Source: Kaistella chaponensis
GTDB taxonomy: Bacteria > Bacteroidota > Bacteroidia > Flavobacteriales > Weeksellaceae
Length of the DNA stretch: 64,000 bases
Direction: 5' to 3'
Assembly: GCF_900156725.1 (NCBI RefSeq)
Contig: NZ_FTOI01000010.1
Coordinates: 1 to 64,000, forward strand
Part shown: piece after piece, positions 1 through 64,000 of the stretch
Position numbering within the stretch: the stretch's first letter is position 1
How the letters are laid out: every line of letters begins with the position of its first letter
The notes under the pieces: model-generated
What the model was told of the DNA's origin: nothing
Database searches by the model: none
What the model saw: only the letters and a program-made list of their open reading frames with translations
Made by a program: the position numbers and the translations under genes

Positions 1-7
1 TTTTAAT

Positions 8-90
8 GAAAGGAAGAGCATTTAATTCTGAATCAAGCCTTGAGTTTTACTCTGAGCGGAACATAGTTTAATTAAATGCTTTTCTCTTTC
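8..90. repeat. Long imperfect inverted repeat at window edge
   Basis: GCATTTAATT (19-28) is the exact reverse complement of AATTAAATGC (71-80), and the pairing continues outward with few mismatches to about 8-90. A smaller TCAAG/CTTGA hairpin lies inside. A second palindrome-like motif, CCCGATATCGATCGGG, is at about 184-199. No gene is recognisable in 1-285; the segment may hold the end of a gene lying left of the window or a structured element. Confidence 0.45.
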
Positions 91-256
91 TAAATTTAAT
101 AATTTTATCGATTACAAATCTAAAGGAACGGAAATCCTATTTGTGGAGCAAGGCGGAACAAAAAGATTGGGAGTGGAAGGCGGTCCCGATATCGATCGGG
201 ATTGTTGCCCAGAAAATTATTTTTAAATTACTATTTCTTATCCTACTCGATTTTGC

Positions 257-264
257 TAAATTTG
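257..264 (+). promoter_or_regulatory. Bacteroidota -7 box TAAATTTG for tdh
   Basis: TAAATTTG matches the TAnnTTTG -7 consensus of the Bacteroidota housekeeping sigma factor and sits 21 bp before the chosen tdh start. It helps to rule out the longer upstream reading frame beginning near 202, which would start before the promoter. Confidence 0.55.
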
Positions 265-285
265 TGCGCAATCAAAACTAAAAAT

Positions 286-1251
286 ATGGAATCCTACACG
301 GAAAAAATTCTTATCACCGGTGCTCTCGGACAAATTGGGACTGAACTCACCAACAGATTGGTGGAAATTCATGGTGCTGAAAATGTGGTTGCGTCCGGAC
401 TCGATCGATGGGACAAAAACCTGACTTCTGCAGGATTTTATGAGAGAATGGATGTAACAAATTCTCAGTTGGTTCGCCAAGTAATTAAAGATTACGAAAT
501 TACAACGGTGTATCATTTGGCATCTTTGCTATCTGGAACCTCCGAAAAACAGCCACTTTTTGCGTGGAAACTGAATTTGGAACCGTTATTACATTTCTGT
601 GAATTGGCGAAAGAGGGATTGTTAAAGAAAATTTTCTGGCCAAGTTCGATCGCGGTTTTTGGGAAAGGAATTCCGAAGGAAAATGTGGGTCAAGACGTGG
701 TTTTGAATCCGACAACGGTTTATGGGATTTCAAAAATGGCGGGAGAAAAATGGTGCGAATATTATTTTGATAAATATGGTGTTGATGTACGAAGCATTCG
801 TTATCCGGGTTTAATCTCTTGGAAAACTCCTGCAGGTGGCGGAACGACTGATTACGCGGTAGAAATTTTCTACGAAGCCGTCGAAGAAGGAAAATACACA
901 AGTTTTATTTCTGAAGACACCGCAATGCCAATGTTGTATATGGAAGATGCGATTAATTCGACGTTGAAATTAATGCAAGCGCCAAAAGAGAATTTAACCG
1001 TTCATACTTCTTATAATTTAGGTGGATTATCTTTCACTCCAAAGCAATTGGCAGAAGAAATTCAAAAGGAAATTCCTGAATTTAAAATTGATTACAAACC
1101 GGATTTCCGACAAGAAATAGCAGATTCTTGGCCAGCTTCCATCGATGATTCAGTGGGTAAAAAAGATTGGAATCTTAGCTATGATTACGATATTTCGGCG
1201 ATGACGAAAGATATGTTGAAAAACCTGAAGCTGAAATTAAGCGACAAATAA
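286..1251 (+). CDS. tdh: L-threonine 3-dehydrogenase, short-chain/epimerase-like type
   Basis: This 321-aa protein is predicted to oxidise L-threonine with NAD+ to 2-amino-3-oxobutyrate in the cytoplasm. Seen: a Rossmann motif GALGQIG at residues 12-18, Ser120/121, and the catalytic pair Tyr146/Lys150 in VYGISK, followed by a PAGGGTTDYA loop and MPMLYMEDA. Known: Flavobacteria use this UDP-galactose-epimerase-like threonine dehydrogenase instead of the zinc enzyme. The ATG at 286 is preferred because it follows a TAAATTTG promoter box; the frame is open upstream but that part does not look like protein. The next gene starts 5 bp downstream, so the two are probably cotranscribed. Another epimerase-family activity is possible but less likely. 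Confidence 0.85.
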   Translation: MESYTEKILITGALGQIGTELTNRLVEIHGAENVVASGLDRWDKNLTSAGFYERMDVTNSQLVRQVIKDYEITTVYHLASLLSGTSEKQPLFAWKLNLEPLLHFCELAKEGLLKKIFWPSSIAVFGKGIPKENVGQDVVLNPTTVYGISKMAGEKWCEYYFDKYGVDVRSIRYPGLISWKTPAGGGTTDYAVEIFYEAVEEGKYTSFISEDTAMPMLYMEDAINSTLKLMQAPKENLTVHTSYNLGGLSFTPKQLAEEIQKEIPEFKIDYKPDFRQEIADSWPASIDDSVGKKDWNLSYDYDISAMTKDMLKNLKLKLSDK

Positions 1252-1256
1252 CTTAA

Positions 1257-2009
1257 ATGGTTTTATTGACTTTCAACATTATTAAAAATAGAAGTGATTT
1301 CGAAAAAAATTACAAACTTAGCGATGATGAAATCCTCAATATTACTGAGCGAAATACCGCATCTATTCTAAGAATTTTAGAAAACAACAATGTTTTCGCG
1401 ACTTTTTTTATTGAAGTTTCTTTGGTTGAAAAACTGAAACCTTTGGTTAAAAAAATCATCGGACAAGGCCATGAAATTTCCTTTTATAATGAAAATTCCC
1501 CAGTAGCAGATATTGACTTTGCAAAAAAATATGTGGAAGAGTTTTCAGGGAAAATTATTCGCGGAATCCGGCAAAAGGAAGTTACGATTTCTTTAGACCA
1601 ACTGAAGAGTCTGGAATTTTCTTATGTTTCTAATATTGAAAATGCAAATATTCTCTTTCCTTTTAAAAGGCTGCAAAGAAGTACCGATATTGCTATAAAA
1701 AATGGTATGAGCATCATTCCAGAGAGCATTTCGCCGTATTCACAGATCCCGTATAATGATTTCGTATTTCAAACAATTCCACTTCAATATTATCAAAATA
1801 TGGTGATGGAAACGATCAACAATGATGAATTTGTTCTTGTTTATTTGAACACTTGGCAATTTACCAATTTCGAAAAATTCAAATTTAAAATTCCTTTTTA
1901 CCGCAAATACAATTCGGGAATAAAAATGGAAAACAAGCTCGAAAATTTTCTGGAATGGATGAATGAAAAAGAATTTGCGTTTTCGAGGATGAAGGATTTT
2001 GTTTTTTAA
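1257..2009 (+). CDS. Degenerate polysaccharide-deacetylase-like (NodB-fold) protein
   Basis: The 250-aa product has the layout of a NodB-type deacetylase: an N-terminal beta strand (VLLTFNI), the block ILRILENNNVFATFFIE near residues 38-54, KKIIGQGHEISFYNE near 65-79, and a C-terminal strand FVLVYLNTW. The usual metal-binding Asp pair after the first strand and the HxxxH motif after GHEI are absent (TFNIIKNR and SFYNEN replace them). It is therefore probably a catalytically inactive relative or one with altered chemistry. It lies 5 bp after tdh and is likely in its transcript, although a functional link is not evident. Confidence 0.6.
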   Translation: MVLLTFNIIKNRSDFEKNYKLSDDEILNITERNTASILRILENNNVFATFFIEVSLVEKLKPLVKKIIGQGHEISFYNENSPVADIDFAKKYVEEFSGKIIRGIRQKEVTISLDQLKSLEFSYVSNIENANILFPFKRLQRSTDIAIKNGMSIIPESISPYSQIPYNDFVFQTIPLQYYQNMVMETINNDEFVLVYLNTWQFTNFEKFKFKIPFYRKYNSGIKMENKLENFLEWMNEKEFAFSRMKDFVF

Positions 2010-2170
2010 GAATAATTATTCACCACCATCCAAATTGAATTCTTTTTGTAAAATCGATAAATATTATTTAAATTCAATACAGATTACAAACAAAACCAAC
2101 GTATTTATTGGTAATTTAATTTTTTAAACCTATATTTGAGACTAAGTTTAACCAAATTAAATTATTTATT

Positions 2171-3889
2171 ATGAAGAAAATTTTATTTTCGTTATTCGTG
2201 ACGGCGGCGTTATGTAGCACCGAGACCATGAAGGCGCAAACAGTTTTGTTTGAAGACAGTTTCGAAACTTACGCTGATTTTGCAATTGCAAATGTTGGCA
2301 GTTGGACACTTACCGATGTTGATTTAAAGACAACTTACGGTTTTACTGGGGTCACTTTCCCAAATACTCAGTTAGCAAAATCTTTTCAGGTTTTTAATTC
2401 TACCACTACTACACCACCTTTAACACCTTCTGCTACTTCTAACTGGACGGCAAATACAGGACAAAAAGTAATGGTATGTTTCGCAGCTGATTCTGCACCG
2501 TGGAATAATGACTGGCTGATTTCTCCGCAAGTACAATTGACTGCAGGATTGGGAGCAACGGTTAGTTTCTTTGGAAAAGGTTGTGATGCAACTTATGGCC
2601 TAGAAAAATTTAAAGTATTGGTTTCTACCACAGGAACAGCAACTGGAGATTTCACTGCAATCTCTCCGTTGATTACTACTCCAGCTACTGCGGCATGGTC
2701 ACAGTACACCTATGATTTGAATGCTTATTCTGGTCAGCAAATATATATTGCAATACAATGTACTTCAGATGATCAGTTTGGATTTGCCGTTGACGATTTC
2801 AAAGTTATTACAAACCCTCTTCCTGTAAGTGCTCCTAATTGCGCAACACTAGTGACGCCAGTTAATGCAGCAACAGGAATTAATTACTTAAGTCCAGCTA
2901 CTTTAACTTGGACAGCTCCAACAACAGGTTCAGCTCCTAGTAGTTATGATGTATATTTTGGTACTACTACAAACCCAACTACTTTATTAGGCAATACCAC
3001 CGGTACAAGTATAGTTACTTCAGCACTATCACCTTCCACACCATACTATTGGAAAGTAGTTCCTAAAAATTCTGTAGGTTCTGCAACTGGATGTACTGAA
3101 TTTTCATTTACCACAAGTGCAAATTTATTTGCGCCATATTGTGGACCATTGATTTATTCCAGCGGAGTTGAGCCAATCACTTCAGTTGTTTTTGGTGGCA
3201 TGACCAATACTTCTGCTGCTGCAATAGGAGGAACTGCACATGAATCATTTGTGAATAAGATTGCAAATGTAAATCGAGAAGGAAGTTTCCCAATTAAATT
3301 ACAGGGGAATACTGATGGTGCTTCTTTCACCACCAAATTTATTGTATTCATCGACTGGAACCAAGATGGTGATTTCTTAGATGCTGGCGAAACTTATTTC
3401 GACACGGCAGCTACAACAATTCAGGTGGTAGGATCTACAGGAGTTGATGGAAAAGAGGCCATTGGAAATATCGTAGTTCCTGCAGATGCGCTTCTAGGAA
3501 ATACAAGAATGAGAATTAAGAAAAATTTCGGTAGTACTACTTTTTATCCTAATCCTTGTTCTTCTGCAGGTACTCTTGCAGCAGGAACAAATACAGGATA
3601 TGGACAAGCTGAAGATTATACCGTAAATGTAGGAGCTAAATTAGCAGTATCTTCTGCTACTAAATCTCAGTTATCAGTATATCCAAACCCAGTAAAAGAC
3701 GTATTGAACATCAATTCTAACGATCAGAAAGTTACCCAAGTAGCATTCTATTCTATCGATGGCAAATTGGTGAAAACCATAAACCAAGATGTTAAAAACA
3801 TCAATGTAAATGATCTTCCAAAAGGAGTATATCTTGTAAAAGTAAAATCTTCCGGAACCGAAAAATCATTTAAAGTAGTTAAAGAATAA
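2171..3889 (+). CDS. T9SS-secreted adhesin-like protein (choice-of-anchor J, FN3, GEVED)
   Basis: This 572-aa protein is probably exported and attached to or released from the cell surface by the type IX secretion system. Seen: signal peptide at residues 1-23 ending MKAQ; a jelly-roll 'choice-of-anchor J'/cleaved-adhesin domain at about 25-215 with WNNDWLISP; a fibronectin type III domain at about 220-318 (SYDVYFGTT, YYWKVVPKN); a GEVED domain at about 385-495 (FIDWNQDGDF, GQAEDYTV); and a C-terminal Por sorting domain at about 500-572 beginning VYPNPVKD and ending in KGVYLVKV. Its role, adhesion or carbohydrate/protein binding, is inferred from these domains. It is monocistronic with its own terminator. 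Confidence 0.85.
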   Translation: MKKILFSLFVTAALCSTETMKAQTVLFEDSFETYADFAIANVGSWTLTDVDLKTTYGFTGVTFPNTQLAKSFQVFNSTTTTPPLTPSATSNWTANTGQKVMVCFAADSAPWNNDWLISPQVQLTAGLGATVSFFGKGCDATYGLEKFKVLVSTTGTATGDFTAISPLITTPATAAWSQYTYDLNAYSGQQIYIAIQCTSDDQFGFAVDDFKVITNPLPVSAPNCATLVTPVNAATGINYLSPATLTWTAPTTGSAPSSYDVYFGTTTNPTTLLGNTTGTSIVTSALSPSTPYYWKVVPKNSVGSATGCTEFSFTTSANLFAPYCGPLIYSSGVEPITSVVFGGMTNTSAAAIGGTAHESFVNKIANVNREGSFPIKLQGNTDGASFTTKFIVFIDWNQDGDFLDAGETYFDTAATTIQVVGSTGVDGKEAIGNIVVPADALLGNTRMRIKKNFGSTTFYPNPCSSAGTLAAGTNTGYGQAEDYTVNVGAKLAVSSATKSQLSVYPNPVKDVLNINSNDQKVTQVAFYSIDGKLVKTINQDVKNINVNDLPKGVYLVKVKSSGTEKSFKVVKE

Positions 3890-3913
3890 ATAAAATCACT
3901 TTAATCCTTTATG

Positions 3914-3942
3914 AAGACCTGTAGAAATACAGGTCTTTTTTA
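3914..3942 (+). terminator. Intrinsic terminator after the T9SS protein gene
   Basis: A perfect 10-bp stem AAGACCTGTA/TACAGGTCTT (3914-3923 and 3928-3937) closes on a GAAA tetraloop and continues into a T run. It lies 24 bp after the stop codon. Confidence 0.9.
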
Positions 3943-3960
3943 TATTTATTTCACTGAACC

Positions 3961-3992
3961 TTTGTAAGTTCAAGAATAAATTCTTACTTTTG
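3961..3992 (+). promoter_or_regulatory. Promoter of rpsF-rpsR-rplI
   Basis: TTTG at 3961-3964 and TACTTTTG at 3985-3992 match the Bacteroidota -33 and -7 boxes with about 20 bp between them. Transcription would begin near 3998, giving a leader of about 28 nt before rpsF. Confidence 0.65.
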
Positions 3993-4025
3993 CACCTCGA
4001 AATAATTAACAAATTAATTAACATT

Positions 4026-4367
4026 ATGAACAATTACGAAACTGTTTTCATTTTAACTCCCGTTCTATCTGATGCTCAGGTGGAGGAAGCAGTAAAAAAG
4101 TTTGAAGATTTGCTTAAAGCAAACAATTGCGAAATCGTTGCCAAAGAAAATTGGGGACTTAAGAAATTAGCTTATCCTATTCAATTAAAAAAGAATGGAT
4201 TCTACACTTTGATCGAATTCAAAGGTGAAGGAACTGTAGTTGCAGATTTAGAAACTGCTTACAAACGTGACGAAAGAGTAATTCGTTACCTGACTACAAA
4301 ACTTGACAAACATGCGATCGAGTATGCAGTTACAAGAAGAACGAAAGTAAAAACTGCGAAAGTTTAA
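4026..4367 (+). CDS. rpsF: 30S ribosomal protein S6
   Basis: The 113-aa product starts [15 protein letters not shown] and carries the S6 core [10 protein letters not shown] at about residues 43-52 and [12 protein letters not shown] near 80-91. S6 binds the central domain of 16S rRNA as a heterodimer with S18, whose gene follows 27 bp downstream. The ATG at 4026 is chosen over an in-frame TTG at 3990, which lies inside the promoter -7 box. It is the first gene of the S6-S18-L9 operon, as in most Bacteroidota. Length and sequence are normal. Confidence 0.97.
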
Positions 4368-4394
4368 TTTTAACCCTCAAAAAAAAGAAAAGTT

Positions 4395-4697
4395 ATGGCA
4401 ATAGATGATATGGCAAAACAAGCCTCTGCAGGAGGTGAATCTGAAGTTAGATTTCTAACTCCACTTGATATCAATACAAAAACTGATAAAAAATATTGTA
4501 GATTTAAAAAATACGGAATCAAACACGTAGATTATAAAGATGCAAACTTCCTTCTTCAGTTCGTAAACGAGCAAGGTAAAATTTTACCAAGAAGATACAC
4601 TGGAACTTCTTTGAAATACCAAAGAAAAGTTTCTGCAGCTATTAAAAGAGCAAGACATTTGGCAATGATGCCTTATGTAGCAGATCTTTTAAAATAA
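4395..4697 (+). CDS. rpsR: 30S ribosomal protein S18
   Basis: The 100-aa product contains the S18 signature: a short acidic N-terminus, [15 protein letters not shown] at about residues 36-50, the block [23 protein letters not shown] at about 66-88, and MMPYV near the end. It joins S6 in the platform of the 30S subunit. A purine-rich AAAAGAAAAG precedes the ATG. It is cotranscribed with rpsF (27-bp gap) and with rplI after a 145-bp gap. Confidence 0.97.
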
Positions 4698-4842
4698 AAA
4701 CTGCTCTTAGCAATATGCTTTATGCAAACTGCATATCGCCAAAAAAGTTGCTGAATAATAATTTAATTCTAACGATTTTTAGATAAAATGGCGAAAGAAT
4801 AGACTTCAAACCATTATCTAAACTTAAAAACGGACAACAACA
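4698..4842 (+). other. rpsR-rplI spacer with small hairpin and a 4-codon ORF
   Basis: The spacer is longer than is usual between these genes. It contains the inverted repeat ATATGC/GCATAT near 4711-4736 and the mini-ORF ATG GCG AAA GAA TAG at 4788-4802. No promoter box or terminator is evident. It may be a translational control or RNA-processing site, but nothing in the sequence proves this. Confidence 0.3.
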
Positions 4843-5364
4843 ATGGACATTATACTAAAAACAGACGTAGAAAACTTAGGACTTGAGTTCGATACCGTAA
4901 ATGTAAAACCTGGTTATGCTAGAAACTATCTTTTACCAAAAGGATTAGGACTTCTTGCTACACCAAAAAACAAAGCTGCTCTTGCAGAAACTTTGGAGGC
5001 TCGTAAAGAAGAAGAAGCTAAACTAATTGCTGCTGCAAATGCAATCGTTGAGCAGTTGAAGAAAACAAATATTACCATCGCTACAAAAGTAGGTGCTGGT
5101 GATAAACTTTTCGGATCAATCAACAATGCTAATCTTTCTGAAGAACTTTCTAAATCAGGTGTTCAGGTTGACAAAAAATACATCAAAATTCCTGGGAACA
5201 CGATCAAAAGAACTGGTAAAGTTACAGCGATCATCAGACTTCACAGAAATGTAGAACATAATTTCGAATTCGACATTGTTTCTGACGCTCCACCGGTTGT
5301 AGCTGCTCCAAAAGCAACTCCAGCTCCGAAAAAAGTAGAAGAAACTCCTGCTGAAGAAGCATAA
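4843..5364 (+). CDS. rplI: 50S ribosomal protein L9
   Basis: This 173-aa L9 has the N-terminal 23S-rRNA-binding domain (MDIILKTDVENLGLEFDTV, then the L9 signature around VKPGYARNYLLPKGLG at about 21-36), a connecting helix rich in Ala, Glu and Lys at about 45-75, and a C-terminal domain with KLFGSINNANL. A low-complexity Pro/Ala/Lys/Glu tail at about 152-173 extends the protein beyond the typical 147-150 residues, which is common in this phylum. It is the last gene of the operon and is followed by a strong terminator. Confidence 0.96.
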   Translation: MDIILKTDVENLGLEFDTVNVKPGYARNYLLPKGLGLLATPKNKAALAETLEARKEEEAKLIAAANAIVEQLKKTNITIATKVGAGDKLFGSINNANLSEELSKSGVQVDKKYIKIPGNTIKRTGKVTAIIRLHRNVEHNFEFDIVSDAPPVVAAPKATPAPKKVEETPAEEA

Positions 5365-5384
5365 GCTCATTTGAAATAAAAAAT

Positions 5385-5416
5385 AATCCGATAATTCATT
5401 TTATCGGATTTTTTTT
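5385..5416 (+). terminator. Intrinsic terminator of the ribosomal-protein operon
   Basis: A perfect 10-bp stem AATCCGATAA/TTATCGGATT (5385-5394, 5401-5410) with loop TTCATT is followed by six T. Confidence 0.92.
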
Positions 5417-5440
5417 GGTCTGTAATTTCAGGATAGATTC

Positions 5441-5740
5441 AATTAAACCCAAATGAAATAAACGATTTGATTTTAACGGGAATGATCGCATTCCTTAATT
5501 GCATTACAAGAGCTCCATTTTCGTCCGCAATTATCGTTTTGCAGATGACCGACAATCATTCTTTGATCTTTAGCATAATACTTTCAGGAATGGTTTTCTC
5601 CTTCTTATCTTCAATGGAAAGCACGGTCTCTATATAATTCTCTTAAAATTCCTATCTAGAAGAATTGCAATATGAAGAAGAAAATGCCAATGAGAATAAG
5701 ATCAAAAAAAAACCAGCGCACCACGACAATCAAAGGGATA
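5441..5740 (+). pseudogene. Decayed C-terminus of a ClC-family chloride channel
   Basis: Reading in the frame of 5461, the DNA encodes GMIAFLNCITRAPFSSAII then VLQMTDNHSLIF and a hydrophobic stretch. This is the ClC channel signature around the TRAP motif (GMaAFlagvTRAP...EMT). There is no start codon after the upstream stop, an in-frame TAA occurs at 5635-5637, and the likely continuation (SLYNSLK, then EELQYEEENANENK near 5665) needs two more frame changes. Only the last part of the gene survives, just after the L9 terminator. Other than this remnant, 5417-5800 holds nothing. Confidence 0.75.
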
Positions 5741-5800
5741 TAAATAAAAATCCCCTGAAAATTTTGGATCTTTCAGGGGAAGTTAAATAGTTTCGGAAAA

Positions 5801-7321
5801 TTAATATTTAATCGCATGCTCTTTTACATTTCCTAGAATATCTGGAAAATAAAGATCTGAAAGATGTTCAAATTCATCACCTCTCATAAACATGCTTGCT
5901 TCTACTTCATCGTAAGAACTTTTTCCGGCTGCACCGATCAACTCGTTACAAGTATGCAGCGTATTTTTATGGAAGTGGTACACTCGTTCGCTTTTATCGG
6001 TCACGTCTAAGCCTTTAATCAACATTTTATCCTGTGTTGCAACTCCAGTCGGACAATTATTGGTATTGCATCGTAAAGCCTGAATACAACCCAATGCAAA
6101 CATAAATCCTCTCGCATTATTGCACATATCTGCACCCATCGCAATCGCTCTTAATATATCAAGAGAAGTCAAGACTTTCCCACTTGCAATAACCTTCACT
6201 TTATCGCGAACATTATACAAATTTAAAATTCTGTTTACAAAAATCAAAGCAGGTTCTAGAGGCATTCCTACCCCATCAGAAAATTCGGGAGGCGCTGCTC
6301 CTGTACCACCTTCTGCCCCATCAATGGTGATGAAGTCCGGATAGATTTTCATCACATTCATTTGAACACAAATATCTTCAAACTCTTTGGTATCACCGAT
6401 ACACAATTTAAATCCAACAGGTTTTCCACCCGATAGTTCTCTTAGCTGCTGCACGAACCTTAATAATCCCGATGCATCAGAAAATGCGGAATGTGATGGT
6501 GGTGAAATAATGGTTATTCCCGGTTGCACGTGCCGAATTTTAGCAATCTCAACCGTATTTTTAGCGCCAGGTAAAACCCCACCATGACCCGGTTTTGCGC
6601 CTTGAGAGATTTTTATTTCTATCATTTTAACACTCGGAAGTGCGGCATTTTTCGCAAAAATCTCCGGTGAAAACTTACCTTCTTCATCTCGACATCCAAA
6701 ATATCCAGTGCCAATTTGCCAACACAAATCGCCCCCTTCTAAATGATAAGGTGAAATTCCCCCTTCTCCGGTATTGTGATAGAAATTTCCTTTTTTTGCG
6801 CCTTTGTTTAATGACATCTGAGCACGATCACTAAGAGAGCCAAAACTCATTGCAGAAATATTAAACAATGAGGCGTGGTATTTTTGTGTACACTGGTCAC
6901 CTCCCACCCAAACTCTTGGTAATTCTTCCTTTGGTGATTTTGCGTAAATGGAATGCTTTATTCCTTCATATTTTCTGTGATTGATCTCGAGCTGAGTACC
7001 AAAAGGAACCGTATCGCTTATATTTTTTGCACGTCGGTAAACTGCCGATCGCTGATTTCTAGGGAAAGGTTTACCATCAGTTTCCCTTTCTATAAAATAC
7101 TGCTGCATCTCCGGCGAAATTCCTTCAAAAAAATACCGAAAATAACCAATAACAGGAAAATTTCTAAGAATTGCATGTTTGGATTGTGTTACATTATAAA
7201 TTCCTAAACCATAGATTGCGGTCAATAAAATCGGAATCCAGTAGTGGGCTTTTATAAGCAATGAAATCGTCCAAACCACTACTAAAATTATAATACCCCA
7301 ACGAATGAATTTGTCTCTCAT
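5801..7321 (-). CDS. FMN-binding glutamate synthase family protein (GltB central-domain-like), membrane-anchored
   Basis: The 506-aa product begins with one or two hydrophobic segments (about residues 8-42), then carries a glutamate-synthase FMN/iron-sulfur domain: FNISAMSFGSLSDRA, GGISPYHLEGGDL, GAKPGHGGVLPG, the active-site block ITIDGAEGGTGAAPPEF and the cluster motif CNTNNCPTGVATQD. Full glutamate synthases also have an amidotransferase domain, which is absent, so it is unlikely to make glutamate from glutamine alone. Stand-alone relatives are widespread and their reaction is unsettled. It is monocistronic, with a TAAATTTG promoter box on the minus strand at 7346-7353. Confidence 0.85.
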   Translation of the reverse strand: MRDKFIRWGIIILVVVWTISLLIKAHYWIPILLTAIYGLGIYNVTQSKHAILRNFPVIGYFRYFFEGISPEMQQYFIERETDGKPFPRNQRSAVYRRAKNISDTVPFGTQLEINHRKYEGIKHSIYAKSPKEELPRVWVGGDQCTQKYHASLFNISAMSFGSLSDRAQMSLNKGAKKGNFYHNTGEGGISPYHLEGGDLCWQIGTGYFGCRDEEGKFSPEIFAKNAALPSVKMIEIKISQGAKPGHGGVLPGAKNTVEIAKIRHVQPGITIISPPSHSAFSDASGLLRFVQQLRELSGGKPVGFKLCIGDTKEFEDICVQMNVMKIYPDFITIDGAEGGTGAAPPEFSDGVGMPLEPALIFVNRILNLYNVRDKVKVIASGKVLTSLDILRAIAMGADMCNNARGFMFALGCIQALRCNTNNCPTGVATQDKMLIKGLDVTDKSERVYHFHKNTLHTCNELIGAAGKSSYDEVEASMFMRGDEFEHLSDLYFPDILGNVKEHAIKY

Positions 7322-7345
7322 TACAGATTTTTTTTAGATTAGGTT

Positions 7346-7353
7346 CAAATTTA
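7346..7353 (-). promoter_or_regulatory. -7 box for the glutamate-synthase-like gene
   Basis: On the minus strand this reads TAAATTTG, 24 bp before the ATG at 7321. The rest of the divergent spacer 7322-7630 (309 bp) is AT-rich, with a near-match TAATATTTG at about 7586-7594 that could serve the rightward gene. No other structure is evident in the spacer. Confidence 0.55.
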
Positions 7354-7630
7354 GGAATAATAAACCGACTAAAAAAACAGCTGTTATCATTGCTGAAAGT
7401 CCCTGTATTGGGTTATCATTTTCACTTTTATTTCCGTTTTTTTTCTAAAACTCAAGAAATGGAATTGGTAATATCTGGTAAAATTGTATGAAGTTTTTTT
7501 AATAGTAATCTTATTTTGAACTATTTTTACCACTTAAAATTGATCTGCTTACATTTTAATTAAAAGACCTAATTTTTAATTGGCTTAATATTTGAAAACA
7601 GATGATTAGAAAATTTTATAACAATTTATC

Positions 7631-8314
7631 ATGAAAAGAAATACCTTTTTAATAGCCGCAGTAACCGCAGTAACTCTTGCACCAGTTACTCAGTCTTGCG
7701 TTGCTTTAGCTACATCCAGTGTGGGTTTAGCGGTTTTAAAATCAATTTTATTAGGTGGAATTACGAAGGGACTGAATATTTTCAGCACTAAAGACAGTTT
7801 CCTCGCAAATCAGCTCATTGATGCTGCAATGCCACAACAGTTAAAAGAAGTGAACAGCACTTTACAAAAAATAGGATTAAGTAATTTGGTTCAAAAAGAG
7901 AAAGATTATATCGCACAAGCTGCACAGTTCACTGTAGACATTTCAAGACCGATTTTAGTGAATGCGGTTAATAACCTTACCACAGAAGATGCCGCAAGAA
8001 TTGCTCAAGGTGGAACCGGTGTTGCAACCCAAATTCTAAAAGAAAAAACATCCCAACAATTAATGGCTGCAATTGCACCTAAAGTTGATGCTAAGCTAAA
8101 CGAATTTGGAATTGTGAAAACTTTAAACACCGCACTTGGTAGTTCAAATATTTTAGGCAATCTTTTGGGCGGGCAAAATTCATCCAATGCTTTAACTGGT
8201 AGTTTCAGCAAATTTGCTTCTGAACAAATGGTGAATGGTTTATTTAGTATCATTCAGAACCACGAACAGCAAAACTCTAGTGCCATTATGAATTCTCTTA
8301 CTGGAATCAAATAA
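7631..8314 (+). CDS. Probable DUF4197-like lipoprotein
   Basis: The 227-aa product starts with a signal sequence ending in the lipobox-like TQSC (Cys23), so it is probably a lipoprotein. The remainder is mainly helical and Ala/Leu/Gln-rich, with LIDAAMPQQLKEVNSTLQKIGL at about 62-83 (given in part) and ILKEKTSQQLMAAIAPKVD near 137-155, resembling the periplasmic DUF4197 family, whose function is unknown. A Gly/Asn-rich patch (LGGQNSSN) precedes a short C-terminal helix. It stands alone between a divergent gene and its own terminator. The family call is by pattern only. Confidence 0.5.
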   Translation: MKRNTFLIAAVTAVTLAPVTQSCVALATSSVGLAVLKSILLGGITKGLNIFSTKDSFLANQLIDAAMPQQLKEVNSTLQKIGLSNLVQKEKDYIAQAAQFTVDISRPILVNAVNNLTTEDAARIAQGGTGVATQILKEKTSQQLMAAIAPKVDAKLNEFGIVKTLNTALGSSNILGNLLGGQNSSNALTGSFSKFASEQMVNGLFSIIQNHEQQNSSAIMNSLTGIK

Positions 8315-8330
8315 TTGGCTTAAATTTAAT

Positions 8331-8366
8331 TATATTTGAATTCCGAGTACATCGGAATTTTTTTTT
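8331..8366 (+). terminator. Terminator overlapped by the next gene's promoter box
   Basis: The stem AATTCCGA/TCGGAATT (8339-8346, 8352-8359), loop GTACA and a run of T form an intrinsic terminator. Directly abutting it, TATATTTG at 8331-8338 matches the -7 consensus, so transcription of the 8387 gene would begin inside the hairpin. Confidence 0.8.
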
Positions 8367-8386
8367 CATAAAAAATATATACAAAA

Positions 8387-8695
8387 ATGGATCATTTAGA
8401 TAGTGAAAACGAAGCGAAAAATCCTGAAGAATTCTACGCCTCTTTGAAAGAAAAATTGGAAGGAACCCATGATTTTCCAGAAGATTATCTCTATAAATTT
8501 ATCATCACTAACGACGAAGCAAAAATAACCGAAATTTATCGTGCTTTCGATGATGTGAAATTCACATTGACTACACGCGACAGTAAAAATGGAAAATATA
8601 CTTCTATCAGTATCAATGCTTTTGTTTTAGACGCAGATCAAGTCATTAAAATTTATCAAATAGTTGGTAAAATTCCAGGAGTAATAATGCTTTAG
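8387..8695 (+). CDS. DUF493 family protein (YbeD-like)
   Basis: The 102-aa product matches the small cytoplasmic DUF493/YbeD alpha-beta fold: EFYASLKEKLEGTHDFPEDYLYKFI (residues about 14-38, shown in part), KNGKYTSISINAFVLDADQV near 70-90 and YQIVGKIPGVIML at the end. YbeD relatives are ACT-like in structure and of unsettled function. The next gene starts 12 bp downstream, so the two form an operon; similar pairing with an epimerase does not reveal a pathway. Confidence 0.8.
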   Translation: MDHLDSENEAKNPEEFYASLKEKLEGTHDFPEDYLYKFIITNDEAKITEIYRAFDDVKFTLTTRDSKNGKYTSISINAFVLDADQVIKIYQIVGKIPGVIML

Positions 8696-8707
8696 ATAAA
8701 AAATAAT

Positions 8708-9601
8708 ATGAAGATCTTAATTACGGGTGGAACAGGATTAATTGGTAAAATTTTGGTGGAAAAACTGAAATTAAAAGGCCATGAAGTGAGAGTTTTAACG
8801 CGCAAAAAAACAGCTGATCCTCTTGAATTTTATTGGAATCTAAAAGACCAATTTATCAACGAATCCGCCTTTAAAAATTTAGATGCAATCATCCATTTAG
8901 CGGGCGCTTCGATAAGCGAAAGATGGACAGATTCTTATAAAAAAGAACTTTTTTCCAGTAGAATAGATACTGCAAATCTTTTAAAAAAATATTGCATCGC
9001 GAATAATGTTCATTTAAAATCATTCATTTCCGCATCTGGAATAAATTACTACGGAACCTTTACTTCAGACGAAATCTTAGATGAAAACTCCGGAATTGTA
9101 CAGCCCGATTTCTTAGCAAATCTTTGCAAAGATTGGGAAAATGCAGCGTATAATTTCGCAGATCTTTCTGACAGGATTGTGTGTTTGCGCACTGCCGTTG
9201 TTCTGGCGAAAAATTCAGGAGCTTTTCCGCTGCTCAAAAAAACAGTTGACTTTAATATCGGATCAGGAGTCGGAACCGGAAATCAATGGATGAACTGGAT
9301 TCATATCGACGATTTAGTTGATCTCTATATTTTTGCCTTAGAAAATTCAAAAATTCAGGGAAATTTTAACGCTGTTGCCGATGATTTACCAAGTAATCAA
9401 TTGTTTATGAAAAAACTTGCCAAAGTTTGTCGTAAATTTTTCCTTCCTATTAATGTTCCTGCTTTTGTTTTAAAACTAGCTTTCGGAGAAATGAGTTCCA
9501 TTATATTAGAAGGAACACGCGCATCCAACAAAAAAATCAAATCGAAGGGATTTGATTTTAAGCATCGTAATCTTGAGGAAGCTTTTACCACTCTGGTTTA
9601 A
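8708..9601 (+). CDS. TIGR01777 family epimerase/oxidoreductase (YfcH-like)
   Basis: The 297-aa product has an N-terminal NAD(P) motif GGTGLIG (about residues 7-13), EFYWNLKD and the family block LAGASISERWT at about 62-72, SASGINYYG near 107-115, VCLRTAVVLAKNSGAFP at about 155-171 and a C-terminal DUF1731-like segment ending in FDFKHRNLEEAF. Known: YfcH-like proteins are extended short-chain dehydrogenase relatives with unassigned substrates, and plant relatives act in chloroplast division. It is cotranscribed with the preceding DUF493 gene and faces the convergent ArsC-like gene 19 bp away. Confidence 0.85.
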   Translation: MKILITGGTGLIGKILVEKLKLKGHEVRVLTRKKTADPLEFYWNLKDQFINESAFKNLDAIIHLAGASISERWTDSYKKELFSSRIDTANLLKKYCIANNVHLKSFISASGINYYGTFTSDEILDENSGIVQPDFLANLCKDWENAAYNFADLSDRIVCLRTAVVLAKNSGAFPLLKKTVDFNIGSGVGTGNQWMNWIHIDDLVDLYIFALENSKIQGNFNAVADDLPSNQLFMKKLAKVCRKFFLPINVPAFVLKLAFGEMSSIILEGTRASNKKIKSKGFDFKHRNLEEAFTTLV

Positions 9602-9620
9602 TAACTTCGAATGGATTACG

Positions 9621-9968
9621 CTAATTATCAATAAAAAATTTTACGTTTTCAATCGGTCGACCAAGCATGGCAACTTCGCCTTTGATGAGTATTGGTCTTT
9701 GAATTAAAGAGGGATTTTCAACCAAAACATCAATCCATTCTTCTTCAGAAAGGTTTTTATGAGCAAATTTCTCTTTAAACAAAGGTTCATTTTTACGAAT
9801 CAGTTCGTCTGCAGACATGTGAAGTTTTTTTAAAACCGTTTTCATTTCCAAAACCGTCAAAGGATTTTCTACAAAATCGATAATTTCAAAAGCTACATTA
9901 TTTTCATCTAAATGTTCCAAAATAGCTCTGGATTTAGAGCATGCATTGTTGTGAAGTACTTTTATCAT
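9621..9968 (-). CDS. ArsC/Spx-family thioredoxin-fold reductase
   Basis: The 115-aa product has the ArsC fold: HNNACSKSR at residues 6-14 with the nucleophilic Cys10, a helical insert containing LIRKNEPLFKEKF, and QRPILIKGEVAMLGRP at about 91-106 with the conserved Arg-Pro. Glutaredoxin-linked arsenate reductases of this type reduce arsenate, but many chromosomal copies have no arsenic role. No arsenic-resistance genes are adjacent, so the substrate is uncertain. The next upstream gene on this strand ends 56 bp away. Confidence 0.8.
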   Translation of the reverse strand: MIKVLHNNACSKSRAILEHLDENNVAFEIIDFVENPLTVLEMKTVLKKLHMSADELIRKNEPLFKEKFAHKNLSEEEWIDVLVENPSLIQRPILIKGEVAMLGRPIENVKFFIDN

Positions 9969-10024
9969 AGCATTTAGATTAATAGTGGATCAATAAAAAA
10001 TGAAGAACAGAACGAAATGTTTCT

Positions 10025-10639
10025 TTAAAACAATCCGTGCAGTTCAGTCTCAATCCGCTCCAAAATCAAACCAAAATCTTCTGGTCTTTCTACAAAATCC
10101 AAGTCATCTACTTCGATGACGAGAAGTTTTCCTTCTTGGTAGGTAGAAATCCACTTTTCGTATTTTTGATTTAATTTAGAAAGATATTCGATACTGATGG
10201 TTGCTTCGTATTCTCTACCTCTCTTATAAATTTTCTTAACCAAATTCGGAACGTCAGACTTTAAATAAATTAGCAAATCCGGTGCCGAAACAAAGCTTTT
10301 CATCAAATTAAAAACGGAAGAATAATTATTGAAATCACGATCCGTCAACAGATTCATATCATTGAGATTTTCTGCAAAAATATGCGCATCTTCATATATG
10401 GTTCGATCCTGAATGATATTTTTTCCACTCTCGCGAATCTCCTTTACTTGTTGAAAACGACTTCCTAGAAAATAAATCTGAAGCGCAAAACTCCACTTAC
10501 TCATATCGGCATAAAAATCTTCTAAATACGGATTATGATCTACATCTTCAAATTGCGCATCCCAACCGTAATGTTTTGATAACATAGTAGTTAGAGTAGT
10601 TTTCCCGGCGCCAATATTTCCTGTTACAGCAATGTGCAT
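10025..10639 (-). CDS. Deoxynucleoside kinase
   Basis: The 204-aa product carries the P-loop GNIGAGKT at residues 7-14, the nucleoside-binding block WSFALQIYFLGSRFQQ near 49-64, IIQDRTIYEDAHIFA at about 75-89 (the DRS/DRT motif that contacts substrate), and a LID segment KRGREYE near 140-146. It phosphorylates deoxynucleosides (probably deoxyadenosine or deoxyguanosine) for dNTP salvage in the cytoplasm. It lies 37 bp after the hypothetical secreted-protein gene on the same strand and may share its transcript. Confidence 0.9.
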   Translation of the reverse strand: MHIAVTGNIGAGKTTLTTMLSKHYGWDAQFEDVDHNPYLEDFYADMSKWSFALQIYFLGSRFQQVKEIRESGKNIIQDRTIYEDAHIFAENLNDMNLLTDRDFNNYSSVFNLMKSFVSAPDLLIYLKSDVPNLVKKIYKRGREYEATISIEYLSKLNQKYEKWISTYQEGKLLVIEVDDLDFVERPEDFGLILERIETELHGLF

Positions 10640-10676
10640 TTCTTAAATTTAATTGATGATTATATTAAAAAAGTCC

Positions 10677-11483
10677 CTAATTTTCTTTAAAATTGATTTC
10701 GTTTCCCTCTGATTTATTTGGAGAATACGGGTGGTAAAGATAAAGTTTGTTGTCTTTGATCACAAAATAAGCGGCGGAGTTTTTATCCACAATTTGCGCA
10801 TCCATGGAAGAAAAAACAGTCTTCAAAGTCAGCTGATCCCATTTTTGAACCGTATTTTTACCCATGATCAAAATATTCTGATTTTCTCTTCGAAGCTTTC
10901 TTCCATCTTCAATCGGTGTTTCAAATATTTTTTCTGCCTTAAAATTATAAACCGAAAACCAATTTCTCCCCAAAAAATAAACCTTACTTTCAAACACTAA
11001 AAAGTCGGTTAATTCTTCAAAATTAATATTAAAGGGAAAAGAATTCACGATTTGGTCTTCCCTAAAATTATATTGTACGAGTCGTTTCATACTTTCATCG
11101 ACCAACCAAATCTGCTGTAAATCTTCGGCGTAAACATTCCTTATAAATCCAAATTTCTGCCGAAAATTGACGGTTTGAATTTCATTTAGATTTTGGTCAA
11201 AGAATTTCAATTCCTGTGCATTCTCGGAGAACGAGGGAATATTCAACGGATTCTGAACAGACTGAATTTTAAAGGGCAAAGTCAACATCAATTTTCCTTT
11301 CTGAATTCCCAGTGAATCGTACTTTGTAAAACTGAAATCTTTGTTTTTATAGAGATAAATATTGCCGTAATCGTCGCTCAATAAATCCCGGACATCTTTC
11401 AAAATCAACGAATCGAACGCAAGATTTTTCTGTGCAGAAAAAGAGCAGAAAAAAGAAAAAAACAAAAGCTGCAGAAGTTTCAT
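10677..11483 (-). CDS. Hypothetical exported beta-propeller-like protein
   Basis: I do not recognise this 268-aa protein. It starts with a clear signal peptide (MKLLQLLFFSFFCSFSAQ) and is otherwise made of repeated short beta strands with aromatic and Asp/Asn turns (DYGNIYLYKN, EDLQQIWLVDES, KVYFLGRNWFSVYN, KDNKLYLYHPY), the pattern of a small propeller. It is probably periplasmic. It lies upstream of the deoxynucleoside kinase gene. The 205 bp between it and the glutaminyl-cyclase gene (11484-11688) show no clear feature except a CCCGATCGATC motif like that near 185. Confidence 0.55.
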   Translation of the reverse strand: MKLLQLLFFSFFCSFSAQKNLAFDSLILKDVRDLLSDDYGNIYLYKNKDFSFTKYDSLGIQKGKLMLTLPFKIQSVQNPLNIPSFSENAQELKFFDQNLNEIQTVNFRQKFGFIRNVYAEDLQQIWLVDESMKRLVQYNFREDQIVNSFPFNINFEELTDFLVFESKVYFLGRNWFSVYNFKAEKIFETPIEDGRKLRRENQNILIMGKNTVQKWDQLTLKTVFSSMDAQIVDKNSAAYFVIKDNKLYLYHPYSPNKSEGNEINFKEN

Positions 11484-11688
11484 TAGTGTTGATATTTTGA
11501 TGAAGAACTATTGATTCCTAAATGTACAACTGCATTGGAAAGTACAACAAATTGAACTTGAATCTCGAAAAGCAAAATGAAATAACCGTTTTCTTCCTTT
11601 TGATATTGGCAATTTTCCTTCGACCGATCATCATTTCATTTCTACATCCATTCCCGATCGATCAGTTGTTTGCTTCGTAAATAATCTC

Positions 11689-12711
11689 TTACTTAATTAC
11701 GACTTCGTAAATTTTCGACCAGTTTTTTCCCGTAATCAACATATTTTCCCCTTTGAAGGCGATTCCATTCAAAACATCATCATTTCCGGTGGTATTTTTC
11801 TTGGCAATATCGGTAAAATCAAATTTACCTACGACTTCTCCGTTTGCGGGATTAATTTTTAAAACAATTGGTTTTTGCCACACATTTGCATAAATAAATC
11901 CGTTGTGAAATTCGAGTTCATTAAGCTGATCATAAGCTTCTGTATTTCCTGCAACGGCGATATAACGCACCATTTTAGACGGGTCAGTTGCATTTAAAAA
12001 ATAAATATTTTTAGTTCCGTCTGAAGCGATCAGGTTTTTACCGTCGTACGTCAAACCCCAACCTTCACCCATGACATTGGGATAAGGAAATTCACTCAAT
12101 AATTGTAAAGAATTTTTATCGTATATAAATCCTTTTTTATCCATCCATGTTAGCTGAAAAACTTTATCGCCAACAATGGTAGAACCTTCCGAAAATATTT
12201 TTTCAGCTTGGTTGGTCGATGCAATTGGTGTGGTACTTCCTAACGCATATTTCAAAATCCTGGAAGAACCTTCCTGTCCGTCTGATTCGTAAATAATGTT
12301 CCCTTCGAGCTGAAAACCTTGAACAAAATTTTTCGGATCGTGCGGATATTCTTTAATAATTTCATACTTCAGCAACGCTTCGGGATTTTTTGCAAAAACG
12401 TTTATTGTTGCATCTTGATTAAGTGTTTCACCGCCTTTTTTCTTGATGATAAAAGTAACGGCATTATCGCCCAACGTAAAAAATTTTGGATCAACAACCA
12501 AACTCGATGTTTCTTTATCCCCAAAACTGATGGAAATACTTTCGGCGTTTGTGGTAACTTCGTTCGGCAAATTCAGGGCATCACCAAAGTGATAACCTTT
12601 AGATTCCATCGAAATATTATAATCATTTAACGTATTAAGAATCTCCTTGTCTTTATTACATGAAATTAAAAAAGCAAAGGCGAGAATTGGAATTATTGTT
12701 CTAAGTTTCAT
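11689..12711 (-). CDS. Glutaminyl-peptide cyclotransferase (bacterial QC), lipoprotein
   Basis: The 340-aa product has a lipoprotein signal (MKLRTIIPILAFAFLISC, Cys18), a linker domain at about 25-110, and a five-bladed propeller glutamine cyclotransferase domain from about 115 on: YPHDPKNFVQGFQLEGNIIYES (in part), EGWGLTYDGKNLIASDGT and ELEFHNGFIYANVWQ. It converts N-terminal Gln of exported proteins to pyroglutamate, a modification common on proteins of this phylum that expose Gln after signal cleavage. It is divergent from the M1 peptidase gene, and a TATTTTTG box lies on the minus strand at 12726-12733. Confidence 0.9.
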   Translation of the reverse strand: MKLRTIIPILAFAFLISCNKDKEILNTLNDYNISMESKGYHFGDALNLPNEVTTNAESISISFGDKETSSLVVDPKFFTLGDNAVTFIIKKKGGETLNQDATINVFAKNPEALLKYEIIKEYPHDPKNFVQGFQLEGNIIYESDGQEGSSRILKYALGSTTPIASTNQAEKIFSEGSTIVGDKVFQLTWMDKKGFIYDKNSLQLLSEFPYPNVMGEGWGLTYDGKNLIASDGTKNIYFLNATDPSKMVRYIAVAGNTEAYDQLNELEFHNGFIYANVWQKPIVLKINPANGEVVGKFDFTDIAKKNTTGNDDVLNGIAFKGENMLITGKNWSKIYEVVIK

Positions 12712-12725
12712 TCAAATAATTTTGC

Positions 12726-12807
12726 CAAAAATACTGATTTTTAATGACACGAATAGCGGGAAATCGATGTTCTTAAAATTTAGAAAGAGAAATAATAATT
12801 ATATTTG
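12726..12807. promoter_or_regulatory. Divergent promoter pair
   Basis: The minus strand carries TATTTTTG at 12726-12733, 15 bp before the cyclotransferase start at 12711. The plus strand carries TATATTTG at 12800-12807, 20 bp before the peptidase start at 12827. Both match TAnnTTTG. Confidence 0.55.
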
Positions 12808-12826
12808 CTTTACTTACCTTATTACT

Positions 12827-14440
12827 ATGAAAAATTTCGGATTCCTACTCATGCTCATTTCGGGGCTTTTGCCTGCGCAAAACTTCACTAAACAAGATTC
12901 ATTGAAAGGTTCAGACACTTCATTGAGAAATTTTTGGGATGTCAAAAAATATGAAATTTCGGTTGAACCTCACTTTGAAGAAAAATCAGTTTCTGGCACG
13001 AATAAAATCATTTTTGAAATTACAAAAGATATTACTAATCCCACATTTCAGATTGATTTGCAGCAACCGATGAATTACAAAATCATCAATTCTGAGGAGA
13101 AATGGTGGAGTTCGAGAAGAGATGGCGATTTTATTTTCATTGAAACCAAAAAAAATTATAAAAAAGGAGAAACCCATTCTTTCACCATTCAGTTTTTCGG
13201 AAATCCTACGATCGCAAAAAACGCACCTTGGGACGGAGGTTGGGTTTTCACAAAAGATAAAAACAATAATCCTTGGATTTCTGTTGCCCAAGAAGGAATT
13301 GGTGCGTCGGTTTGGCTTCCTACCAAAGATATTTGGAGCGATGAACCCGATCATGGAATCGTGATGAAAATTATCACGCCAAAAGACTTGGTCGGTGTTG
13401 GAAACGGACGATTAATTTCTCAAATATCCGAAAATGATAAAAATATTTATACGTGGGAAATCAAAAACCCCATTAACAACTATTCTATCATTCCCAATGT
13501 CGGCAAATATGTGAATTTTAAAGATTCCTACAAGGGCGAAAAAGGAAAACTCGATTTGGATTATTGGGTCTTAGATTACAATTTGGAAAAGGCAAAAAAG
13601 CAATTCACGCAGGTGAAACCAATGTTGAAAGCCTTGGAACATTGGTTCGGACCTTATCCTTTCTACGAAGATTCTTATAAACTGGTTGAAAGTCCGTATT
13701 TGGGAATGGAGCATCAAAGTTCTGTTGCGTACGGAAATCGTTTTGAAAACGGATATTTAGGTCGCGATTTATCAGGAACAGGAGTTGGATTGAACTGGGA
13801 TTTTATTATCATTCATGAAAGTGGGCACGAATGGTTTGCCAATAATATTACCGCGAAAGACCAAGCTGATATGTGGATTCACGAGAGTTTCACAAACTAC
13901 TCGGAAACCCTTTTTGTAGAAGATTATATGGATAAGATCTCCGCCGAAAAATATGTAAAAGGCATACGAAAAAACATTCAAAATGATCGACCGATTATCG
14001 GAAATTATGGAGTGAGAAACGAAGGAAGCAGCGACATGTACTACAAAGGTGCAAATATGATTCACACCATTCGTCAGGTGATCAATAATGACGAAAAATT
14101 CAGACAAATACTAAGAGGTTTAGGAAAGGATTTCTACCATCAAACCGTTTCTACAAAACAGGTTGAAGATTATATTTCAAAAAAATCGGGAATTGATTTT
14201 TCCACAGTTTTTACCCAATATCTAAGAATCACAAAAATCCCAACTTTAGAATATTCCCAAAAAGGAAACATCTTAAAATACCGCTTTACGAACACTATTG
14301 AAAACTTAAAATTACCGCTTAGAATTAATGGAAACCAAAAAATATCACCGAAAAATACTTGGCAAACCATAAAATTACGTTCTGCGGATCCAGTCCTTTT
14401 AGATGAAAATTACTACATCTATTACAAGAAAGAAAACTAA
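12827..14440 (+). CDS. M1 family zinc metallopeptidase (aminopeptidase N-like), exported
   Basis: The 537-aa product starts with a signal peptide (MKNFGFLLMLISGLLPAQ). The M1 active site is complete: the substrate-binding loop LGMEHQ at about 292-297, zinc motif HESGH at 330-334 and the third ligand Glu353 in WIHESFTNY. An N-terminal beta domain (about 35-240) precedes the catalytic domain. It should trim N-terminal residues from peptides in the periplasm. The ATG at 12827 is chosen because it follows a TATATTTG promoter; the open frame upstream from 12647 overlaps the divergent gene and lacks a signal sequence. Confidence 0.9.
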   Translation: MKNFGFLLMLISGLLPAQNFTKQDSLKGSDTSLRNFWDVKKYEISVEPHFEEKSVSGTNKIIFEITKDITNPTFQIDLQQPMNYKIINSEEKWWSSRRDGDFIFIETKKNYKKGETHSFTIQFFGNPTIAKNAPWDGGWVFTKDKNNNPWISVAQEGIGASVWLPTKDIWSDEPDHGIVMKIITPKDLVGVGNGRLISQISENDKNIYTWEIKNPINNYSIIPNVGKYVNFKDSYKGEKGKLDLDYWVLDYNLEKAKKQFTQVKPMLKALEHWFGPYPFYEDSYKLVESPYLGMEHQSSVAYGNRFENGYLGRDLSGTGVGLNWDFIIIHESGHEWFANNITAKDQADMWIHESFTNYSETLFVEDYMDKISAEKYVKGIRKNIQNDRPIIGNYGVRNEGSSDMYYKGANMIHTIRQVINNDEKFRQILRGLGKDFYHQTVSTKQVEDYISKKSGIDFSTVFTQYLRITKIPTLEYSQKGNILKYRFTNTIENLKLPLRINGNQKISPKNTWQTIKLRSADPVLLDENYYIYYKKEN

Positions 14441-14531
14441 AAAAAAGCTCTTTTTTTGAAACGGTATTTTTGAGCGTTGAACTCCATTTATTAAGAATAA
14501 TCCTAATAATTTCCCGTTGAAGGAAGTACTC

Positions 14532-15701
14532 CTAAGAATTTTTCATCATTATTCTAAATGTACTTCCTTTTCCGACTTCGGTATGAGCAATTTTGATATC
14601 GCCATTGTGGTATTCTTTGATCACCCTTTTCGCTAAGGAGAGTCCTAAACCCCATCCACGTTTTTTGGTTGAATAGCCAGGTTTGAAAGCGTTTCTGGCT
14701 TGGTAATTCGACATTCCAGAACCGGAATCTTTGAAATCAATGACGGTATATTTATTTTTTTCGTAGAGTTCAATTTCCAATCTACCTTCACCTTTCATAG
14801 AATCTACGGCATTCTTCACAATATTTTCCATAACCCAGCTTACGAGAATTCGGTTGTGAGGAACCAAGATTTCTTGCTTCGGTACAATCAAACGGAAAAT
14901 CACTTTTTTTGAAATTCTAGATTTCAGGTAATCGAAATTTTGTTGTAAAGTTTCATTAATGTTTAAGTCTTTGAGTTCCGGAACCGACCCGATTTTGGAA
15001 AACCGCTCAGAAATTGTTTTCAGCCGATTGATGTCATTTTCGATTTCTTTTACGCCCTCGCTATTTTCATTTTCCATGCGCAAAATCGTGATCCAGCCTA
15101 TCATCGACGAAAGTGGTGTTCCGATTTGGTGCGCTGTTTCTTTCGCTAAACCGGCCCAAACATAACCTTCGTCGGTTTTTTTAATCGTGCGCAAAAACCA
15201 AAAAGAGAAAAATATATACGCCAGAATTAATAACCCTAAAATGTATGGAGAATAGCGCAAATTATTCAACAAATCGGAATTGGTATAAAAAACATATTGG
15301 TTATTATCATTGGGCATTTGCAATTCAATCGGGCGGTAAGAACTTTCCATTTTCCGAAGCAATGCCTTCATTTTTTTGGGATCGTTCTGTATTTCTTTCG
15401 GAATATTGATTTGAAAACCTTCACCATCAATAGGAATTTTGTTTTTGTCTGTAACAATAACCGGAATCGTATTATTTGTTTTACTGATCTGCAATAAAAG
15501 ATCGAGTGCGATTGGATCTTCCACGATTTCTTCCTGTTGATATTTAATGGCGGTGGCGAAAAGTTCAATTCTCTTAATTTCCTCTTTTCGTAAATAATCA
15601 ATGAGCACAATTGAAGCAATTACGACTCCGGCAACCGCTAAAGTCAATAAGATATAAATGACCCAATTATTTATTTTAGTAAGAAAACTTCTTCTTTTCA
15701 T
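14532..15701 (-). CDS. Orphan sensor histidine kinase
   Basis: The 389-aa membrane kinase has TM helices at about 12-35 and 150-172 flanking a periplasmic sensor region of about 110 residues. The H-box is AKETAHQIGTPLSS with phospho-acceptor His191, the N-box VMENIVKNAVDSM, the G1 box DSGSGM and the G2 box GWGLGLSLAKR. No response regulator is adjacent, so its partner is elsewhere. The H-box with GTP after HQI is typical of a Bacteroidota subgroup. It lies 16 bp downstream of the PBP4 gene on the same strand, suggesting cotranscription. Confidence 0.88.
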   Translation of the reverse strand: MKRRSFLTKINNWVIYILLTLAVAGVVIASIVLIDYLRKEEIKRIELFATAIKYQQEEIVEDPIALDLLLQISKTNNTIPVIVTDKNKIPIDGEGFQINIPKEIQNDPKKMKALLRKMESSYRPIELQMPNDNNQYVFYTNSDLLNNLRYSPYILGLLILAYIFFSFWFLRTIKKTDEGYVWAGLAKETAHQIGTPLSSMIGWITILRMENENSEGVKEIENDINRLKTISERFSKIGSVPELKDLNINETLQQNFDYLKSRISKKVIFRLIVPKQEILVPHNRILVSWVMENIVKNAVDSMKGEGRLEIELYEKNKYTVIDFKDSGSGMSNYQARNAFKPGYSTKKRGWGLGLSLAKRVIKEYHNGDIKIAHTEVGKGSTFRIMMKNS

Positions 15702-15717
15702 GAATTTTTTTGTCGAA

Positions 15718-17091
15718 TTATTTCAAAACATTTAAGACTTTGTAAAGGGCTTCACTGATATTTCCCCCTTGGTAATTATTGATAATGATTGCAAAAACGT
15801 ATTTTTTACCCTCTCCAGAAGTGTGAAATCCCGCAAAAGATTTGGTGTCTTTCATGGTGCCACTTTTCATTTTCATGCCATTTCCCTGAGTTGGGAAACC
15901 TTCGAAAAATTCACTGAACCAGGATTGTTTTCTGCTCCAAAGCAGCGACTGCACTTCTGCTCTCGCGGAAACATAATTTTGAGGTGAAAGTCCACTACCA
16001 TCTGCAAAATTAATCATCGCCGGATTAATTCCTTTGTTTTTCCAAAATTCTTTCAAGTAAGAAACCCCGGCTTCAAAACTGCCTTCATTCTTTTTTTCTT
16101 TTCCTAAAGTTTTAATTAATGTTTCGCCATAAAAATTAATACTTTTTCGCATAAACCAATAAATAATTTTATCTAAAGTTGGTGATTTATACTCCAAAAT
16201 GATTGTGTTTTTAGAGGGGTTTTGGAGCTTAACGCCATTCATTAACTGCATGGAGGTTGAGCTAATATTTCCTTTAAAATCAATGCCGGCATTTTTTAGC
16301 CAACCCTTAATTTCAGTACCAAATACAAGTGGTGGATTAGGAGTCGCGCCAGAAACAGTCATGTTTTTTAGCGGTAGAGTTCCGCTGATTAACGCAACAT
16401 CTGAATAAGGTGCAGTGTAAATTAAACTTTGGTCAGAACTTCCGCCGGTTTTTAAATTATTTACCCACTTTAGATTGGGCAACTCTACATTAAATCCTTT
16501 CATTTCCTTGCCATTCATATTGATATCGAACTGATTTTCTCGCCAGTTTACCCCAAAAACTCCTGCTCCATAATAATTCCCCATATCATTCCAAGGCCAA
16601 CCTCCAGGAGTTGATTGGAAATCAAAATAGGAATCATCGATGATTAAATCTCCAGAAATCTTAGAGATATTTTTTTCTTGAAGGGCTTGAAGCAATTTTT
16701 GCTTAAAATTTTCAGGTTTGTATCCTTCGTACCGCCAACTTCCTAAGGTAGGATCTCCATTGGAACTGATGTAAAGGTTTCCTGCTAAATTCCCACCCGA
16801 AATGGAACCAGAATAAGAAGAAGTTGTTGTAAACTGATAATTTTTTCCTAAAGTTTCCAAAGCAGCCGCGGCGGTAAAAATCTTCTGAGTTGAAGCTGTT
16901 GATAATCCCTGATTTCCTTGGTATTCATAGATAAAATTCCCACTCTCATCTGAAACATAAACCGAGAGGTTTGCCGAAAAAGCGGGGGCACTGCTCAGTA
17001 AATTTTTGGTGGCAACCTCTAACTTCTGTGCAACATTTTGCGCAAAAAAAACTTCTGAAGAAAGCAAAAGGAGAGAAAGTAGTTTATACAT
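15718..17091 (-). CDS. dacB: D-alanyl-D-alanine carboxypeptidase/endopeptidase (PBP4 type)
   Basis: The 457-aa exported protein has a signal peptide (MYKLLSLLLLSSEVFFAQ) and the three S13 penicillin-binding motifs: SxxK as STQK with Ser67 and Lys70, SxN-like DGSGLSPQNYVS near 365, and KSGT near 410. It trims or opens peptidoglycan cross-links in the periplasm. The ATG at 17091 is preferred to an in-frame TTG two codons upstream. It is followed by the histidine kinase gene with a 16-bp gap, so an envelope-sensing link is possible. Confidence 0.92.
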   Translation of the reverse strand: MYKLLSLLLLSSEVFFAQNVAQKLEVATKNLLSSAPAFSANLSVYVSDESGNFIYEYQGNQGLSTASTQKIFTAAAALETLGKNYQFTTTSSYSGSISGGNLAGNLYISSNGDPTLGSWRYEGYKPENFKQKLLQALQEKNISKISGDLIIDDSYFDFQSTPGGWPWNDMGNYYGAGVFGVNWRENQFDINMNGKEMKGFNVELPNLKWVNNLKTGGSSDQSLIYTAPYSDVALISGTLPLKNMTVSGATPNPPLVFGTEIKGWLKNAGIDFKGNISSTSMQLMNGVKLQNPSKNTIILEYKSPTLDKIIYWFMRKSINFYGETLIKTLGKEKKNEGSFEAGVSYLKEFWKNKGINPAMINFADGSGLSPQNYVSARAEVQSLLWSRKQSWFSEFFEGFPTQGNGMKMKSGTMKDTKSFAGFHTSGEGKKYVFAIIINNYQGGNISEALYKVLNVLK

Positions 17092-17253
17092 CGACAATTT
17101 TTGATTTCAAATATAACGAAATAAAAATTTCAATATTGAAATACAATCGTAAGTGACTACAAAACAGCAATCAAGTAGATTAAATTTTACATAAATGCTT
17201 GCTTTTCAGGTATTAATTTAGTAAACTTTGTTTCAATCTATTTTAAAAGCAAC

Positions 17254-17697
17254 ATGATGTCATCAATTATCACAGGCTTATTTAGCAGCCAAGGACAATC
17301 TGCACAGATCGGTGCAGATCTAGAAAATGCGGGTTTTAATTATTCAGATTATGTGATGTACCTCCACGAAAAACCAATCAAAAAAGAGATTAAAACTTCC
17401 ATTTGGCGGTCTTTTTTTAATGACAAAACGCAGTTGGAAGATGATAGTTTGGTCATCAGTGTAAAAGTGACTGATCCAAAAGAGGAAGAAAAAGTGACGG
17501 AAATATTTAAAAAAAATAAGGTTTTTCATCAAAACTATTTTGAAAACATTAAACTGCAAGATGTAAAGTCTTTGGAGTATTTAAAAAAAATTGTAACCGT
17601 TCGCGCGAAAGCTTTAATCTACTCTTCTCCCGCCATTCATCATCACGATCCATTATCGGGAATGAGTTCTGAACTTATATTTGGAAAAGAGCGATAA
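17254..17697 (+). CDS. Hypothetical protein, 147 aa
   Basis: I do not recognise a family with certainty. The N-terminus SIITGLFSSQGQSAQIGADLENAGFNYSD recalls (in its first 19 residues) small proteins with a GLF...A...L...GF alpha-beta motif found in general-stress proteins. The middle is charged, with EEEKVTEIFKKNKVFHQNYF, and the C-terminus has a His cluster IHHHDPL. Two adjacent ATG codons (17254 and 17257) could serve as the start. The gene is monocistronic and divergent from the PBP4 gene. Confidence 0.5.
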   Translation: MMSSIITGLFSSQGQSAQIGADLENAGFNYSDYVMYLHEKPIKKEIKTSIWRSFFNDKTQLEDDSLVISVKVTDPKEEEKVTEIFKKNKVFHQNYFENIKLQDVKSLEYLKKIVTVRAKALIYSSPAIHHHDPLSGMSSELIFGKER

Positions 17698-18060
17698 ACC
17701 TTAAATAAAAAAATTTCTTAAAGGAATATTGTATCAGTTTACTGGTATCAATTAAAAGACAGAACCCGCCAGATTCTGAAGAGTTCATCAATGAAGGATT
17801 TCGCAAAATACTTTTTAGAATTAATAATTTTTATTTCGCAAAACACCATTATATTCAAAATCGATGATCATTTTTTTTTCGTTTTATCTTAATGAATGCA
17901 TCCGATCATTGAGGAAGTCAGTTGGTACTTTTACAAAAAACATCCTTTAAACCCTAGAACAAATCGGTCAACAAACAAGATTCATACGGGAAAGTTTTTT
18001 AAATTTAACCCTATAAAATCCCTCAGTTTTGCTTATTTTAGCGTATTAATTCGCATTTGG
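17698..18060. other. Spacer upstream of relA/spoT
   Basis: This 363-bp AT-rich stretch has no convincing gene. The relA/spoT frame is open leftward to 17896, but the predicted extension (rich in Lys, Asn, Phe) does not resemble the family's N-terminus. A weak -7 match, TATTTTAG, lies at 18034-18041. Confidence 0.4.
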
Positions 18061-20265
18061 ATGGTTTACGATTTAGAACAAGAAAACAAAGAAATACTCG
18101 CTCGTTACAAAGATTTGATCTCAAATACTTATCGTGCTTTAGATGAAGAACAGAACAAAATCATCAGAAAAGCATTTGATATTGCTTTGGATGCACACAA
18201 AGATCAGCGTAGAAAAACCGGGGAACCGTACATTTACCACCCGATTGAAGTCGCGAAAATTGTGGCCAACGAAATCGGTTTGGGCGCAACTTCCATTGCA
18301 TGTGCTTTGTTACACGATGTAATCGAGGATTCTGATTATACTTATGAAGACCTGACTAAAATCTTCGGAAGCAAAATTGCCAGTATTGTAAATGGACTCA
18401 CCAAAATTTCGGTGATGAACCATCAGAATATTTCAATTCAGTCAGAAAATTACCGAAAGCTCTTGCTTACGCTTTCCGAAGATTTCCGTGTGATTTTGAT
18501 AAAAATTGCGGATCGCCTTCATAACATGCGAACCTTAGAAAGCATGACGCCCGAAAAGCAAAAGAAAATCGCCTCAGAAACGGTTTATATTTATGCTCCT
18601 CTTGCGCACCGACTCGGTTTGTATAACATCAAATCAGAACTAGAGGATTTATCATTAAAATTCAACAATCCGGATGTTTATTTTGAAATTTCCGAAAAAT
18701 TAGAACTCGCCAAAGGAAGCCGCGAAAGATATGTAGAAGAGTTCAAAAAAGAAGTTTCTGAGCAATTGAACGAAGAGGCGCTGAATTTCACCATTAAAGG
18801 CCGTGCAAAAGCCATTTCTTCGATCTATCGAAAAATATTGAAGCAAGGTGTTACTTTTGAGGAAGTTTTCGACAATTACGCCATCCGAATTATATACAGA
18901 TCCGATGCAAAAAACGAGAAATTTCTCGCCTGGAAAATTTATTCCATCGTTACCGATCTTTACCACAGCAATCCGCAGAGAATGCGCGACTGGATTTCGC
19001 AGCCGCGATCTACAGGTTATGAAAGTCTGCATTTAACCGTTCTTGGACCAGACAAAAAATGGATCGAGGTTCAAATTCGTTCCGAAAGGATGGATGATAT
19101 TGCAGAAAAAGGCGTTGCAGCTCACTTCAAATACAAAGAAGGTTTTCGACAGAATACCGACGAGAAAAATTTTGAACGATGGGTTTCAGAAATCCGTGAA
19201 GTCTTAGAAAACCAGCAATCACTTACCACGACAGAACTTTTAGACAATATTAAACTAAATCTTTACTCGAAAGAAGTTTTTGTTTTTACTCCAAAAGGAG
19301 AAATAAAAATTCTTCCGACCAATTCTACAGCACTTGATTTTGCATTTTCTGTGCACTCCGATTTGGGAACAAAATGTTTAGGAGCAAAAGTAAACGGAAA
19401 GTTAGTTCCCATTTCCTACGTTCTTCAAAATGGAGATCAAATAGACATTTTATCTTCCCAAAATCAAAAACCAAAATTAGATTGGTTAGATTTTGTGGTA
19501 ACTTCTAAAGCGAAATCGAAAATTAAAGCCATTCTTAATTCCGAAAACAATCATTTGGTTGAAGAAGGAAAAGAAATTCTACAAAGAAAAATGCGTCATG
19601 CGAAACTGAATTTCAATGACGAGGAAATCAATAAAATGCAGAAGTTTTTCGGTTTGAAAACGTCACAGGAATTATTTTTGAGTTTCCAAAATGGAAATTT
19701 AGATACCGGTGATATTAAAAAATATACTGAGGGAAAAGGAATTTTCGGGAATATTCTGAACCGTTTCAGAAAGTCTCCGAACAAAAATGAAGTGTTTGTA
19801 GAAACTCCAGAATCAAATCTCGATATGATTGTTTTTGGAAAAGATGAGCAAAAAATGACGTATTCTTTTGCCAAATGTTGCACCGTTATTCCAGGCGATA
19901 AAATCTTTGGATTTATTACGATTTCTGATGGGATCAAAGTTCATCACGATAGTTGTCCCAACGCAATCAATCTTCGGGCACAATATGACTATCGAGTTTT
20001 ACCCGCAAAATGGGTGAATGAAGAAAGCTTCAAAAATCGAGTAAAATTTGAAATCGAAGGACTCGACAGAATGGGAATGATCAACGATATCACGGCGGTC
20101 ATCAGTAATTCGATGAACATGGATATGAAAAGCATGTCGATCGAATCTAACAATGGAATCTTCCTCGGAACCATCACGCTAGAAGTAAAAAACAGAAATC
20201 AGCTGGAAGAAACTTTCAAACAACTCAAAAATATCAACGGCGTTTCGCGTATTAAACGGCTATAA
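18061..20265 (+). CDS. Bifunctional (p)ppGpp synthetase/hydrolase, RelA/SpoT family
   Basis: The 734-aa protein has an intact HD hydrolase domain (YHPIEVAKIVA near His60, HD at 85-86 in ALLHDVIED), a synthetase domain with RSTGYESLH and EVQIRS, a TGS domain around VFVFTPKGEIKILP, a helical region, a Cys-rich KCCTVIPGDKIFGF zinc-finger block and a C-terminal ACT domain. It makes and degrades the stringent-response alarmone. Since both catalytic sites look complete it is likely bifunctional. The start at 18061 matches the usual family N-terminus. nhaA follows 15 bp downstream. Confidence 0.93.
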   Translation: MVYDLEQENKEILARYKDLISNTYRALDEEQNKIIRKAFDIALDAHKDQRRKTGEPYIYHPIEVAKIVANEIGLGATSIACALLHDVIEDSDYTYEDLTKIFGSKIASIVNGLTKISVMNHQNISIQSENYRKLLLTLSEDFRVILIKIADRLHNMRTLESMTPEKQKKIASETVYIYAPLAHRLGLYNIKSELEDLSLKFNNPDVYFEISEKLELAKGSRERYVEEFKKEVSEQLNEEALNFTIKGRAKAISSIYRKILKQGVTFEEVFDNYAIRIIYRSDAKNEKFLAWKIYSIVTDLYHSNPQRMRDWISQPRSTGYESLHLTVLGPDKKWIEVQIRSERMDDIAEKGVAAHFKYKEGFRQNTDEKNFERWVSEIREVLENQQSLTTTELLDNIKLNLYSKEVFVFTPKGEIKILPTNSTALDFAFSVHSDLGTKCLGAKVNGKLVPISYVLQNGDQIDILSSQNQKPKLDWLDFVVTSKAKSKIKAILNSENNHLVEEGKEILQRKMRHAKLNFNDEEINKMQKFFGLKTSQELFLSFQNGNLDTGDIKKYTEGKGIFGNILNRFRKSPNKNEVFVETPESNLDMIVFGKDEQKMTYSFAKCCTVIPGDKIFGFITISDGIKVHHDSCPNAINLRAQYDYRVLPAKWVNEESFKNRVKFEIEGLDRMGMINDITAVISNSMNMDMKSMSIESNNGIFLGTITLEVKNRNQLEETFKQLKNINGVSRIKRL

Positions 20266-20280
20266 AAAATCAAAAAATTC

Positions 20281-21468
20281 ATGCTCATCACCCAATTTTT
20301 TAAAAATTTTCTGCATAGTTCCCAATCTTCGGGTATCGTTTTGATGGTGTGTGTGGGTATTTCATTAATGATTGCCAATTCCTCGATTGCGGATTCTTTT
20401 CAAGCCTTACTGGATCAAAAAATAGGAACAGAAATTTTTCAGCTCAATTATCCTTTAAGCATTTGGATAAATGATGGTTTGATGGCGATTTTCTTTTTGC
20501 TTGTAGGTCTTGAAATAAAACGCGAAATCATCGAAGGTGAACTTTCCTCCGTCAAAAGTGCTTCATTACCAATCGTTGCAGCGATAGGCGGAATGTTGGT
20601 TCCGGCTTTAATTTTTTATGCCTTCAACTACGGAACAGCGTACGAAAAAGGTTGGGCAATACCTATGGCGACAGATATTGCGTTTTCCTTGGCAATCATT
20701 TCGATGTTGGGAAGAAAAGTTCCGCTCTCTCTGAAAATATTTTTGGCAGCGCTTGCAATTGTTGATGATTTAGGCGCAATCGTAGTCATCGCCCTATTTT
20801 ATACTGATCAAATCCACTGGAATTATCTGGCGTTGAGTGGTTTAATGGTCGCGATTTTAATGATCCTCAACTTTCTGAATTTTAAAAAGCATGTTTTTTA
20901 TGTAATTCCGGGTATTATTCTTTGGTATTTTATGCACCATTCCGGGATTCACGCGACGATTGCAGGAGTTTTACTCGCCTTCACCATTCCCACCAATCTT
21001 TCAACCACCGAACTTTCGCCCTTGGAAAAACTGGAACAGAAACTTCACCTCCCAGTCAATTTTTTGATCATGCCAATTTTTGCACTTGCCAATACGAACA
21101 TCACCTTCAAAGCAGGAATGGTTGATGGATTATTTAGCAATTTTGGATACGGAATTATTGTAGGATTGTTTTTGGGCAAAATCGTAGGAATCAATTTGTT
21201 TTCGTGGATTTTTATTCAATTAAAAATATCAAGTTTACCCGAAAAAAGTTCATGGAGCCAAATGTTGGGTGCAGGATTTTTGGCAGGAATTGGCTTTACA
21301 ATGTCCATTTTTATTGCTTTGCTTTCTTTTAAGAATCATCCAGAAATTCAAGATGAGGCAAAATTCGCAATACTCGTTGCTTCAATAATTTCAGGGATTT
21401 CAGGGTATTTATTATTAAAATTTGTCGCCAAGAGAAAATTAAACAGAAAAAAATACGGCACCAACTAG
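20281..21468 (+). CDS. nhaA: Na+/H+ antiporter NhaA
   Basis: The 395-aa membrane protein has about 12 hydrophobic segments and the NhaA core: LMAIFFLLVGLEIKRE near 64-79, PMATDIAFSLAI with the helix IV Asp, and VDDLGAIVVIALFY with the transport Asp pair. It exchanges sodium for protons at the inner membrane, helping with pH and salt stress. The start lies 15 bp after relA/spoT, suggesting cotranscription. The insertion sequence begins 33 bp after its stop. Confidence 0.95.
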   Translation: MLITQFFKNFLHSSQSSGIVLMVCVGISLMIANSSIADSFQALLDQKIGTEIFQLNYPLSIWINDGLMAIFFLLVGLEIKREIIEGELSSVKSASLPIVAAIGGMLVPALIFYAFNYGTAYEKGWAIPMATDIAFSLAIISMLGRKVPLSLKIFLAALAIVDDLGAIVVIALFYTDQIHWNYLALSGLMVAILMILNFLNFKKHVFYVIPGIILWYFMHHSGIHATIAGVLLAFTIPTNLSTTELSPLEKLEQKLHLPVNFLIMPIFALANTNITFKAGMVDGLFSNFGYGIIVGLFLGKIVGINLFSWIFIQLKISSLPEKSSWSQMLGAGFLAGIGFTMSIFIALLSFKNHPEIQDEAKFAILVASIISGISGYLLLKFVAKRKLNRKKYGTN

Positions 21469-21555
21469 AAGATTTTCATTATAGAATTTTAAGGTTTAAT
21501 AGTCAAAAATAGTTGGTAAAATTCTTTGTATTGCCTATTATTACTGATGATACAG

Positions 21556-21591
21556 AAAGTTTATTGAACTTTGTTTCAATAAACTTTTTTT
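21556..21591 (+). terminator. Inward-reading terminator at the left end of the IS
   Basis: AAAGTTTATTGAA (21556-21568) pairs perfectly with TTCAATAAACTTT (21575-21587) over 13 bp with a CTTTGT loop, followed by T residues and the transposase ATG at 21592. It should block transcription entering from the nhaA side. Confidence 0.8.
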
Positions 21592-22571
21592 ATGACTGAA
21601 AATTTAAAAAAAATCGTTGTTGGAGTTGTAAAAGTCTGGATGTGATTTCCTGGGGAAAGCAAAATGGTAAACGGCGTTTTAAATGTAAAAATTGTGGCAT
21701 TTATTTTACTGCGGAAAATAAATCTGTGGGTTTGAAAAACAAAGAAATTTAATTCAAAAAATGGATTATTGGAAAACAAACTTATGAGCAGATTTCAGCA
21801 GAATCGGGATATTCGGTTAGCACTCTTCAACGGTATTTTAATGTGATGCTTGTAAAAGCTCCAAAACTCAGTTACAGCCAGAACAAAGAGGTTTATTTGC
21901 TGATTGATGGTACTTATTTTTCCAATGAAATCTGTTTGGTTGTATATAGAGACAATGTTTTTAAAAAAACCCAACTTTACAGAATTACTGACGGAGAGCA
22001 TTATGAAGAACTAAAAGAGGATTTGGAAAACATTCTGAATTTAGGAATAAAAATTGGCGGTATAACCTGCGATGGCGACAAGTCTTTATTGAAAGCAATC
22101 CGTAAAGTTTGTCCGAAAGTTCCTGTTCAGAGATGTTTGGTTCATATTCAGAGGATGTGCAAAATATGGCTTTCTGCTTATCCAAAGTCTGTAGCTGGTT
22201 TTGAGTTGCGTGAAATTGTCTGCAAACTTCATTTTATTGATAGTGAAGTTAAAAAGCAATATTGGATCAAAGAATTTTTGGACTGGTTTGAGAAGCATAA
22301 AGACTTTCTGAATGAAAAATCCTACAGTCTGGAAACCGGAAGATATTGGTACACCCATAAAATGGTGAGAAGATGTTTTTCTGTTATCAGAAAGGCTTTA
22401 CCAAATATGTTTACTTTCCTGCAAAATCATAAAATCCCAAAAACAACCAATGGAATAGAGTCTTTTTTTGGTCATTTGAAAGGCAATCTAAATATTCATC
22501 GAGGGCTTACCAAAAGTCGGAGAAAAAAGTTTATTCAATGGTATCTTTTTTATAAAAATCTAAAGTCGTAA
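21592..22571 (+). pseudogene. Transposase with frameshift and nonsense mutation
   Basis: The reading frame starts MTENLKK at 21592, then must shift at the A8 run (21606-21613) to read NRCWSCK...CKNCGIYF, a zinc-ribbon with two CxxC pairs. A TAA at about 21750 interrupts KNKEI*FKKW. From 21843 an open frame of 242 codons carries the DDE domain: LLIDGTYF, GITCDGDKSLLKA, VQRCLVHIQRMC and TTNGIESFFGHLKG. Known IS256-type transposases of the zinc-binding variant have this order. Two lesions make it inactive unless both are recoded; slippage at A8 alone would not rescue the stop. Confidence 0.85.
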
Positions 22572-22609
22572 AAGGTTTTTTTAGCCATAAAGCTGTTCCA
22601 ATAATTTAC

Positions 22610-22634
22610 AAAAAAAGGATGGCAAAAACCATCC
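22610..22634 (-). terminator. Inward-reading terminator at the right end of the IS
   Basis: GGATGG/CCATCC (22617-22622, 22629-22634) closes on CAAAAA and, read on the minus strand, runs into seven T. It would stop leftward transcription arriving from the SRAP gene. Confidence 0.75.
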
Positions 22635-22767
22635 CTCTAAACTATTGTTTACAGCGCTGATTGTATTGCTGGTAAGTTGCTCCTCAGCATTGCTTACTTC
22701 CTCTTCCAATCAACCGCCAAATATTACGAATTATTTTTGTGAAAAACACCAACTATTTTTGACCACA

Positions 22768-22896
22768 TTACCAAATTTCTTCATCTACCATTGCAAATAA
22801 ATAAAGGTATAACTCTGTACGATCAGGATCGTCAAAATACTCTTCATCAAAATTTACTTACTAAATATCACTGATTACAAAATTAATCTTTACCAT
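22768..22896 (-). pseudogene. Possible broken 42-codon gene coupled to the SRAP gene
   Basis: The SRAP gene's TAA overlaps an ATG (TAATG at 22894-22898). From it the minus strand reads MVKINFVISDI, two adjacent stops (TAG TAA), then in the same frame VNFDEEYFDDPDRTELYLYL and FAMVDEEIW before a TAA at 22768, only 5 bp from the IS end. The second part is acidic and looks protein-like. It may be a small gene killed by two stops, or chance; I know no family. Confidence 0.3.
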
Positions 22897-23528
22897 TAAA
22901 ATAGGGTTTGTGGTATTTTATTGGGCTCTAAATTTACAGCCACCAACTTTGGATCAAAGGTAGGAAATGTAAATTCCTCAATGGGCTTGTCATTTAAAAA
23001 TTTATCAGCCATTTCTGCATCAAGACAAAGAGGCATTCTGAGTTTAGAATTATGAACTACGCCCATTAATGAATTTGAAATTGTTGTTACTAACCCAAAA
23101 CCTATTTCCTTATTAACCCATATATCGTAAAAAGCTGCAATATAAAAATGGTCGCAATCTTTCCAGTGCATCCTATGCTTAACTTTTAACGGCGTCTTCT
23201 TTCCAGGATTTGTAACGTGCATCCAATCATAAAATCCAGTAACCGGAACTATGCACCGATTATTTTCAACCTTTTTATATAATGTATGTGATTTTTCGGC
23301 AGTTAGATTGATGCCTTTTGCGGGTTTATCTTTCGGAATTTCTTTATTTATTCCCCATGTTGCATGAGTAATTTTACGACCTCCATGTTCTAATACAACA
23401 GGGATAGCAGGTCTTTGAAATGCATTGATTTCTTCTGCGTAATAATAATTATTTTCTACAATTTCAGCCTGAAGTTCATTTGATACTTCTGAAATTGAAA
23501 GTCCGTAATTATCAACTCGATTACACAT
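22896..23528 (-). CDS. SRAP/HMCES-family protein (SOS response-associated peptidase, YedK-like)
   Basis: The 210-aa product begins MCNR, leaving the catalytic Cys2 exposed after Met removal. It also has THATWGI, the LTAEKSHTLYK segment, CIVPVTGFYDW at about 93-103 and NSLMGVVHNSKLRMPL with the conserved His. SRAP proteins form covalent thiazolidine crosslinks with abasic sites in single-stranded DNA, shielding them at stalled forks. No SOS polymerase genes are adjacent, although they often are in other genomes. It is the first gene right of the IS and reads toward it. Confidence 0.92.
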   Translation of the reverse strand: MCNRVDNYGLSISEVSNELQAEIVENNYYYAEEINAFQRPAIPVVLEHGGRKITHATWGINKEIPKDKPAKGINLTAEKSHTLYKKVENNRCIVPVTGFYDWMHVTNPGKKTPLKVKHRMHWKDCDHFYIAAFYDIWVNKEIGFGLVTTISNSLMGVVHNSKLRMPLCLDAEMADKFLNDKPIEEFTFPTFDPKLVAVNLEPNKIPQTLF

Positions 23529-23646
23529 TATGATTTATTTTGATGCTAAAAAAAATCAACAATTATACCATGCAAATTTTATAGTCGGAAAAAACATTTT
23601 ACGTTGCGAATTTGATTTTCAAATGCTTTGAGTACTATTTTTGCAT

Positions 23647-23916
23647 TTAATGTACAGGAATTGCTTTGGTACAAACTAAATAAGTGAAGTAAGAATTTAC
23701 TTGTGTTTTAGGGTCAATAAAAATATCACTCTTCCACTTTATTGTTAATTCCCAAGTGTCCCATTTTCTTATTTTATGCTGATAGGGATTAAAATCATAA
23801 AACAAGACTTCAAAATGCTGCTTCTGTTTGTCACCGACAAATTCAACGATTACAGATTGTGGAAGGTCGCCTTGTTTAGGTTCAACGGTTTCTCTAATTA
23901 TTGCACGCAGTTTCAT
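23647..23916 (-). CDS. Hypothetical protein, 89 aa, probably from a leaderless mRNA
   Basis: I do not recognise this small basic protein (MKLRAIIRETVEPKQGDLPQ, then a beta-rich IVEFVGDKQKQHFEVLFYD). The beta pattern suggests a small OB- or barrel-like fold. The minus-strand -7 box TACATTTG (23921-23928) ends four bases before the ATG at 23916, so the transcript should begin at or next to the start codon. Its neighbours are the SRAP gene downstream (118 bp) and an SDR gene upstream. Confidence 0.55.
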   Translation of the reverse strand: MKLRAIIRETVEPKQGDLPQSVIVEFVGDKQKQHFEVLFYDFNPYQHKIRKWDTWELTIKWKSDIFIDPKTQVNSYFTYLVCTKAIPVH

Positions 23917-23920
23917 GGTA

Positions 23921-23928
23921 CAAATGTA
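23921..23928 (-). promoter_or_regulatory. -7 box TACATTTG abutting a start codon
   Basis: The minus-strand sequence TACATTTG-TACC-ATG leaves no room for a 5' leader or ribosome-binding site for the 89-aa gene. Confidence 0.6.
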
Positions 23929-24015
23929 GATATGCTTTATAGCAATTATAAAATTTAGTTTGCTATAATTTATATCAACTTACCAAAACAGAACTACATA
24001 ACTCTTACTTTTGAA

Positions 24016-24879
24016 TTAACCATTAATAATTTCTCCTCCATTAGGGTGAAGAACTTGACCATTAATGTACGTGGAATCTTCACTGGCAAGAAACAAATAG
24101 GAAGGTGCAACTTCATTGGGCATTCCTGCACGTTCCATTGGGGAATCACTTCCAAATTCTGAATTTTTCTTTTCGTCAAACGAAGAGACGATTAAAGGGG
24201 TCCAAATTGGTCCGGGAGCTACCCCATTTACGCGAATTCCTTTGTTAATAAGTTGCAAGGAAAGACTTCGGGTAAAAGAAATGATGGCTCCTTTGGTAGC
24301 GGAATAATCTAGAAGACTAGGACTACCTCTATATGCAGTTACCGAAGACGTATTGATGATAGTGCTTCCTTTTTTAAGGTAAGGAAGTGCATATTTTGTA
24401 ATCCAAAAATAGGAGAAAAAATTATTTTCAAAGGTTTTTAATAACTGTTTACTGCTTATTTTCTCGATTGAATCACATTCCCAATGAAGCCCTACATTAT
24501 TTACAACAATATCAATACGTCCAAATTCATCTACCATCTTTTTCACAACCTTCTTACAATTTTCTTCTTTAGAAAGATTGCCCTTTATAATAAGACAGTT
24601 TACACCATATTGCTTCACAAGCTTCAGGGTTTGCTTTGCTTCTTTAGTTTCGCTGAGATAGACTATTACGATATGAGCACCTTCTTTTGCAAATAAAAGG
24701 GCGACTGCTTTACCAATACCACTGTCGCCACCCGTTATTAGTGCGGTCTTACCTTTTAACTTTCCATTTGCTGAATTTTTTAGCGGAGCAGTCTCAGGAA
24801 TAGGCCTCATATTATCTTCTAATCCGGGTCGTCTTTGTTTCTGCTCTGGACGGACCTTTTTTTTACTTTTTTTTTCCAT
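24016..24879 (-). CDS. SDR family oxidoreductase (YhdF/YghA-like)
   Basis: The 287-aa product (start ATG 24879) has a Lys/Arg-rich N-terminal extension (KKSKKKVRPEQKQRRPG), then a classical short-chain dehydrogenase: GGDSGIGK cofactor motif at about 50-57, NNVG, catalytic Ser in NTSSVTAYRG and YSATKGA with Tyr/Lys, and a C-terminal QVLHPNGGE. The extended N-terminus is typical of the stress-induced YhdF/YghA group; the substrate is unknown. The ATG lies 1 bp after the preceding gene's stop (TAG T ATG), so translation is coupled; an in-frame TTG at 24897 is less likely. Confidence 0.9.
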   Translation of the reverse strand: MEKKSKKKVRPEQKQRRPGLEDNMRPIPETAPLKNSANGKLKGKTALITGGDSGIGKAVALLFAKEGAHIVIVYLSETKEAKQTLKLVKQYGVNCLIIKGNLSKEENCKKVVKKMVDEFGRIDIVVNNVGLHWECDSIEKISSKQLLKTFENNFFSYFWITKYALPYLKKGSTIINTSSVTAYRGSPSLLDYSATKGAIISFTRSLSLQLINKGIRVNGVAPGPIWTPLIVSSFDEKKNSEFGSDSPMERAGMPNEVAPSYLFLASEDSTYINGQVLHPNGGEIING

Positions 24880-24880
24880 A

Positions 24881-25372
24881 CTACTTTCTATTTTCAAAAT
24901 GTATTACTAATCCAAATTTTCTAATTATGTTGCTTTTATAAACTTCTTCACTAAGACCCACTGCAAAACCGAAAATTCCATGCGCAAATGTCCAATACAA
25001 CCAAGCAGTGAACTTATTTTCAGCAAGAGGCTTAACTGAAACGCAAGTAAGAAAAAATAGTGCTCCTCCCCCAACGGTGTAGACCGCTATATAGTAGAAG
25101 AGTGAAAGTTGCTTATTCAGATATTTCAAAATATAATAAAGTCCGATAAAACTACAAATACAGGTGCTAAAATGGAAAATATAACCGAATAACCAAACCG
25201 GTGTTAACTGATTTAGAACGGGCACATAATCGAAATTAAAAAGTAAAAGGTAAGCTGTATTGCCTGTTAATATATAAAGTATTTTTAGGGGTATAATTAA
25301 AATTACTCCGGCAGCGATTCCAATTAAAGTTAATTTTAAAAAAGTGAAAGGAGAGGGAAACGCTTTTTTCAT
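24881..25372 (-). CDS. YagU-like (DUF1440) inner membrane protein
   Basis: The 163-aa product has four predicted membrane helices (about residues 12-32, 58-82, 90-112 and 125-145). The start KLTLIGIAAGVILIIPLKI and a conserved-looking WTFAHGIFGFAVGLSEE near the end resemble YagU, which in Escherichia coli contributes to acid resistance. The assignment is by topology and pattern. It is translationally coupled to the SDR gene downstream, so both probably belong to one stress operon. Confidence 0.6.
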   Translation of the reverse strand: MKKAFPSPFTFLKLTLIGIAAGVILIIPLKILYILTGNTAYLLLFNFDYVPVLNQLTPVWLFGYIFHFSTCICSFIGLYYILKYLNKQLSLFYYIAVYTVGGGALFFLTCVSVKPLAENKFTAWLYWTFAHGIFGFAVGLSEEVYKSNIIRKFGLVIHFENRK

Positions 25373-25568
25373 AAAATTAATTTAACGGATTAAGCATCCT
25401 TGCTATTTATTATCACTAAAAAATAGGATATACTACCATCTAGTAATTTACTTCTAAATACAAATTTTTTACCAATGACTCTTTTTTTTCATTTTAATCT
25501 TAACAGATTTTATAATTTGATGGCATACCCATTGATTCCTTATAGGTAACCAAAAAAAATAAAATATT

Positions 25569-26018
25569 ATGAACAATCAAACAGTATCAACATTGAACGA
25601 TCTTTTACAAATCACAAATGATCGAATTGAAGGTTTCAACAAAGTTGAAGATAAGGTGTGGGAAAAATATCCTAATCTTAAATCAGATTACAACAATATG
25701 GTTGATCAGTCGCAAAAAATGAGACTAGAACTGAAGAGTTTAATCTCTGAAAGAAATGGAGATGCAGATGATTCAACTACCGTAGCAGGAGGGCTACACC
25801 GTACTTGGATAGATGTGAAAAATGCTTTTTCGAGCGATAATGCAGAATCAACTTTAGAAAATGTTACATTCGGCGAAAATGCAGCTATTCAAGCTTACGA
25901 AAAGGCTTTGGACAGCGGTGATTTATGCCCTGAAAGTTCGAGAGTAGTTCAGGATCAACTTCACAGTTTAAAAGCATCTTATGAAAAATTTAAAAATTTA
26001 GAAAATCGACACGACTAA
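25569..26018 (+). CDS. PA2169/DUF2383 family four-helix-bundle protein
   Basis: The 149-aa product matches the ferritin-like DUF2383 four-helix family: VSTLNDLLQITNDRIEGFNK at residues 6-25, SQKMRLELKSLI near 48-59, a short linker GLHRTWIDVKNAF and two C-terminal helices with ENAAIQAYEKALDSG. Relatives are induced by stress in several genera; whether they bind metal is unknown. It is monocistronic and ends at a clear terminator. Confidence 0.85.
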   Translation: MNNQTVSTLNDLLQITNDRIEGFNKVEDKVWEKYPNLKSDYNNMVDQSQKMRLELKSLISERNGDADDSTTVAGGLHRTWIDVKNAFSSDNAESTLENVTFGENAAIQAYEKALDSGDLCPESSRVVQDQLHSLKASYEKFKNLENRHD

Positions 26019-26054
26019 CGAATCTGATTTTTATTCTTTCACCTATTATTTAAG

Positions 26055-26084
26055 AAGCCGTCCTATTCTACTGGGACGGCTTTA
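26055..26084 (+). terminator. Intrinsic terminator after the PA2169-family gene
   Basis: AAGCCGTCC (26055-26063) pairs with GGACGGCTT (26074-26082) and is followed by a short T-rich tail. It lies between convergent genes and may serve both. Confidence 0.75.
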
Positions 26085-26133
26085 TTATGACTAAAAACTT
26101 TCAACTTGTGTAGTTCTCAGTATAAAAATTTAT

Positions 26134-26289
26134 TTATTCTGTGATAGGTTGCTGTTCTCCGGTAGGCAAGTCCTGAAACAACTCAGGGAAAAAGGAAAGT
26201 AATATAAAATAAGAAATAATTGCAATAACTATAGCTGCAATTCCTATAATGACTATTGATGCAGGTTTGTTTTTTTTCGATGGTTCCAT
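26134..26289 (-). CDS. Small single-pass membrane protein, 51 aa
   Basis: This short gene encodes MEPSKKNKPA, one long hydrophobic helix (SIVIIGIAAIVIAIISYFIL, residues 11-30) and an acidic tail PELFQDLPTGEQQPITE. The positive-inside pattern predicts a cytoplasmic N-terminus. Codon use and layout look like a real small gene. Function is unknown; its neighbours are stress-type genes. Upstream, 26290-26679 (390 bp) shows no gene I can support. Confidence 0.6.
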   Translation of the reverse strand: MEPSKKNKPASIVIIGIAAIVIAIISYFILLSFFPELFQDLPTGEQQPITE

Positions 26290-26679
26290 GATTTCTTGTT
26301 TTAATGTTTGCTTTTTTAATACAATTTTTAGACCATCAACCTAGTCTGTCCTCTTATCTTTTGTTATGCGTGATAATAAACTCAGCTGTCTTTGTGGAAG
26401 TTTTTGTACTGGTAGGAGCCATCGAGTTATAAGTTTTATACTCCTCTCCTACTTTTTGGATTATAATGGGATAATTCGTAACTAGTCGTAATAATGTTTC
26501 CTGTCTTTTGGTTTCAATAATTCCTTAATAAAAGAGGAATCAATTTATAAAAGTTCCAGGGAAAGCCCGAATACTTTGTGAAAATTAATACTCACTTTGA
26601 CTAGTACATGAATGTTATTGGTGCACAGGCTTATTAATTAGGTTTAAAATTATTTATTGAGCTCTTAATAACAATTCTT
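26290..26679. other. AT-rich spacer without a supported gene
   Basis: All six frames were read for short genes. Only weak candidates appear, such as an 18-codon minus-strand frame starting MAPTSTKTSTKTAEF near 26400-26425. No terminator or clear promoter is visible. Confidence 0.4.
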
Positions 26680-26892
26680 CTACTCATTTCCAACAGTCGG
26701 TTGTGCTTGTGGCGGCATTGCAGAAGGAACGGCGGTGCTATCCTTTTTGAGAGAATCTTTTCCTGGATTTTGGATTAGTCTTTCTTCCGTTTCTGCATAG
26801 TCCGCAGGTTCTGTATTCTGCGTTGTTTCGTTTTTTGAACACGCTATTATAAAAAGACTTGTGATCAATAATGTACCAAATGTTCTTTTCAT
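26680..26892 (-). CDS. Small lipoprotein, 70 aa
   Basis: From the ATG at 26892 the product has a lipoprotein signal peptide (MKRTFGTLLITSLFIIAC, Cys18) and a short disordered, Pro/Gln/Thr-rich tail (KDSTAVPSAMPPQAQPT). No domain is recognisable. The frame is open further upstream to 26946, but that extension would bury the signal sequence, so the shorter start is chosen. Confidence 0.65.
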   Translation of the reverse strand: MKRTFGTLLITSLFIIACSKNETTQNTEPADYAETEERLIQNPGKDSLKKDSTAVPSAMPPQAQPTVGNE

Positions 26893-27022
26893 GAGTTTTA
26901 TTTTTTGTAGAACTAAGATAAGATACTTTTTACTTTTGTAAAACATTTCGCTTTAAAATATTTTTGAATATCCGTAATTTATCATAAATTTTGTATATAT
27001 GCTTTAAATCAGATAATTATAG

Positions 27023-27350
27023 ATGAATTTATTCAGTTTTACAGCGCATTTTTGAACAGAGGAAGATTGTAGAAAGCATTTTAAATCTGAGAGGGATAAA
27101 ATAGGATTAACCTGAAAATGTGGAAGCACAGAACATTTTTGGATTAAGAGCATGTTAAGTTATGAATGTAAAAAATGCAGAAGCAGGACGTCTTTGAAAA
27201 GCGGAACCATCATGGAAAATTCAAATTTGCCTTTTCTAATTTGGTATAAGGCCATGTTTTTGATGAGCGTGACCAAGAAATGATTTTCCGCAAAAGAAAT
27301 CCAAAAACAATTGGACTGAAGAGATATGAGCCAGTTTGCGCAATTGTGCT
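27023..27350 (+). pseudogene. Decayed IS1595-family (ISXO2-like) transposase, N-terminal part
   Basis: From ATG 27023 the DNA reads MNLFSFTAHF*TEEDCRKHF, KCGSTEHFW, YECKKCRSRTSLKSGTIME, then LPFLIWYKAMFLM and SAKEIQKQL. The paired Cys motifs followed by TSL(K/R)SGT-ME and the LPF-W-A-LM block are the N-terminal signature of IS1595 transposases. There are in-frame stops after AHF, after GLT and after TKK, and a 1-bp deletion before LKRYEPV. The DDE domain is absent. The remnant ends next to the 27358 gene. Confidence 0.8.
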
Positions 27351-27357
27351 TGTCCCA

Positions 27358-27735
27358 TTATTCTCTTATTTTTGGTTGAGAGGCCCATTTTTTGGCTTCT
27401 TCAATGTCCTTATGTTTAAAAACTTTGAACTCCCCTATTGTTACCGTATTAAAAATTTTGGTGGCAGAATCAATAAGATCATTGTCTGAAACGATAGCCA
27501 CTCGGTGCCAATTTTTAAGTTCCTGCAGCCCTAAAGCCATATCATTCAGCCAGGCTCCTATACTAAAATTGGAAATATCAGTATCTAATATCAGCATATA
27601 ATTCAAATAGTCGTGTTTTTCGGTAAATTTTGAAACTTCCGGCATTACGATATTTTTGAAATCATCAGCTACCACTTCCTCACTTGCCTTGAATGCTACA
27701 AGTGTTTCCGGAACGTCATTGATTTTAGTAATCAT
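27358..27735 (-). CDS. STAS/SpoIIAA-like protein
   Basis: The 125-aa product resembles the SpoIIAA-like (DUF3478) family: an N-terminal strand VPETLVAFKASEEVVADDF, YLNYMLILDTDISNFSIGAW at about 42-61, and WHRVAIVSDNDLI near 76-88. Family members fold like STAS domains and are often found with stress or membrane proteins; the partner is unknown. It follows the DCC-family gene by 5 bp and probably shares its transcript. Confidence 0.8.
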   Translation of the reverse strand: MITKINDVPETLVAFKASEEVVADDFKNIVMPEVSKFTEKHDYLNYMLILDTDISNFSIGAWLNDMALGLQELKNWHRVAIVSDNDLIDSATKIFNTVTIGEFKVFKHKDIEEAKKWASQPKIRE

Positions 27736-27740
27736 TTTCT

Positions 27741-28139
27741 TTAGTGTATAAATTTATTACGCTGTTCCTGTGTCGGCAGCAGGCAGGTTTCTCCGGCTAA
27801 CTTTTTGCGGTTTTCGGCAACTTTATCATACATTTTATCTAATATAAATTTAGGCAAAAGTCTCAGCGAAAAAAGCCCGTGATAAGCCCCGCCCAATGTT
27901 TCGCCAATTTTAATAACCGCATACATTTTCTTGTAATACATGCCGTCCTTTATAAAATATAGGGTATCGAAGGTGTCGGTCGGCAATTCCTGATTTTTTA
28001 AAAAATTTTGTCCATATTCACTTTGGAGCGATGCAAATTTAAATCGGTCGTGAGAATCGTTATTTAAAATCCACTGCACCCAAAAGTTGCAGAATCCGCA
28101 ATCGCCGTCATACAGCACTACATTGTTATAATTATTCAT
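27741..28139 (-). CDS. DCC family thiol-disulfide oxidoreductase (DUF393)
   Basis: The 132-aa product has the DCC motif DGDCGFC at residues 11-17, with the paired Cys14/Cys17, and a thioredoxin-like layout with FASLQSEYGQNF, LYFIKDGMYYKK and LRLLPKFILDKMYD. These proteins are presumed redox enzymes of unknown substrate. The ATG overlaps the end of the upstream gene by 8 bp, so translation is probably coupled. Confidence 0.88.
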   Translation of the reverse strand: MNNYNNVVLYDGDCGFCNFWVQWILNNDSHDRFKFASLQSEYGQNFLKNQELPTDTFDTLYFIKDGMYYKKMYAVIKIGETLGGAYHGLFSLRLLPKFILDKMYDKVAENRKKLAGETCLLPTQEQRNKFIH

Positions 28140-28761
28140 TTTCTTCTTTCATTAAATTATCGGTAAAAACTTCCCATTGTATTTTGCTACCTGTAATTAT
28201 GCCGGCATTAGCCACTAAAAAGTTTCTAATCTTATCAATCAGGTTTTGATCGGATATATTGGGTACTTCATTTCTGCCGTGGATTGATACCTGCACTATA
28301 TTCTCCTGCTTTGCAATCACGAAAGTATTGGTGGCATTTTCCCAATAAAAATGTGCTGTTTTTTCACTATTTTGATAAGGACAATCGCAGGGACTAACTT
28401 CCAGTAGATAAAATTGAACATTTTTGAAATGTCCTTCATCCATTCGCACCACTTCTACCCAGTCAAAACCTAGACCTTCTTGATCTTTTGGACCGGGTAA
28501 CTGCATTCTTATTTTATCTGTGATAATAGGCGGACTACTTTTCAAATTTCCCTGGGAGTCTGTCAATTCAAAAATGAAATTATCTCCGCCTGCAAATTTG
28601 CTCCACATCGAAATTGAAAGCAATCTTTTTTTTAGGTTTGTAAAGTAAAAGTCTGCTTGTCCTGAATGATCAAATTCCCGATACGCGAATGAATCGTTTG
28701 TGGAGCCTCGCTCATTTATTGGAAGAATTTTCTCAACATATATTTTTTGAGATTGAAACAT
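28132..28761 (-). CDS. Uncharacterised protein of an HGRNE-x-PN family (copy 1)
   Basis: I do not know a function for this 209-aa family. The protein has a beta-rich N-terminal half, then LGFDWVEVVRMDEGHFKNV, a Cys motif VSPCDCPYQN, the signature SIHGRNEVPN at about residues 162-171, and a C-terminal IRNFLVANAGIITGSKIQWE block. It is paralogous to the 33777 gene. The ATG at 28761 is chosen because a TATATTTG promoter box (28776-28783, minus strand) would lie inside any longer version. It starts a three-gene operon with the DCC and STAS-like genes. Confidence 0.6.
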   Translation of the reverse strand: MFQSQKIYVEKILPINERGSTNDSFAYREFDHSGQADFYFTNLKKRLLSISMWSKFAGGDNFIFELTDSQGNLKSSPPIITDKIRMQLPGPKDQEGLGFDWVEVVRMDEGHFKNVQFYLLEVSPCDCPYQNSEKTAHFYWENATNTFVIAKQENIVQVSIHGRNEVPNISDQNLIDKIRNFLVANAGIITGSKIQWEVFTDNLMKEENE

Positions 28762-28775
28762 TGAGAACTTTTCTT

Positions 28776-28783
28776 CAAATATA
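28776..28783 (-). promoter_or_regulatory. -7 box TATATTTG for the 28761-27358 operon
   Basis: The minus-strand TATATTTG lies 14 bp before ATG 28761 and decides that start. The rest of the spacer 28784-29063 has no supported feature. Confidence 0.6.
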
Positions 28784-29063
28784 GTTATTTTCACACTAAA
28801 AGTTTCAAATTAGTATTGATTAAAAACGGATATTCAAAAAAATATTACTTTACTTCAAGTCAAGCAATATATCCTTGATGATTTTTTTTATCTGTAAACA
28901 TACCATCTTCAAGTGGTATGTATACGATTTTCTACTTGCACCCTGCAATAAAGAAAAAGTTGAAATAATCCATCATTATTCTGAAGATCATCCCAATTGC
29001 CCGGATAATTTATCAAAGAATTTAGAACCAATGGGATACAACAAGATGATATCTCAACAGCGT

Positions 29064-30194
29064 TTACAATTTGCTGTTTTGAAATAAAGCTAAATTTTCT
29101 AAATCTAACTTTCTAATTGAATTAATATAAGACTCCTCAGGAATTCTGTTTCCCATTGAATCCAGATCAAAAATTCCACAGTTGCTGTAACGTGCCAAAT
29201 TATCCCAATCTGGCCTGTCTGTCACCGGATAAATACAAATACCCCAAAAGGGCACGCCATTTTGGTGCGCAATCGCACACTCTTTTGCTGTTTCTTCGAT
29301 CCATTCTACTCTTCCCGATCCAAAGTGTCCTGTTTCAGAAAGGAAAATTGGTTTTTGATATCGTGCATACAATCCCTGAATCATTTCGTGAAGCGGCGTT
29401 CTTTTTTTTTGTGGATCAGGCCAATAAATTGTATCATCCCTACCCGTCCATTGGGAGTTCCAATAATAATTAGCTCCCAGAATTTCAAGATATTCTTCTC
29501 TTCCGCCAAGTTCCGGACAAAGTCTACCAGAAATTATATCGCAAGCTTCAAACTGATATTCATTAACTCTAAAAAGATCGGCCTCAGGAGTAAAGCCATC
29601 CGAATGTACTTTTATTAAAGGTTCTACCATGACGATCGTACAATCTGGTATTTGCTCCTTTAATATTTCAATGCTTTTAATCGCAGCTCTGCATAAATGA
29701 TACTTAATGTCCCACCCATTTCCCACTGCGTAAGGAACCGTCCCTCTTGCTTCGCCCGAATACCAGGCCAGAAAACTGATCTCGTTAATGGGGCAAACTA
29801 ACAACGGTTGTAAGGCATTATTTTTATAAAATTTCGCAAATTCTCTGGTTAGATTCTCAAAACGTTCGCAAAACTTTGGATGCGTCGGAAATAGACCATC
29901 AGGATAACCAAAATGTATCAAATCCCACGTTACCTGAATTCCCAGTCGTTCTGCTATCTTTAGACGATTTAACACTTCAGCGAAATCGTACTCACCTTCA
30001 ACTTTTTCTACCGTACTCCAGATAATTCCTTCACGAACTGATGTTATTCCTAATTTTAAAAGAAGACGATAATCCTCTTCGGTACGGAGATGGTGTTCGG
30101 TTTCTTTCAATAAATTCACCCGCTCGCCGGAACGGTTCAGATGATCCGCACATTCAAAACCACCCATAAAATAAGAACTAAATGGATTCTGCAC
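29064..30194 (-). CDS. Clan GH-A glycoside hydrolase (family 1-like)
   Basis: The 376-aa product is a TIM-barrel glycosidase with the acid/base Glu138 in CPINEIS and the nucleophile Glu287 in FLSETGHFGSG. The N-terminus MGGFECADHLN and LLKLGITSVREGIIWS are typical of the group. No signal peptide is seen, so it probably acts in the cytoplasm. A GTG at 30194 gives a 17-bp overlap with glf and keeps NPFSSYF, which relatives also have; ATG 30167 is the alternative. It is the last gene of an operon with glf and a glycosyltransferase. The substrate is unknown. Confidence 0.75.
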   Translation of the reverse strand: MQNPFSSYFMGGFECADHLNRSGERVNLLKETEHHLRTEEDYRLLLKLGITSVREGIIWSTVEKVEGEYDFAEVLNRLKIAERLGIQVTWDLIHFGYPDGLFPTHPKFCERFENLTREFAKFYKNNALQPLLVCPINEISFLAWYSGEARGTVPYAVGNGWDIKYHLCRAAIKSIEILKEQIPDCTIVMVEPLIKVHSDGFTPEADLFRVNEYQFEACDIISGRLCPELGGREEYLEILGANYYWNSQWTGRDDTIYWPDPQKKRTPLHEMIQGLYARYQKPIFLSETGHFGSGRVEWIEETAKECAIAHQNGVPFWGICIYPVTDRPDWDNLARYSNCGIFDLDSMGNRIPEESYINSIRKLDLENLALFQNSKL

Positions 30195-31323
30195 CTGACA
30201 CTTTTACATTATCTTTTCTTTCTAAGTCAAAAAATAGATCAAGGGCATTTCTAAACGCCTGATCCATATTAAAATATTTATAATTCGCCAGTCTTCCCAC
30301 AAAATAAACATCGGTCAATTTATCAGCTTCTGCTTTATACTGCGCATAAATTTCCTGATTTTTATCGTTCGGTACTGGGTAATAAGGTTCGCCTTCATCA
30401 ACGGTGTACTCTTTTACAATACTCGTTTTTTCAGACTGCTGATTGCCAAAATGTTTGTACTCCACAATTCTGGTAAAATCTACTTCCTCGCCCGGATAAT
30501 TAACCACAGAATTTTCTTGAAAGTACTCTTGATCTAATTGTTCTGTCACAAAATTAATGGACCGGTATTCTAGCTTTTCTTTTAAGTTTTCATTAAACTG
30601 AAAAAATCGGTCGATCGGTCCAGTGTAAAATAACTTTTCGTACTCACCCAACTGATCCTGCACCTCAAAATAATCGGTGTTGAGCAATATGATAATATTC
30701 GGATTTGCTAAAATATTTTCAAACATTTTCGTGTAACCGCCTTTAGGTAAAGCCTGGTAAGTATCCGAAAAATAACGGTCGTCATAATTATCACGCACCG
30801 GAATTCTTTCTAAAACAGAAGCATGTAGTTCTGCCGGATATTTATCCCACTGCTTTTTGGTATAGTGCTTGAACATTTTATTGTATAAAACTTCACCCAC
30901 TTTATTTAAAACCGCTTCCTCCCCATTTTGAGGTTGATCAAATGGAATCCGGTTTTTCTCCAACCAGTCCTGCATTTCAGTTTCAGTTTTGATATTTGTT
31001 CTAAATAAAGTGTTAACCGTCGTAATATTCACAGGAATCGGAACGGTTTTGTCATCTACACGCGCTATTACTCTGTGACTCCACGGATACCAGTCCGCAA
31101 ATTGATTCACATAGTCCCAAACTCCTTCATCATTGGTATGAAATAAATGTGCTCCGTATTTTGAAGTTAGAATACCGTTATCGTCGTAAAAATCAAAGCA
31201 GTTTCCTGCAATATGATCCCGTTTTTCTATTATTAATACTTTCTTACCCATTGCGGCGTAGCGCTCTGCTAAAACAGAACCCGATATACCTGCACCAATA
31301 ATTACTATGTTGAAATTCTTCAT
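30178..31323 (-). CDS. glf: UDP-galactopyranose mutase
   Basis: The 381-aa flavoenzyme interconverts UDP-galactopyranose and UDP-galactofuranose. Seen: FAD-binding IIGAGISGSVLAERYA at about 8-23, RDHIAGNCFD near 36-45, YGAHLFHT near 56-63, WDKYPAELHASVLERIPVR near 161-179, and NYKYFNMDQAFRNAL near the C-terminus. It supplies galactofuranose for surface glycans. It is translationally coupled to the upstream glycosyltransferase (ATGA overlap) and overlaps the downstream glycosidase. Confidence 0.95.
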   Translation of the reverse strand: MKNFNIVIIGAGISGSVLAERYAAMGKKVLIIEKRDHIAGNCFDFYDDNGILTSKYGAHLFHTNDEGVWDYVNQFADWYPWSHRVIARVDDKTVPIPVNITTVNTLFRTNIKTETEMQDWLEKNRIPFDQPQNGEEAVLNKVGEVLYNKMFKHYTKKQWDKYPAELHASVLERIPVRDNYDDRYFSDTYQALPKGGYTKMFENILANPNIIILLNTDYFEVQDQLGEYEKLFYTGPIDRFFQFNENLKEKLEYRSINFVTEQLDQEYFQENSVVNYPGEEVDFTRIVEYKHFGNQQSEKTSIVKEYTVDEGEPYYPVPNDKNQEIYAQYKAEADKLTDVYFVGRLANYKYFNMDQAFRNALDLFFDLERKDNVKVSGAESI

Positions 31324-32402
31324 GCTAAAACTTTATTAATGATGGTGCACATTTTCTCTGCCGTTCGATCCCAAGATGTATTTTCTAAAATCTGTTCATA
31401 TTTTGCGTGGAAGTCAGTCATCGGCTGCTCAATTGATATACTAAAATCATCTGCATTGTCTATTAAAGACACACAATCGCTGTACTCCGTAACAACATCT
31501 TTTATTTTGGTCGAAATAATTGGCTTCATCGCTGCCATGTATTCTAACGTTTTGGTTGGACTTATAAATTTGGTTGAATCATTCAATGCGAAAGGCATCA
31601 TCGCAACATCAAAAAAATGAAGGTACTGCGGCAACTCTTCATAGGATTTCATGCCCAAATAATGAATGTTTTCAGTGCGAGGAAGATCGCTTTCTTCAAT
31701 TTTACAGATCGGACCAATCATTACCAAGGAAGCATTAGGATTTTGAAGCGCAGTTTGCTGAAGCAGCTCCAGATCTATTCGTTCATCAATTACTCCGTAA
31801 TATCCGATGATTGGTGAATTAATATTCTTTAGATCACCAGGCTTTTCAATATGCTCTATTTCCTCATTTGAAAAATGAGAAACGTCTACGGAACTAGGGA
31901 AACAAAAAACGTTGTGATGCTTTTCTTTTTTGGATTCATACAGTGATTTTCCACCAGTAAAAACGATGTCGGCGGCAGATAATAAACTGTTCTCTTGGAC
32001 TAATAATTCTGGCGAAGCCCCCTTAAATAAAGTTAATTCATCCATACAATCGTAAACAACCGTCTCGAAATCGAAAGTATTTAAAACTGAAACAAAAGCT
32101 GCGGAATAAAACCAACCAACTAAATATTTGGAGTCTTTCAAAATTGATTTTAAATAAGATCCCAATTCATCCAAATGATCAATGTGCGGTTTTAACACAT
32201 GCAAAGATGGACTGATTTCGATAATTTCCGACTTCTTATCAGATCTTCCTATAGGTTCTTCCACGACCAAAATTTTGTACTGACTGGATAAGCGGGTGAT
32301 TAAATGCTGCGGCCTTTGATACACGAAATCCCAACGCAGATGACAAAAAATGATCATGTCGTAAATTGGCAGTCTTTTCGAACTGTCTAAATAGTTATTC
32401 AT
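31320..32402 (-). CDS. Glycosyltransferase, GT-B fold (UDP-galactofuranose pathway-linked)
   Basis: The 360-aa product has a GT-B layout: CHLRWDFVYQRPQHLITRL at about 20-38, the nucleotide-sugar domain with IIGYYGVIDERIDLELL near 198-214, ASLVMIGPI, NIHYLGMKSYEELPQYL and the C-terminal FISPTKTLEYMAAMKPIIST. The first motif is frequent in transferases that sit beside glf. It probably adds a sugar to a surface glycan at the cytoplasmic face. It is the first gene of the operon with glf (4-bp overlap). Confidence 0.85.
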   Translation of the reverse strand: MNNYLDSSKRLPIYDMIIFCHLRWDFVYQRPQHLITRLSSQYKILVVEEPIGRSDKKSEIIEISPSLHVLKPHIDHLDELGSYLKSILKDSKYLVGWFYSAAFVSVLNTFDFETVVYDCMDELTLFKGASPELLVQENSLLSAADIVFTGGKSLYESKKEKHHNVFCFPSSVDVSHFSNEEIEHIEKPGDLKNINSPIIGYYGVIDERIDLELLQQTALQNPNASLVMIGPICKIEESDLPRTENIHYLGMKSYEELPQYLHFFDVAMMPFALNDSTKFISPTKTLEYMAAMKPIISTKIKDVVTEYSDCVSLIDNADDFSISIEQPMTDFHAKYEQILENTSWDRTAEKMCTIINKVLA

Positions 32403-32524
32403 TCTAAATTGTGGTATTTAATGAAACAAAATTAGACTAACATTGCAGAATTATGTAGCGTTATAAAATTTAAAAACGACGCATTCAATCTTGAAAATTA
32501 TCTTTGAGGACAAAAAAACAACTA

Positions 32525-33538
32525 TTAAGAAAATAGTTTTTTATAAGTTTTGGGTGTAATTCCGTACCGTTCCTTATAAATTTTCGAAAAATAACTGTTA
32601 CTCTCTAAACCTATTGCTGCTACAACATCCCGAACGCTATACTCATTGCTCTGTAACAAAATCTGTGCCTTCTCAAGCCTCTTGTTGGTGATAAATTCAT
32701 TGATAGAGGTTGCGAATAAGTATTTGAAACCGTTCTGCAGTTTATTTGGATTTAGGCCTGACATTCTCGATAACTTTTTGATAGACAACTCTTCGTGGAT
32801 GTTTTCCTTAATAAAAACACTCATTTCTTCAACCCTTTTTAATTCATCAATTCGCAGAACTACACGTTTATCAGCACGTAGTGAATCGTCATCAAATTGC
32901 ACGATTTGATTGATGAACATTTGTATAGCAACAGATTGTAGATTTAACTTTCGGGAAAGTGAAAAATCTTCGTAATGACTCACATCACGTAAAATATCCT
33001 TAAAATAAACACCGCAACTTCCTACATTGTAAAACTGCTTTAATCCACGCACATCTAAAAGTACACTTTGCAGCTTCGACTTCATTTTTTTAATTTCACA
33101 GGTTTCCTTTCTGCAGAATATCTCTCTATCTACTTCAATACTTATAACTTCGTGCAAAACATTTTTTGAAAACTGCATTATGTGTCCGTTGATCCCTTCG
33201 CTAGCTACTATGGCACAATTAAATTCATCAATGGAATGCTTTATACCTTCATTCGCAAATTCGTGAATTAACGGACCATGTATAGAATTAATAAACTTTA
33301 AAGGATGTATTTCGTCTAATGTGAATTCTAAGCGGACATCTTCTTTGAAATAAAGTTTATAGATCAATAGTGCAAGCCCATTATCAAAATTAACGCCTCT
33401 AATTTCCCCGCTACCAAGATTTTCTGGAAGAGTCAGATAATATTCATCACAATTATGAAAATACGGAACCTGAAAAGAATGAGCTAAACTTATAATAACA
33501 TCTTTTAAAGGAATTGAATTAACTTGAAATGCTAACAT
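32525..33538 (-). CDS. AraC family transcriptional regulator
   Basis: The 337-aa protein has an uncharacterised N-terminal domain (about 1-225) and a C-terminal pair of helix-turn-helix motifs: SIKKLSRMSGLNPNKLQNGF near 253-272 and SVRDVVAAIGLESNSYFSKIY near 302-322 (first 20 residues cited), ending ITPKTYKKLF. It is divergent from the 33777 gene and just upstream of the glf operon, so either may be its target. The 239-bp spacer to 33777 is very AT-rich without a clear -7 match. Confidence 0.9.
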   Translation of the reverse strand: MLAFQVNSIPLKDVIISLAHSFQVPYFHNCDEYYLTLPENLGSGEIRGVNFDNGLALLIYKLYFKEDVRLEFTLDEIHPLKFINSIHGPLIHEFANEGIKHSIDEFNCAIVASEGINGHIMQFSKNVLHEVISIEVDREIFCRKETCEIKKMKSKLQSVLLDVRGLKQFYNVGSCGVYFKDILRDVSHYEDFSLSRKLNLQSVAIQMFINQIVQFDDDSLRADKRVVLRIDELKRVEEMSVFIKENIHEELSIKKLSRMSGLNPNKLQNGFKYLFATSINEFITNKRLEKAQILLQSNEYSVRDVVAAIGLESNSYFSKIYKERYGITPKTYKKLFS

Positions 33539-33776
33539 CGTTATTTTTTGTAAATTTAATAAAAATTATATAATTTATTAATAGTTTTATACCATTTTAA
33601 AATAATTATTAAATAATTAAAAACATTTCACAGGATTTTTTGAATCAACTAAAATTAGCGTAATAGATATTATTTTTAACGTTTTAAATTTAATATTGCA
33701 AATGGTTATCAATTAGAAAAGGTCATTCCTTATTTTTATCAAGATACATAAATCTTATTTTAATATTTTAAATACT

Positions 33777-34409
33777 ATGGGTAAAACTATTCAAGGACGT
33801 TCTCACTACGCATCAGAAATTATAAGTTTTGACGATTCTGCCGAATGTGATTTATTTTATGAAGAGTTAAAAATTGTTTTTTATAATATTGATACATGGG
33901 GGTTATTATTCGATAACGGTACCGATTTTTATAGAGTAGAGCCCACAGCCAATAGTACATCTTTTAATTCTCTCAGCCGAAAACTGGTAAAAATTAAAAT
34001 TCCCGGAATACCAAATAATTTAGGTGCGGGCTATGATTTGGTCGAGTTGAAGGATTATGAATATCATATAAACGTTGGATTCACCACTATAAGATTTACA
34101 ATCAGTCCTTGCTGTAAACCGGGTAATAACTTAACAACTCATTTCAATACACCAGAAGCCAAAACCCATTTTGTAATAAAAAAATATATCAAGCATATTA
34201 ACGTGGAAGTTCATGGTAGAGATGAAATGCCTAACTACAAGGGCTTATCGCTCTATAAGAAGTTTAGAAATTTTTATATGGCGAATGGTGGCATTTTTGG
34301 TATGAGTAAAGTTCATTGGGAAATTTGGTGCAAAAATATTTTAGACGAAAAATATATCAAAAAATGCATTGAGAAAAATCAAAATAGAAATAATCGGTAT
34401 ATTTATTAA
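33777..34409 (+). CDS. Uncharacterised protein of an HGRDE-x-PN family (copy 2)
   Basis: The 210-aa protein is a divergent paralogue of the 28132 gene: it shares IPGIPNNLGAGYDLVELKD, TISPCCKP, VEVHGRDEMPNYKG and FRNFYMANGGIFGMSKVHWE in the same order. The N-terminal half differs. A basic, Asn/Lys-rich tail (IEKNQNRNNRYIY) is specific to this copy. No signal peptide is present. It is divergent from the AraC gene and precedes a GT2 gene by 95 bp. Function unknown. Confidence 0.6.
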   Translation: MGKTIQGRSHYASEIISFDDSAECDLFYEELKIVFYNIDTWGLLFDNGTDFYRVEPTANSTSFNSLSRKLVKIKIPGIPNNLGAGYDLVELKDYEYHINVGFTTIRFTISPCCKPGNNLTTHFNTPEAKTHFVIKKYIKHINVEVHGRDEMPNYKGLSLYKKFRNFYMANGGIFGMSKVHWEIWCKNILDEKYIKKCIEKNQNRNNRYIY

Positions 34410-34504
34410 TGTAGAAAAGAATAGTTTCAGATTATTAGTACCATCTCAAGTTGAGATTAACATTGGCTTATTAGTAGTTTTTTTAATATTACATTTCATT
34501 GATC

Positions 34505-35677
34505 ATGAAAAGCAGTTTAGATCCACTTTTATTTTCAAAGTACAAAGTTTTATCAGATTTAAAATTTTGCATCGTAATCCCAGTAAAGAATGAAGAAGAA
34601 TATGTTTATGAATCTCTTGGTGCATTTTCTCATCAAAAGGATATTTCCGGTAATCTATTAAATGTGAATTTGTTCGAGATATTGATATTAGTAAATAACT
34701 GTTCAGATAAATCGACAACACTAATTAGAGAATTTCAAAATGAAAATCCAAAACTCAATATCTTTCTAGAAGAAATTTCTTTACCGGCAGATCAGGCAAA
34801 TATAGGATTTGTACGGAAAAATTTATTTCAAATTGCTTATGATCGATTACTGAAAAACGGAGGAGGAGTAATTTTAACAACTGATGCAGATACGATTGTT
34901 TCTGAAAACTGGATCGCACAAAATTATTTAGAAATAAACAACGGAGCTGATGCCGTTGGTGGGAGAATTTTACTATCACTGTCAGAAATTGAAAACTTAG
35001 ACAAATCGGCTTACACCCACCATTTAAAAGATGAAAAATATCAACTTCTGATTGCAGAACTAGAGACTATCATTTTAAGAAATATTGATGATCCTTTACC
35101 CAGACATCATCAGCACTTTAATGGAAGTTTTGCGATTACAACAGAATGCTTTTCTAAGTCAGGAGGTGTACCAGATGTTACTCATTTAGAAGATATTGCT
35201 TTATACGAAAGATTAAATTTAATAGACGCTAAAGTCAGACACAGCAATAATGCAGTAGTATACACCTCGGCCAGATGCATTGGCAGAAGTGAAATCGGGT
35301 TGTCTCATCAGCTAAATCTTTGGAAAAATATGGGCATTTATGGATCAAAATATTATGTAGAATCAACTGAAAGTATAATCGAAAAATTTACTGTCAAGAG
35401 AAAATTAATGGATCTGTGGCAAAATAAAGATGCTTCAATTCAGGGATTTATATCACAAATGCATAAAATTAATCCTGAATTTATGCTTGGAGAGGAAGAC
35501 TACTTTGAATTTAGAGATACTACTTATTTTGGCGAGTGGTTTTCATTTCTATTATACAAATTCGAAAATTTACTTAAACATCGTCCTCCCGAACTTGTTG
35601 ATGATGCTATTTTAAAATTAGAGCTTGCCGTTAGAAATTATGCTGACTCCGGTTTCTTCCAAACATCAATGCGATAG
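34505..35677 (+). CDS. Family 2 glycosyltransferase
   Basis: The 390-aa product has a GT-A fold: FCIVIPVKNEEEYVYESL at about 20-37, ILVNNCSDKS near 62-71, the DxD-like ILTTDADTIV near 123-132, and GSFAITTECFSKSGGVPDV with HLEDIALYERL near the acceptor site. No membrane helix is seen. It lies next to leftward genes for a methyltransferase, PIG-L deacetylase and acyl-CoA dehydrogenase, a set that often occurs together. An in-frame TTG at 34499 is less likely than ATG 34505. Its last 40 bp overlap the end of the convergent methyltransferase gene. Confidence 0.85.
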   Translation: MKSSLDPLLFSKYKVLSDLKFCIVIPVKNEEEYVYESLGAFSHQKDISGNLLNVNLFEILILVNNCSDKSTTLIREFQNENPKLNIFLEEISLPADQANIGFVRKNLFQIAYDRLLKNGGGVILTTDADTIVSENWIAQNYLEINNGADAVGGRILLSLSEIENLDKSAYTHHLKDEKYQLLIAELETIILRNIDDPLPRHHQHFNGSFAITTECFSKSGGVPDVTHLEDIALYERLNLIDAKVRHSNNAVVYTSARCIGRSEIGLSHQLNLWKNMGIYGSKYYVESTESIIEKFTVKRKLMDLWQNKDASIQGFISQMHKINPEFMLGEEDYFEFRDTTYFGEWFSFLLYKFENLLKHRPPELVDDAILKLELAVRNYADSGFFQTSMR

Positions 35678-36234
35678 GTCTCTTCTCTACTTTTAAAAAC
35701 GTTTTCCATCTTACCGTTCATATATTTGGCAAAAGAATCATGAACTTCATCTCCGGTTTGAGGATAATCATGAACTTCCGGGAGCCAATGCACCAGAACT
35801 ATATTTCCATTTTCTTTCGTAATATTAAAAAGTTTACTCATTGCCAGTTCCCAATCTTCAGGCGACAAATAATAAGCAACTTCGGAAACTACTATCAAAC
35901 TAAAGTTTTCTACGGGAAGTTCTTTTGGAAATTTTGCTTTTATAAAATGAATATTTTCTAAGTTCTTACAACGCTCGATTGCTTTATCTAATGCTTTTTG
36001 AGACACATCGGTGGCCACAATATTTTCACATCTTTTTGCCAGAAGCTTTGTAAATACTCCAATTGAGCAACCTATTTCCAGAGCGCTATGGTATTTTTCG
36101 TGTGGTAATGCGATCAATGTCGCTTTATATTTATTTGCTTCGTAATCACTGGTCTCAAAATCCCAGGGATCATCATTGGCATCGTAAACTTTTTTAAAAT
36201 ATTCGGAATCTAAAGATGGTAATTCATTCATCAT
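35638..36234 (-). CDS. Class I SAM-dependent methyltransferase (NodS-like)
   Basis: The 198-aa product has the SAM-binding motif LEIGCSIGVFTKLLA at about residues 52-66, IVATDVSQKALDKAIER near 73-89 and VSEVAYYL near 113-120. It begins DPWDFETSDYEANKY, which resembles the NodS family that methylates an amino group on deacetylated sugar. That fits the adjacent PIG-L deacetylase gene, which overlaps its start by 4 bp. The substrate is inferred. Confidence 0.85.
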   Translation of the reverse strand: MMNELPSLDSEYFKKVYDANDDPWDFETSDYEANKYKATLIALPHEKYHSALEIGCSIGVFTKLLAKRCENIVATDVSQKALDKAIERCKNLENIHFIKAKFPKELPVENFSLIVVSEVAYYLSPEDWELAMSKLFNITKENGNIVLVHWLPEVHDYPQTGDEVHDSFAKYMNGKMENVFKSREETYRIDVWKKPESA

Positions 36235-36956
36235 TTTGAGATAAAAAAGGTTTCGTACGGAACATTTAAATCATGGAGCATTTCTTCTGAAAGTCTGAAC
36301 CCTTCCGGATCATCATTTATCAAATCGGTTATTTGTGACTTGTGAGCGGATATTGCTTCTAATTTTTGATTTAGAACGCTGCTTATATTCAATCGAAAGG
36401 ACATCACTTCGTCATTTTTTGGTTCGTCTCCATTTTCTCCCAAATCTTTTAACCAAATTGGATATTCGTATAACTTAGCAAAATTCTTGTTTGCAGTTTT
36501 AATCAATTCATAAGATGCGCGGTGATCTGGATGCGGATCTCTTCTCCAGGGTACGAAAATGCTTGATGGTTTTAGAATATCAAAAATTTTAGATATATTT
36601 TTCACCGCTTCCTCAAAATTATCACTGTTTTGATTAGGCAATTGTCGATCTTTATACCTGCAGAAAATTAAATTTTGCGGGCTTACATTTAAAATTTTTC
36701 CCGCTTTGATAATTTCCTTCTCCCGAAGATCCCTTAACTTTTCCGGAGGATAGTCTTTGCTGTTTGGATGTGATAATGTTCCATCCGTTAGCAACAAAAT
36801 ATAGACAGGAAGTCCAAACTTTCTTAACAGTGAAATCACCCCGCCACAACCTATACTTTCGTCATCAGCGTGCGGCGCTACAATTATCGTGGTTCCAAAT
36901 CCCATAACGCAATTTTCCGGAGCGAGAGGAAGTTGTTCTGCATCAAATATTTTCAT
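36231..36956 (-). CDS. PIG-L family deacetylase
   Basis: The 241-aa product (start ATG 36956) contains the zinc-binding PHADDESIGCGG at about 28-39, LLLTDGTLSHP near 56-66, LREKEIIKAGKILNV and the second metal motif RRDPHPDHRAS. It is expected to remove N-acetyl groups from sugars. An upstream in-frame codon near 36995 would overlap the previous gene by 53 bp, so the 14-bp overlap version is preferred. Coupled on both sides, it is the middle gene of a three-gene operon. Confidence 0.88.
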   Translation of the reverse strand: MKIFDAEQLPLAPENCVMGFGTTIIVAPHADDESIGCGGVISLLRKFGLPVYILLLTDGTLSHPNSKDYPPEKLRDLREKEIIKAGKILNVSPQNLIFCRYKDRQLPNQNSDNFEEAVKNISKIFDILKPSSIFVPWRRDPHPDHRASYELIKTANKNFAKLYEYPIWLKDLGENGDEPKNDEVMSFRLNISSVLNQKLEAISAHKSQITDLINDDPEGFRLSEEMLHDLNVPYETFFISK

Positions 36957-38112
36957 TATTATTTTCTTTGTGATCCCATAAGCGATCCAGTTCAATTTCG
37001 CTTTTTAATGCAAATCTGCCAATATCTGCCAAAGATGTATCAGGAGCAGGTTGTCGCAGATAAGTATTTAAATCTCTAATAATTCTCTCAAAATGATAAG
37101 GTTTGTTTAATCCACGAGCTCCTACGCACTTTTGGCAAAGTACTATAACTTTCGTACAAATTTCCTCAATTGCAGTTCTCATCATGTTGGTGTACGTTAA
37201 AAATATTTCCGAATTTTCAACAGAATCATATTGCATATGCTCGTCCATTCTTTTTGCTGCCCCTTCTATCCATTGATTTCCGGAAGTTATAGCAATGGTC
37301 ATTTCTCCAAGACGCATTTTTTGATAAGGATCATCTGTTCTATTCAAAGTTTTTAAATACTCAATGGTTTCTTTTAAAAGCATCTCCGCACCTCCTAACT
37401 GTACAGCGGCAAAGCGGACAGCACCGCCACCGAACTGTGGTTGCGAGTAATAATCATTGGGAATTCCTAACAAATCGTGTTTGGAAATTATAACATTTTT
37501 AAAAGAAATCTTAAAACTCCTGCTAGCTTTCATTCCCATCGGATTCCACCAACTGGAATCGATATTCTTTTTAATTTTATTTAGAGGTACAATACACATT
37601 TGCCAAGAACCATTCGCAAGCGAAGCAGTGATTATCGGCCTTGAAACATAACCTGTCCCTGTCGCAAAGGTTTTTGAGCCGTTTAAGATAAAATCGCCCT
37701 TTTTATTGTGCTTCAGTGTTGTTCCATCTTTTGCTTGAGTATTCCAAACTCCAAAAAATTTACCAGCAAAAGCATATTTAGCGAATCTGGCTTTTTGCCT
37801 TTTAGAACCAAATTGATGAATCAACAGTTGCGCATTAATATGGCCTTCCAGAATTCTTCCTGCTACTAAGTTTCCGCTTCCTATAAGTTTTAAAAGTTTG
37901 AGCATCAAATAATTGGTACCAGAAACTAAACCTATATTTTGCCCGCCATTTTTACGATCGATACAGACGGTAAGTAGGCCTGATTTTTTTATAGAATCAA
38001 GCGTTTTTTCAGGAAACAAACTTATGGAATCTTTCAATCCCGCCTCTTCGCAAGATTGCGAGATACTATTTTTCGCAAAATTTACGAGACGCTTTGATTT
38101 AAACTTAGCCAA
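36943..38112 (-). CDS. Acyl-CoA dehydrogenase family protein
   Basis: The 389-aa product has the dehydrogenase fold: GLVSGTNYLMLKLLKLIGSG near 61-80, GVWNTQAKDGTTLKHNKKGD near 117-136, FILNGSKTFATGTGYVSRP near 137-155, RFAAVQLGGAEMLLKETIEY and a C-terminal helical domain ending DTSLADIGRFAL. Residues normally forming the catalytic Glu region are not obvious. It sits with deacetylase and methyltransferase genes, not beta-oxidation genes, so a role in surface-sugar or natural-product modification is likely. It must start at TTG 38112 because a stop lies upstream and no ATG intervenes. Confidence 0.75.
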   Translation of the reverse strand: MAKFKSKRLVNFAKNSISQSCEEAGLKDSISLFPEKTLDSIKKSGLLTVCIDRKNGGQNIGLVSGTNYLMLKLLKLIGSGNLVAGRILEGHINAQLLIHQFGSKRQKARFAKYAFAGKFFGVWNTQAKDGTTLKHNKKGDFILNGSKTFATGTGYVSRPIITASLANGSWQMCIVPLNKIKKNIDSSWWNPMGMKASRSFKISFKNVIISKHDLLGIPNDYYSQPQFGGGAVRFAAVQLGGAEMLLKETIEYLKTLNRTDDPYQKMRLGEMTIAITSGNQWIEGAAKRMDEHMQYDSVENSEIFLTYTNMMRTAIEEICTKVIVLCQKCVGARGLNKPYHFERIIRDLNTYLRQPAPDTSLADIGRFALKSEIELDRLWDHKENNNENI

Positions 38113-38264
38113 TTTTTCTATTTTAATAGGTTACAAAAGCGATCAATATTTTCTTATACCAGTTAGAATTTAAAAATAAATGTAGTGATTTTATTTAAAA
38201 TATAGCGGTAATGCATTCCAATAACGTCACATTTTCCGTGCGAATCTGCAACGGATAAATCAGT

Positions 38265-38813
38265 TTAATTTTTTTTAAAAATTCTATAGACTGTTGCTTG
38301 ATGCACATTAAACAATTCAGATAATTCCCGCGCAGATTTTCCTGCAGCATGGAGCTGAATAATCTCCTGGATTTGTATTGCTTTTAATTTAGGTTTACGA
38401 CCACCAACTCTACCCTGCCCTTTTGCATATTCTAAACCCTTCTGCGTTCGTTCTCTAAGCATATTGCGTTCAAATTCTGCAAAAACTCCTACCATTTGCA
38501 TCATCATTTTTCCTGCAGATGTTGTAGTATCAATAGATTCGGTCAAACTTTTAAAACCAGCTTCTTTGGTTTCTATCTGCTCCATAATAAAAAGCAAATC
38601 TTTAAGTGATCTGGATAAACGGTCAAGTTTCCAAACTACAACGGTGTCTCCTTTCCTAATATAATTAAGAAGCTCCTGAAGTTTAGGCCGATCCCATCTG
38701 CCTCCAGAAATAACTTCTTCAAAAATCATTTCACAACCCATTTTTTTTAAAGTCTCAATTTGTATTGCATTATCCTGAACCTGCGTTGAAACTCTAGCAT
38801 AACCTATCAGCAT
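38265..38813 (-). CDS. Serine recombinase (resolvase/invertase)
   Basis: The 182-aa protein has the catalytic motif YARVST with Ser9, WKLDRLSRSLKDL near 61-73, and a C-terminal HTH (KSARELSELFNVHQATVYRI). Small resolvases of this type resolve plasmid or transposon cointegrates. It marks the left edge of the plasmid-like part, and a 28-bp candidate res site lies 73 bp upstream of its start. Between it and the acyl-CoA dehydrogenase gene (38113-38264) nothing else is seen. Confidence 0.9.
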   Translation of the reverse strand: MLIGYARVSTQVQDNAIQIETLKKMGCEMIFEEVISGGRWDRPKLQELLNYIRKGDTVVVWKLDRLSRSLKDLLFIMEQIETKEAGFKSLTESIDTTTSAGKMMMQMVGVFAEFERNMLRERTQKGLEYAKGQGRVGGRKPKLKAIQIQEIIQLHAAGKSARELSELFNVHQATVYRIFKKN

Positions 38814-38855
38814 ATTTTATAATTAAAAATTTGTAAAAGCTAATTTACAATATAA

Positions 38856-38913
38856 TATAACGCAATGTTATAATTCGCAAAAACATATCGCAGAAACGTT
38901 TTGTTATGCGATA
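38856..38913. repeat. Candidate res site for the resolvase
   Basis: TATCGCA (38886-38892) and TGCGATA (38907-38913) are inverted and end to end span exactly 28 bp, the length of a resolvase dimer site. Next to it lies the palindrome TATAAC-GCAAT-GTTATA (38856-38872). Further TGCGA or TCGCA half-sites occur at about 38876, 38920, 38980 and 39014. The location directly upstream of the resolvase gene is the usual one for res. Confidence 0.55.
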
Positions 38914-39234
38914 CAATTATGCGACCCTAGGTTAAGTGATTTCCATAGTACTCCGAAAATATCGCCCAAATGAACGTTTGTGCGACGAAAATTTTGTTCA
39001 TTTTCTTTTTTTCGCAACTTTTTCTTTTAAATTTAAGAGTGAAAATAAATTTTAATGTTTTTTCCGACTATAAAAATAAAATTAAGATCAAATAAAAAGT
39101 CCTTTAGCCAAGGGCTAACTCCTTATTTTTAATTAATAAATAATAATATTAAATACGTTATAATATTAGAAGGGCTGTAAAACCACTCGAAAAGCTTGTA
39201 AATACAGCGTTTTATGACGTTCTCTGGGAAAAAC

Positions 39235-39410
39235 AGTGGGGGTAATGGTGATATTGAGTGGGGGTAATAAGGAAATGCAGTGGGGGTAAAAGAACATTGA
39301 GTGGGAGTAATAGGACTTTCGCTGGGGGTAAAAAGGAAATGTGGTGGGGGTAAGAGATGTTAGGAACATTGAATGGGGGTATCATTGTTAGGAACATTGA
39401 ATGGGGGTAG
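39235..39410. repeat. Iteron array, candidate plasmid replication origin
   Basis: Eight direct repeats of the 11-bp core AGTGGGGGTAA start at 39235, 39257, 39279, 39300, 39321, 39343, 39372 and 39400. The first six are 21-22 bp apart (two helical turns) and the last two 28-29 bp. Copies 4 to 8 have one or two changes; copies 7 and 8 share the longer TTAGGAACATTGAATGGGGG. This is the standard arrangement of Rep-binding iterons. The surrounding AT-rich DNA (38914-39234, 39411-39700) could be the melting region. Confidence 0.85.
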
Positions 39411-39706
39411 TAGTATTAGGATTCAACTTCTTCAACACTATTATTTCTATTGACTTTATATTGAATGCTTTATATCCCATGTTTAATACTCTTGCTTGCC
39501 TATTAATAGGCTTTTACATCTGTCGTTCGTTCGAATGACTATTGCTTTGTCTCACGAAATTGGATTTGAATCCCATTATTACCTTCTATTTTTAAAAATC
39601 TTTCGTATTACTCTATCATTTTACCTTCTTTTAATCAGAGCATTCAACTGACCTGTCTACCATTCATCTACTTTTATCTTTATGACAATTAATAAACGGA
39701 ACATCC

Positions 39707-39795
39707 AGTGGGGGTAATAACCGGACATTCCTGTTTATACTGTATTTAGTTCATGTCTGACATCCAATAAAATTGGGAAAATTGAGTGGGGGTAA
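39707..39795. repeat. Outlying iterons near the rep gene's 3' end
   Basis: Two further exact AGTGGGGGTAA copies lie at 39707-39717 and 39785-39795, the second 10 bp from the rep stop codon. An inverted copy, TTACCCCCATT, is inside rep at 40217-40227. Outlying copies may act in handcuffing or autoregulation. Confidence 0.7.
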
Positions 39796-39804
39796 ATAGT
39801 CTTA

Positions 39805-40935
39805 TTACAACTGTAATTCATTACATTTATCAACAAACCATTTTAGATAGTCATTACCCGTAATCTCTTTGTCTAGACGACTTCGTGTCACTTCACTCAT
39901 CTTCTCATAACCCTGTTCTTTAAACTTTGCTACTATGTAAACAAGCTGCTTTTCATTCAGCTTTCTCGATTTCTTTATATATTTCAAAGCGTTCTTTGCA
40001 CGGTAATCATCAGCTGAAGGGTATTCAACAAAAACCGTATTTTTAGTTTCATAAAGAGAAAAAGTTAAAGTATCCTCGGTAATCTTATATCCGAAAGATA
40101 TATTTCCAATCTCATTTAATTTTTTCTGAATGCCATTCAAAAATATAGTTAACTTCGATTTTTTCAGATAGTGACTCGCAAGAGATAAGTCTTCTACGAA
40201 TTTTGAAATTTTTATATTACCCCCATTCATTTTCCCAAACTTTTTCTTTAGATAAAGGTATATATTCAAAGGCATCGTTGAAGGAGTCGAGAATAAAATG
40301 CTTCTATACACTTTTGAATATCCATCAATATTATTAAGTAACATTCGGGAAGTAGCTTTAGAAATATAGAAACGAATATAATTTTGTCCTTTATTGAAGA
40401 TCGGGGTTTCAATAAAATTTGTTATTAAAAACTCCTCTCCTGTGTTAGATTTAACCGTATGGTTTCCTAAAGTTTTTAGAATTTTTAACTGTTCATGAAA
40501 CACACTGTTATCTTTAACTTTTATGTTACCATTATCATTGAGAGCTTGTGTAGGAATAATCATTTGAAGCATACTGAAATTGTCTGCAAAAAAACTTTCT
40601 TCTATTACTGCCAGTTTTTTTCCTGATTCTAATATTCTCCTTTTTTCAATCTGATCTGCTTTAATATCTTCCAAAGATGTAATTCTACCGTCCTTGTAAA
40701 CCATATCGTTTGAAATAATCTCTTTGGTTTCATCGATACTAATTTTATGAACCTGCGCAGACTTCATCATTTCCATCATTACATAAATAATACGGTGACC
40801 GAAAATATTAATTTTCTTAAGTGGTTCTACTCCACCTAAAAAATCTATTAATTCATTTGGATAAAGCGTTACTAATTGCGCTTCATACGAATCCAGTGTT
40901 TTGGTTACGCTGTTCTTATTGTTTTTCGCTTTCAT
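39805..40935 (-). CDS. Plasmid replication initiator, Rep_3-like
   Basis: The 376-aa product shows two winged-helix-type halves as in Rep_3 initiators: an N-terminal region with FGHRIIYVMMEMMKSAQ and LQMIIPTQALND, and a second with GYSKVYRSILFSTPSTMPLNIYLYL (first part cited) and KISKFVEDLSLASHYLKKSK. Rep binds iterons, here the GGGGGTAA array just beyond its 3' end, to open the origin. The start ATG overlaps the stop of a small upstream gene (ATGA), so its translation is coupled. A chromosomal position suggests an integrated plasmid. Confidence 0.8.
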   Translation of the reverse strand: MKAKNNKNSVTKTLDSYEAQLVTLYPNELIDFLGGVEPLKKINIFGHRIIYVMMEMMKSAQVHKISIDETKEIISNDMVYKDGRITSLEDIKADQIEKRRILESGKKLAVIEESFFADNFSMLQMIIPTQALNDNGNIKVKDNSVFHEQLKILKTLGNHTVKSNTGEEFLITNFIETPIFNKGQNYIRFYISKATSRMLLNNIDGYSKVYRSILFSTPSTMPLNIYLYLKKKFGKMNGGNIKISKFVEDLSLASHYLKKSKLTIFLNGIQKKLNEIGNISFGYKITEDTLTFSLYETKNTVFVEYPSADDYRAKNALKYIKKSRKLNEKQLVYIVAKFKEQGYEKMSEVTRSRLDKEITGNDYLKWFVDKCNELQL

Positions 40936-41186
40936 GAAGATGATTTTAAAAATGGTCGGAAGGAAAAGTCAGTTACGGGATTGTTTTTGTCAAAAATACA
41001 ATGATAATCTGTTGTTTTAGTATTTGCGTAATAAGTACTCTTATCTATAAAAACTTTGATCCATAACCAGTTCTCAAGAGTATTGGCAAGTTTTGCGGGG
41101 GTGTACACCTTATGGTAATAGGCGGTCTTTTTTGTATCTGTAAAATATACTACACAGAAAAAACCTTGACTTTCGGTTGTTTTCAT
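40932..41186 (-). CDS. Small protein translationally coupled to rep
   Basis: This 84-aa protein (MKTTESQGFFCVVYFTDTKK start at 41186) is unrecognised: a beta-rich N-terminal half with VYFTDTKKTAYYHKVYTP, then WLWIKVFIDKSTYY and a short Ser-rich tail. A second possible ATG at 41219 would add 11 basic residues. It ends with an ATGA overlap with rep. In several plasmid families such a leader gene couples rep translation to copy control, and a candidate antisense RNA lies over the 41219 start. Confidence 0.6.
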   Translation of the reverse strand: MKTTESQGFFCVVYFTDTKKTAYYHKVYTPAKLANTLENWLWIKVFIDKSTYYANTKTTDYHCIFDKNNPVTDFSFRPFLKSSS

Positions 41187-41203
41187 AAATTTTCGTATCT
41201 TTG
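41177..41203 (+). promoter_or_regulatory. Rightward promoter inside the rep-leader gene
   Basis: TTG at 41177-41179 and TATCTTTG at 41196-41203 match the -33 and -7 boxes with 16 bp between them. The promoter points away from rep, and no rightward protein gene follows. Confidence 0.55.
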
Positions 41204-41207
41204 ACTT

Positions 41208-41264
41208 AGGAAAAAACATAGAAATATGTTTAAGGATGCCTGATTTATCAGGGGTCCTTTTTTA
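41208..41264 (+). ncRNA. Candidate antisense (ct)RNA against the rep leader
   Basis: From the predicted start near 41208 a transcript of about 55 nt would contain a small hairpin ACATA-GAAA-TATGT (41216-41229) and then a terminator hairpin AAGGA..CCTGA/TCAGG..TCCTT (41232-41259) followed by six T. It is antisense to the leader of the small gene coupled to rep. Alternatively, read on the minus strand, AACATA-TTTC-TATGTT-TTTT would be the terminator of the parA operon. Both may be true. Confidence 0.5.
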
Positions 41265-41819
41265 TTCTAACTCTCCATATTTATTTTTCAACTCTTTAAT
41301 CATATCATTCATAAAAGATTCTTTGGTGAAACTTCCCAAAATGTCTCCACTTTTGGTATAAATGTAATCATATATATAATCAACTTCATTTTCAATCAAA
41401 CTGAATGATGTTGTTACTTTTTCTTTCAATTCGGTTCCATTTGACACCCTTCCGCGACGAGTCGGAATCATACCTGCAGGACGATTTTTTAATTTCGGGC
41501 CTTTCTTTCTTAGTAATGCTATTCCTTCCTTTACTACGTCGGAAGATGTAAAATAAGAAAATTCAGAACCTTGTCTTCGTTTCTCAAATTCTAATCTCCG
41601 GATATAATTAATGTTCTCGGCTTCCGAAACAAAAGAAAAATTAAAAGATTTCTCTTTTGTCTTTGACGGCTTAACAGGCACTGAAATTATTTCTTGAACT
41701 ACTTCAACTTGTTTTTCTACAGGTTCGGCCTGCATTTTTTGAAATACATTTTGAAGTTTCAAAGATTGGCTACTACTCTCCTTTTTTTTACCAAAATTGG
41801 TCAAAACTTTATCTTTCAT
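41262..41819 (-). CDS. Putative partition partner of ParA (centromere-binding)
   Basis: The 185-aa product is unrecognised by family but has the design of a small ParB-like partner: a Gln/Lys/Val-rich flexible N-terminus (about 1-65), a central basic segment with RPAGMIPTRRGRVSNGTELK near 118-137, and a C-terminal helical part KESFMNDMIKELKNKYGE. The start overlaps the parA stop by 4 bp (ATGA). Small DNA-binding partners downstream of a ParA are normal for plasmid partition operons. Function is inferred from context. Confidence 0.55.
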   Translation of the reverse strand: MKDKVLTNFGKKKESSSQSLKLQNVFQKMQAEPVEKQVEVVQEIISVPVKPSKTKEKSFNFSFVSEAENINYIRRLEFEKRRQGSEFSYFTSSDVVKEGIALLRKKGPKLKNRPAGMIPTRRGRVSNGTELKEKVTTSFSLIENEVDYIYDYIYTKSGDILGSFTKESFMNDMIKELKNKYGELE

Positions 41820-42574
41820 ATCATCTTCTTTTTTAGTTCTTTAACCAGATCTTTAAAATCCTTACTTGCTCTACTTTTACTGTCGATCTGAAATATGGTT
41901 TTACCCTCTTTAATTGCTTTTTTAATATTTACATCTTGGCGAACAAAAGTTTTCAGTAAATAATCTTTCGTGAATTCATTGGATAAAAAGTCATTATAAT
42001 AGGAACGAAAATCGCTCGAATTAACTAAAACTGAATTAAAGAAAAATCCTAAATACTCAAAATCTAAATTATGTTTGGCTTTTAAATTTAGCAGTGATGG
42101 AATTAATGAAGTAATTCCTGCCAGCGAATATTCATCATCCTTAATTGGACTTAAAACATAGTCTGAGGCACAAACAGCAACCTCTCCTAAACTTAGCTCG
42201 TCATTGAGTGGTTTCGGTGGGCAATCGATCAAGATATAATCAAAATAATCTTCTAAAAGTTTTATACTTTCTTTTAAAGCATAACGATCTATTTTATAAC
42301 TTTCCAATTTTTCAGATCCTGCCAAAACATAAACGTTATTATGTTCACTTTTTTGAGTAAACTCCAAGCCTTCTTTTTGTTCCAAAAAATCTACCACAGT
42401 GTAGGGAAAATCTTCATCAAGCTTGTAGCCCAAAGAAAGATTTTTCTGGCTGTCAAAGTCAATCACCAAGACCTTACTCCCTTTTTTTGCAAAACTGGCC
42501 GCTAAGTGTATGGTGGTTGTCGTCTTCCCTACTCCACCTTTCTGTGTTAAAACGGATATAACTTTTGTTTTCAT
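41816..42574 (-). CDS. parA: ParA-family partition ATPase
   Basis: The 252-aa product has the deviant Walker A motif QKGGVGKTTT at residues 11-20, VLVIDFDSQKNLSLG near 35-49 and IDCPPKPLND near 117-126. It has no N-terminal HTH and is therefore of the short ParA (type Ib) kind. It would position plasmid copies on the nucleoid. It is followed by a small partner gene, and upstream AT-rich repeats may hold the partition site or its promoter. Confidence 0.9.
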   Translation of the reverse strand: MKTKVISVLTQKGGVGKTTTTIHLAASFAKKGSKVLVIDFDSQKNLSLGYKLDEDFPYTVVDFLEQKEGLEFTQKSEHNNVYVLAGSEKLESYKIDRYALKESIKLLEDYFDYILIDCPPKPLNDELSLGEVAVCASDYVLSPIKDDEYSLAGITSLIPSLLNLKAKHNLDFEYLGFFFNSVLVNSSDFRSYYNDFLSNEFTKDYLLKTFVRQDVNIKKAIKEGKTIFQIDSKSRASKDFKDLVKELKKKMI

Positions 42575-42580
42575 TTAAAG

Positions 42581-42815
42581 TATTAATTATAATGCAATTC
42601 GTGGGTAAACTCCCGATAGTAGAAAGATCAAATCCCACCAAATTATCATTCAATCCTGTAAATATAATAATTTTAGTTAAGTACTCATTACTTTTTTTAC
42701 TCATTTAGTTATTTATTTATTAAAATAAATGAAGACGATTATATCTTCATTTTTTGTTGTTCTAATCTTCCAGTATTGTAAAATCTTTGACAATACATTT
42801 CTCAATTTGAGGAAA
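42581..42815. repeat. Duplicated segment, left copy
   Basis: This region matches 43417-43645 with an offset of about 828-838 bp. Shared blocks include ATTAATTATAATG, TTTTAGTTAAGTA(C/T)TCATT, TTTAGTTATTTATTTATT, AATGAAGA(C/T)GATT and ATTGTAAAATC. The right copy ends in the 3' end of the 43592 gene; the left copy ends in a 24-codon fragment of a similar gene. Confidence 0.8.
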
Positions 42816-42836
42816 GGAAATGTCAAAAAAAGTCAT
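42762..42836 (-). pseudogene. 24-codon fragment of a paralogue of the 43592 gene
   Basis: The minus strand reads MTFFDISFPQIEKCIVKDF then TILED. Its last residues match the end of the 43592 protein (EKCIVKDFTILED versus HQKYTVEDFTIIEN, given by eye). The ATG overlaps the stop of the lipoprotein gene (TAATG), so it could be translated by coupling. It is most simply the residue of a tandem duplication that left only the 3' end. Confidence 0.55.
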
Positions 42837-43417
42837 TAATTATTTTTATAGATAAAAGATAAATTAGCCCAAAAAACTTCATCATTTTTTTTGGTCATTG
42901 CAGATGGGCTTTCAAAAGTATTATTTCCAAAAATATCTTTATATTTTGTTATTCCTAATTCAGTAGTTTTTTTAGTAAAAACACTTGAATCATCTAATTC
43001 TTTTATTATGTAATAAAATGATTTATACAACGCAAGTTTTTCATTTTTTTTATCTAAAATCCCAACAAAAACTTTATCGGCAGAAATATAAATAGAGTCA
43101 TTAGATAATTCTACTTGATAATTGATAGGGTTTTTTCCTAAATGAAACTGAAGGGATTTATTTTTTAGGTTAAGTTCAATTTTACTATACGGAGGTTCAG
43201 AATAGGAACTCCAATAATTTGGAATAATACTTTCTGGTGGAGTTTCTTTCACTCCTAAAGGACCTTTATATAAGACTATTTCATTTACCTTATAGGAATT
43301 GTCATAAATAAAATTGTAAGAAGTCTTTTCAGGCACTATTGTTCCAGTTGGATCATCATTTCTGCTACAAGAACTCATAGCCAAAGTGAGAAATACTAAA
43401 TTTATTATTGTTTTCAT
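42836..43417 (-). CDS. Hypothetical lipoprotein, 193 aa
   Basis: The product has a lipoprotein signal (MKTIINLVFLTLAMSSC, Cys17) and a beta-rich mature part with YNFIYDNSYKVNEIVLYKG, IELNLKNKSLQFHLGK and LALYKSFYYIIKEL. It lies between the two copies of a duplicated segment, so it may have arrived with or been trapped by that duplication. No family is recognised. Confidence 0.6.
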   Translation of the reverse strand: MKTIINLVFLTLAMSSCSRNDDPTGTIVPEKTSYNFIYDNSYKVNEIVLYKGPLGVKETPPESIIPNYWSSYSEPPYSKIELNLKNKSLQFHLGKNPINYQVELSNDSIYISADKVFVGILDKKNEKLALYKSFYYIIKELDDSSVFTKKTTELGITKYKDIFGNNTFESPSAMTKKNDEVFWANLSFIYKNN

Positions 43418-43645
43418 GATTAATTATAATGTGTGAACAAGTCTTCTATAACAGGAAATAGCCAATTAAATTGTCATTCGGGTCTGTAAATATAAACATT
43501 TTAGTTAAGTATTCATTACTTTTTTTATTGATTTAGTTATTTATTTATTATAAAAAATGAAGATGATTTTATCTCCATTTTTTTGGCAGTTCTAATTTTC
43601 AATTATTGTAAAATCCTCTACAGTATATTTTTGATGCTCTGCAAT
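43417..43645. repeat. Duplicated segment, right copy
   Basis: This is the counterpart of 42581-42815 and includes the leader of the lipoprotein gene and the last 17 or so codons of the 43592 gene. A weaker third copy of the AT-rich part (TTCGTTATTTATTTG...AATGAAGATG) is at about 44924-44960. Confidence 0.75.
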
Positions 43646-44101
43646 ATCTTTATTCCAGAAATTAGTCAATTGGTATTCTAAAGCACTTTTTAAAGCGCTA
43701 TTATAAACCCATTCGGGTAAAGTAATTTTAAATTGTGGCTCATCTTCCACTTCGGTTATATCCTCCACCGTTGCAATCTTACTGTTGGGTAAGAAAAGCC
43801 AAATATCATTTACTTTGTCAAAACTTTTCAACCTGGCTTTAACTGCTACTTTAGTAGACTTCTCCCCTTTGTCATACAATGCTGAAAGCATTGTAATCAT
43901 TTTTTGTGGTGCTGGATCTTTGATCTCCATTAGTTTACTGTTCCAAAAATCATTGTCAATCAACAATTTTTCGCCCTGAATTTCCAACTTAGATAGCGGA
44001 ACAAAGAAAGTTTCCTCCTTACCAACTTCATCCACAAATGCTGATATTAAAATAGCGTTTTCTGTTCTTTTCTTTTCTGTAAATACTTCAAATGTTTTCA
44101 T
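43592..44101 (-). CDS. Hypothetical protein, 169 aa
   Basis: I do not recognise this soluble protein. It begins MKTFEVFTEKKRTENAILIS and has beta-strand segments TFFVPLSKLEIQGEKLLID and VAVKARLKSFDKVNDIWLFLP, ending KYTVEDFTIIEN. A shortened copy of its C-terminus survives at 42762. It belongs to a run of leftward plasmid-type genes, each with an AT-rich leader containing TAAATAAATAACTAAA-like sequence. Confidence 0.5.
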   Translation of the reverse strand: MKTFEVFTEKKRTENAILISAFVDEVGKEETFFVPLSKLEIQGEKLLIDNDFWNSKLMEIKDPAPQKMITMLSALYDKGEKSTKVAVKARLKSFDKVNDIWLFLPNSKIATVEDITEVEDEPQFKITLPEWVYNSALKSALEYQLTNFWNKDIAEHQKYTVEDFTIIEN

Positions 44102-44226
44102 AATAATAAATTTGATATTAAAAAATAACTGATTTTTATACGATTATATTGTATTCTTTTAGTTCTTTATTTAATTAGTTTTATAATTGTTTAGTTTTTA
44201 CAATAATACTATATTTAGTTTTTTCG

Positions 44227-44520
44227 TTAAAATAACGTAAGCTGTTCCCCTTGTATCTTATTATGGTAGTCGATAAAATCTTGACGTTTAATAGGAGTAA
44301 GATCTACTTCATTTTCCGAATAAATAACATCACAAAGATTTTGTTCTTTTCCTTCAATTTGGAGTATTTTGCATCGGTAATCAAACCTTCCTCGAAATCG
44401 TTCAATAGAATAAATAATCAATGGGGTTTTTGTTTTTTTATGGTAGCCCAGATAACCACGCTGTAAAGCCATATAATTTTTCAAGTCTTGTCCCACCGCT
44501 TTATATATTGTACAATCCAT
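44227..44520 (-). CDS. Hypothetical protein, 97 aa
   Basis: An unrecognised small protein starting MDCTIYKAVGQDLKNYMAL, with KTPLIIYSIERFRGRFDYR in the middle and ending GEQLTLF. Positive charges in RFRGRFDYRCK could bind nucleic acid, but this is speculation. Its leader contains TTAGTTATTTAT at about 44535, as do neighbouring genes. Confidence 0.45.
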   Translation of the reverse strand: MDCTIYKAVGQDLKNYMALQRGYLGYHKKTKTPLIIYSIERFRGRFDYRCKILQIEGKEQNLCDVIYSENEVDLTPIKRQDFIDYHNKIQGEQLTLF

Positions 44521-44587
44521 ATTTAATTATTTGTTTAGTTATTTATATATTTATGTGTTTATTGATTACGTTATTTAATTAATAGTA

Positions 44588-44875
44588 TTAACGCTCATTG
44601 GGAAAATATAATGTTGTATTCTCCAACCAAACTGTAAGTTCAAAGATTTTGATTGAAGCCGACTGAAAGTAATGCAATAAAATTGTATTCAGATTTCCAT
44701 CTTGACGTTCCATCGAAAATGTAATTTCATCAATCTTTGTAATTTTCCAAACTTGAAATTCTTCATTGAAGACTTGCTGGTTATTTTGTAGTTTTATGAT
44801 TTGGTTAACAATTGTAAATGCGTTTTTTGCTTGTAAGTAATGATTTAGGGTAGTGGTGACAAAAAGATTTTTCAT
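44588..44875 (-). CDS. Hypothetical protein, 95 aa
   Basis: An unrecognised small protein (MKNLFVTTTLNHYLQAKNAF start) with VFNEEFQVWKITKIDEITFS and a hydrophobic C-terminal part SIKIFELTVWLENTTLYF. No signal peptide. It is the first leftward gene after the gene-free region and shares the AT-rich leader type of its neighbours. Confidence 0.45.
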   Translation of the reverse strand: MKNLFVTTTLNHYLQAKNAFTIVNQIIKLQNNQQVFNEEFQVWKITKIDEITFSMERQDGNLNTILLHYFQSASIKIFELTVWLENTTLYFPNER

Positions 44876-46074
44876 GACGATAATTATTTAGTTAATTAGT
44901 GCTTTCGTTATTAATCCATTTATTTAATTCGTTATTTATTTGCTAATGAAGATGTTTTTTCTTTTATCATACCTATCTACCATGGATTAAGGAAATTTGA
45001 GGTTTTTAAAAAATATAAATGAACGATGCGCTTTTATCTTTATTCGTATAATGGCGGTGTCTTTTTCTTTGCTTAATGATTAAAAAAATGCGAACAATTT
45101 CTAGAACTGAAACGACGTGGCAGCCCGAAATGAATTTGCCTGGAAGGGTAGGTGGGTTCGTCAATATTTAAATTAATCGAAGAGCAAATATTGATGGATT
45201 CCGAAATTCATTTTTTAGGAATACTTCCATTTTTAATTTTGCATACAGAAAAACACCAGAAATAGGAGGAGGGAAAAAGCAGTTTAATGATTCCCAATAC
45301 ATGGGGAATTATTGTAACGGATCTTCGATCAGGGTCAAATAGAAAATTGTTCCTCAATGAATAATACCTTTCGAAAATATACTTTTAAAGCGGTGGACAG
45401 AAATGGAAAAGACAGCGGTATGACAGCATACCAGAGCTAAAATTCAAAAAACAAATATTGCTGTGCTGACATACGGCTGTGCGCGATGACGCTTCGAGGG
45501 CGTAAGGGCATGCTCAGCGTATAGACGGCAACCCTTCGACAGGCTCAGGGACCGATGCCGGCTATGGGCTGGAGGAACATTGGAAAGCGTTGGCAGGAGT
45601 CTTACGATAAACAATTACTAAAGGTGATGGAAAAACAGCGGTATGGAGGGCAATGAAAAAAAATGCGTGATGGTGCTGCCAGCGGGGAAAGGGAAAGCGA
45701 TGGCATGCGCATTTTTTTGTTGCCCGGAATACTGCTGTGCGCAGTGCCGAAGTGCATAAGCTGCCACTAGACTTTCCGCTGAAAAAAGCAGATTATGGAC
45801 TGCAGGCGCTTTGGGGTTTTGGAACCGTACTTTCCGGGTAGCGCGGTGGATTGGGGAAATAAACTTCTAAATTATAACTGACCTGGCGGCTGGAAGGCGG
45901 TGGCTTGTGCGGGCTTCGCCCGACCAAAAGGAAAGCATTTAGCATAATTTCCAATTATAGGCACTATGGTGCTGGGATGCCCGTAATGTAGCGCAGCGAA
46001 ATGGAGGGCAACTTTGTAGCCGTTGGCACGTGCGTATAATTGTCATTATGTTACTTGCTGCGGCAGAGCGGGGA
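44876..46074. other. Gene-free 1.2-kb region with hairpins, GC-richer than its surroundings
   Basis: No protein gene or known RNA is recognisable. Seen: nested inverted repeats AATGAATTT/AAATTCATT (45129-45137, 45204-45212) around TCAATATTT/AAATATTGA (45161-45169, 45186-45194); CCCTTCGACAGGCTCAGGG (45532-45550), a motif I know as recurring in many bacterial genomes; AAAAAATGCG/CGCATTTTTT (45658-45667, 45708-45717); CGGGC-TTC-GCCCG (45910-45922); and two small hairpins with ATAATT stems (45944-45958, 46036-46049). From about 45420 onward composition is clearly more G-rich than the flanking plasmid genes. It could be a recombination or regulatory spacer between modules. Confidence 0.6.
45658..45717. 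terminator. Possible bidirectional terminator in the gene-free region
   Basis: AAAAAATGCG and CGCATTTTTT form the ends of a 60-nt hairpin with T runs in both directions. It could end leftward transcripts leaving the defence region. Confidence 0.4.
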
Positions 46075-47772
46075 TTAAGAATTTGTATTATTATTTACCA
46101 AGTATTCAAATCGTGCTACAAAATTTTTCGGATCAAAATAATCTTTTGAAATCCTTCCTGTGAATGGTGAAAGTTGCTTTGAAAGTTGCTTGATAATATT
46201 AACTTGAAATTTCTGCAATGTATCTCCGTATCCTTTTGCTTTTTTATCCATTTTTGCGACATGTTCATCTAAAAGATTCCTGAAATTACCGTCTTTCCTT
46301 TTTAGATACTGTTCTAAGAATATTAATGTATCGATATCTAAAACACAAAGATTTTTCACCTTTAATTTACTCCCACCTTGATCAAGGTTTTCACGAAACC
46401 ATTTATTAAGGATATAATTTATTCCCGGAATTTCTAAAAGACGGTCAGACAGCAATAGAATAGGGTAGACATTATTATTTTTTTCTAGATTGATTTTATC
46501 ATCGAAGGGAAAATTATCTGCCGCGATTGCCTTAATATGATTAATCAGTTGACCTATACCTACTGCGCGATGGTCTGCTGGATCAAACAGAAACTTTTTC
46601 TTTAATACCCCAAGTATTAATTCAATATTACCGGATACTTTAGTTTCTTTTCTTATCAACACGTCTTTGTACTCAAAAAGAAATATGTTCTTGTCATAAC
46701 GAACATAATAATCAGGTTTACTTTCTTCACCTACATTAGTATTAGCCTTAATAAAATACTTCTTATAAAATATATTATCCAGCAAATTTTTCATCAAAAA
46801 CTCCTCTGAAAATTCTTTATTAAACCAGCTAAAAAATCTTCCATCGGAATCCTTGTAATTGTTCTGTCTGTTATAACTTTCTTTTAAACTGAATTTTAGA
46901 CTCTTTGTAAACTTATCAAGTACAAAAAAGGGATCAATTATAGCGTATGTAAAGTCGTCAATTTTGTATAAAGGGTGATTCCGTAACCGTAAAAAATCGG
47001 CTTCAGTAATAATTTCATCACCACAAAGTGAATCAAGGAATTTAGCTGCCTCTTCGTCTTCAACTTTATATTTATACGAATTATTTTCTCTAAAACGCAA
47101 GATCTGAACTATTAAATAATCAACCTGTTTCTGTAATGCTGCACTATTATCCTGCTTGAAATAGATACAAAAATCATCCAGCAAGTACCTCAGTTCTTCT
47201 TTTGAAGATAAGAAAGCAATTAAACTTTGAAACCGGTAAGATGTGGCAAAGGCCAACTTTAACAACTCAAAACTAACATCTTCATAAAGGCCCAGATCAG
47301 CAGAAGAAAATTTCAGGGCGACAAAAACTTCTGCAATTTTTTCAATATTATCTTCGGTTGTGTCAAGAGTTAGATTGACATTCCTGTTAATATTGCCGTT
47401 GATAATAAGGATTGCTTTAAATAAATTCAGCTCTTCAGAATCCCGATCTTCAGGATTTTGATTATTTTCAATTAATTCAATCTTATTGACCAGGATCGTT
47501 TCGGCTAATTGCAAAGAACCTTCCCTCGATACTAATTTTACATTGCCTTCTATTTTATTTCCAAAGAGGTACTGAGCAATTCGTCTATTTATATCAAGCT
47601 GAATAGCAGGGTTCGAAAAAAAATTATGATAATCAGGAAGATTTGGAGTAGTTAGGAAACCTATTATTTCTTCGTTCGTTTTCTTTGACAACTTTTTCAG
47701 GTAAAAAATTACCTCCTCCTTCTTTTCGTTACCAAATAAATGATCGAATTCTAATCTTAGTTCCACCCTCAC
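46075..47772 (-). CDS. Putative PD-(D/E)XK nuclease-like effector, 565 aa
   Basis: No family is recognised for the whole protein. Residues 1-340 are helical, charged and without signal or membrane segments. At 352-370, KPDYYVRYDKNIFLFEYKD fits a PD-(D/E)XK nuclease core with Asp354, Glu367 and Lys369. A C-terminal helical part follows, with AKMDKKAKGYGDTLQKFQ. It is 43 bp after the SecB-like gene and probably in the same transcript, so it may be the nucleic-acid-cutting arm of the toxin-antitoxin-chaperone locus. A non-defence role cannot be excluded. Confidence 0.55.
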   Translation of the reverse strand: MRVELRLEFDHLFGNEKKEEVIFYLKKLSKKTNEEIIGFLTTPNLPDYHNFFSNPAIQLDINRRIAQYLFGNKIEGNVKLVSREGSLQLAETILVNKIELIENNQNPEDRDSEELNLFKAILIINGNINRNVNLTLDTTEDNIEKIAEVFVALKFSSADLGLYEDVSFELLKLAFATSYRFQSLIAFLSSKEELRYLLDDFCIYFKQDNSAALQKQVDYLIVQILRFRENNSYKYKVEDEEAAKFLDSLCGDEIITEADFLRLRNHPLYKIDDFTYAIIDPFFVLDKFTKSLKFSLKESYNRQNNYKDSDGRFFSWFNKEFSEEFLMKNLLDNIFYKKYFIKANTNVGEESKPDYYVRYDKNIFLFEYKDVLIRKETKVSGNIELILGVLKKKFLFDPADHRAVGIGQLINHIKAIAADNFPFDDKINLEKNNNVYPILLLSDRLLEIPGINYILNKWFRENLDQGGSKLKVKNLCVLDIDTLIFLEQYLKRKDGNFRNLLDEHVAKMDKKAKGYGDTLQKFQVNIIKQLSKQLSPFTGRISKDYFDPKNFVARFEYLVNNNTNS

Positions 47773-47815
47773 CTTTTAGTAAAATTATAAATTACAGCTC
47801 ATCATAATCATTGAA

Positions 47816-48250
47816 CTAATCCAGTTGAAAATTCTCGTCCTCCGCTATCATCGAAGTAACATCTATGAGCGGTAAGACAAAGAGATTGAAAGGGGTATTT
47901 TCTGTTTTGCAATGTAATATGCCTCTGGAGGAACCCACCGATATCATTGCAATATGAGCCAAAAAACCTTTCGGAATAGTAAGGCCGTCATCGTTTTTAA
48001 AAGCTTCCCAGTCTTCCGGCATTACTTTAAACTTGTTTTCAGTTCTTAATTTCAATAGTAATTTTTGTTCGTCTGAAAAGAATTCAATAATTACATTACA
48101 CATGATTTCAGAGTTAGCATCAGAAATACCAAACTGTAACCCAGTAGTAAATTTGATCTTTTTAGGATTAATTCCTACTGAATCAATTATTGCAAACTCA
48201 GCTGTTTCAATTTCCAACAATTGAAATTTGACAGTTAATTTATTATCCAT
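47816..48250 (-). CDS. SecB-like chaperone of a toxin-antitoxin-chaperone (TAC) module
   Basis: The 144-aa product shows the SecB fold pattern: an N-terminal strand TVKFQLLEIETAEFAI, a long strand pair ending IMCNVIIEFFSDEQKLLLKL (beta), and the C-terminal block IPKGFLAHIAMISVGSSRGI then NLFVLPLIDVTSM, matching the SecB region that ends in a conserved Pro. Known TAC chaperones stabilise their antitoxin so that toxin is held inactive. The start overlaps the antitoxin stop by 1 bp. A housekeeping secretion role is unlikely in this context. Confidence 0.7.
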   Translation of the reverse strand: MDNKLTVKFQLLEIETAEFAIIDSVGINPKKIKFTTGLQFGISDANSEIMCNVIIEFFSDEQKLLLKLRTENKFKVMPEDWEAFKNDDGLTIPKGFLAHIAMISVGSSRGILHCKTENTPFNLFVLPLIDVTSMIAEDENFQLD

Positions 48251-48714
48251 TATTGACTTAATGCTGGTTGATAGGTTTCATACTGTTTATCGTTACCAAA
48301 TAATGAAACGAGTTTTCCCATTTTTACATCGACTTCTTTTTCAGAAGAATTGACAGGATTTGCCGGACTTACAATTTCTCCTTTACCAGAATATGGTTTG
48401 GACATCAATACTAATGTTGGTTGATAACCTGAAAGAATTGGCATATTCAAAATTCTTTGAATAGCAATAATATTATCCCAACTAAATTTTTCTTTTCCTT
48501 TTAGAAGCTTATTTACATATTGTGCTGAAACACCAAGTTCTTTCGCCAAGTCTTTCTGCTTCATACCCAGTTTATCCAAACGCATCAAGATTCGCAATGC
48601 TAAATTTTGAGACTCCTGCAGCCATTCACGATTTTTGATTCTTTCTCTCGCTTCTGTTACAGCGACAGATTCTCTGTTCGCGAGTTTGCTTAAGTATTTT
48701 TCTTTGCTTGTCAT
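48250..48714 (-). CDS. HTH antitoxin (HigA-like) with C-terminal extension
   Basis: The 154-aa product has an XRE-type helix-turn-helix at about 40-95 (LGMKQKDLAKELGVSAQYVN), then an unusual tail of about 55 residues, GKGEIVSPANPVNSSEKEVD and LVSLFGNDKQYETYQPALSQ. In TAC systems such a tail is the chaperone-addiction region that needs SecB-like help to fold; its presence beside a SecB-like gene supports that reading. It lies 3 bp from the toxin gene and overlaps the chaperone gene by 1 bp. Confidence 0.7.
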   Translation of the reverse strand: MTSKEKYLSKLANRESVAVTEARERIKNREWLQESQNLALRILMRLDKLGMKQKDLAKELGVSAQYVNKLLKGKEKFSWDNIIAIQRILNMPILSGYQPTLVLMSKPYSGKGEIVSPANPVNSSEKEVDVKMGKLVSLFGNDKQYETYQPALSQ

Positions 48715-48717
48715 TTT

Positions 48718-49251
48718 TTAGTCTTGTTCTGATAGGTAATCAAAGAATGTTTCTTCGTCGGTTATTGAATTGTCCCTTAAAAAGTCCTGCAGTGCATTTA
48801 TTTTTAGTAACTGTTTATCTGTTAACGGATGATCTCTCATTTCATGTGTAACTTTAATTGCACTACCCGCTATTATGATCACTGATTCTAATTGTATGCC
48901 ATAAAAACGAAGGATTTGTTGTTTAGATTTTCTTTTAGGAAGGATTTCATACAAGTCCTTTCCTTTGGATAATATCTCGAAGTGTTCTGAAATATTACCA
49001 TCATCGGCTGCAGTAACCAGTTTATTGTCGAAAACATTTGCATTCCTGATAATGAAAGAGGAAAACCCAAGGAGGTCTTTTTGAGGAAAGAAATCATTAT
49101 TCCTGATAAAGCCATCATAATATTTTTCATGAAACTCTTTTAAATACTCGGTATCCAGCCAGTTGTTCATTGCTAAATTATATTCATCATTTGGTTTACC
49201 ATCAAACCAAAATGCGAATAAGTAGGGTGCAAATATATCAACTATTTTCAT
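48718..49251 (-). CDS. RelE/HigB-like toxin of the TAC module
   Basis: The 177-aa product (ATG 49251) has an N-terminal extension of about 90 residues (FAPYLFAFWFDGKPNDEYNL and onward) and a C-terminal RelE/HigB-like core: KDLYEILPKRKSKQQILRFY then VIIIAGSAIKVTHEMRDHPL. HigB-type toxins cleave mRNA on the ribosome. It is longer than usual HigB (about 90-110 aa), so target and activation may differ. Order toxin, antitoxin, chaperone matches known TAC operons. A TTG at 49260 is a less likely start. Confidence 0.6.
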   Translation of the reverse strand: MKIVDIFAPYLFAFWFDGKPNDEYNLAMNNWLDTEYLKEFHEKYYDGFIRNNDFFPQKDLLGFSSFIIRNANVFDNKLVTAADDGNISEHFEILSKGKDLYEILPKRKSKQQILRFYGIQLESVIIIAGSAIKVTHEMRDHPLTDKQLLKINALQDFLRDNSITDEETFFDYLSEQD

Positions 49252-49261
49252 AATAATCAAC

Positions 49262-49381
49262 CTATAGGTTTATTTTAACATTATTTATCACTATTTTTTT
49301 AAATATGGCTAAATCCATTGTAGCTTTAACTGCCGCTTCCGTCTTCAACATCTTGCTGTTGATCGCTACATTTAGAACCAT
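49262..49381 (-). CDS. Possible small ORF, 39 aa, between helicase and toxin genes
   Basis: The minus strand reads MVLNVAINSKMLKTEAAVKA then TMDLAIFKKIVINNVKINL. It begins 9 bp after the UvrD-type helicase stop and ends about 10 bp before the toxin ATG, filling the 139-bp gap. It is Lys/Ile/Val-rich and amphipathic. No family is known; it could be a chance frame in a leader. Confidence 0.3.
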   Translation of the reverse strand: MVLNVAINSKMLKTEAAVKATMDLAIFKKIVINNVKINL

Positions 49382-49390
49382 AGAAAACCA

Positions 49391-51484
49391 CTATGCATTA
49401 TCCAATACTGATGTTTTAACCAATGAGCTCCTGGTACCTACGCCACTGATCATTACCCTTTGAACAGCGCGGCTGCAAGCCACATAGAATAATGCTTTTT
49501 CTGTTTTGATGATCTGTTCCTGTTCCGGTTCTGGTAGATTAGCGAAACCGGCAGGTTTTAAAGGCAGTGTGCGTTCATTTACATCAACCAAATAAACCTG
49601 TTTAAATTCCAATCCTTTCAGACCATGAAATGTAGTGAGTCTGACCCCTTCATTTTTACTGTTTAACAGGTGTTTATCTACATAAGGGATGTTGTTTTTA
49701 TGAAGGTGGTTTCTGAAATCATTTACTGAATCTCTTGTTCTTGCTGCAATGACAATATCGTTATAGTGGAAACCATTTAGGATGATGGTTTTCAGATCCT
49801 CCAGTATCTCCGTTAATTCATCGTCTTTCGATTTATAGGTTCTGTATTCAGGTTGAGAGCCATGAAATAAAGATAAGTACCCTTTTTTGCTTTCAGTTTC
49901 CCCATCGAAATTGTCATAATCTTCATCATTGACTATTGATAAAGCTAAATTTTTTATTTCTTCGGTAGTTCTATAATTGATCCGCAGCCTCGTGCTTCTG
50001 TTCCCTCTAATATTTATGCCGGCCTTGGAAAAGTTTATTTTTTTATTGTAAATATTCTGCAGAGGATCGCCAACAAGGAATAAATCATTTGCCGATTCTT
50101 TACATAACGACCGTATAAAATTTAATTCGACATTTGAAAAATCCTGCAATTCATCAACAATTACATGTGAGTAGGGATAAATTTCGTGTTCCTTTAGATA
50201 TGAACTCACCAAGTTATAAATCTCCTCTTTATAAAACAGATGACTTCCCTGCTTGTTTTTAAGGAAGGATTCGATCACTGCCCATGCATCGACCCGTTGC
50301 TTCTTCGTGATTGGCTTTCCTCTACCGACTCTACTTGCTTTCAGATATTCTGCCTGATTTTTAATATTCTGGGGAAGCACTACCTGTTCAAATTCCGATT
50401 GAAGGAAATCAGCATCAAAGGGAGATAACAGTTCTTCCAGCGTCTGTTCCCAGACTTCCTGGGGTTTCTTAACGGCACCCAGACCAAAAACTTTATCTGA
50501 AGATAAGATCAGTTTATATTCTTTGGCTAAACCAAACGCTAAAGCATCGATATTATTAATTTCAAAAGCTGCCGGTACGATATGTAAATCGGTCGCTAAT
50601 GCCTTTAAATTTTCACTCAGTTCTTTGGTAAAGGTTGTGAAAAGAATAGGCTTATCCAGGTTTTTATTTTGGGATAAAAACTTCAGACGGTGTAGGGCAG
50701 CAACTGTTTTGCCGGTACCTGCACCTCCAGAAAGCTTAATGGATCCTTTGAAGTCACCATGCACAAAAGTTGACTGAGAGGGATGCAAATAGTATTTCCA
50801 TTTCTGCAACGATCCCTGCAATGCTTCATTTAAAATTTCATCGTCTGTTAATTCAATGAAAGAGCGTGAGTTATTTTTACTTGCAATAGCTTCCTTATTA
50901 TTAAGGCCTTCCTGAATTTCCGTTATCAGCTGGTCAATATTTGCCCCATCCAATAAGTAAAATAAATTCTCAAAAACATCTACCGGCAAATATTCTTCTA
51001 ATTTTTCCAAACCAGCAAGATCAGTAATTTTTAAGACGGAAGGAATTAAGATTTCAGGAACTCCGATTTTAAACATCTGCTCTGCATCATAACTATTCAT
51101 AAACAGATCAGCGGCGATATCAATGCCTGAATCTGCCGTAGGAGCTACGTTTTCATCGATGCTGAAAACCTGGTAGGCCTGTGTCTGATCATTCCAATCA
51201 ATTATTTTGTTCTTCGCCCAATCCATTGCTTCATCATGATTATCTACCCAGATCAAAAGATACAACTCACCGGGAGTTACTTCCTTTATGATTGCGCGAT
51301 ACTTCTGATCTATCCTCGCCGTTTTCAAGGACTGGTCTTTAAAAGTTTTTATCGCTTCCAGATTAATGGCTGCACTTTTTGAATTATCTCTAAACTTGCT
51401 GATAAACTCAGTAACCTTGCCTTGGGTACCCTTATTTAATTTCAGTAATGCGTCCCAGAACTTATCGTATATAAAGAGTTTCAT
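49391..51484 (-). CDS. UvrD-type superfamily 1 helicase with RelE/ParE-like N-terminal domain
   Basis: The 697-aa protein starts with a toxin-like domain (about 1-95: MKLFIYDKFWDALLKLNKG, RIDQKYRAIIKEVTPGELYL, WVDNHDEAMDWA) and continues with a UvrD-type helicase: LSGGAGTGKT at about 251-260, VIVDELQDFSN (Walker B), LRINYRTTEEI, TTFHGLKGLEFKQVYLVDV and FYVACSRAVQR. It overlaps the 2093-aa helicase gene's stop by 4 bp (ATGA), so the two are coupled. Helicases with such N-termini occur in phage-defence clusters. DNA repair alone is less likely. Confidence 0.85.
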   Translation of the reverse strand: MKLFIYDKFWDALLKLNKGTQGKVTEFISKFRDNSKSAAINLEAIKTFKDQSLKTARIDQKYRAIIKEVTPGELYLLIWVDNHDEAMDWAKNKIIDWNDQTQAYQVFSIDENVAPTADSGIDIAADLFMNSYDAEQMFKIGVPEILIPSVLKITDLAGLEKLEEYLPVDVFENLFYLLDGANIDQLITEIQEGLNNKEAIASKNNSRSFIELTDDEILNEALQGSLQKWKYYLHPSQSTFVHGDFKGSIKLSGGAGTGKTVAALHRLKFLSQNKNLDKPILFTTFTKELSENLKALATDLHIVPAAFEINNIDALAFGLAKEYKLILSSDKVFGLGAVKKPQEVWEQTLEELLSPFDADFLQSEFEQVVLPQNIKNQAEYLKASRVGRGKPITKKQRVDAWAVIESFLKNKQGSHLFYKEEIYNLVSSYLKEHEIYPYSHVIVDELQDFSNVELNFIRSLCKESANDLFLVGDPLQNIYNKKINFSKAGINIRGNRSTRLRINYRTTEEIKNLALSIVNDEDYDNFDGETESKKGYLSLFHGSQPEYRTYKSKDDELTEILEDLKTIILNGFHYNDIVIAARTRDSVNDFRNHLHKNNIPYVDKHLLNSKNEGVRLTTFHGLKGLEFKQVYLVDVNERTLPLKPAGFANLPEPEQEQIIKTEKALFYVACSRAVQRVMISGVGTRSSLVKTSVLDNA

Positions 51485-54400
51485 AGTTGAATTGTATTTA
51501 TTTGGTTTGAATCATATATTTTAAAACCAGCGGTTTCAAAAATTCTTTTACTTTCTTCGGTACTCGGATTAATTACCAGCTTAAGTTCAGCAAAAACCAG
51601 TTCACCATCGGCTATGATATTTCCATCCCCATCCAACCATGAGTCCAGATATTCATAATTTTCCCGATTTATGATGTTTTTGGTGATTGCGTCTTTCAGG
51701 AGATTGTGAAGGTAAAGCTCAAACAGTGATTCTATTTCTGTGAAAAGCTCCAAGGGATCCGAGGCAGCGCCCGAGTCCTGCACCGTATTATCTGCGTTCT
51801 CAAGAAAAGTTCCCGACTGAAAAAGATTAAAGATATGCCAGAAAATTTCCCATTCCTGTTTGTCCACCGTAGTTACATCCTTCATCAGTTTTCGATTAAA
51901 GATCAGTTTCTTACCGATATTCACCCAACTTCTCCATTCAATAAAACTGAAATCGACTGTGTACTCCAAAGGAACCAAGGCATTAAAATCAGTTACCCGA
52001 TTATTTTTGATATAACTGTCAAAAGTGAGCTGGCGTGAAAGTAAGAGTTGAATTTTGTTTGGTTCAAATGAGGGTTCCAGCAGTTTTTCGGTCCACGATG
52101 CCAAGTAAGACATCCAGGATTTGCTGTGTATGCTAATTTGGGGATACTGCAGCTGCATCCAAAAACGATTGAAATTGCAATTGGCTGATCCATAATTTAT
52201 ACGCTCCCCATTAGTGATACCCGATAATAATTTATTAAAGCTGTTACCATATTTCTGATGATAAACTGTTCCTACTTCATCTTTCACCCCAATATCACCC
52301 GCCAACATTTTCTGTAAAATATCCAGATCATGCCAGGTTAGGGTCCAAGAACGGAATTGACTTTGCGCAGCAATAGAAGCTCTGATGTTAAGATCTCTTT
52401 CAAAAACATTGTGCTCTGCTGATGCGTGATATTGGTAACCGTCCAGATAAACGGCTATTTTAGGAACCTCATGCCTATAATCGACTCCTTTGTGGGTATA
52501 GTGACCACAGGAAATCAAGAAATCTGTTCTCGTACTGTAAGCAATACCATCTTTAGGGCCTAAAACCACCTGTGGTCTGATCCAATATAAGGCCTGTACA
52601 TCGCCAATATCTATGTTTAACTCATAGTGTACTGTACCATTCTGTTTCTTACTTATGAATGACACACCGTCGGTCTTCTCTGCAAAAACTGAGAACAATT
52701 TAACAAACCGTTCCTCCAATTCGGACTCTTCGATTTTCCCGGAATTGGTAAGCGACGTTAAACCATTATCATTTTTTACCCATTCTTCTGTTTTCTCATA
52801 TATTTTTTCGAACCACTTTTCTGCTCTTTCCCTGCTTAAATCGGCCCTGTTATACTGGTTCCCATATGAATAGATGCATTTATAGCATCCATCATGGCCT
52901 TCCAGCTGACAGGAGCAATCTCTGATTGCTTCGTAACTTTCTTTCAGCAATAAGGAAAATTCATTATGATCAAATAATTTTTCCAAATAGCCAGTACCCC
53001 CAGGAATGGTATCAAAAAGCAGTAAAAAACGATCGAATTTATCCGTATTCTGATTGAATTCCCGGTAATTTTGGATTTTAAGATGGCCCGGATTGCCTTT
53101 AAAATACTTTTTCAGGCCCAGTTCCAATCCTGCCTGAAACATTCTAATATCCTCATCACTATTGAATTCCTGGATTGGCAGAACGATTTTAAGCACTTCG
53201 GTGTTCATTTCCCTGAAGAAGTAGAGTTCCGCAAATACGTCGTCTGTACCAGGTTCATATATCACATCCCGATGTTTACAATACCCATAGTGGAATTCTT
53301 TGGGTTCGGATAAAAGATGGGTCGCGGAAGCAGATTTGCCACAATGTCTGCAAGTCACGAATCCTTTTGTAAGAGCTTCGCAATCATTCACTTTAATTTT
53401 CCGGGCATCATTGCCGTCATTCCGGCCATAATTGACCGATGTTATCACCGCATTTTTAACATACTCAATCCCGAAAGGAATGTCCTTAAGAACCCATGCC
53501 CCGGCAGAAGATTTATGATCCAACAAGACATGGCTGATTACCTGATATAGCTGGGTGTCCCGGTCGTCACTAGCATCTGACAAGGTTGCCTTGGAAGCGC
53601 TATTGAATGACTTTACATTGGTCATTTTTACGAATGTATGCACATTAGAAGAGGAAGCCCAGGAAGGATCACCACATTTTGGGCAGTTTCCTTTGGTAGC
53701 TATACTGCTGATTTCCAAATGGTCACATTTTGAACAAAACCTTTTGCTATGGAAATTTTCCTGATCGCTCCAATCGAAAGTATTTACTCCGGATATTTCA
53801 AAACGATAGCCCTGGGTATAAAAATAATTTTCCGGTGCCAGTTCTCTGATGGCCTGTGAAGCAGGCCGAATGAGTTCAAACTCTTTGTCCAAACTCTGGC
53901 TGGTGCTTCCCTCTACTTTAGCACTCAGGACATTTGCGTTCAGTTTTACGCCCGTTTCCGGAAATGCATAATTCGGTAAAATACCGACATTGGTCAGGTG
54001 CTGTAATACATTCCGGGCTGCCACTGCTTTTTTAATGCCACTTAAATTTCGTTTTTCTCTCGTGTATTCGTCAAAAACGGGATCTCCTTTTGCTAATTTC
54101 AGGACTTTTATTTCCTTCTCCAAGTCCTGACGCTTATTTTCAACCGCAATGAGTTCGTTTTTTATCCGAATAAAAACATTCAGTAAATCATCATAGAAAG
54201 CCCCAGATTCTATTGACTCCTCAATCTGCACAAATACATCATCTTTGATATTAGGGTTGTATTGATTTAAAAAAGCTGTGGTTAAAAACAGACGGTTGGT
54301 TTCTATAAATTCATTCAGCCTGTTTATGAAGAAATCTTTACCGGTTAAATCACGATTATGAAGTTTCAAATCTCTGATAAAGGTGGGTATCGCATTTTCA

Positions 54401-57400
54401 TTGGGGTTAGCAGATGTCCAACTGTCTATACAGTAGGCAGTAAAATGTCTTTTCAATATATCCTTTGCTTCCAGGTAGCAGCCCGGAGTATTAATATCCC
54501 CCTGCATCATCGCCAATGGCTCTGTATAATAATACAAATCATGATTCTGGTTTTTGGCAAAGTTTACAATCAGTGCGGCCCCTGAGCTACGGCCTGCACG
54601 GCCTACGCGCTGTAAAAAATTGGAAGGCAGAGGCGGAATACTGTTGTTATAGGCGGTATTCAAGCTCCCGATATCGATCCCCATTTCAAGCGTACTGGTT
54701 GCTATCAAGGTATTGGTAGCGTTAAAGCGTTTTCTTTTCTTGAAATCAATTTCGAGCCGCTCTCTCTCTCTCCGTTCCAGCAGCCCCGTATGTTCCCTTG
54801 CATACACTCTCGGAAAACGCTTCCGGTTATAGACTGCTTTATAATAATTCTGTTTTACAGTATGGTGCGCCAAGTAAGTTCCTGTGCATCGGTAGGTTAG
54901 ACAGTTTGCCCCAACAGTTACCGATTCATCATCCTGAGCGTAGAGGACATCTTCACACTGACTACATCTGTATTCCTTCACATTTTTTGCTACCATAATC
55001 GCAGCAGGATCAATCGCGAAGTTTTCATGTTCCCCAGCCTTCGCACTGTTGAGCAATCCTATTTCCACCAGAGCATCTGTCCATTCTTTAAAAAATTCAT
55101 TAATAAAGTCCGTTGTCACTGCTGCCTGGCGGAATGTTTTTCGGAAGTAGGAATGGAACCAATTGGTATTTTTGGCGGTGGTTGTATCCAACAAATTATC
55201 GCGCGAGCTCTGCGTTGTGAGCAGTTTAGGCAAACGTGAGCGGGTGCCGAATTTAGGATTCAAGAAATGACGGGTATCTTTTTGCCAATTCAAATCCAAC
55301 AGACTCAATTTATCTTCCCGAAATTTTGACAGGAATACATGATCAATCGCTCCTCTGTTTCTTGCTCTGTGTAATATTAAATTTGAGAAGCGAATTACGG
55401 CATCTTCTGCCATCGTTCCGCTTACATCATTTGCTGTGATCCATTGCTGTAATGCGGGCCAAACCTTAGCTAAAAGTCCGGGATCAAAAAATACAGAAGA
55501 AGCGCCGGTTTTTTCGAGTGTACGCCCGATGCGGGAATTGAAACCGAATTCAGAGTAAATTTCCCAACCTACGCGGCAGTCGAACTCCTTTAAAAAATGA
55601 GGTGCATACTGATTACCAATCATAAAATCTTTTGGAGATGCCTTGCCTATATAATCTTTCGGGAAAAAACGGTACAGGTAGCCGTTTAATGAGTCCCGAC
55701 CGGACTCATCGCCGTGTTCTTTCCAGTATTCCATAAAGTGATCCACCAATTCACTTAAACGGACCGGCTGATCCAATTCATTGATCACTTTCTGAACAGA
55801 AGCTCTGAAGGTGAACCGATAATTCCGTCCTTCAATAAAACCCGCCTGATGCGCAGCATCCTGGACGGAGTTGGTAAAGGCGAGTACTTTTCTGTCCTGG
55901 TCCGACGCTGAATCCAAGTCAGTTGCAAGCGTCTGACTTACCGCAATGGAACTTAAAGTTGGAATTTTGGTTCCAATAATGGCCATTGTATTCGTGCCGG
56001 CACAACACGGGCAGATGAGCTCCGCTTTGTTGTTTTTTAATTTTCGAATGGCCTGTATTTCAAAGCCCTCTTCTTCCGGAGCAACTATTGCCAGGCTCAC
56101 GGGATTGATTTTAATCTTTAAAAAATCGTCAGGTTGGTAGCCTATGGCCTCAAAATCTTCCAAGGACATTTCGTCTTTGGGCAACAGAAAATAAAGGTTT
56201 TTGTTCTTGGTAAAAAACTTCTCGTAGACTTCGTTTATATCTTTGGTAAAAGCCTCTTTATTATCCGGTTTAACGCCTAACCAGCCGGAGCTGTTACATT
56301 CTCTGCAATACCAGGGAGGCAATGCCGCAATATCTTTATTTGCATCGACCTGATCCCGAAAAGAAAAACGGGCGGGATCTTCCAATGTATACTGAACGCC
56401 ACTTAATTCACGGATCCACAACTGTACCTGAAGGTACATAAAAGGGGAACGCGTATTGTCCCTGTCTTTTGCATGGGAAATGAGGGTCAACAGTGATTCG
56501 AGCACTCTTTCTTTGGGACTGTATTGGTTTTCGGCATCCCACTGGGGTAATTTCCTATACGTCGCATTCGTTATGGATAACCCGCGAATGATTTCTTCCA
56601 CGGTTTTCGTACCCAATCCTCTATTGGCCGCAATCACCAAGTCCTTTACTATTTTTAGCTGCAGTAAACCGTCAGTCAAATTATCTCTGTCCTGTTGCCA
56701 GGCAGCGATGTTCAGCTGGATGTACTCTGAAAAGTCGTCTTGCTCATGAAAGACCAAATTTTTCAAGGCATTGGGTAAGGGAATGAAGTCATTCAGGTTA
56801 TCATCTTCCCCAAAAAACTCCTCAGGAGTAATTCGGTTTTCACTGATGATGGCATCGGGGGTTATATTTTCGCCAAAAACTTTAGAAGCATATTCTGCCA
56901 ACAGCTGTGGTGCCTGGGGGCCTGAACCTATAGTTGCGGAAGTCCCTACAGGACAGAGCTGGCCTTTGGACATCTTCAGTTTCAGCTTCATCCGGCGTAT
57001 CAGATTGGCTACATCTGTTCCCTGTGCACCATCATAGGTATGCAATTCGTCTAAGACCAAGAACTTCATTAAGCCAGGGTCCTGGAGGTTGTGCGCCCAA
57101 AGTTTGTGATAGTTATGCTTCATGAGGGCATAATCCAACATCTTAAAGTTGGTTAGTATAATATCTGGTGGCGCATCTAAAATACTGTCCCGGTGCTCGA
57201 CGATATTCTGTTTCCCCATGGTTTTAGGAAACTGTCCTTTGGGGCCGTTGCCTTCACCAATAAATAAGCCGGCGCGGATTTTACCCCGCAGTCTTTCATC
57301 TTCGTCAATCATTTCGGCCAAACGCTTCGCCTGATCCGTAGCGAGCGCATTCATAGGATAAAGAATAATCACCTTGATCCCCGGGCGGTGCTGCTGCTGA

Positions 57401-57762
57401 AAACAGTAATCGAGCATGGGGAACAGAAAGGATTCTGTTTTACCGGAGCCTGTCCCTGTTGTAATGATGGTTGGTTCCGGCTCTTTGTGATGGGTTGACA
57501 ATCTGGTCCAGGATTTTACCTGATGGTCATAGGGCGGCCATTCCGGTTTTATGTGCAGAGGGATTTGTTTTACCGCTTCCTGGTCTGCTTTTACAAAGCG
57601 CAGTTTTAAGGAAATGTAAGGACCTTTGAACATGCCCTGTGTGGGATGATCGATAAAGGCATCAAATGCATCGGCAACCTGACGTTTTCGAAAGGTAAAC
57701 GTGGCCTGCAGATAGGATTTGATTGATTCTTTTATTTCTATGGCTTGTTGTAGGCTCAGCAT
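51481..57762 (-). CDS. Giant DEAD/DEAH helicase with DUF1998/MZB and Vsr-like domains (DruE/DrmA-DrmB-like)
   Basis: This 2093-aa protein has a superfamily 2 helicase core split by a long insertion: Walker A TGTGSGKT at 102-109, DELH at 238-241, TSTLEMGIDIGSL near 1022-1034 and QRVGRAGR at 1051-1058. Zinc-type Cys pairs occur at 486/489 and 584/587, 933/936, 1343/1346 with 1360/1363, 1471/1474 and 1616-1629 (CYKCIYSYGNQYN), the last forming the MZB/DUF1998 region. Residues 1745-1815 (RTDFLI, KIAVYLDGYQYH, WTLTWHDLD) resemble Vsr/DUF559 endonucleases. Known relatives are DruE of Druantia and DrmA plus DrmB of DISARM. It is in an operon with ATPase and methylase genes. Confidence 0.85.
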   Translation of the reverse strand: MLSLQQAIEIKESIKSYLQATFTFRKRQVADAFDAFIDHPTQGMFKGPYISLKLRFVKADQEAVKQIPLHIKPEWPPYDHQVKSWTRLSTHHKEPEPTIITTGTGSGKTESFLFPMLDYCFQQQHRPGIKVIILYPMNALATDQAKRLAEMIDEDERLRGKIRAGLFIGEGNGPKGQFPKTMGKQNIVEHRDSILDAPPDIILTNFKMLDYALMKHNYHKLWAHNLQDPGLMKFLVLDELHTYDGAQGTDVANLIRRMKLKLKMSKGQLCPVGTSATIGSGPQAPQLLAEYASKVFGENITPDAIISENRITPEEFFGEDDNLNDFIPLPNALKNLVFHEQDDFSEYIQLNIAAWQQDRDNLTDGLLQLKIVKDLVIAANRGLGTKTVEEIIRGLSITNATYRKLPQWDAENQYSPKERVLESLLTLISHAKDRDNTRSPFMYLQVQLWIRELSGVQYTLEDPARFSFRDQVDANKDIAALPPWYCRECNSSGWLGVKPDNKEAFTKDINEVYEKFFTKNKNLYFLLPKDEMSLEDFEAIGYQPDDFLKIKINPVSLAIVAPEEEGFEIQAIRKLKNNKAELICPCCAGTNTMAIIGTKIPTLSSIAVSQTLATDLDSASDQDRKVLAFTNSVQDAAHQAGFIEGRNYRFTFRASVQKVINELDQPVRLSELVDHFMEYWKEHGDESGRDSLNGYLYRFFPKDYIGKASPKDFMIGNQYAPHFLKEFDCRVGWEIYSEFGFNSRIGRTLEKTGASSVFFDPGLLAKVWPALQQWITANDVSGTMAEDAVIRFSNLILHRARNRGAIDHVFLSKFREDKLSLLDLNWQKDTRHFLNPKFGTRSRLPKLLTTQSSRDNLLDTTTAKNTNWFHSYFRKTFRQAAVTTDFINEFFKEWTDALVEIGLLNSAKAGEHENFAIDPAAIMVAKNVKEYRCSQCEDVLYAQDDESVTVGANCLTYRCTGTYLAHHTVKQNYYKAVYNRKRFPRVYAREHTGLLERRERERLEIDFKKRKRFNATNTLIATSTLEMGIDIGSLNTAYNNSIPPLPSNFLQRVGRAGRSSGAALIVNFAKNQNHDLYYYTEPLAMMQGDINTPGCYLEAKDILKRHFTAYCIDSWTSANPNENAIPTFIRDLKLHNRDLTGKDFFINRLNEFIETNRLFLTTAFLNQYNPNIKDDVFVQIEESIESGAFYDDLLNVFIRIKNELIAVENKRQDLEKEIKVLKLAKGDPVFDEYTREKRNLSGIKKAVAARNVLQHLTNVGILPNYAFPETGVKLNANVLSAKVEGSTSQSLDKEFELIRPASQAIRELAPENYFYTQGYRFEISGVNTFDWSDQENFHSKRFCSKCDHLEISSIATKGNCPKCGDPSWASSSNVHTFVKMTNVKSFNSASKATLSDASDDRDTQLYQVISHVLLDHKSSAGAWVLKDIPFGIEYVKNAVITSVNYGRNDGNDARKIKVNDCEALTKGFVTCRHCGKSASATHLLSEPKEFHYGYCKHRDVIYEPGTDDVFAELYFFREMNTEVLKIVLPIQEFNSDEDIRMFQAGLELGLKKYFKGNPGHLKIQNYREFNQNTDKFDRFLLLFDTIPGGTGYLEKLFDHNEFSLLLKESYEAIRDCSCQLEGHDGCYKCIYSYGNQYNRADLSRERAEKWFEKIYEKTEEWVKNDNGLTSLTNSGKIEESELEERFVKLFSVFAEKTDGVSFISKKQNGTVHYELNIDIGDVQALYWIRPQVVLGPKDGIAYSTRTDFLISCGHYTHKGVDYRHEVPKIAVYLDGYQYHASAEHNVFERDLNIRASIAAQSQFRSWTLTWHDLDILQKMLAGDIGVKDEVGTVYHQKYGNSFNKLLSGITNGERINYGSANCNFNRFWMQLQYPQISIHSKSWMSYLASWTEKLLEPSFEPNKIQLLLSRQLTFDSYIKNNRVTDFNALVPLEYTVDFSFIEWRSWVNIGKKLIFNRKLMKDVTTVDKQEWEIFWHIFNLFQSGTFLENADNTVQDSGAASDPLELFTEIESLFELYLHNLLKDAITKNIINRENYEYLDSWLDGDGNIIADGELVFAELKLVINPSTEESKRIFETAGFKIYDSNQINTIQL

Positions 57763-57768
57763 TCTGGG

Positions 57769-60700
57769 TTATTCTTTAATTCCGTTTAATTTAAAACTGA
57801 TTTTATATTCTGTGGGTTCCGAATGGAATAACGAATTATCTTCAAAACTATCATCTACGAAGTGAAAAGGACTTTTGATGATATGGATGGACTTTTCATC
57901 TACTAAAGCAACATCATATTTTTCACTATATAAAGATGATAAAGCCGTTTCTTTTTCCCATTTGCTTAAAAAGAAAAATCCCCCAGAATCTTTCTTTACT
58001 TCTAGTAACCTCCATTCAGTCTGTCCAATCTCCAGATACGCTAAATCGTAATGTTTACCATCTGTTTTAGAAGAAACATCGTTTATTTGATAACCTTTCC
58101 TTAGTAATGCTTTTTTAACTCTATCTTCACCTATTTTACCGGACGTAGCTTTTTTTCTATCACTCTTTGAGTTATAAGAACCTCCTTTATTATTTACATT
58201 AGCTGATTTAGCAGAATTCGATTGTGCAAATGAAATATAACTTTCATATACATTTAAAATATCTTCATCACTATCGTCTAGGTTGGTTTTTGAAATTTCA
58301 GCTTCGAATTCTTTTTGTTGCCTGATGCATTCGTCTTTTATTTCCTCGCCGTAATTATCAAAATACATTAAGCTATACAGTTTAAAATTATCATTCTTAA
58401 TAATTTTTTCCATATCCTCAACGCTATTACCAAACTCGAAATTTTCGATTATATCTCTATACTTAGTACAAACATCAAATCGCTGTGATACTTCTTGATT
58501 TAAGTCTATTTCAAATCTTTCAAGGGTCCACTTACGCAAAGTTGCGGAATAATCCGGGTGCAAGTTAAAAGCGTTTTCTGTTGTAAATATTTTAAGTGAA
58601 TCAATTGGTACAGAATCAAATGCCATTAACCGTTCAAAAAAAGATTCTCGGTCTTCTTCCAATGGTGATTCACTTGCCTTCTTCCACAATAATTTCTCAA
58701 ACTTATTCGTTTCATTGTTTATGCAATTTTCTATAGCTGTTCGATGCCAGTTCTCCAATGTACTTTCCGTAATTACAGTTTTTAAATCGAAATTAATAAT
58801 TTCAGAAAGCCAATTCAAAAAAGAAACACCGTGATTATCTCCAAGAGTGGAAAAATCTATTTTCGGATAGTAATCTGGAAAGTCAATTTGTACGCTCCTT
58901 TTTATTTCTTCCTTTAAAAGGTCTGCATCATCTAAAAAAGTAAAATCTTTTTGTAGAATTTTACTCCAAAAGATTTTTTCAGCATCACTAATACCGAGTA
59001 ATTTCTTGGCTTCTTCAAAAACCGACTCCTTTCCATCAGATTTGATAATATGATATGAATCTTTTACGCCATCCTTAAATATTCGTCGAAAGATGTTTTT
59101 TGAAGTTGCAACCTTGAAAGTCATTCCTACAATTTCTGCAATCAGATCACAAAAATCTGCATCCGATTTTACGCTGTTCAAATCTATTTTATTTGTCTTG
59201 ATATAAAAACAATCTTTGTGCGGTAAAAACTCATTTTTTTCCAAAACATTTACTTCTCCTCCATCAAATTGATAGCTTAAATCTGTCACTACTTTCAACC
59301 TTAGAGGTTTTATTAATTGAGCTTCAGCTTTTTTAGCCAATTTTATTTGTTCTAAACGATAAGTAAGAAAATAAGGTTTTAGTTTTTCGAGATAATTATT
59401 AAGGTCCAGAGTTAGTATCTCATTTGGTTCCTCTTTTCCCAAATGAATTTTCGATAGTTCGTCCTTAATTAGTTTAACCTCAAAAATTCGTTTTACATTT
59501 TCTTCACCAATCCTTCTTGGCAAATTGATAAAATAGAAATTTTCTAAAATCTTTCTAGGTAATAAAAGATTATCCGAATAGAAAACTTTTTCTTTTTCTA
59601 TAAGCTCAATCGCGTTGCTATCAATACCTTTTCTTGAAAAATATTCTGCACTCAGATTAAAGATTTCCTTATCTTTTATATTATTATCCAAATGCTTTTG
59701 CAGAAAAAATTCGAGACATTTTTTATAGAAACTCTGGCTATTGTTTCCATCAGGAAATTTTATTTGCTGATTTCGGAGCAAATATTTTATTCGATCTTCC
59801 GAAATATCACTAATTGATTCGGAAGTTCCCAAATATTTAAGGGTATGTTTTAAAGAATCCAACTGATTTTTATCTAACTTATCAGTAAAGAAGGAATCGT
59901 TCAAGTCAATCCTTTTAAACATAATTTGGAACTCAGCATCTTCTGAAACCGTATATTCGGAAAAATCTATTAGTTTAGAAATCTGAAAATATATAAAACT
60001 ATAAGGGACAATTATCTGTTTCGCATAGGCATTACCATATTTAAAAAATACTTTGGCAGAATTATTCTCTAAACCCAGATTGATTTCTCTTTTTAATTCA
60101 GATGATTTCTCCAGTAAAATTATTAATTCGTTCAATGCTAATTTTCCTACTGCATCAATATTATTAATTTTTATCGCCTTTAGAGAAGAATTATATTTTG
60201 TTGCCTGATCTGGTTTGATTAATCTTCTTTGATCGAATAAAAAATCAAAATATCCATGTAAATCATTTCCTGTTAAATCCTCATATTTCGAAATTGAAAT
60301 TAACCTATTTACCCCTATCCATTCAAAAAATGAAAGTACAGCATTATCTTCCATATCATCAAGTCCCATTTCTTTAGCACTTAATAAATAATGATCCGCA
60401 GTATAAATTCCATTAAAAATATCCTCGGTATTTATATCAACCAAATAATCATTGCCAAAAAATAATTCATCCGATCTCTTAATCACGCTATTACGGTTGA
60501 GCAAAGGAATATTATTTACCGCTGTTTTATTACCTGCATTCTTTTCAGGATCGAATACAGAAAATAAAGACTTTACCATTTTCAGAACAATTCCTTTATT
60601 TTCTGTTACGCTTTCATTAATTATATTGTTTGTCTGAGATACTACAAATCTCACAACGTCTGTTATATCATTGGATCCTAAATCCACTACATTTTTTAAA

Positions 60701-62349
60701 ATCTTTTTAAGTGTTCTGGATCGGTCTTCATCTTTTTCTCTGGTATTTTCGATTTCGTTTTCAAAAATGCTTCCGAGTACTTTATAAAAAGAAGGTTCAA
60801 TAAATGAAATTTTGAACTCTTCCGGAAACACAAAATTCCTATTAGCTATGTTTAACGCAAATACTGTTTCGTCATAACTATTATCTTCATATTTATAATC
60901 TGAACTAATTAAAAGCGGAAGGTATTCAGAACTGGAATGTAGGTTTTGAAAGTTTTCTTGTGTAAAGAGTTTTATAAGTTCAGCTCTACACGTATGATCT
61001 TTTATTTGAAAAGAAATCCTTTTACAAATTCCGACCAGTTCTGAACCTGAATATTTCTTAAATGCAAATTCAGGTAAGTAAATATCTTGATCAGGAACCT
61101 TCAATAAGTTAGGGAAATAAAGTCCGAATCCATTCAGTGCTACCCAATGTGAAAATGCAACACCGTGGTAAATCGCTTTTTCCTTGGTCACATATTTATT
61201 ATCCACCGTTGGATATACTTCAAATTCTTCTTTAAACTGATTTAGAGAATTATAAAAACCTGATAAAACTTCACGTTTTTTACCTAGTTCTGCTGTTAGA
61301 AATTTAAAAGCTGTCCAATCTGAAAGTTCTTTTTTTATTTTCTTCGAAACTATTTTCCCTAAACTTTCTGCAATCTGCTGCAAGATATATTTGTTAGCAT
61401 CATTGCTATTGATCTCTTTCCGATTATTGGTAAGATCGAAAGTTGCATGGATTATACACGGTAAATGTGTTTCTACATCGGTTGGAAAGTAGTTATAAAA
61501 ATACCCATTTTCCAAGCCTTCATCCTGCCACACTATGGCGTAATTAAATTTTAATTTTTCACTGTAGAACTGATCATTTTTCCTGTAAATGTTCCATGTT
61601 TTATTATTGATTCTAATAAGATCTTGCTCATCAACTTCTTTTTTAAAGGATTTGGTCGTTTCACCATCTTTTAAGACGATGATTTCGCGAATATTCGGAA
61701 GAAACAACAAGGTTTCTTCCTGAATCTGCCCGATCTGTTTTTCAATAGAATCCAGTTCTTCAGGCTTAAACTGCAGAATGATGCTCGTTGTATATTCTGT
61801 TTCCAGATCAGTAAGTAATTCCGGGAAAGCTAAAGTTGCGATAGGAATTTCGTCTTCAGCTAATGTTTTTGAATCAACTTCTTCCTTTATGAAATCTTTT
61901 ACTGATGGGTAAATTTCTAAATAATCCATGTAAAATTGGTGAACATAATTTTTTGAAAAACGAAAACTAATATTTTGAGTTTTAACCTCGACCGAATCTA
62001 CCCAGTTAAGTATCGATCTAAATCCCAAACCTTTGTTCCCTATAAATTCTACTCTGTTTTTTGTGGTTAGACCGGGAAACATCAAAGATTTAACCCCTCC
62101 TAAACTGAAAGGCTCTCCCTTGTTTGAGACTGTTAGTTTATGCAAATCGATATCTAAAGAAATATAGATGATCTCACTTTTCGCATCATCTGCATTCTGC
62201 ATTAATTCAAGAAGCTGCCGACCTTCATAATCAGCTACTGTTTGATTTTCCTGGCGATAGCCGGATAACAAAAAATCTGGATTATCAATATAGGATTTTT
62301 TGTATTTAGCAATCAATTTCTTAATTCCATCCTCACTTATTTCTGCCAT
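57769..62349 (-). CDS. Sacsin-type GHKL ATPase with C-terminal DUF3883 nuclease-like domain
   Basis: The 1526-aa protein begins with a GHKL ATPase of the sacsin kind: LLELMQNADDAKSE at about 46-59, VSNKGEPFS at 74-82 and FIGNKGLGFRSIL at 102-114. A long helical middle without known motif follows. At 1404-1470 the DUF3883 domain has GKIGEDRVKKALLRKGYQ, HYDLAYLE with Asp1435 and LLEVKK with Glu1450 and Lys1452, a PD-(D/E)XK-like arrangement. Six bp separate it from the giant helicase gene. Such proteins recur next to helicases and methylases in defence islands; the mechanism is unknown. Confidence 0.8.
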   Translation of the reverse strand: MAEISEDGIKKLIAKYKKSYIDNPDFLLSGYRQENQTVADYEGRQLLELMQNADDAKSEIIYISLDIDLHKLTVSNKGEPFSLGGVKSLMFPGLTTKNRVEFIGNKGLGFRSILNWVDSVEVKTQNISFRFSKNYVHQFYMDYLEIYPSVKDFIKEEVDSKTLAEDEIPIATLAFPELLTDLETEYTTSIILQFKPEELDSIEKQIGQIQEETLLFLPNIREIIVLKDGETTKSFKKEVDEQDLIRINNKTWNIYRKNDQFYSEKLKFNYAIVWQDEGLENGYFYNYFPTDVETHLPCIIHATFDLTNNRKEINSNDANKYILQQIAESLGKIVSKKIKKELSDWTAFKFLTAELGKKREVLSGFYNSLNQFKEEFEVYPTVDNKYVTKEKAIYHGVAFSHWVALNGFGLYFPNLLKVPDQDIYLPEFAFKKYSGSELVGICKRISFQIKDHTCRAELIKLFTQENFQNLHSSSEYLPLLISSDYKYEDNSYDETVFALNIANRNFVFPEEFKISFIEPSFYKVLGSIFENEIENTREKDEDRSRTLKKILKNVVDLGSNDITDVVRFVVSQTNNIINESVTENKGIVLKMVKSLFSVFDPEKNAGNKTAVNNIPLLNRNSVIKRSDELFFGNDYLVDINTEDIFNGIYTADHYLLSAKEMGLDDMEDNAVLSFFEWIGVNRLISISKYEDLTGNDLHGYFDFLFDQRRLIKPDQATKYNSSLKAIKINNIDAVGKLALNELIILLEKSSELKREINLGLENNSAKVFFKYGNAYAKQIIVPYSFIYFQISKLIDFSEYTVSEDAEFQIMFKRIDLNDSFFTDKLDKNQLDSLKHTLKYLGTSESISDISEDRIKYLLRNQQIKFPDGNNSQSFYKKCLEFFLQKHLDNNIKDKEIFNLSAEYFSRKGIDSNAIELIEKEKVFYSDNLLLPRKILENFYFINLPRRIGEENVKRIFEVKLIKDELSKIHLGKEEPNEILTLDLNNYLEKLKPYFLTYRLEQIKLAKKAEAQLIKPLRLKVVTDLSYQFDGGEVNVLEKNEFLPHKDCFYIKTNKIDLNSVKSDADFCDLIAEIVGMTFKVATSKNIFRRIFKDGVKDSYHIIKSDGKESVFEEAKKLLGISDAEKIFWSKILQKDFTFLDDADLLKEEIKRSVQIDFPDYYPKIDFSTLGDNHGVSFLNWLSEIINFDLKTVITESTLENWHRTAIENCINNETNKFEKLLWKKASESPLEEDRESFFERLMAFDSVPIDSLKIFTTENAFNLHPDYSATLRKWTLERFEIDLNQEVSQRFDVCTKYRDIIENFEFGNSVEDMEKIIKNDNFKLYSLMYFDNYGEEIKDECIRQQKEFEAEISKTNLDDSDEDILNVYESYISFAQSNSAKSANVNNKGGSYNSKSDRKKATSGKIGEDRVKKALLRKGYQINDVSSKTDGKHYDLAYLEIGQTEWRLLEVKKDSGGFFFLSKWEKETALSSLYSEKYDVALVDEKSIHIIKSPFHFVDDSFEDNSLFHSEPTEYKISFKLNGIKE

Positions 62350-62354
62350 TTATT

Positions 62355-64000
62355 TTAATCTTTAAATTTTTCTTCAAAATGTGTCCACGCGCGCTTGTAG
62401 TCTTCTACGCGGTCGCATTTGGTGAAGGGTGCGTAGTAGGTTACTTTTTCGCCGTGGTAGAGTTCTGATTTGGTGATGGTGTGTTCAAAGGTTTCGCCGG
62501 CAGGTAAATCTTTTATTTTTTCCCAATCTGCACGGTCGAGGCCTACGCCAACGAGACCTTTGCTGCAGGTGAATACGATATTTCCTTTTGCATCGTACCA
62601 GGTATCGTCTTCATTCTGCTGCAAAACGGGAAACTGGATGTTATACATTAAGATTAATTCGTCTAAGTTCAGGTTTAAAGCCATTGCGGTAATTACATCA
62701 ATTTCTACCAAAGCTTGCCTGCGCTCAAAATAGTTGCGCAGCGGTGTATCCCACGACCATTCTTGAGCGAGGGACTCAAAAGGTTTCAAGCGCTTATCTA
62801 TAAGTGACCATGTACTTCTTCTAAATTCGTATTTAAACATCTGATTCCATATTGTTTTGTACGAATCATTAATAAAGTTTAGTTGCATAGTCCTTTTTAG
62901 TAATTCCTGTTCAATCCAAAGGGGTACTTCTGGTAAGGGAAGGTTTTCGATTACGCTTTGACTTATCTTAGCAACAGACAAGGTTTTGACAATAAAATCA
63001 TAAACGATCGAGTGGGATAAGCCCGAAAATAAAATTAGGTCCTTATCAAACTCTAATACTAAAGATGTCGCCGCTTGAATATGTGAACTATATTCAGGAA
63101 TTATGGAAGTTTGAAAAGTTCTTTCTCCTGCCTGATTTAGTAGTGAAGGAAATAACAACTTAAGCTTTTTTAACCAGTTATTATCATCGGAATTAACTGG
63201 TTGCATGAAAAAATCCACAAGTTCAAAATTTGTCCGAGGCTTAAAATCAGAACGAAGGCGAGGTACATCGATGATATCGTAATGTGATTTATCTGTACAT
63301 TTTTCTCGTGGGTTTTTATATAAAGGATTTGCAACGTAGAATTGTGGACCACTATAAATTAGCTGAAAATTATTTTCCGGATACTTCGTTATTTTTCTTA
63401 ATTTACCTTTTTTAATATCATTCGTTTCATGCCAACATTCACTTACTTGGAATTTTTTATCCTTAATCCTAATTCCGATTTTCGCAATTTTGTCAATTAC
63501 CGGAATTAAGTTTACATTATGAATTGATAAAAGCTTAGGAGAATCAGCATTTGAACCACTAAATTTACCTAGAATTTCTAAGGACGACTGTGCAATGTGC
63601 ACAATACGGTCCGAGTGCCCTGTAACATTCCACTCATATGCTCCTATACTGTTTTTGAATTTTAAACCGTGACAGATTTCTAAACCATTATAAGCAAAAG
63701 AACTCTCAATGGTAAACGGGTGAAAAATATTATTAATATTTATGAAATCGCAATCACTCATCTTACCAGCATATATGTTTATTCCATATTTTGATCTATG
63801 AGCTACTTCAGCAAATAGATTAAAGGCATTCTGAAACTGGAAATGAAATTTTAGTCTTTTATAGATTTCCTTACGCAACTTTTCAGCATTAGGATCATCG
63901 TAAATTCCTTCAGGATGTATCAAACCTAAAAAACCCTTTTCAGAGATCCAGTGCAAACCGTTTTCCAACACGCATTTGTAAAGATTAGTTTGTTGCCCCT
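62355..64000 (-). CDS. Eco57I-like N6-adenine DNA methylase, partial (5' end beyond window)
   Basis: The frame runs off the right edge: before the ATG at 63971 the sequence still reads GQQTNLYKCVLENGLHWIS. This is the part after the catalytic NPPY motif in Eco57I/TaqI-type methylases, with GFLGLIHPEGIYDDPNAEKL and HRSKYGINIYAG, followed by a target-recognition-like region and PFTKCDRVEDYKRAWTHFEE at the end. The catalytic motif itself is outside the window. It is 5 bp upstream of the ATPase gene, so it starts or continues the operon; it may mark self DNA. Confidence 0.85.
   Translation of the reverse strand, partial: GQQTNLYKCVLENGLHWISEKGFLGLIHPEGIYDDPNAEKLRKEIYKRLKFHFQFQNAFNLFAEVAHRSKYGINIYAGKMSDCDFININNIFHPFTIESSFAYNGLEICHGLKFKNSIGAYEWNVTGHSDRIVHIAQSSLEILGKFSGSNADSPKLLSIHNVNLIPVIDKIAKIGIRIKDKKFQVSECWHETNDIKKGKLRKITKYPENNFQLIYSGPQFYVANPLYKNPREKCTDKSHYDIIDVPRLRSDFKPRTNFELVDFFMQPVNSDDNNWLKKLKLLFPSLLNQAGERTFQTSIIPEYSSHIQAATSLVLEFDKDLILFSGLSHSIVYDFIVKTLSVAKISQSVIENLPLPEVPLWIEQELLKRTMQLNFINDSYKTIWNQMFKYEFRRSTWSLIDKRLKPFESLAQEWSWDTPLRNYFERRQALVEIDVITAMALNLNLDELILMYNIQFPVLQQNEDDTWYDAKGNIVFTCSKGLVGVGLDRADWEKIKDLPAGETFEHTITKSELYHGEKVTYYAPFTKCDRVEDYKRAWTHFEEKFKD

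Follow-up and report, generated by a model that had tools for sequence, protein, structure and literature searches.

In plasmids of Proteobacteria and Firmicutes, the control of copy number by antisense RNA has been studied extensively, and the antisense RNA CopA is a molecule of two stem-loops. In R1 and other IncFII plasmids, rep expression is described as following the translation of a leader and not the product of that leader (PMC5304414, PMC5883639). For the ctRNAs of repABC plasmids, a length of 55–59 nt and the induction of a terminator by pairing have been reported (PMC10194956, PMC3155836). The REx-C elements of Pseudomonas are presented as a putative antisense RNA with a leader gene, repI, that are exchangeable between Rep families; according to the same source, some members have no leader gene, and the repI product is dispensable and variable (PMC5304414). 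For plasmids of Bacteroidota, whose messages are described as being without Shine-Dalgarno sequences (PMC6847099), our searches of the open-access literature showed no described case of antisense copy control, in agreement with an earlier note on the present DNA.

We analyzed a candidate for such a system in the window, that is, the whole stretch of 64,000 nt, which is part of a 131.8-kb contig of a draft genome. The genes of the locus follow one another leftward in the order parA, parB-like gene, 75-bp gap, 84-aa gene, rep and iteron-like repeats. parA (41816–42574, minus strand) and the parB-like gene (41262–41819, minus strand) lie upstream of the small gene (40932–41186, minus strand) and point in the same direction. 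The small gene has no known family, and its stop overlaps the start of rep (ATGA, 40932–40935), as the earlier note had stated. rep (39805–40935, minus strand) encodes a probable replication initiator of 376 aa, and the iteron-like repeats downstream of it (39215–39798, plus strand), with a GTGGGGGTAA core and mostly 21–22 nt spacing, form the probable origin. On the strand opposite the genes, an antisense block read from the sequence (41177–41265, plus strand) spans the 75-bp gap and the start of the small gene.

The Rep protein shared 27–29% identity over about 230 aa with the annotated initiators of three other Chryseobacterium plasmids; a single BLASTP comparison with an annotated initiation protein gave E = 1e-21 (29% identity, 228 aa). 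No convincing family was found for it in Pfam (none above the cut-off), NCBIfam or PHROGs. Its AlphaFold model was too poor to use (pLDDT 44), and a Foldseek search with this poor model, in which the F-plasmid RepE took rank 1 at E = 0.011 with none at 0.001, gave only a hint. The role as replication initiator is probable, on good but indirect evidence, since annotated relatives exist and iteron-like repeats lie behind rep. An inverted iteron-like copy, TATTACCCCCATTCATTTTCCC, was also seen by eye inside the rep coding sequence (40215–40236).

The rightward promoter, two hairpins and T6 that the earlier note had predicted were all found at 41177–41265. The promoter, TTG-N16-TATCTTTG (41177–41203; TTG at 41177–41179 and TATCTTTG at 41196–41203), is of the Bacteroidota −33/−7 type. 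The flavobacterial −7 box is reported to be located at −12 to −5 (PMC9723704), and therefore +1 would fall at A41208; with the T-run as its end, the predicted antisense RNA would have about 56 nt (41208–41263, plus strand), compared with the previously estimated 55 nt or so. TAGGAAAAAACA (41207–41218) makes up its 5΄ tail together with a portion of the first arm of hairpin 1. Hairpin 1 (41214–41231, AAACATA-GAAA-TATGTTT) has 7 bp and a GAAA loop, and hairpin 2 (41232–41259) has 11 bp with one mismatch, both being supported by folding and covariation; T6 (41258–41263) forms a rightward intrinsic terminator with hairpin 2. The segment 41209–41265 folded at −20.5 kcal/mol (z = −5.5), and none of 200 shuffled sequences was as good. 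As proposed earlier, the RNA would be antisense to the leader of the small gene, and it spans the alternative small-gene start ATG (41219–41217, minus strand).

Several general searches were made for this block. An E. coli-type promoter scan, uninformative in this case, did not choose the TTG/TATCTTTG pair, which is the expected outcome in Bacteroidota. Rfam models applied to 39000–44000 gave two matches to other families, both far below the gathering score and attributable to chance. By a chance rule of our own (TTG-N14-20-TANNTTTG, then a strong terminator within 75 nt), the antisense block was the one match on both strands of the 64-kb window, and 4 of 20 order-1 simulations had one match (mean 0.2). 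The block is modestly unusual as a single sequence; its conservation makes it far beyond chance.

We compared this layout with the described systems. The predicted layout resembles the one described for the R1 CopA/tap-repA system, an antisense RNA against a leader upstream of a small frame that is coupled to rep. In contrast to R1, the small frame here encodes an 84-aa protein that is conserved and under purifying selection, and a further short frame may precede it; no separate rep promoter was seen, the Rep is a different one with iteron-like repeats downstream, and the phylum and promoter type differ. No homology to CopA-type RNA was found by Rfam over 39000–44000, and none to RepA families by Pfam on Rep. 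The predicted RNA also resembles the alphaproteobacterial repABC ctRNAs (RepE, incA, inc-alpha), which are described as antisense RNAs of about 50–59 nt encoded opposite a single operon, in the interval that separates its par genes from rep (PMC6090056, PMC10194956, PMC3155836). Unlike in repABC plasmids, the initiator here is not RepC by Pfam (none above the cut-off; the second type of Rep has Rep3_C), a coupled small gene intervenes, and the RNA has two stem-loops. No induced terminator was seen by eye in the folds. REx-C is alike, by its description, in having an antisense RNA and a coupled small gene before non-homologous initiators (PMC5304414), but the small protein is conserved here, whereas repI is variable. 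By analogy, the system would work like R1 CopA/tap and the repABC ctRNAs, and we file it under neither because homology to R1 and the repABC initiator type were looked for and not found.

Searches with DNA and protein gave relatives in Chryseobacterium plasmids and Kaistella genomes, including a C. taklimakanense plasmid that carries a different Rep, and genome searches gave more distant loci. We considered 13 loci encoding the same small protein of 81–89 aa (the window, L001–L007 and L014–L018; L008–L013 repeat six of these and were counted once), which form six sequence groups by eye. The promoter and hairpins, which the earlier note had suggested looking for in related plasmids together with covariation, were present in all of them, each with an RNA-model match. 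Its sequence runs TANNTTTG-NNN-TAGGAAAAAACA, followed by the remainder of hairpin 1, hairpin 2 and the T-run of the block. TANNTTTG (TA..TTTG) was kept with varying NN in 10 of the 12 distinct rows and was replaced by TANNTTCG in L016 and L018, which are copies from a single contig. Both the 3-nt gap from the −7 box to TAGG and the whole of TAGGAAAAAACA were constant in 13 of 13 rows. The −33 TTG was less constant by eye, with a spacer of 15–20, and none was seen in L002 and L014. The invariance of TAGGAAAAAACA exceeds what an incompatibility-determining or pairing RNA would need; hairpin 2 varies.

Gene order was also compared. The order parA, second gene, antisense block and rep, with the small gene lying between, was observed in the window and L001–L004. 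parA lies upstream also in L014/L015 and in the loci of L016 and L017; in L006 it was recognized by its start pattern only, and the annotation upstream in L005 shows only a ParA fragment. The Rep proteins of L005, L014 and L049 contain Rep3_C, and an hhalign comparison of window-type with Rep3_C-type Rep gave a probability of 0.22 on a scale of 100, both profiles being shallow. The control block thus seems, from these sequences, to move between initiators without detected similarity.

When ten other sequences were folded, the best fold of each had the same two hairpins, and between 0 and 2 of 200 shuffled sequences were as good. Alignment A6 had 13 rows (12 of them distinct) and was fitted to a model made from five of these. 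In it, standard pairs filled 99.1% of 223 cells, compared with 85.1% in shuffles, and double changes occurred in 10 of 19 pairs (28 cells), neither count being reached in any of 500 shuffles; slid structures, used as a control, paired at 34–63%. These counts cover related sequences and the fitted alignment leans towards the structure, yet free folds agree with it. A plain unfitted alignment misaligned hairpin 2, and its consensus therefore contained only hairpin 1, in which double changes affected 2 of 7 pairs. All cells of hairpin 1 (100%) were paired, with both sides changing in the two inner pairs and five pairs invariant, and 8 of the 12 pairs of hairpin 2 showed double changes.

We then considered the strand on which these hairpins are maintained. 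Hairpin 1 has no G·U pairs and does not discriminate between the strands. The cells of hairpin 2, read rightward, comprised 112 Watson-Crick pairs, 25 G·U, 0 A·C and 2 others, where a rightward G·U pair is a leftward A·C mismatch and cells count sequences, not independent events; moreover, the folding energy was lower rightward than leftward in 11 of 11 sequences. Because of the 25 G·U to 0 A·C and the better rightward fold, hairpin 2 is, on this comparative evidence, maintained as a rightward RNA and not as a leftward terminator. The hairpins might nevertheless be the leftward terminator of the par operon, possibly a bidirectional one, beside an accidental rightward promoter: they stand directly behind the parB-like stop, and the leftward strand also folds into two hairpins, with TTTTTTCC after hairpin 1. 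This is very improbable, as the G·U pairs of hairpin 2 occur only on the rightward strand, and a T-run of five or more T stands rightward in 13 of 13 rows, whereas AAACA follows leftward. In addition, hairpin 1 is in the window an A-T stem with one C-G pair, TANNTTTG is kept while its NN varies, and a leftward stop would sever rep from the sole upstream transcription in sight. One case that the earlier note had set against its own proposal, hairpins conserved only as the leftward parA terminator, is contradicted by the T-run, the G·U pairs and the better rightward fold. We consider it almost equally improbable that hairpin 1 is a DNA site, namely a palindromic operator to which either the small or the ParB-like protein would bind. 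Its lack of G·U pairs and its invariant outer arm would fit an operator, but compensated variation occurs in its inner arm and loop, hairpin 2 changes yet stays paired with G·U in a way that a DNA site does not explain, and no second copy within 3 mismatches was present in the window. These comparisons establish, at the level of sequence, a gene for a structured rightward RNA that is under selection, carries promoter-like and terminator sequences and is linked to the small gene.

To describe the distribution of this gene, we searched 320 genomes of the host family. The protein profile found 11 places in 10 genomes, and RNA model R2 matched exactly these 11 with scores of at least 66 bits, its one further match (41 bits) being a terminator-like site >1 Mb into a contig. 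RNA model R1 had some match at E = 0.1 or better in 76 of the 320 genomes, and its weak matches therefore mean nothing; 20 weak R1 loci (42 bits or less) were examined, and the 18 with sequence resembled ordinary terminators, none with the TAGGAAAAAACA tail. The small-protein profile gave two true matches, both from the window's family, and one spurious match in 296 genomes of the order, and no match in viral contigs. Five of 72,556 PLSDB records encode the small protein, all from Chryseobacterium. The exact promoter-plus-tail pattern had two matches in viral contigs and matched 2 of 395 phylum genomes, one of them the window; read backwards as a control, it matched 7 of the same 395 genomes, and thus the pattern alone says little. 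The three matches outside the window were rejected, having neither the two hairpins and T-run nor the small gene. The block most likely represents a conserved RNA family, without an Rfam match above the threshold, and a copy-control antisense RNA gene.

Some individual records deserve mention. The PLSDB gene table, which is incomplete by its own account, shows the small gene in one of the five records (L001–L005). One contig (G083:C2) carries a near-identical control block and small gene twice, 61 kb apart (L016 and L018). The small gene of L016 is not followed by a long rep frame, and the rep of L015/L089 (G225:C11) has an in-frame stop.

As a control, we examined other plasmids of the family with Rep3_C, namely 30 of its 55 Rep3_C places, 23 of them with a frame at least 300 aa long. 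The sequence covered was up to 220 nt ahead of each frame (four loci have less upstream), and three of the 25 places outside the control are loci of the present type. An antisense TTG-N15-23-TANNTTTG before the Rep3_C frame was found in 0 of the 30 control loci, and the −7 box alone in 4 of them. Antisense control as a general trait of the family's Rep3_C plasmids was accordingly rejected (0 of 30 loci examined among 55 places). In several small Rep3_C plasmids of the family, a sense TATATTTG-like box was seen by eye shortly before rep. Two Elizabethkingia anophelis plasmids have a Rep3_C-type Rep that is 60–61% identical to that of the C. taklimakanense plasmid, and they are without the small gene. 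In both of them (L049 and L050, each at 2860–3030), an antisense TATCTTTG box was seen by eye within 24–33 nt of the rep ATG, and the gap directly before rep contains a GAGA..TCTC inverted repeat and a stronger hairpin, in sequence unrelated to the block of the window; the T-run is clear in L049 and weak in L050. Model R2 does not match L049 or L050. The plan of an antisense RNA over a leader seems to be kept in these two plasmids, while the sequence and small gene are not, a lead that comes from two sequences.

We further analyzed the small gene and the region before it. Its stop overlaps the next start (ATGA or TAATG) in all loci except L017, in which 1 nt lies between them. Purifying selection was evident in three close pairs (dN 0.015 to 0.035, dS 0.26 to 0.53), and because of this, the small protein probably has a function of its own, unlike repI. 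The protein of the window had no family match in Pfam, NCBIfam or PHROGs, and its AlphaFold model was discarded as too poor (pLDDT 49). The highest 19-aa hydropathy was 0.23–0.59 in seven sequences, a soluble-like range.

At the alternative start, a leader frame (MFFPKSKIRKF, 41184–41219, minus strand) begins with the ATG at 41219 inside the antisense target and is in frame with the small gene. The earlier note had already pointed to this start; its place inside the target was borne out, but among 11 loci compared, an in-frame 11-residue extension from this position is confined to the window's own group (the window, L001–L003 and L006). L005, L007, L016 and L017 have instead a separate short frame whose stop overlaps the small-gene ATG (ATGA), and the short frame ends 1 nt (L004) or 3 nt (L014) before the small-gene start; that of L016 opens with TTG. 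When seven loci were shuffled, a leader-frame rule (ATG or TTG at the conserved block) held for six, L014 being the exception, with a product of probabilities of 0.0004 to 0.004, a rule that was chosen after looking at the data. This pattern suggests a leader peptide, and is suggestive only. The distance from the small-gene start to the end of the invariant block was 43 nt in L016, 46 nt in L017 and 19–26 nt in the others; 43 and 46 nt are far for direct occlusion of the small-gene start.

We consider it probable, at roughly three chances in four, that the block is a cis-encoded copy-control antisense RNA that blocks translation of the leader, and hence of the coupled small gene and rep. The rep message, probably from the par operon, would carry a leader complementary to the RNA, and more plasmid copies would make more antisense RNA, which would pair with the leader over the first start codon (41219). 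Pairing would block translation of the leader or extended small gene; rep would not be translated when the leader is blocked, because stops and starts overlap, and replication would fall. In this scheme, we infer transcription, pairing, coupling, rep repression, copy control and incompatibility. Judged by sequence and covariation, the locus has the feature of the copy-control class, namely a short structured RNA that is encoded against the rep leader and has a promoter and terminator of its own. Least certain is the exact step that is blocked (leader start, RNA cleavage or attenuation). Blocking the antisense site in the folded messages did not clearly alter how accessible the small-gene start is, nor did it, by eye, produce a terminator. 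The two simplest alternatives are therefore not favored, and the leader-start step, with its suggestively supported frame, carries the model that is left as most likely. The main mechanistic rival is the same antisense RNA acting by transcription attenuation or RNase cleavage, as in the repABC ctRNAs. The apparent order par-antisense RNA-rep and the predicted size of the RNA match repABC as described (PMC10194956, PMC3155836), and the distances in L016 and L017 are long for simple occlusion. We regard this as rather unlikely, since the leader frame and overlaps point to translation; against attenuation, folding 11 loci with a blocked antisense site gave no terminator-like hairpin with a U-run as judged by eye, and in L004 and L007 a strong hairpin (−14.9) covers the small-gene start with and without the antisense RNA.

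In the hok/sok system, an antisense RNA lies over a leader coupled to a small gene. By analogy, the present RNA could be the antitoxin, the 84-aa protein the toxin and the leader mok-like in a type I toxin-antitoxin system. Such a system is very doubtful here: it calls for a small hydrophobic membrane peptide, whereas hydropathy, the only property considered, gives a soluble-like protein; the protein of the window has no match in Pfam, NCBIfam or PHROGs; and a stop that overlaps or abuts the next start is not explained by a toxin. As a tentative extension of leader-mediated copy control, which may well not hold, the antisense RNA, the short MFFP leader and the conserved 84-aa protein might form a portable cassette between the par operon and different initiators. 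Translation would be relayed through two overlapping frames to rep, the 84-aa protein would be an active partner (e.g. in RNA pairing), and the iterons would act as a second control; this would be the first antisense-RNA copy-control module of Bacteroidota plasmids. If true, copy control through the leader would offer a natural system for RNA control of coupled translation in bacteria without Shine-Dalgarno sequences, define an incompatibility determinant for Weeksellaceae plasmids and provide a compact part for tuning copy number in Bacteroidota vectors. A small protein family that the incomplete PLSDB gene table lists for one record of five is also named.

Finally, we searched for the promoter of the rep message. 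Leftward TTG-N14-24-TANNTTTG was found nowhere within 1.2 kb upstream of the small gene in 11 loci, except at parA in L014, and nowhere between 38.0 and 44.5 kb of the window, including the parA-rep interval. Of seven loci scanned, only L014 had a sense TTG..TANNTTTG for parA, and by eye the only candidate at parA of the window was a TATATTTA-type box. The rep message is likely to come from read-through of the par operon, and the RNA would therefore act on rep independently of par. Two copies of an intergenic stretch of 116 nt, 87% identical (42640–42755 and 43468–43583), were also noted, the copies preceding parA and the next gene upstream (42836–43417), and a TATATTTAC-type box in this duplicate could be the parA promoter.
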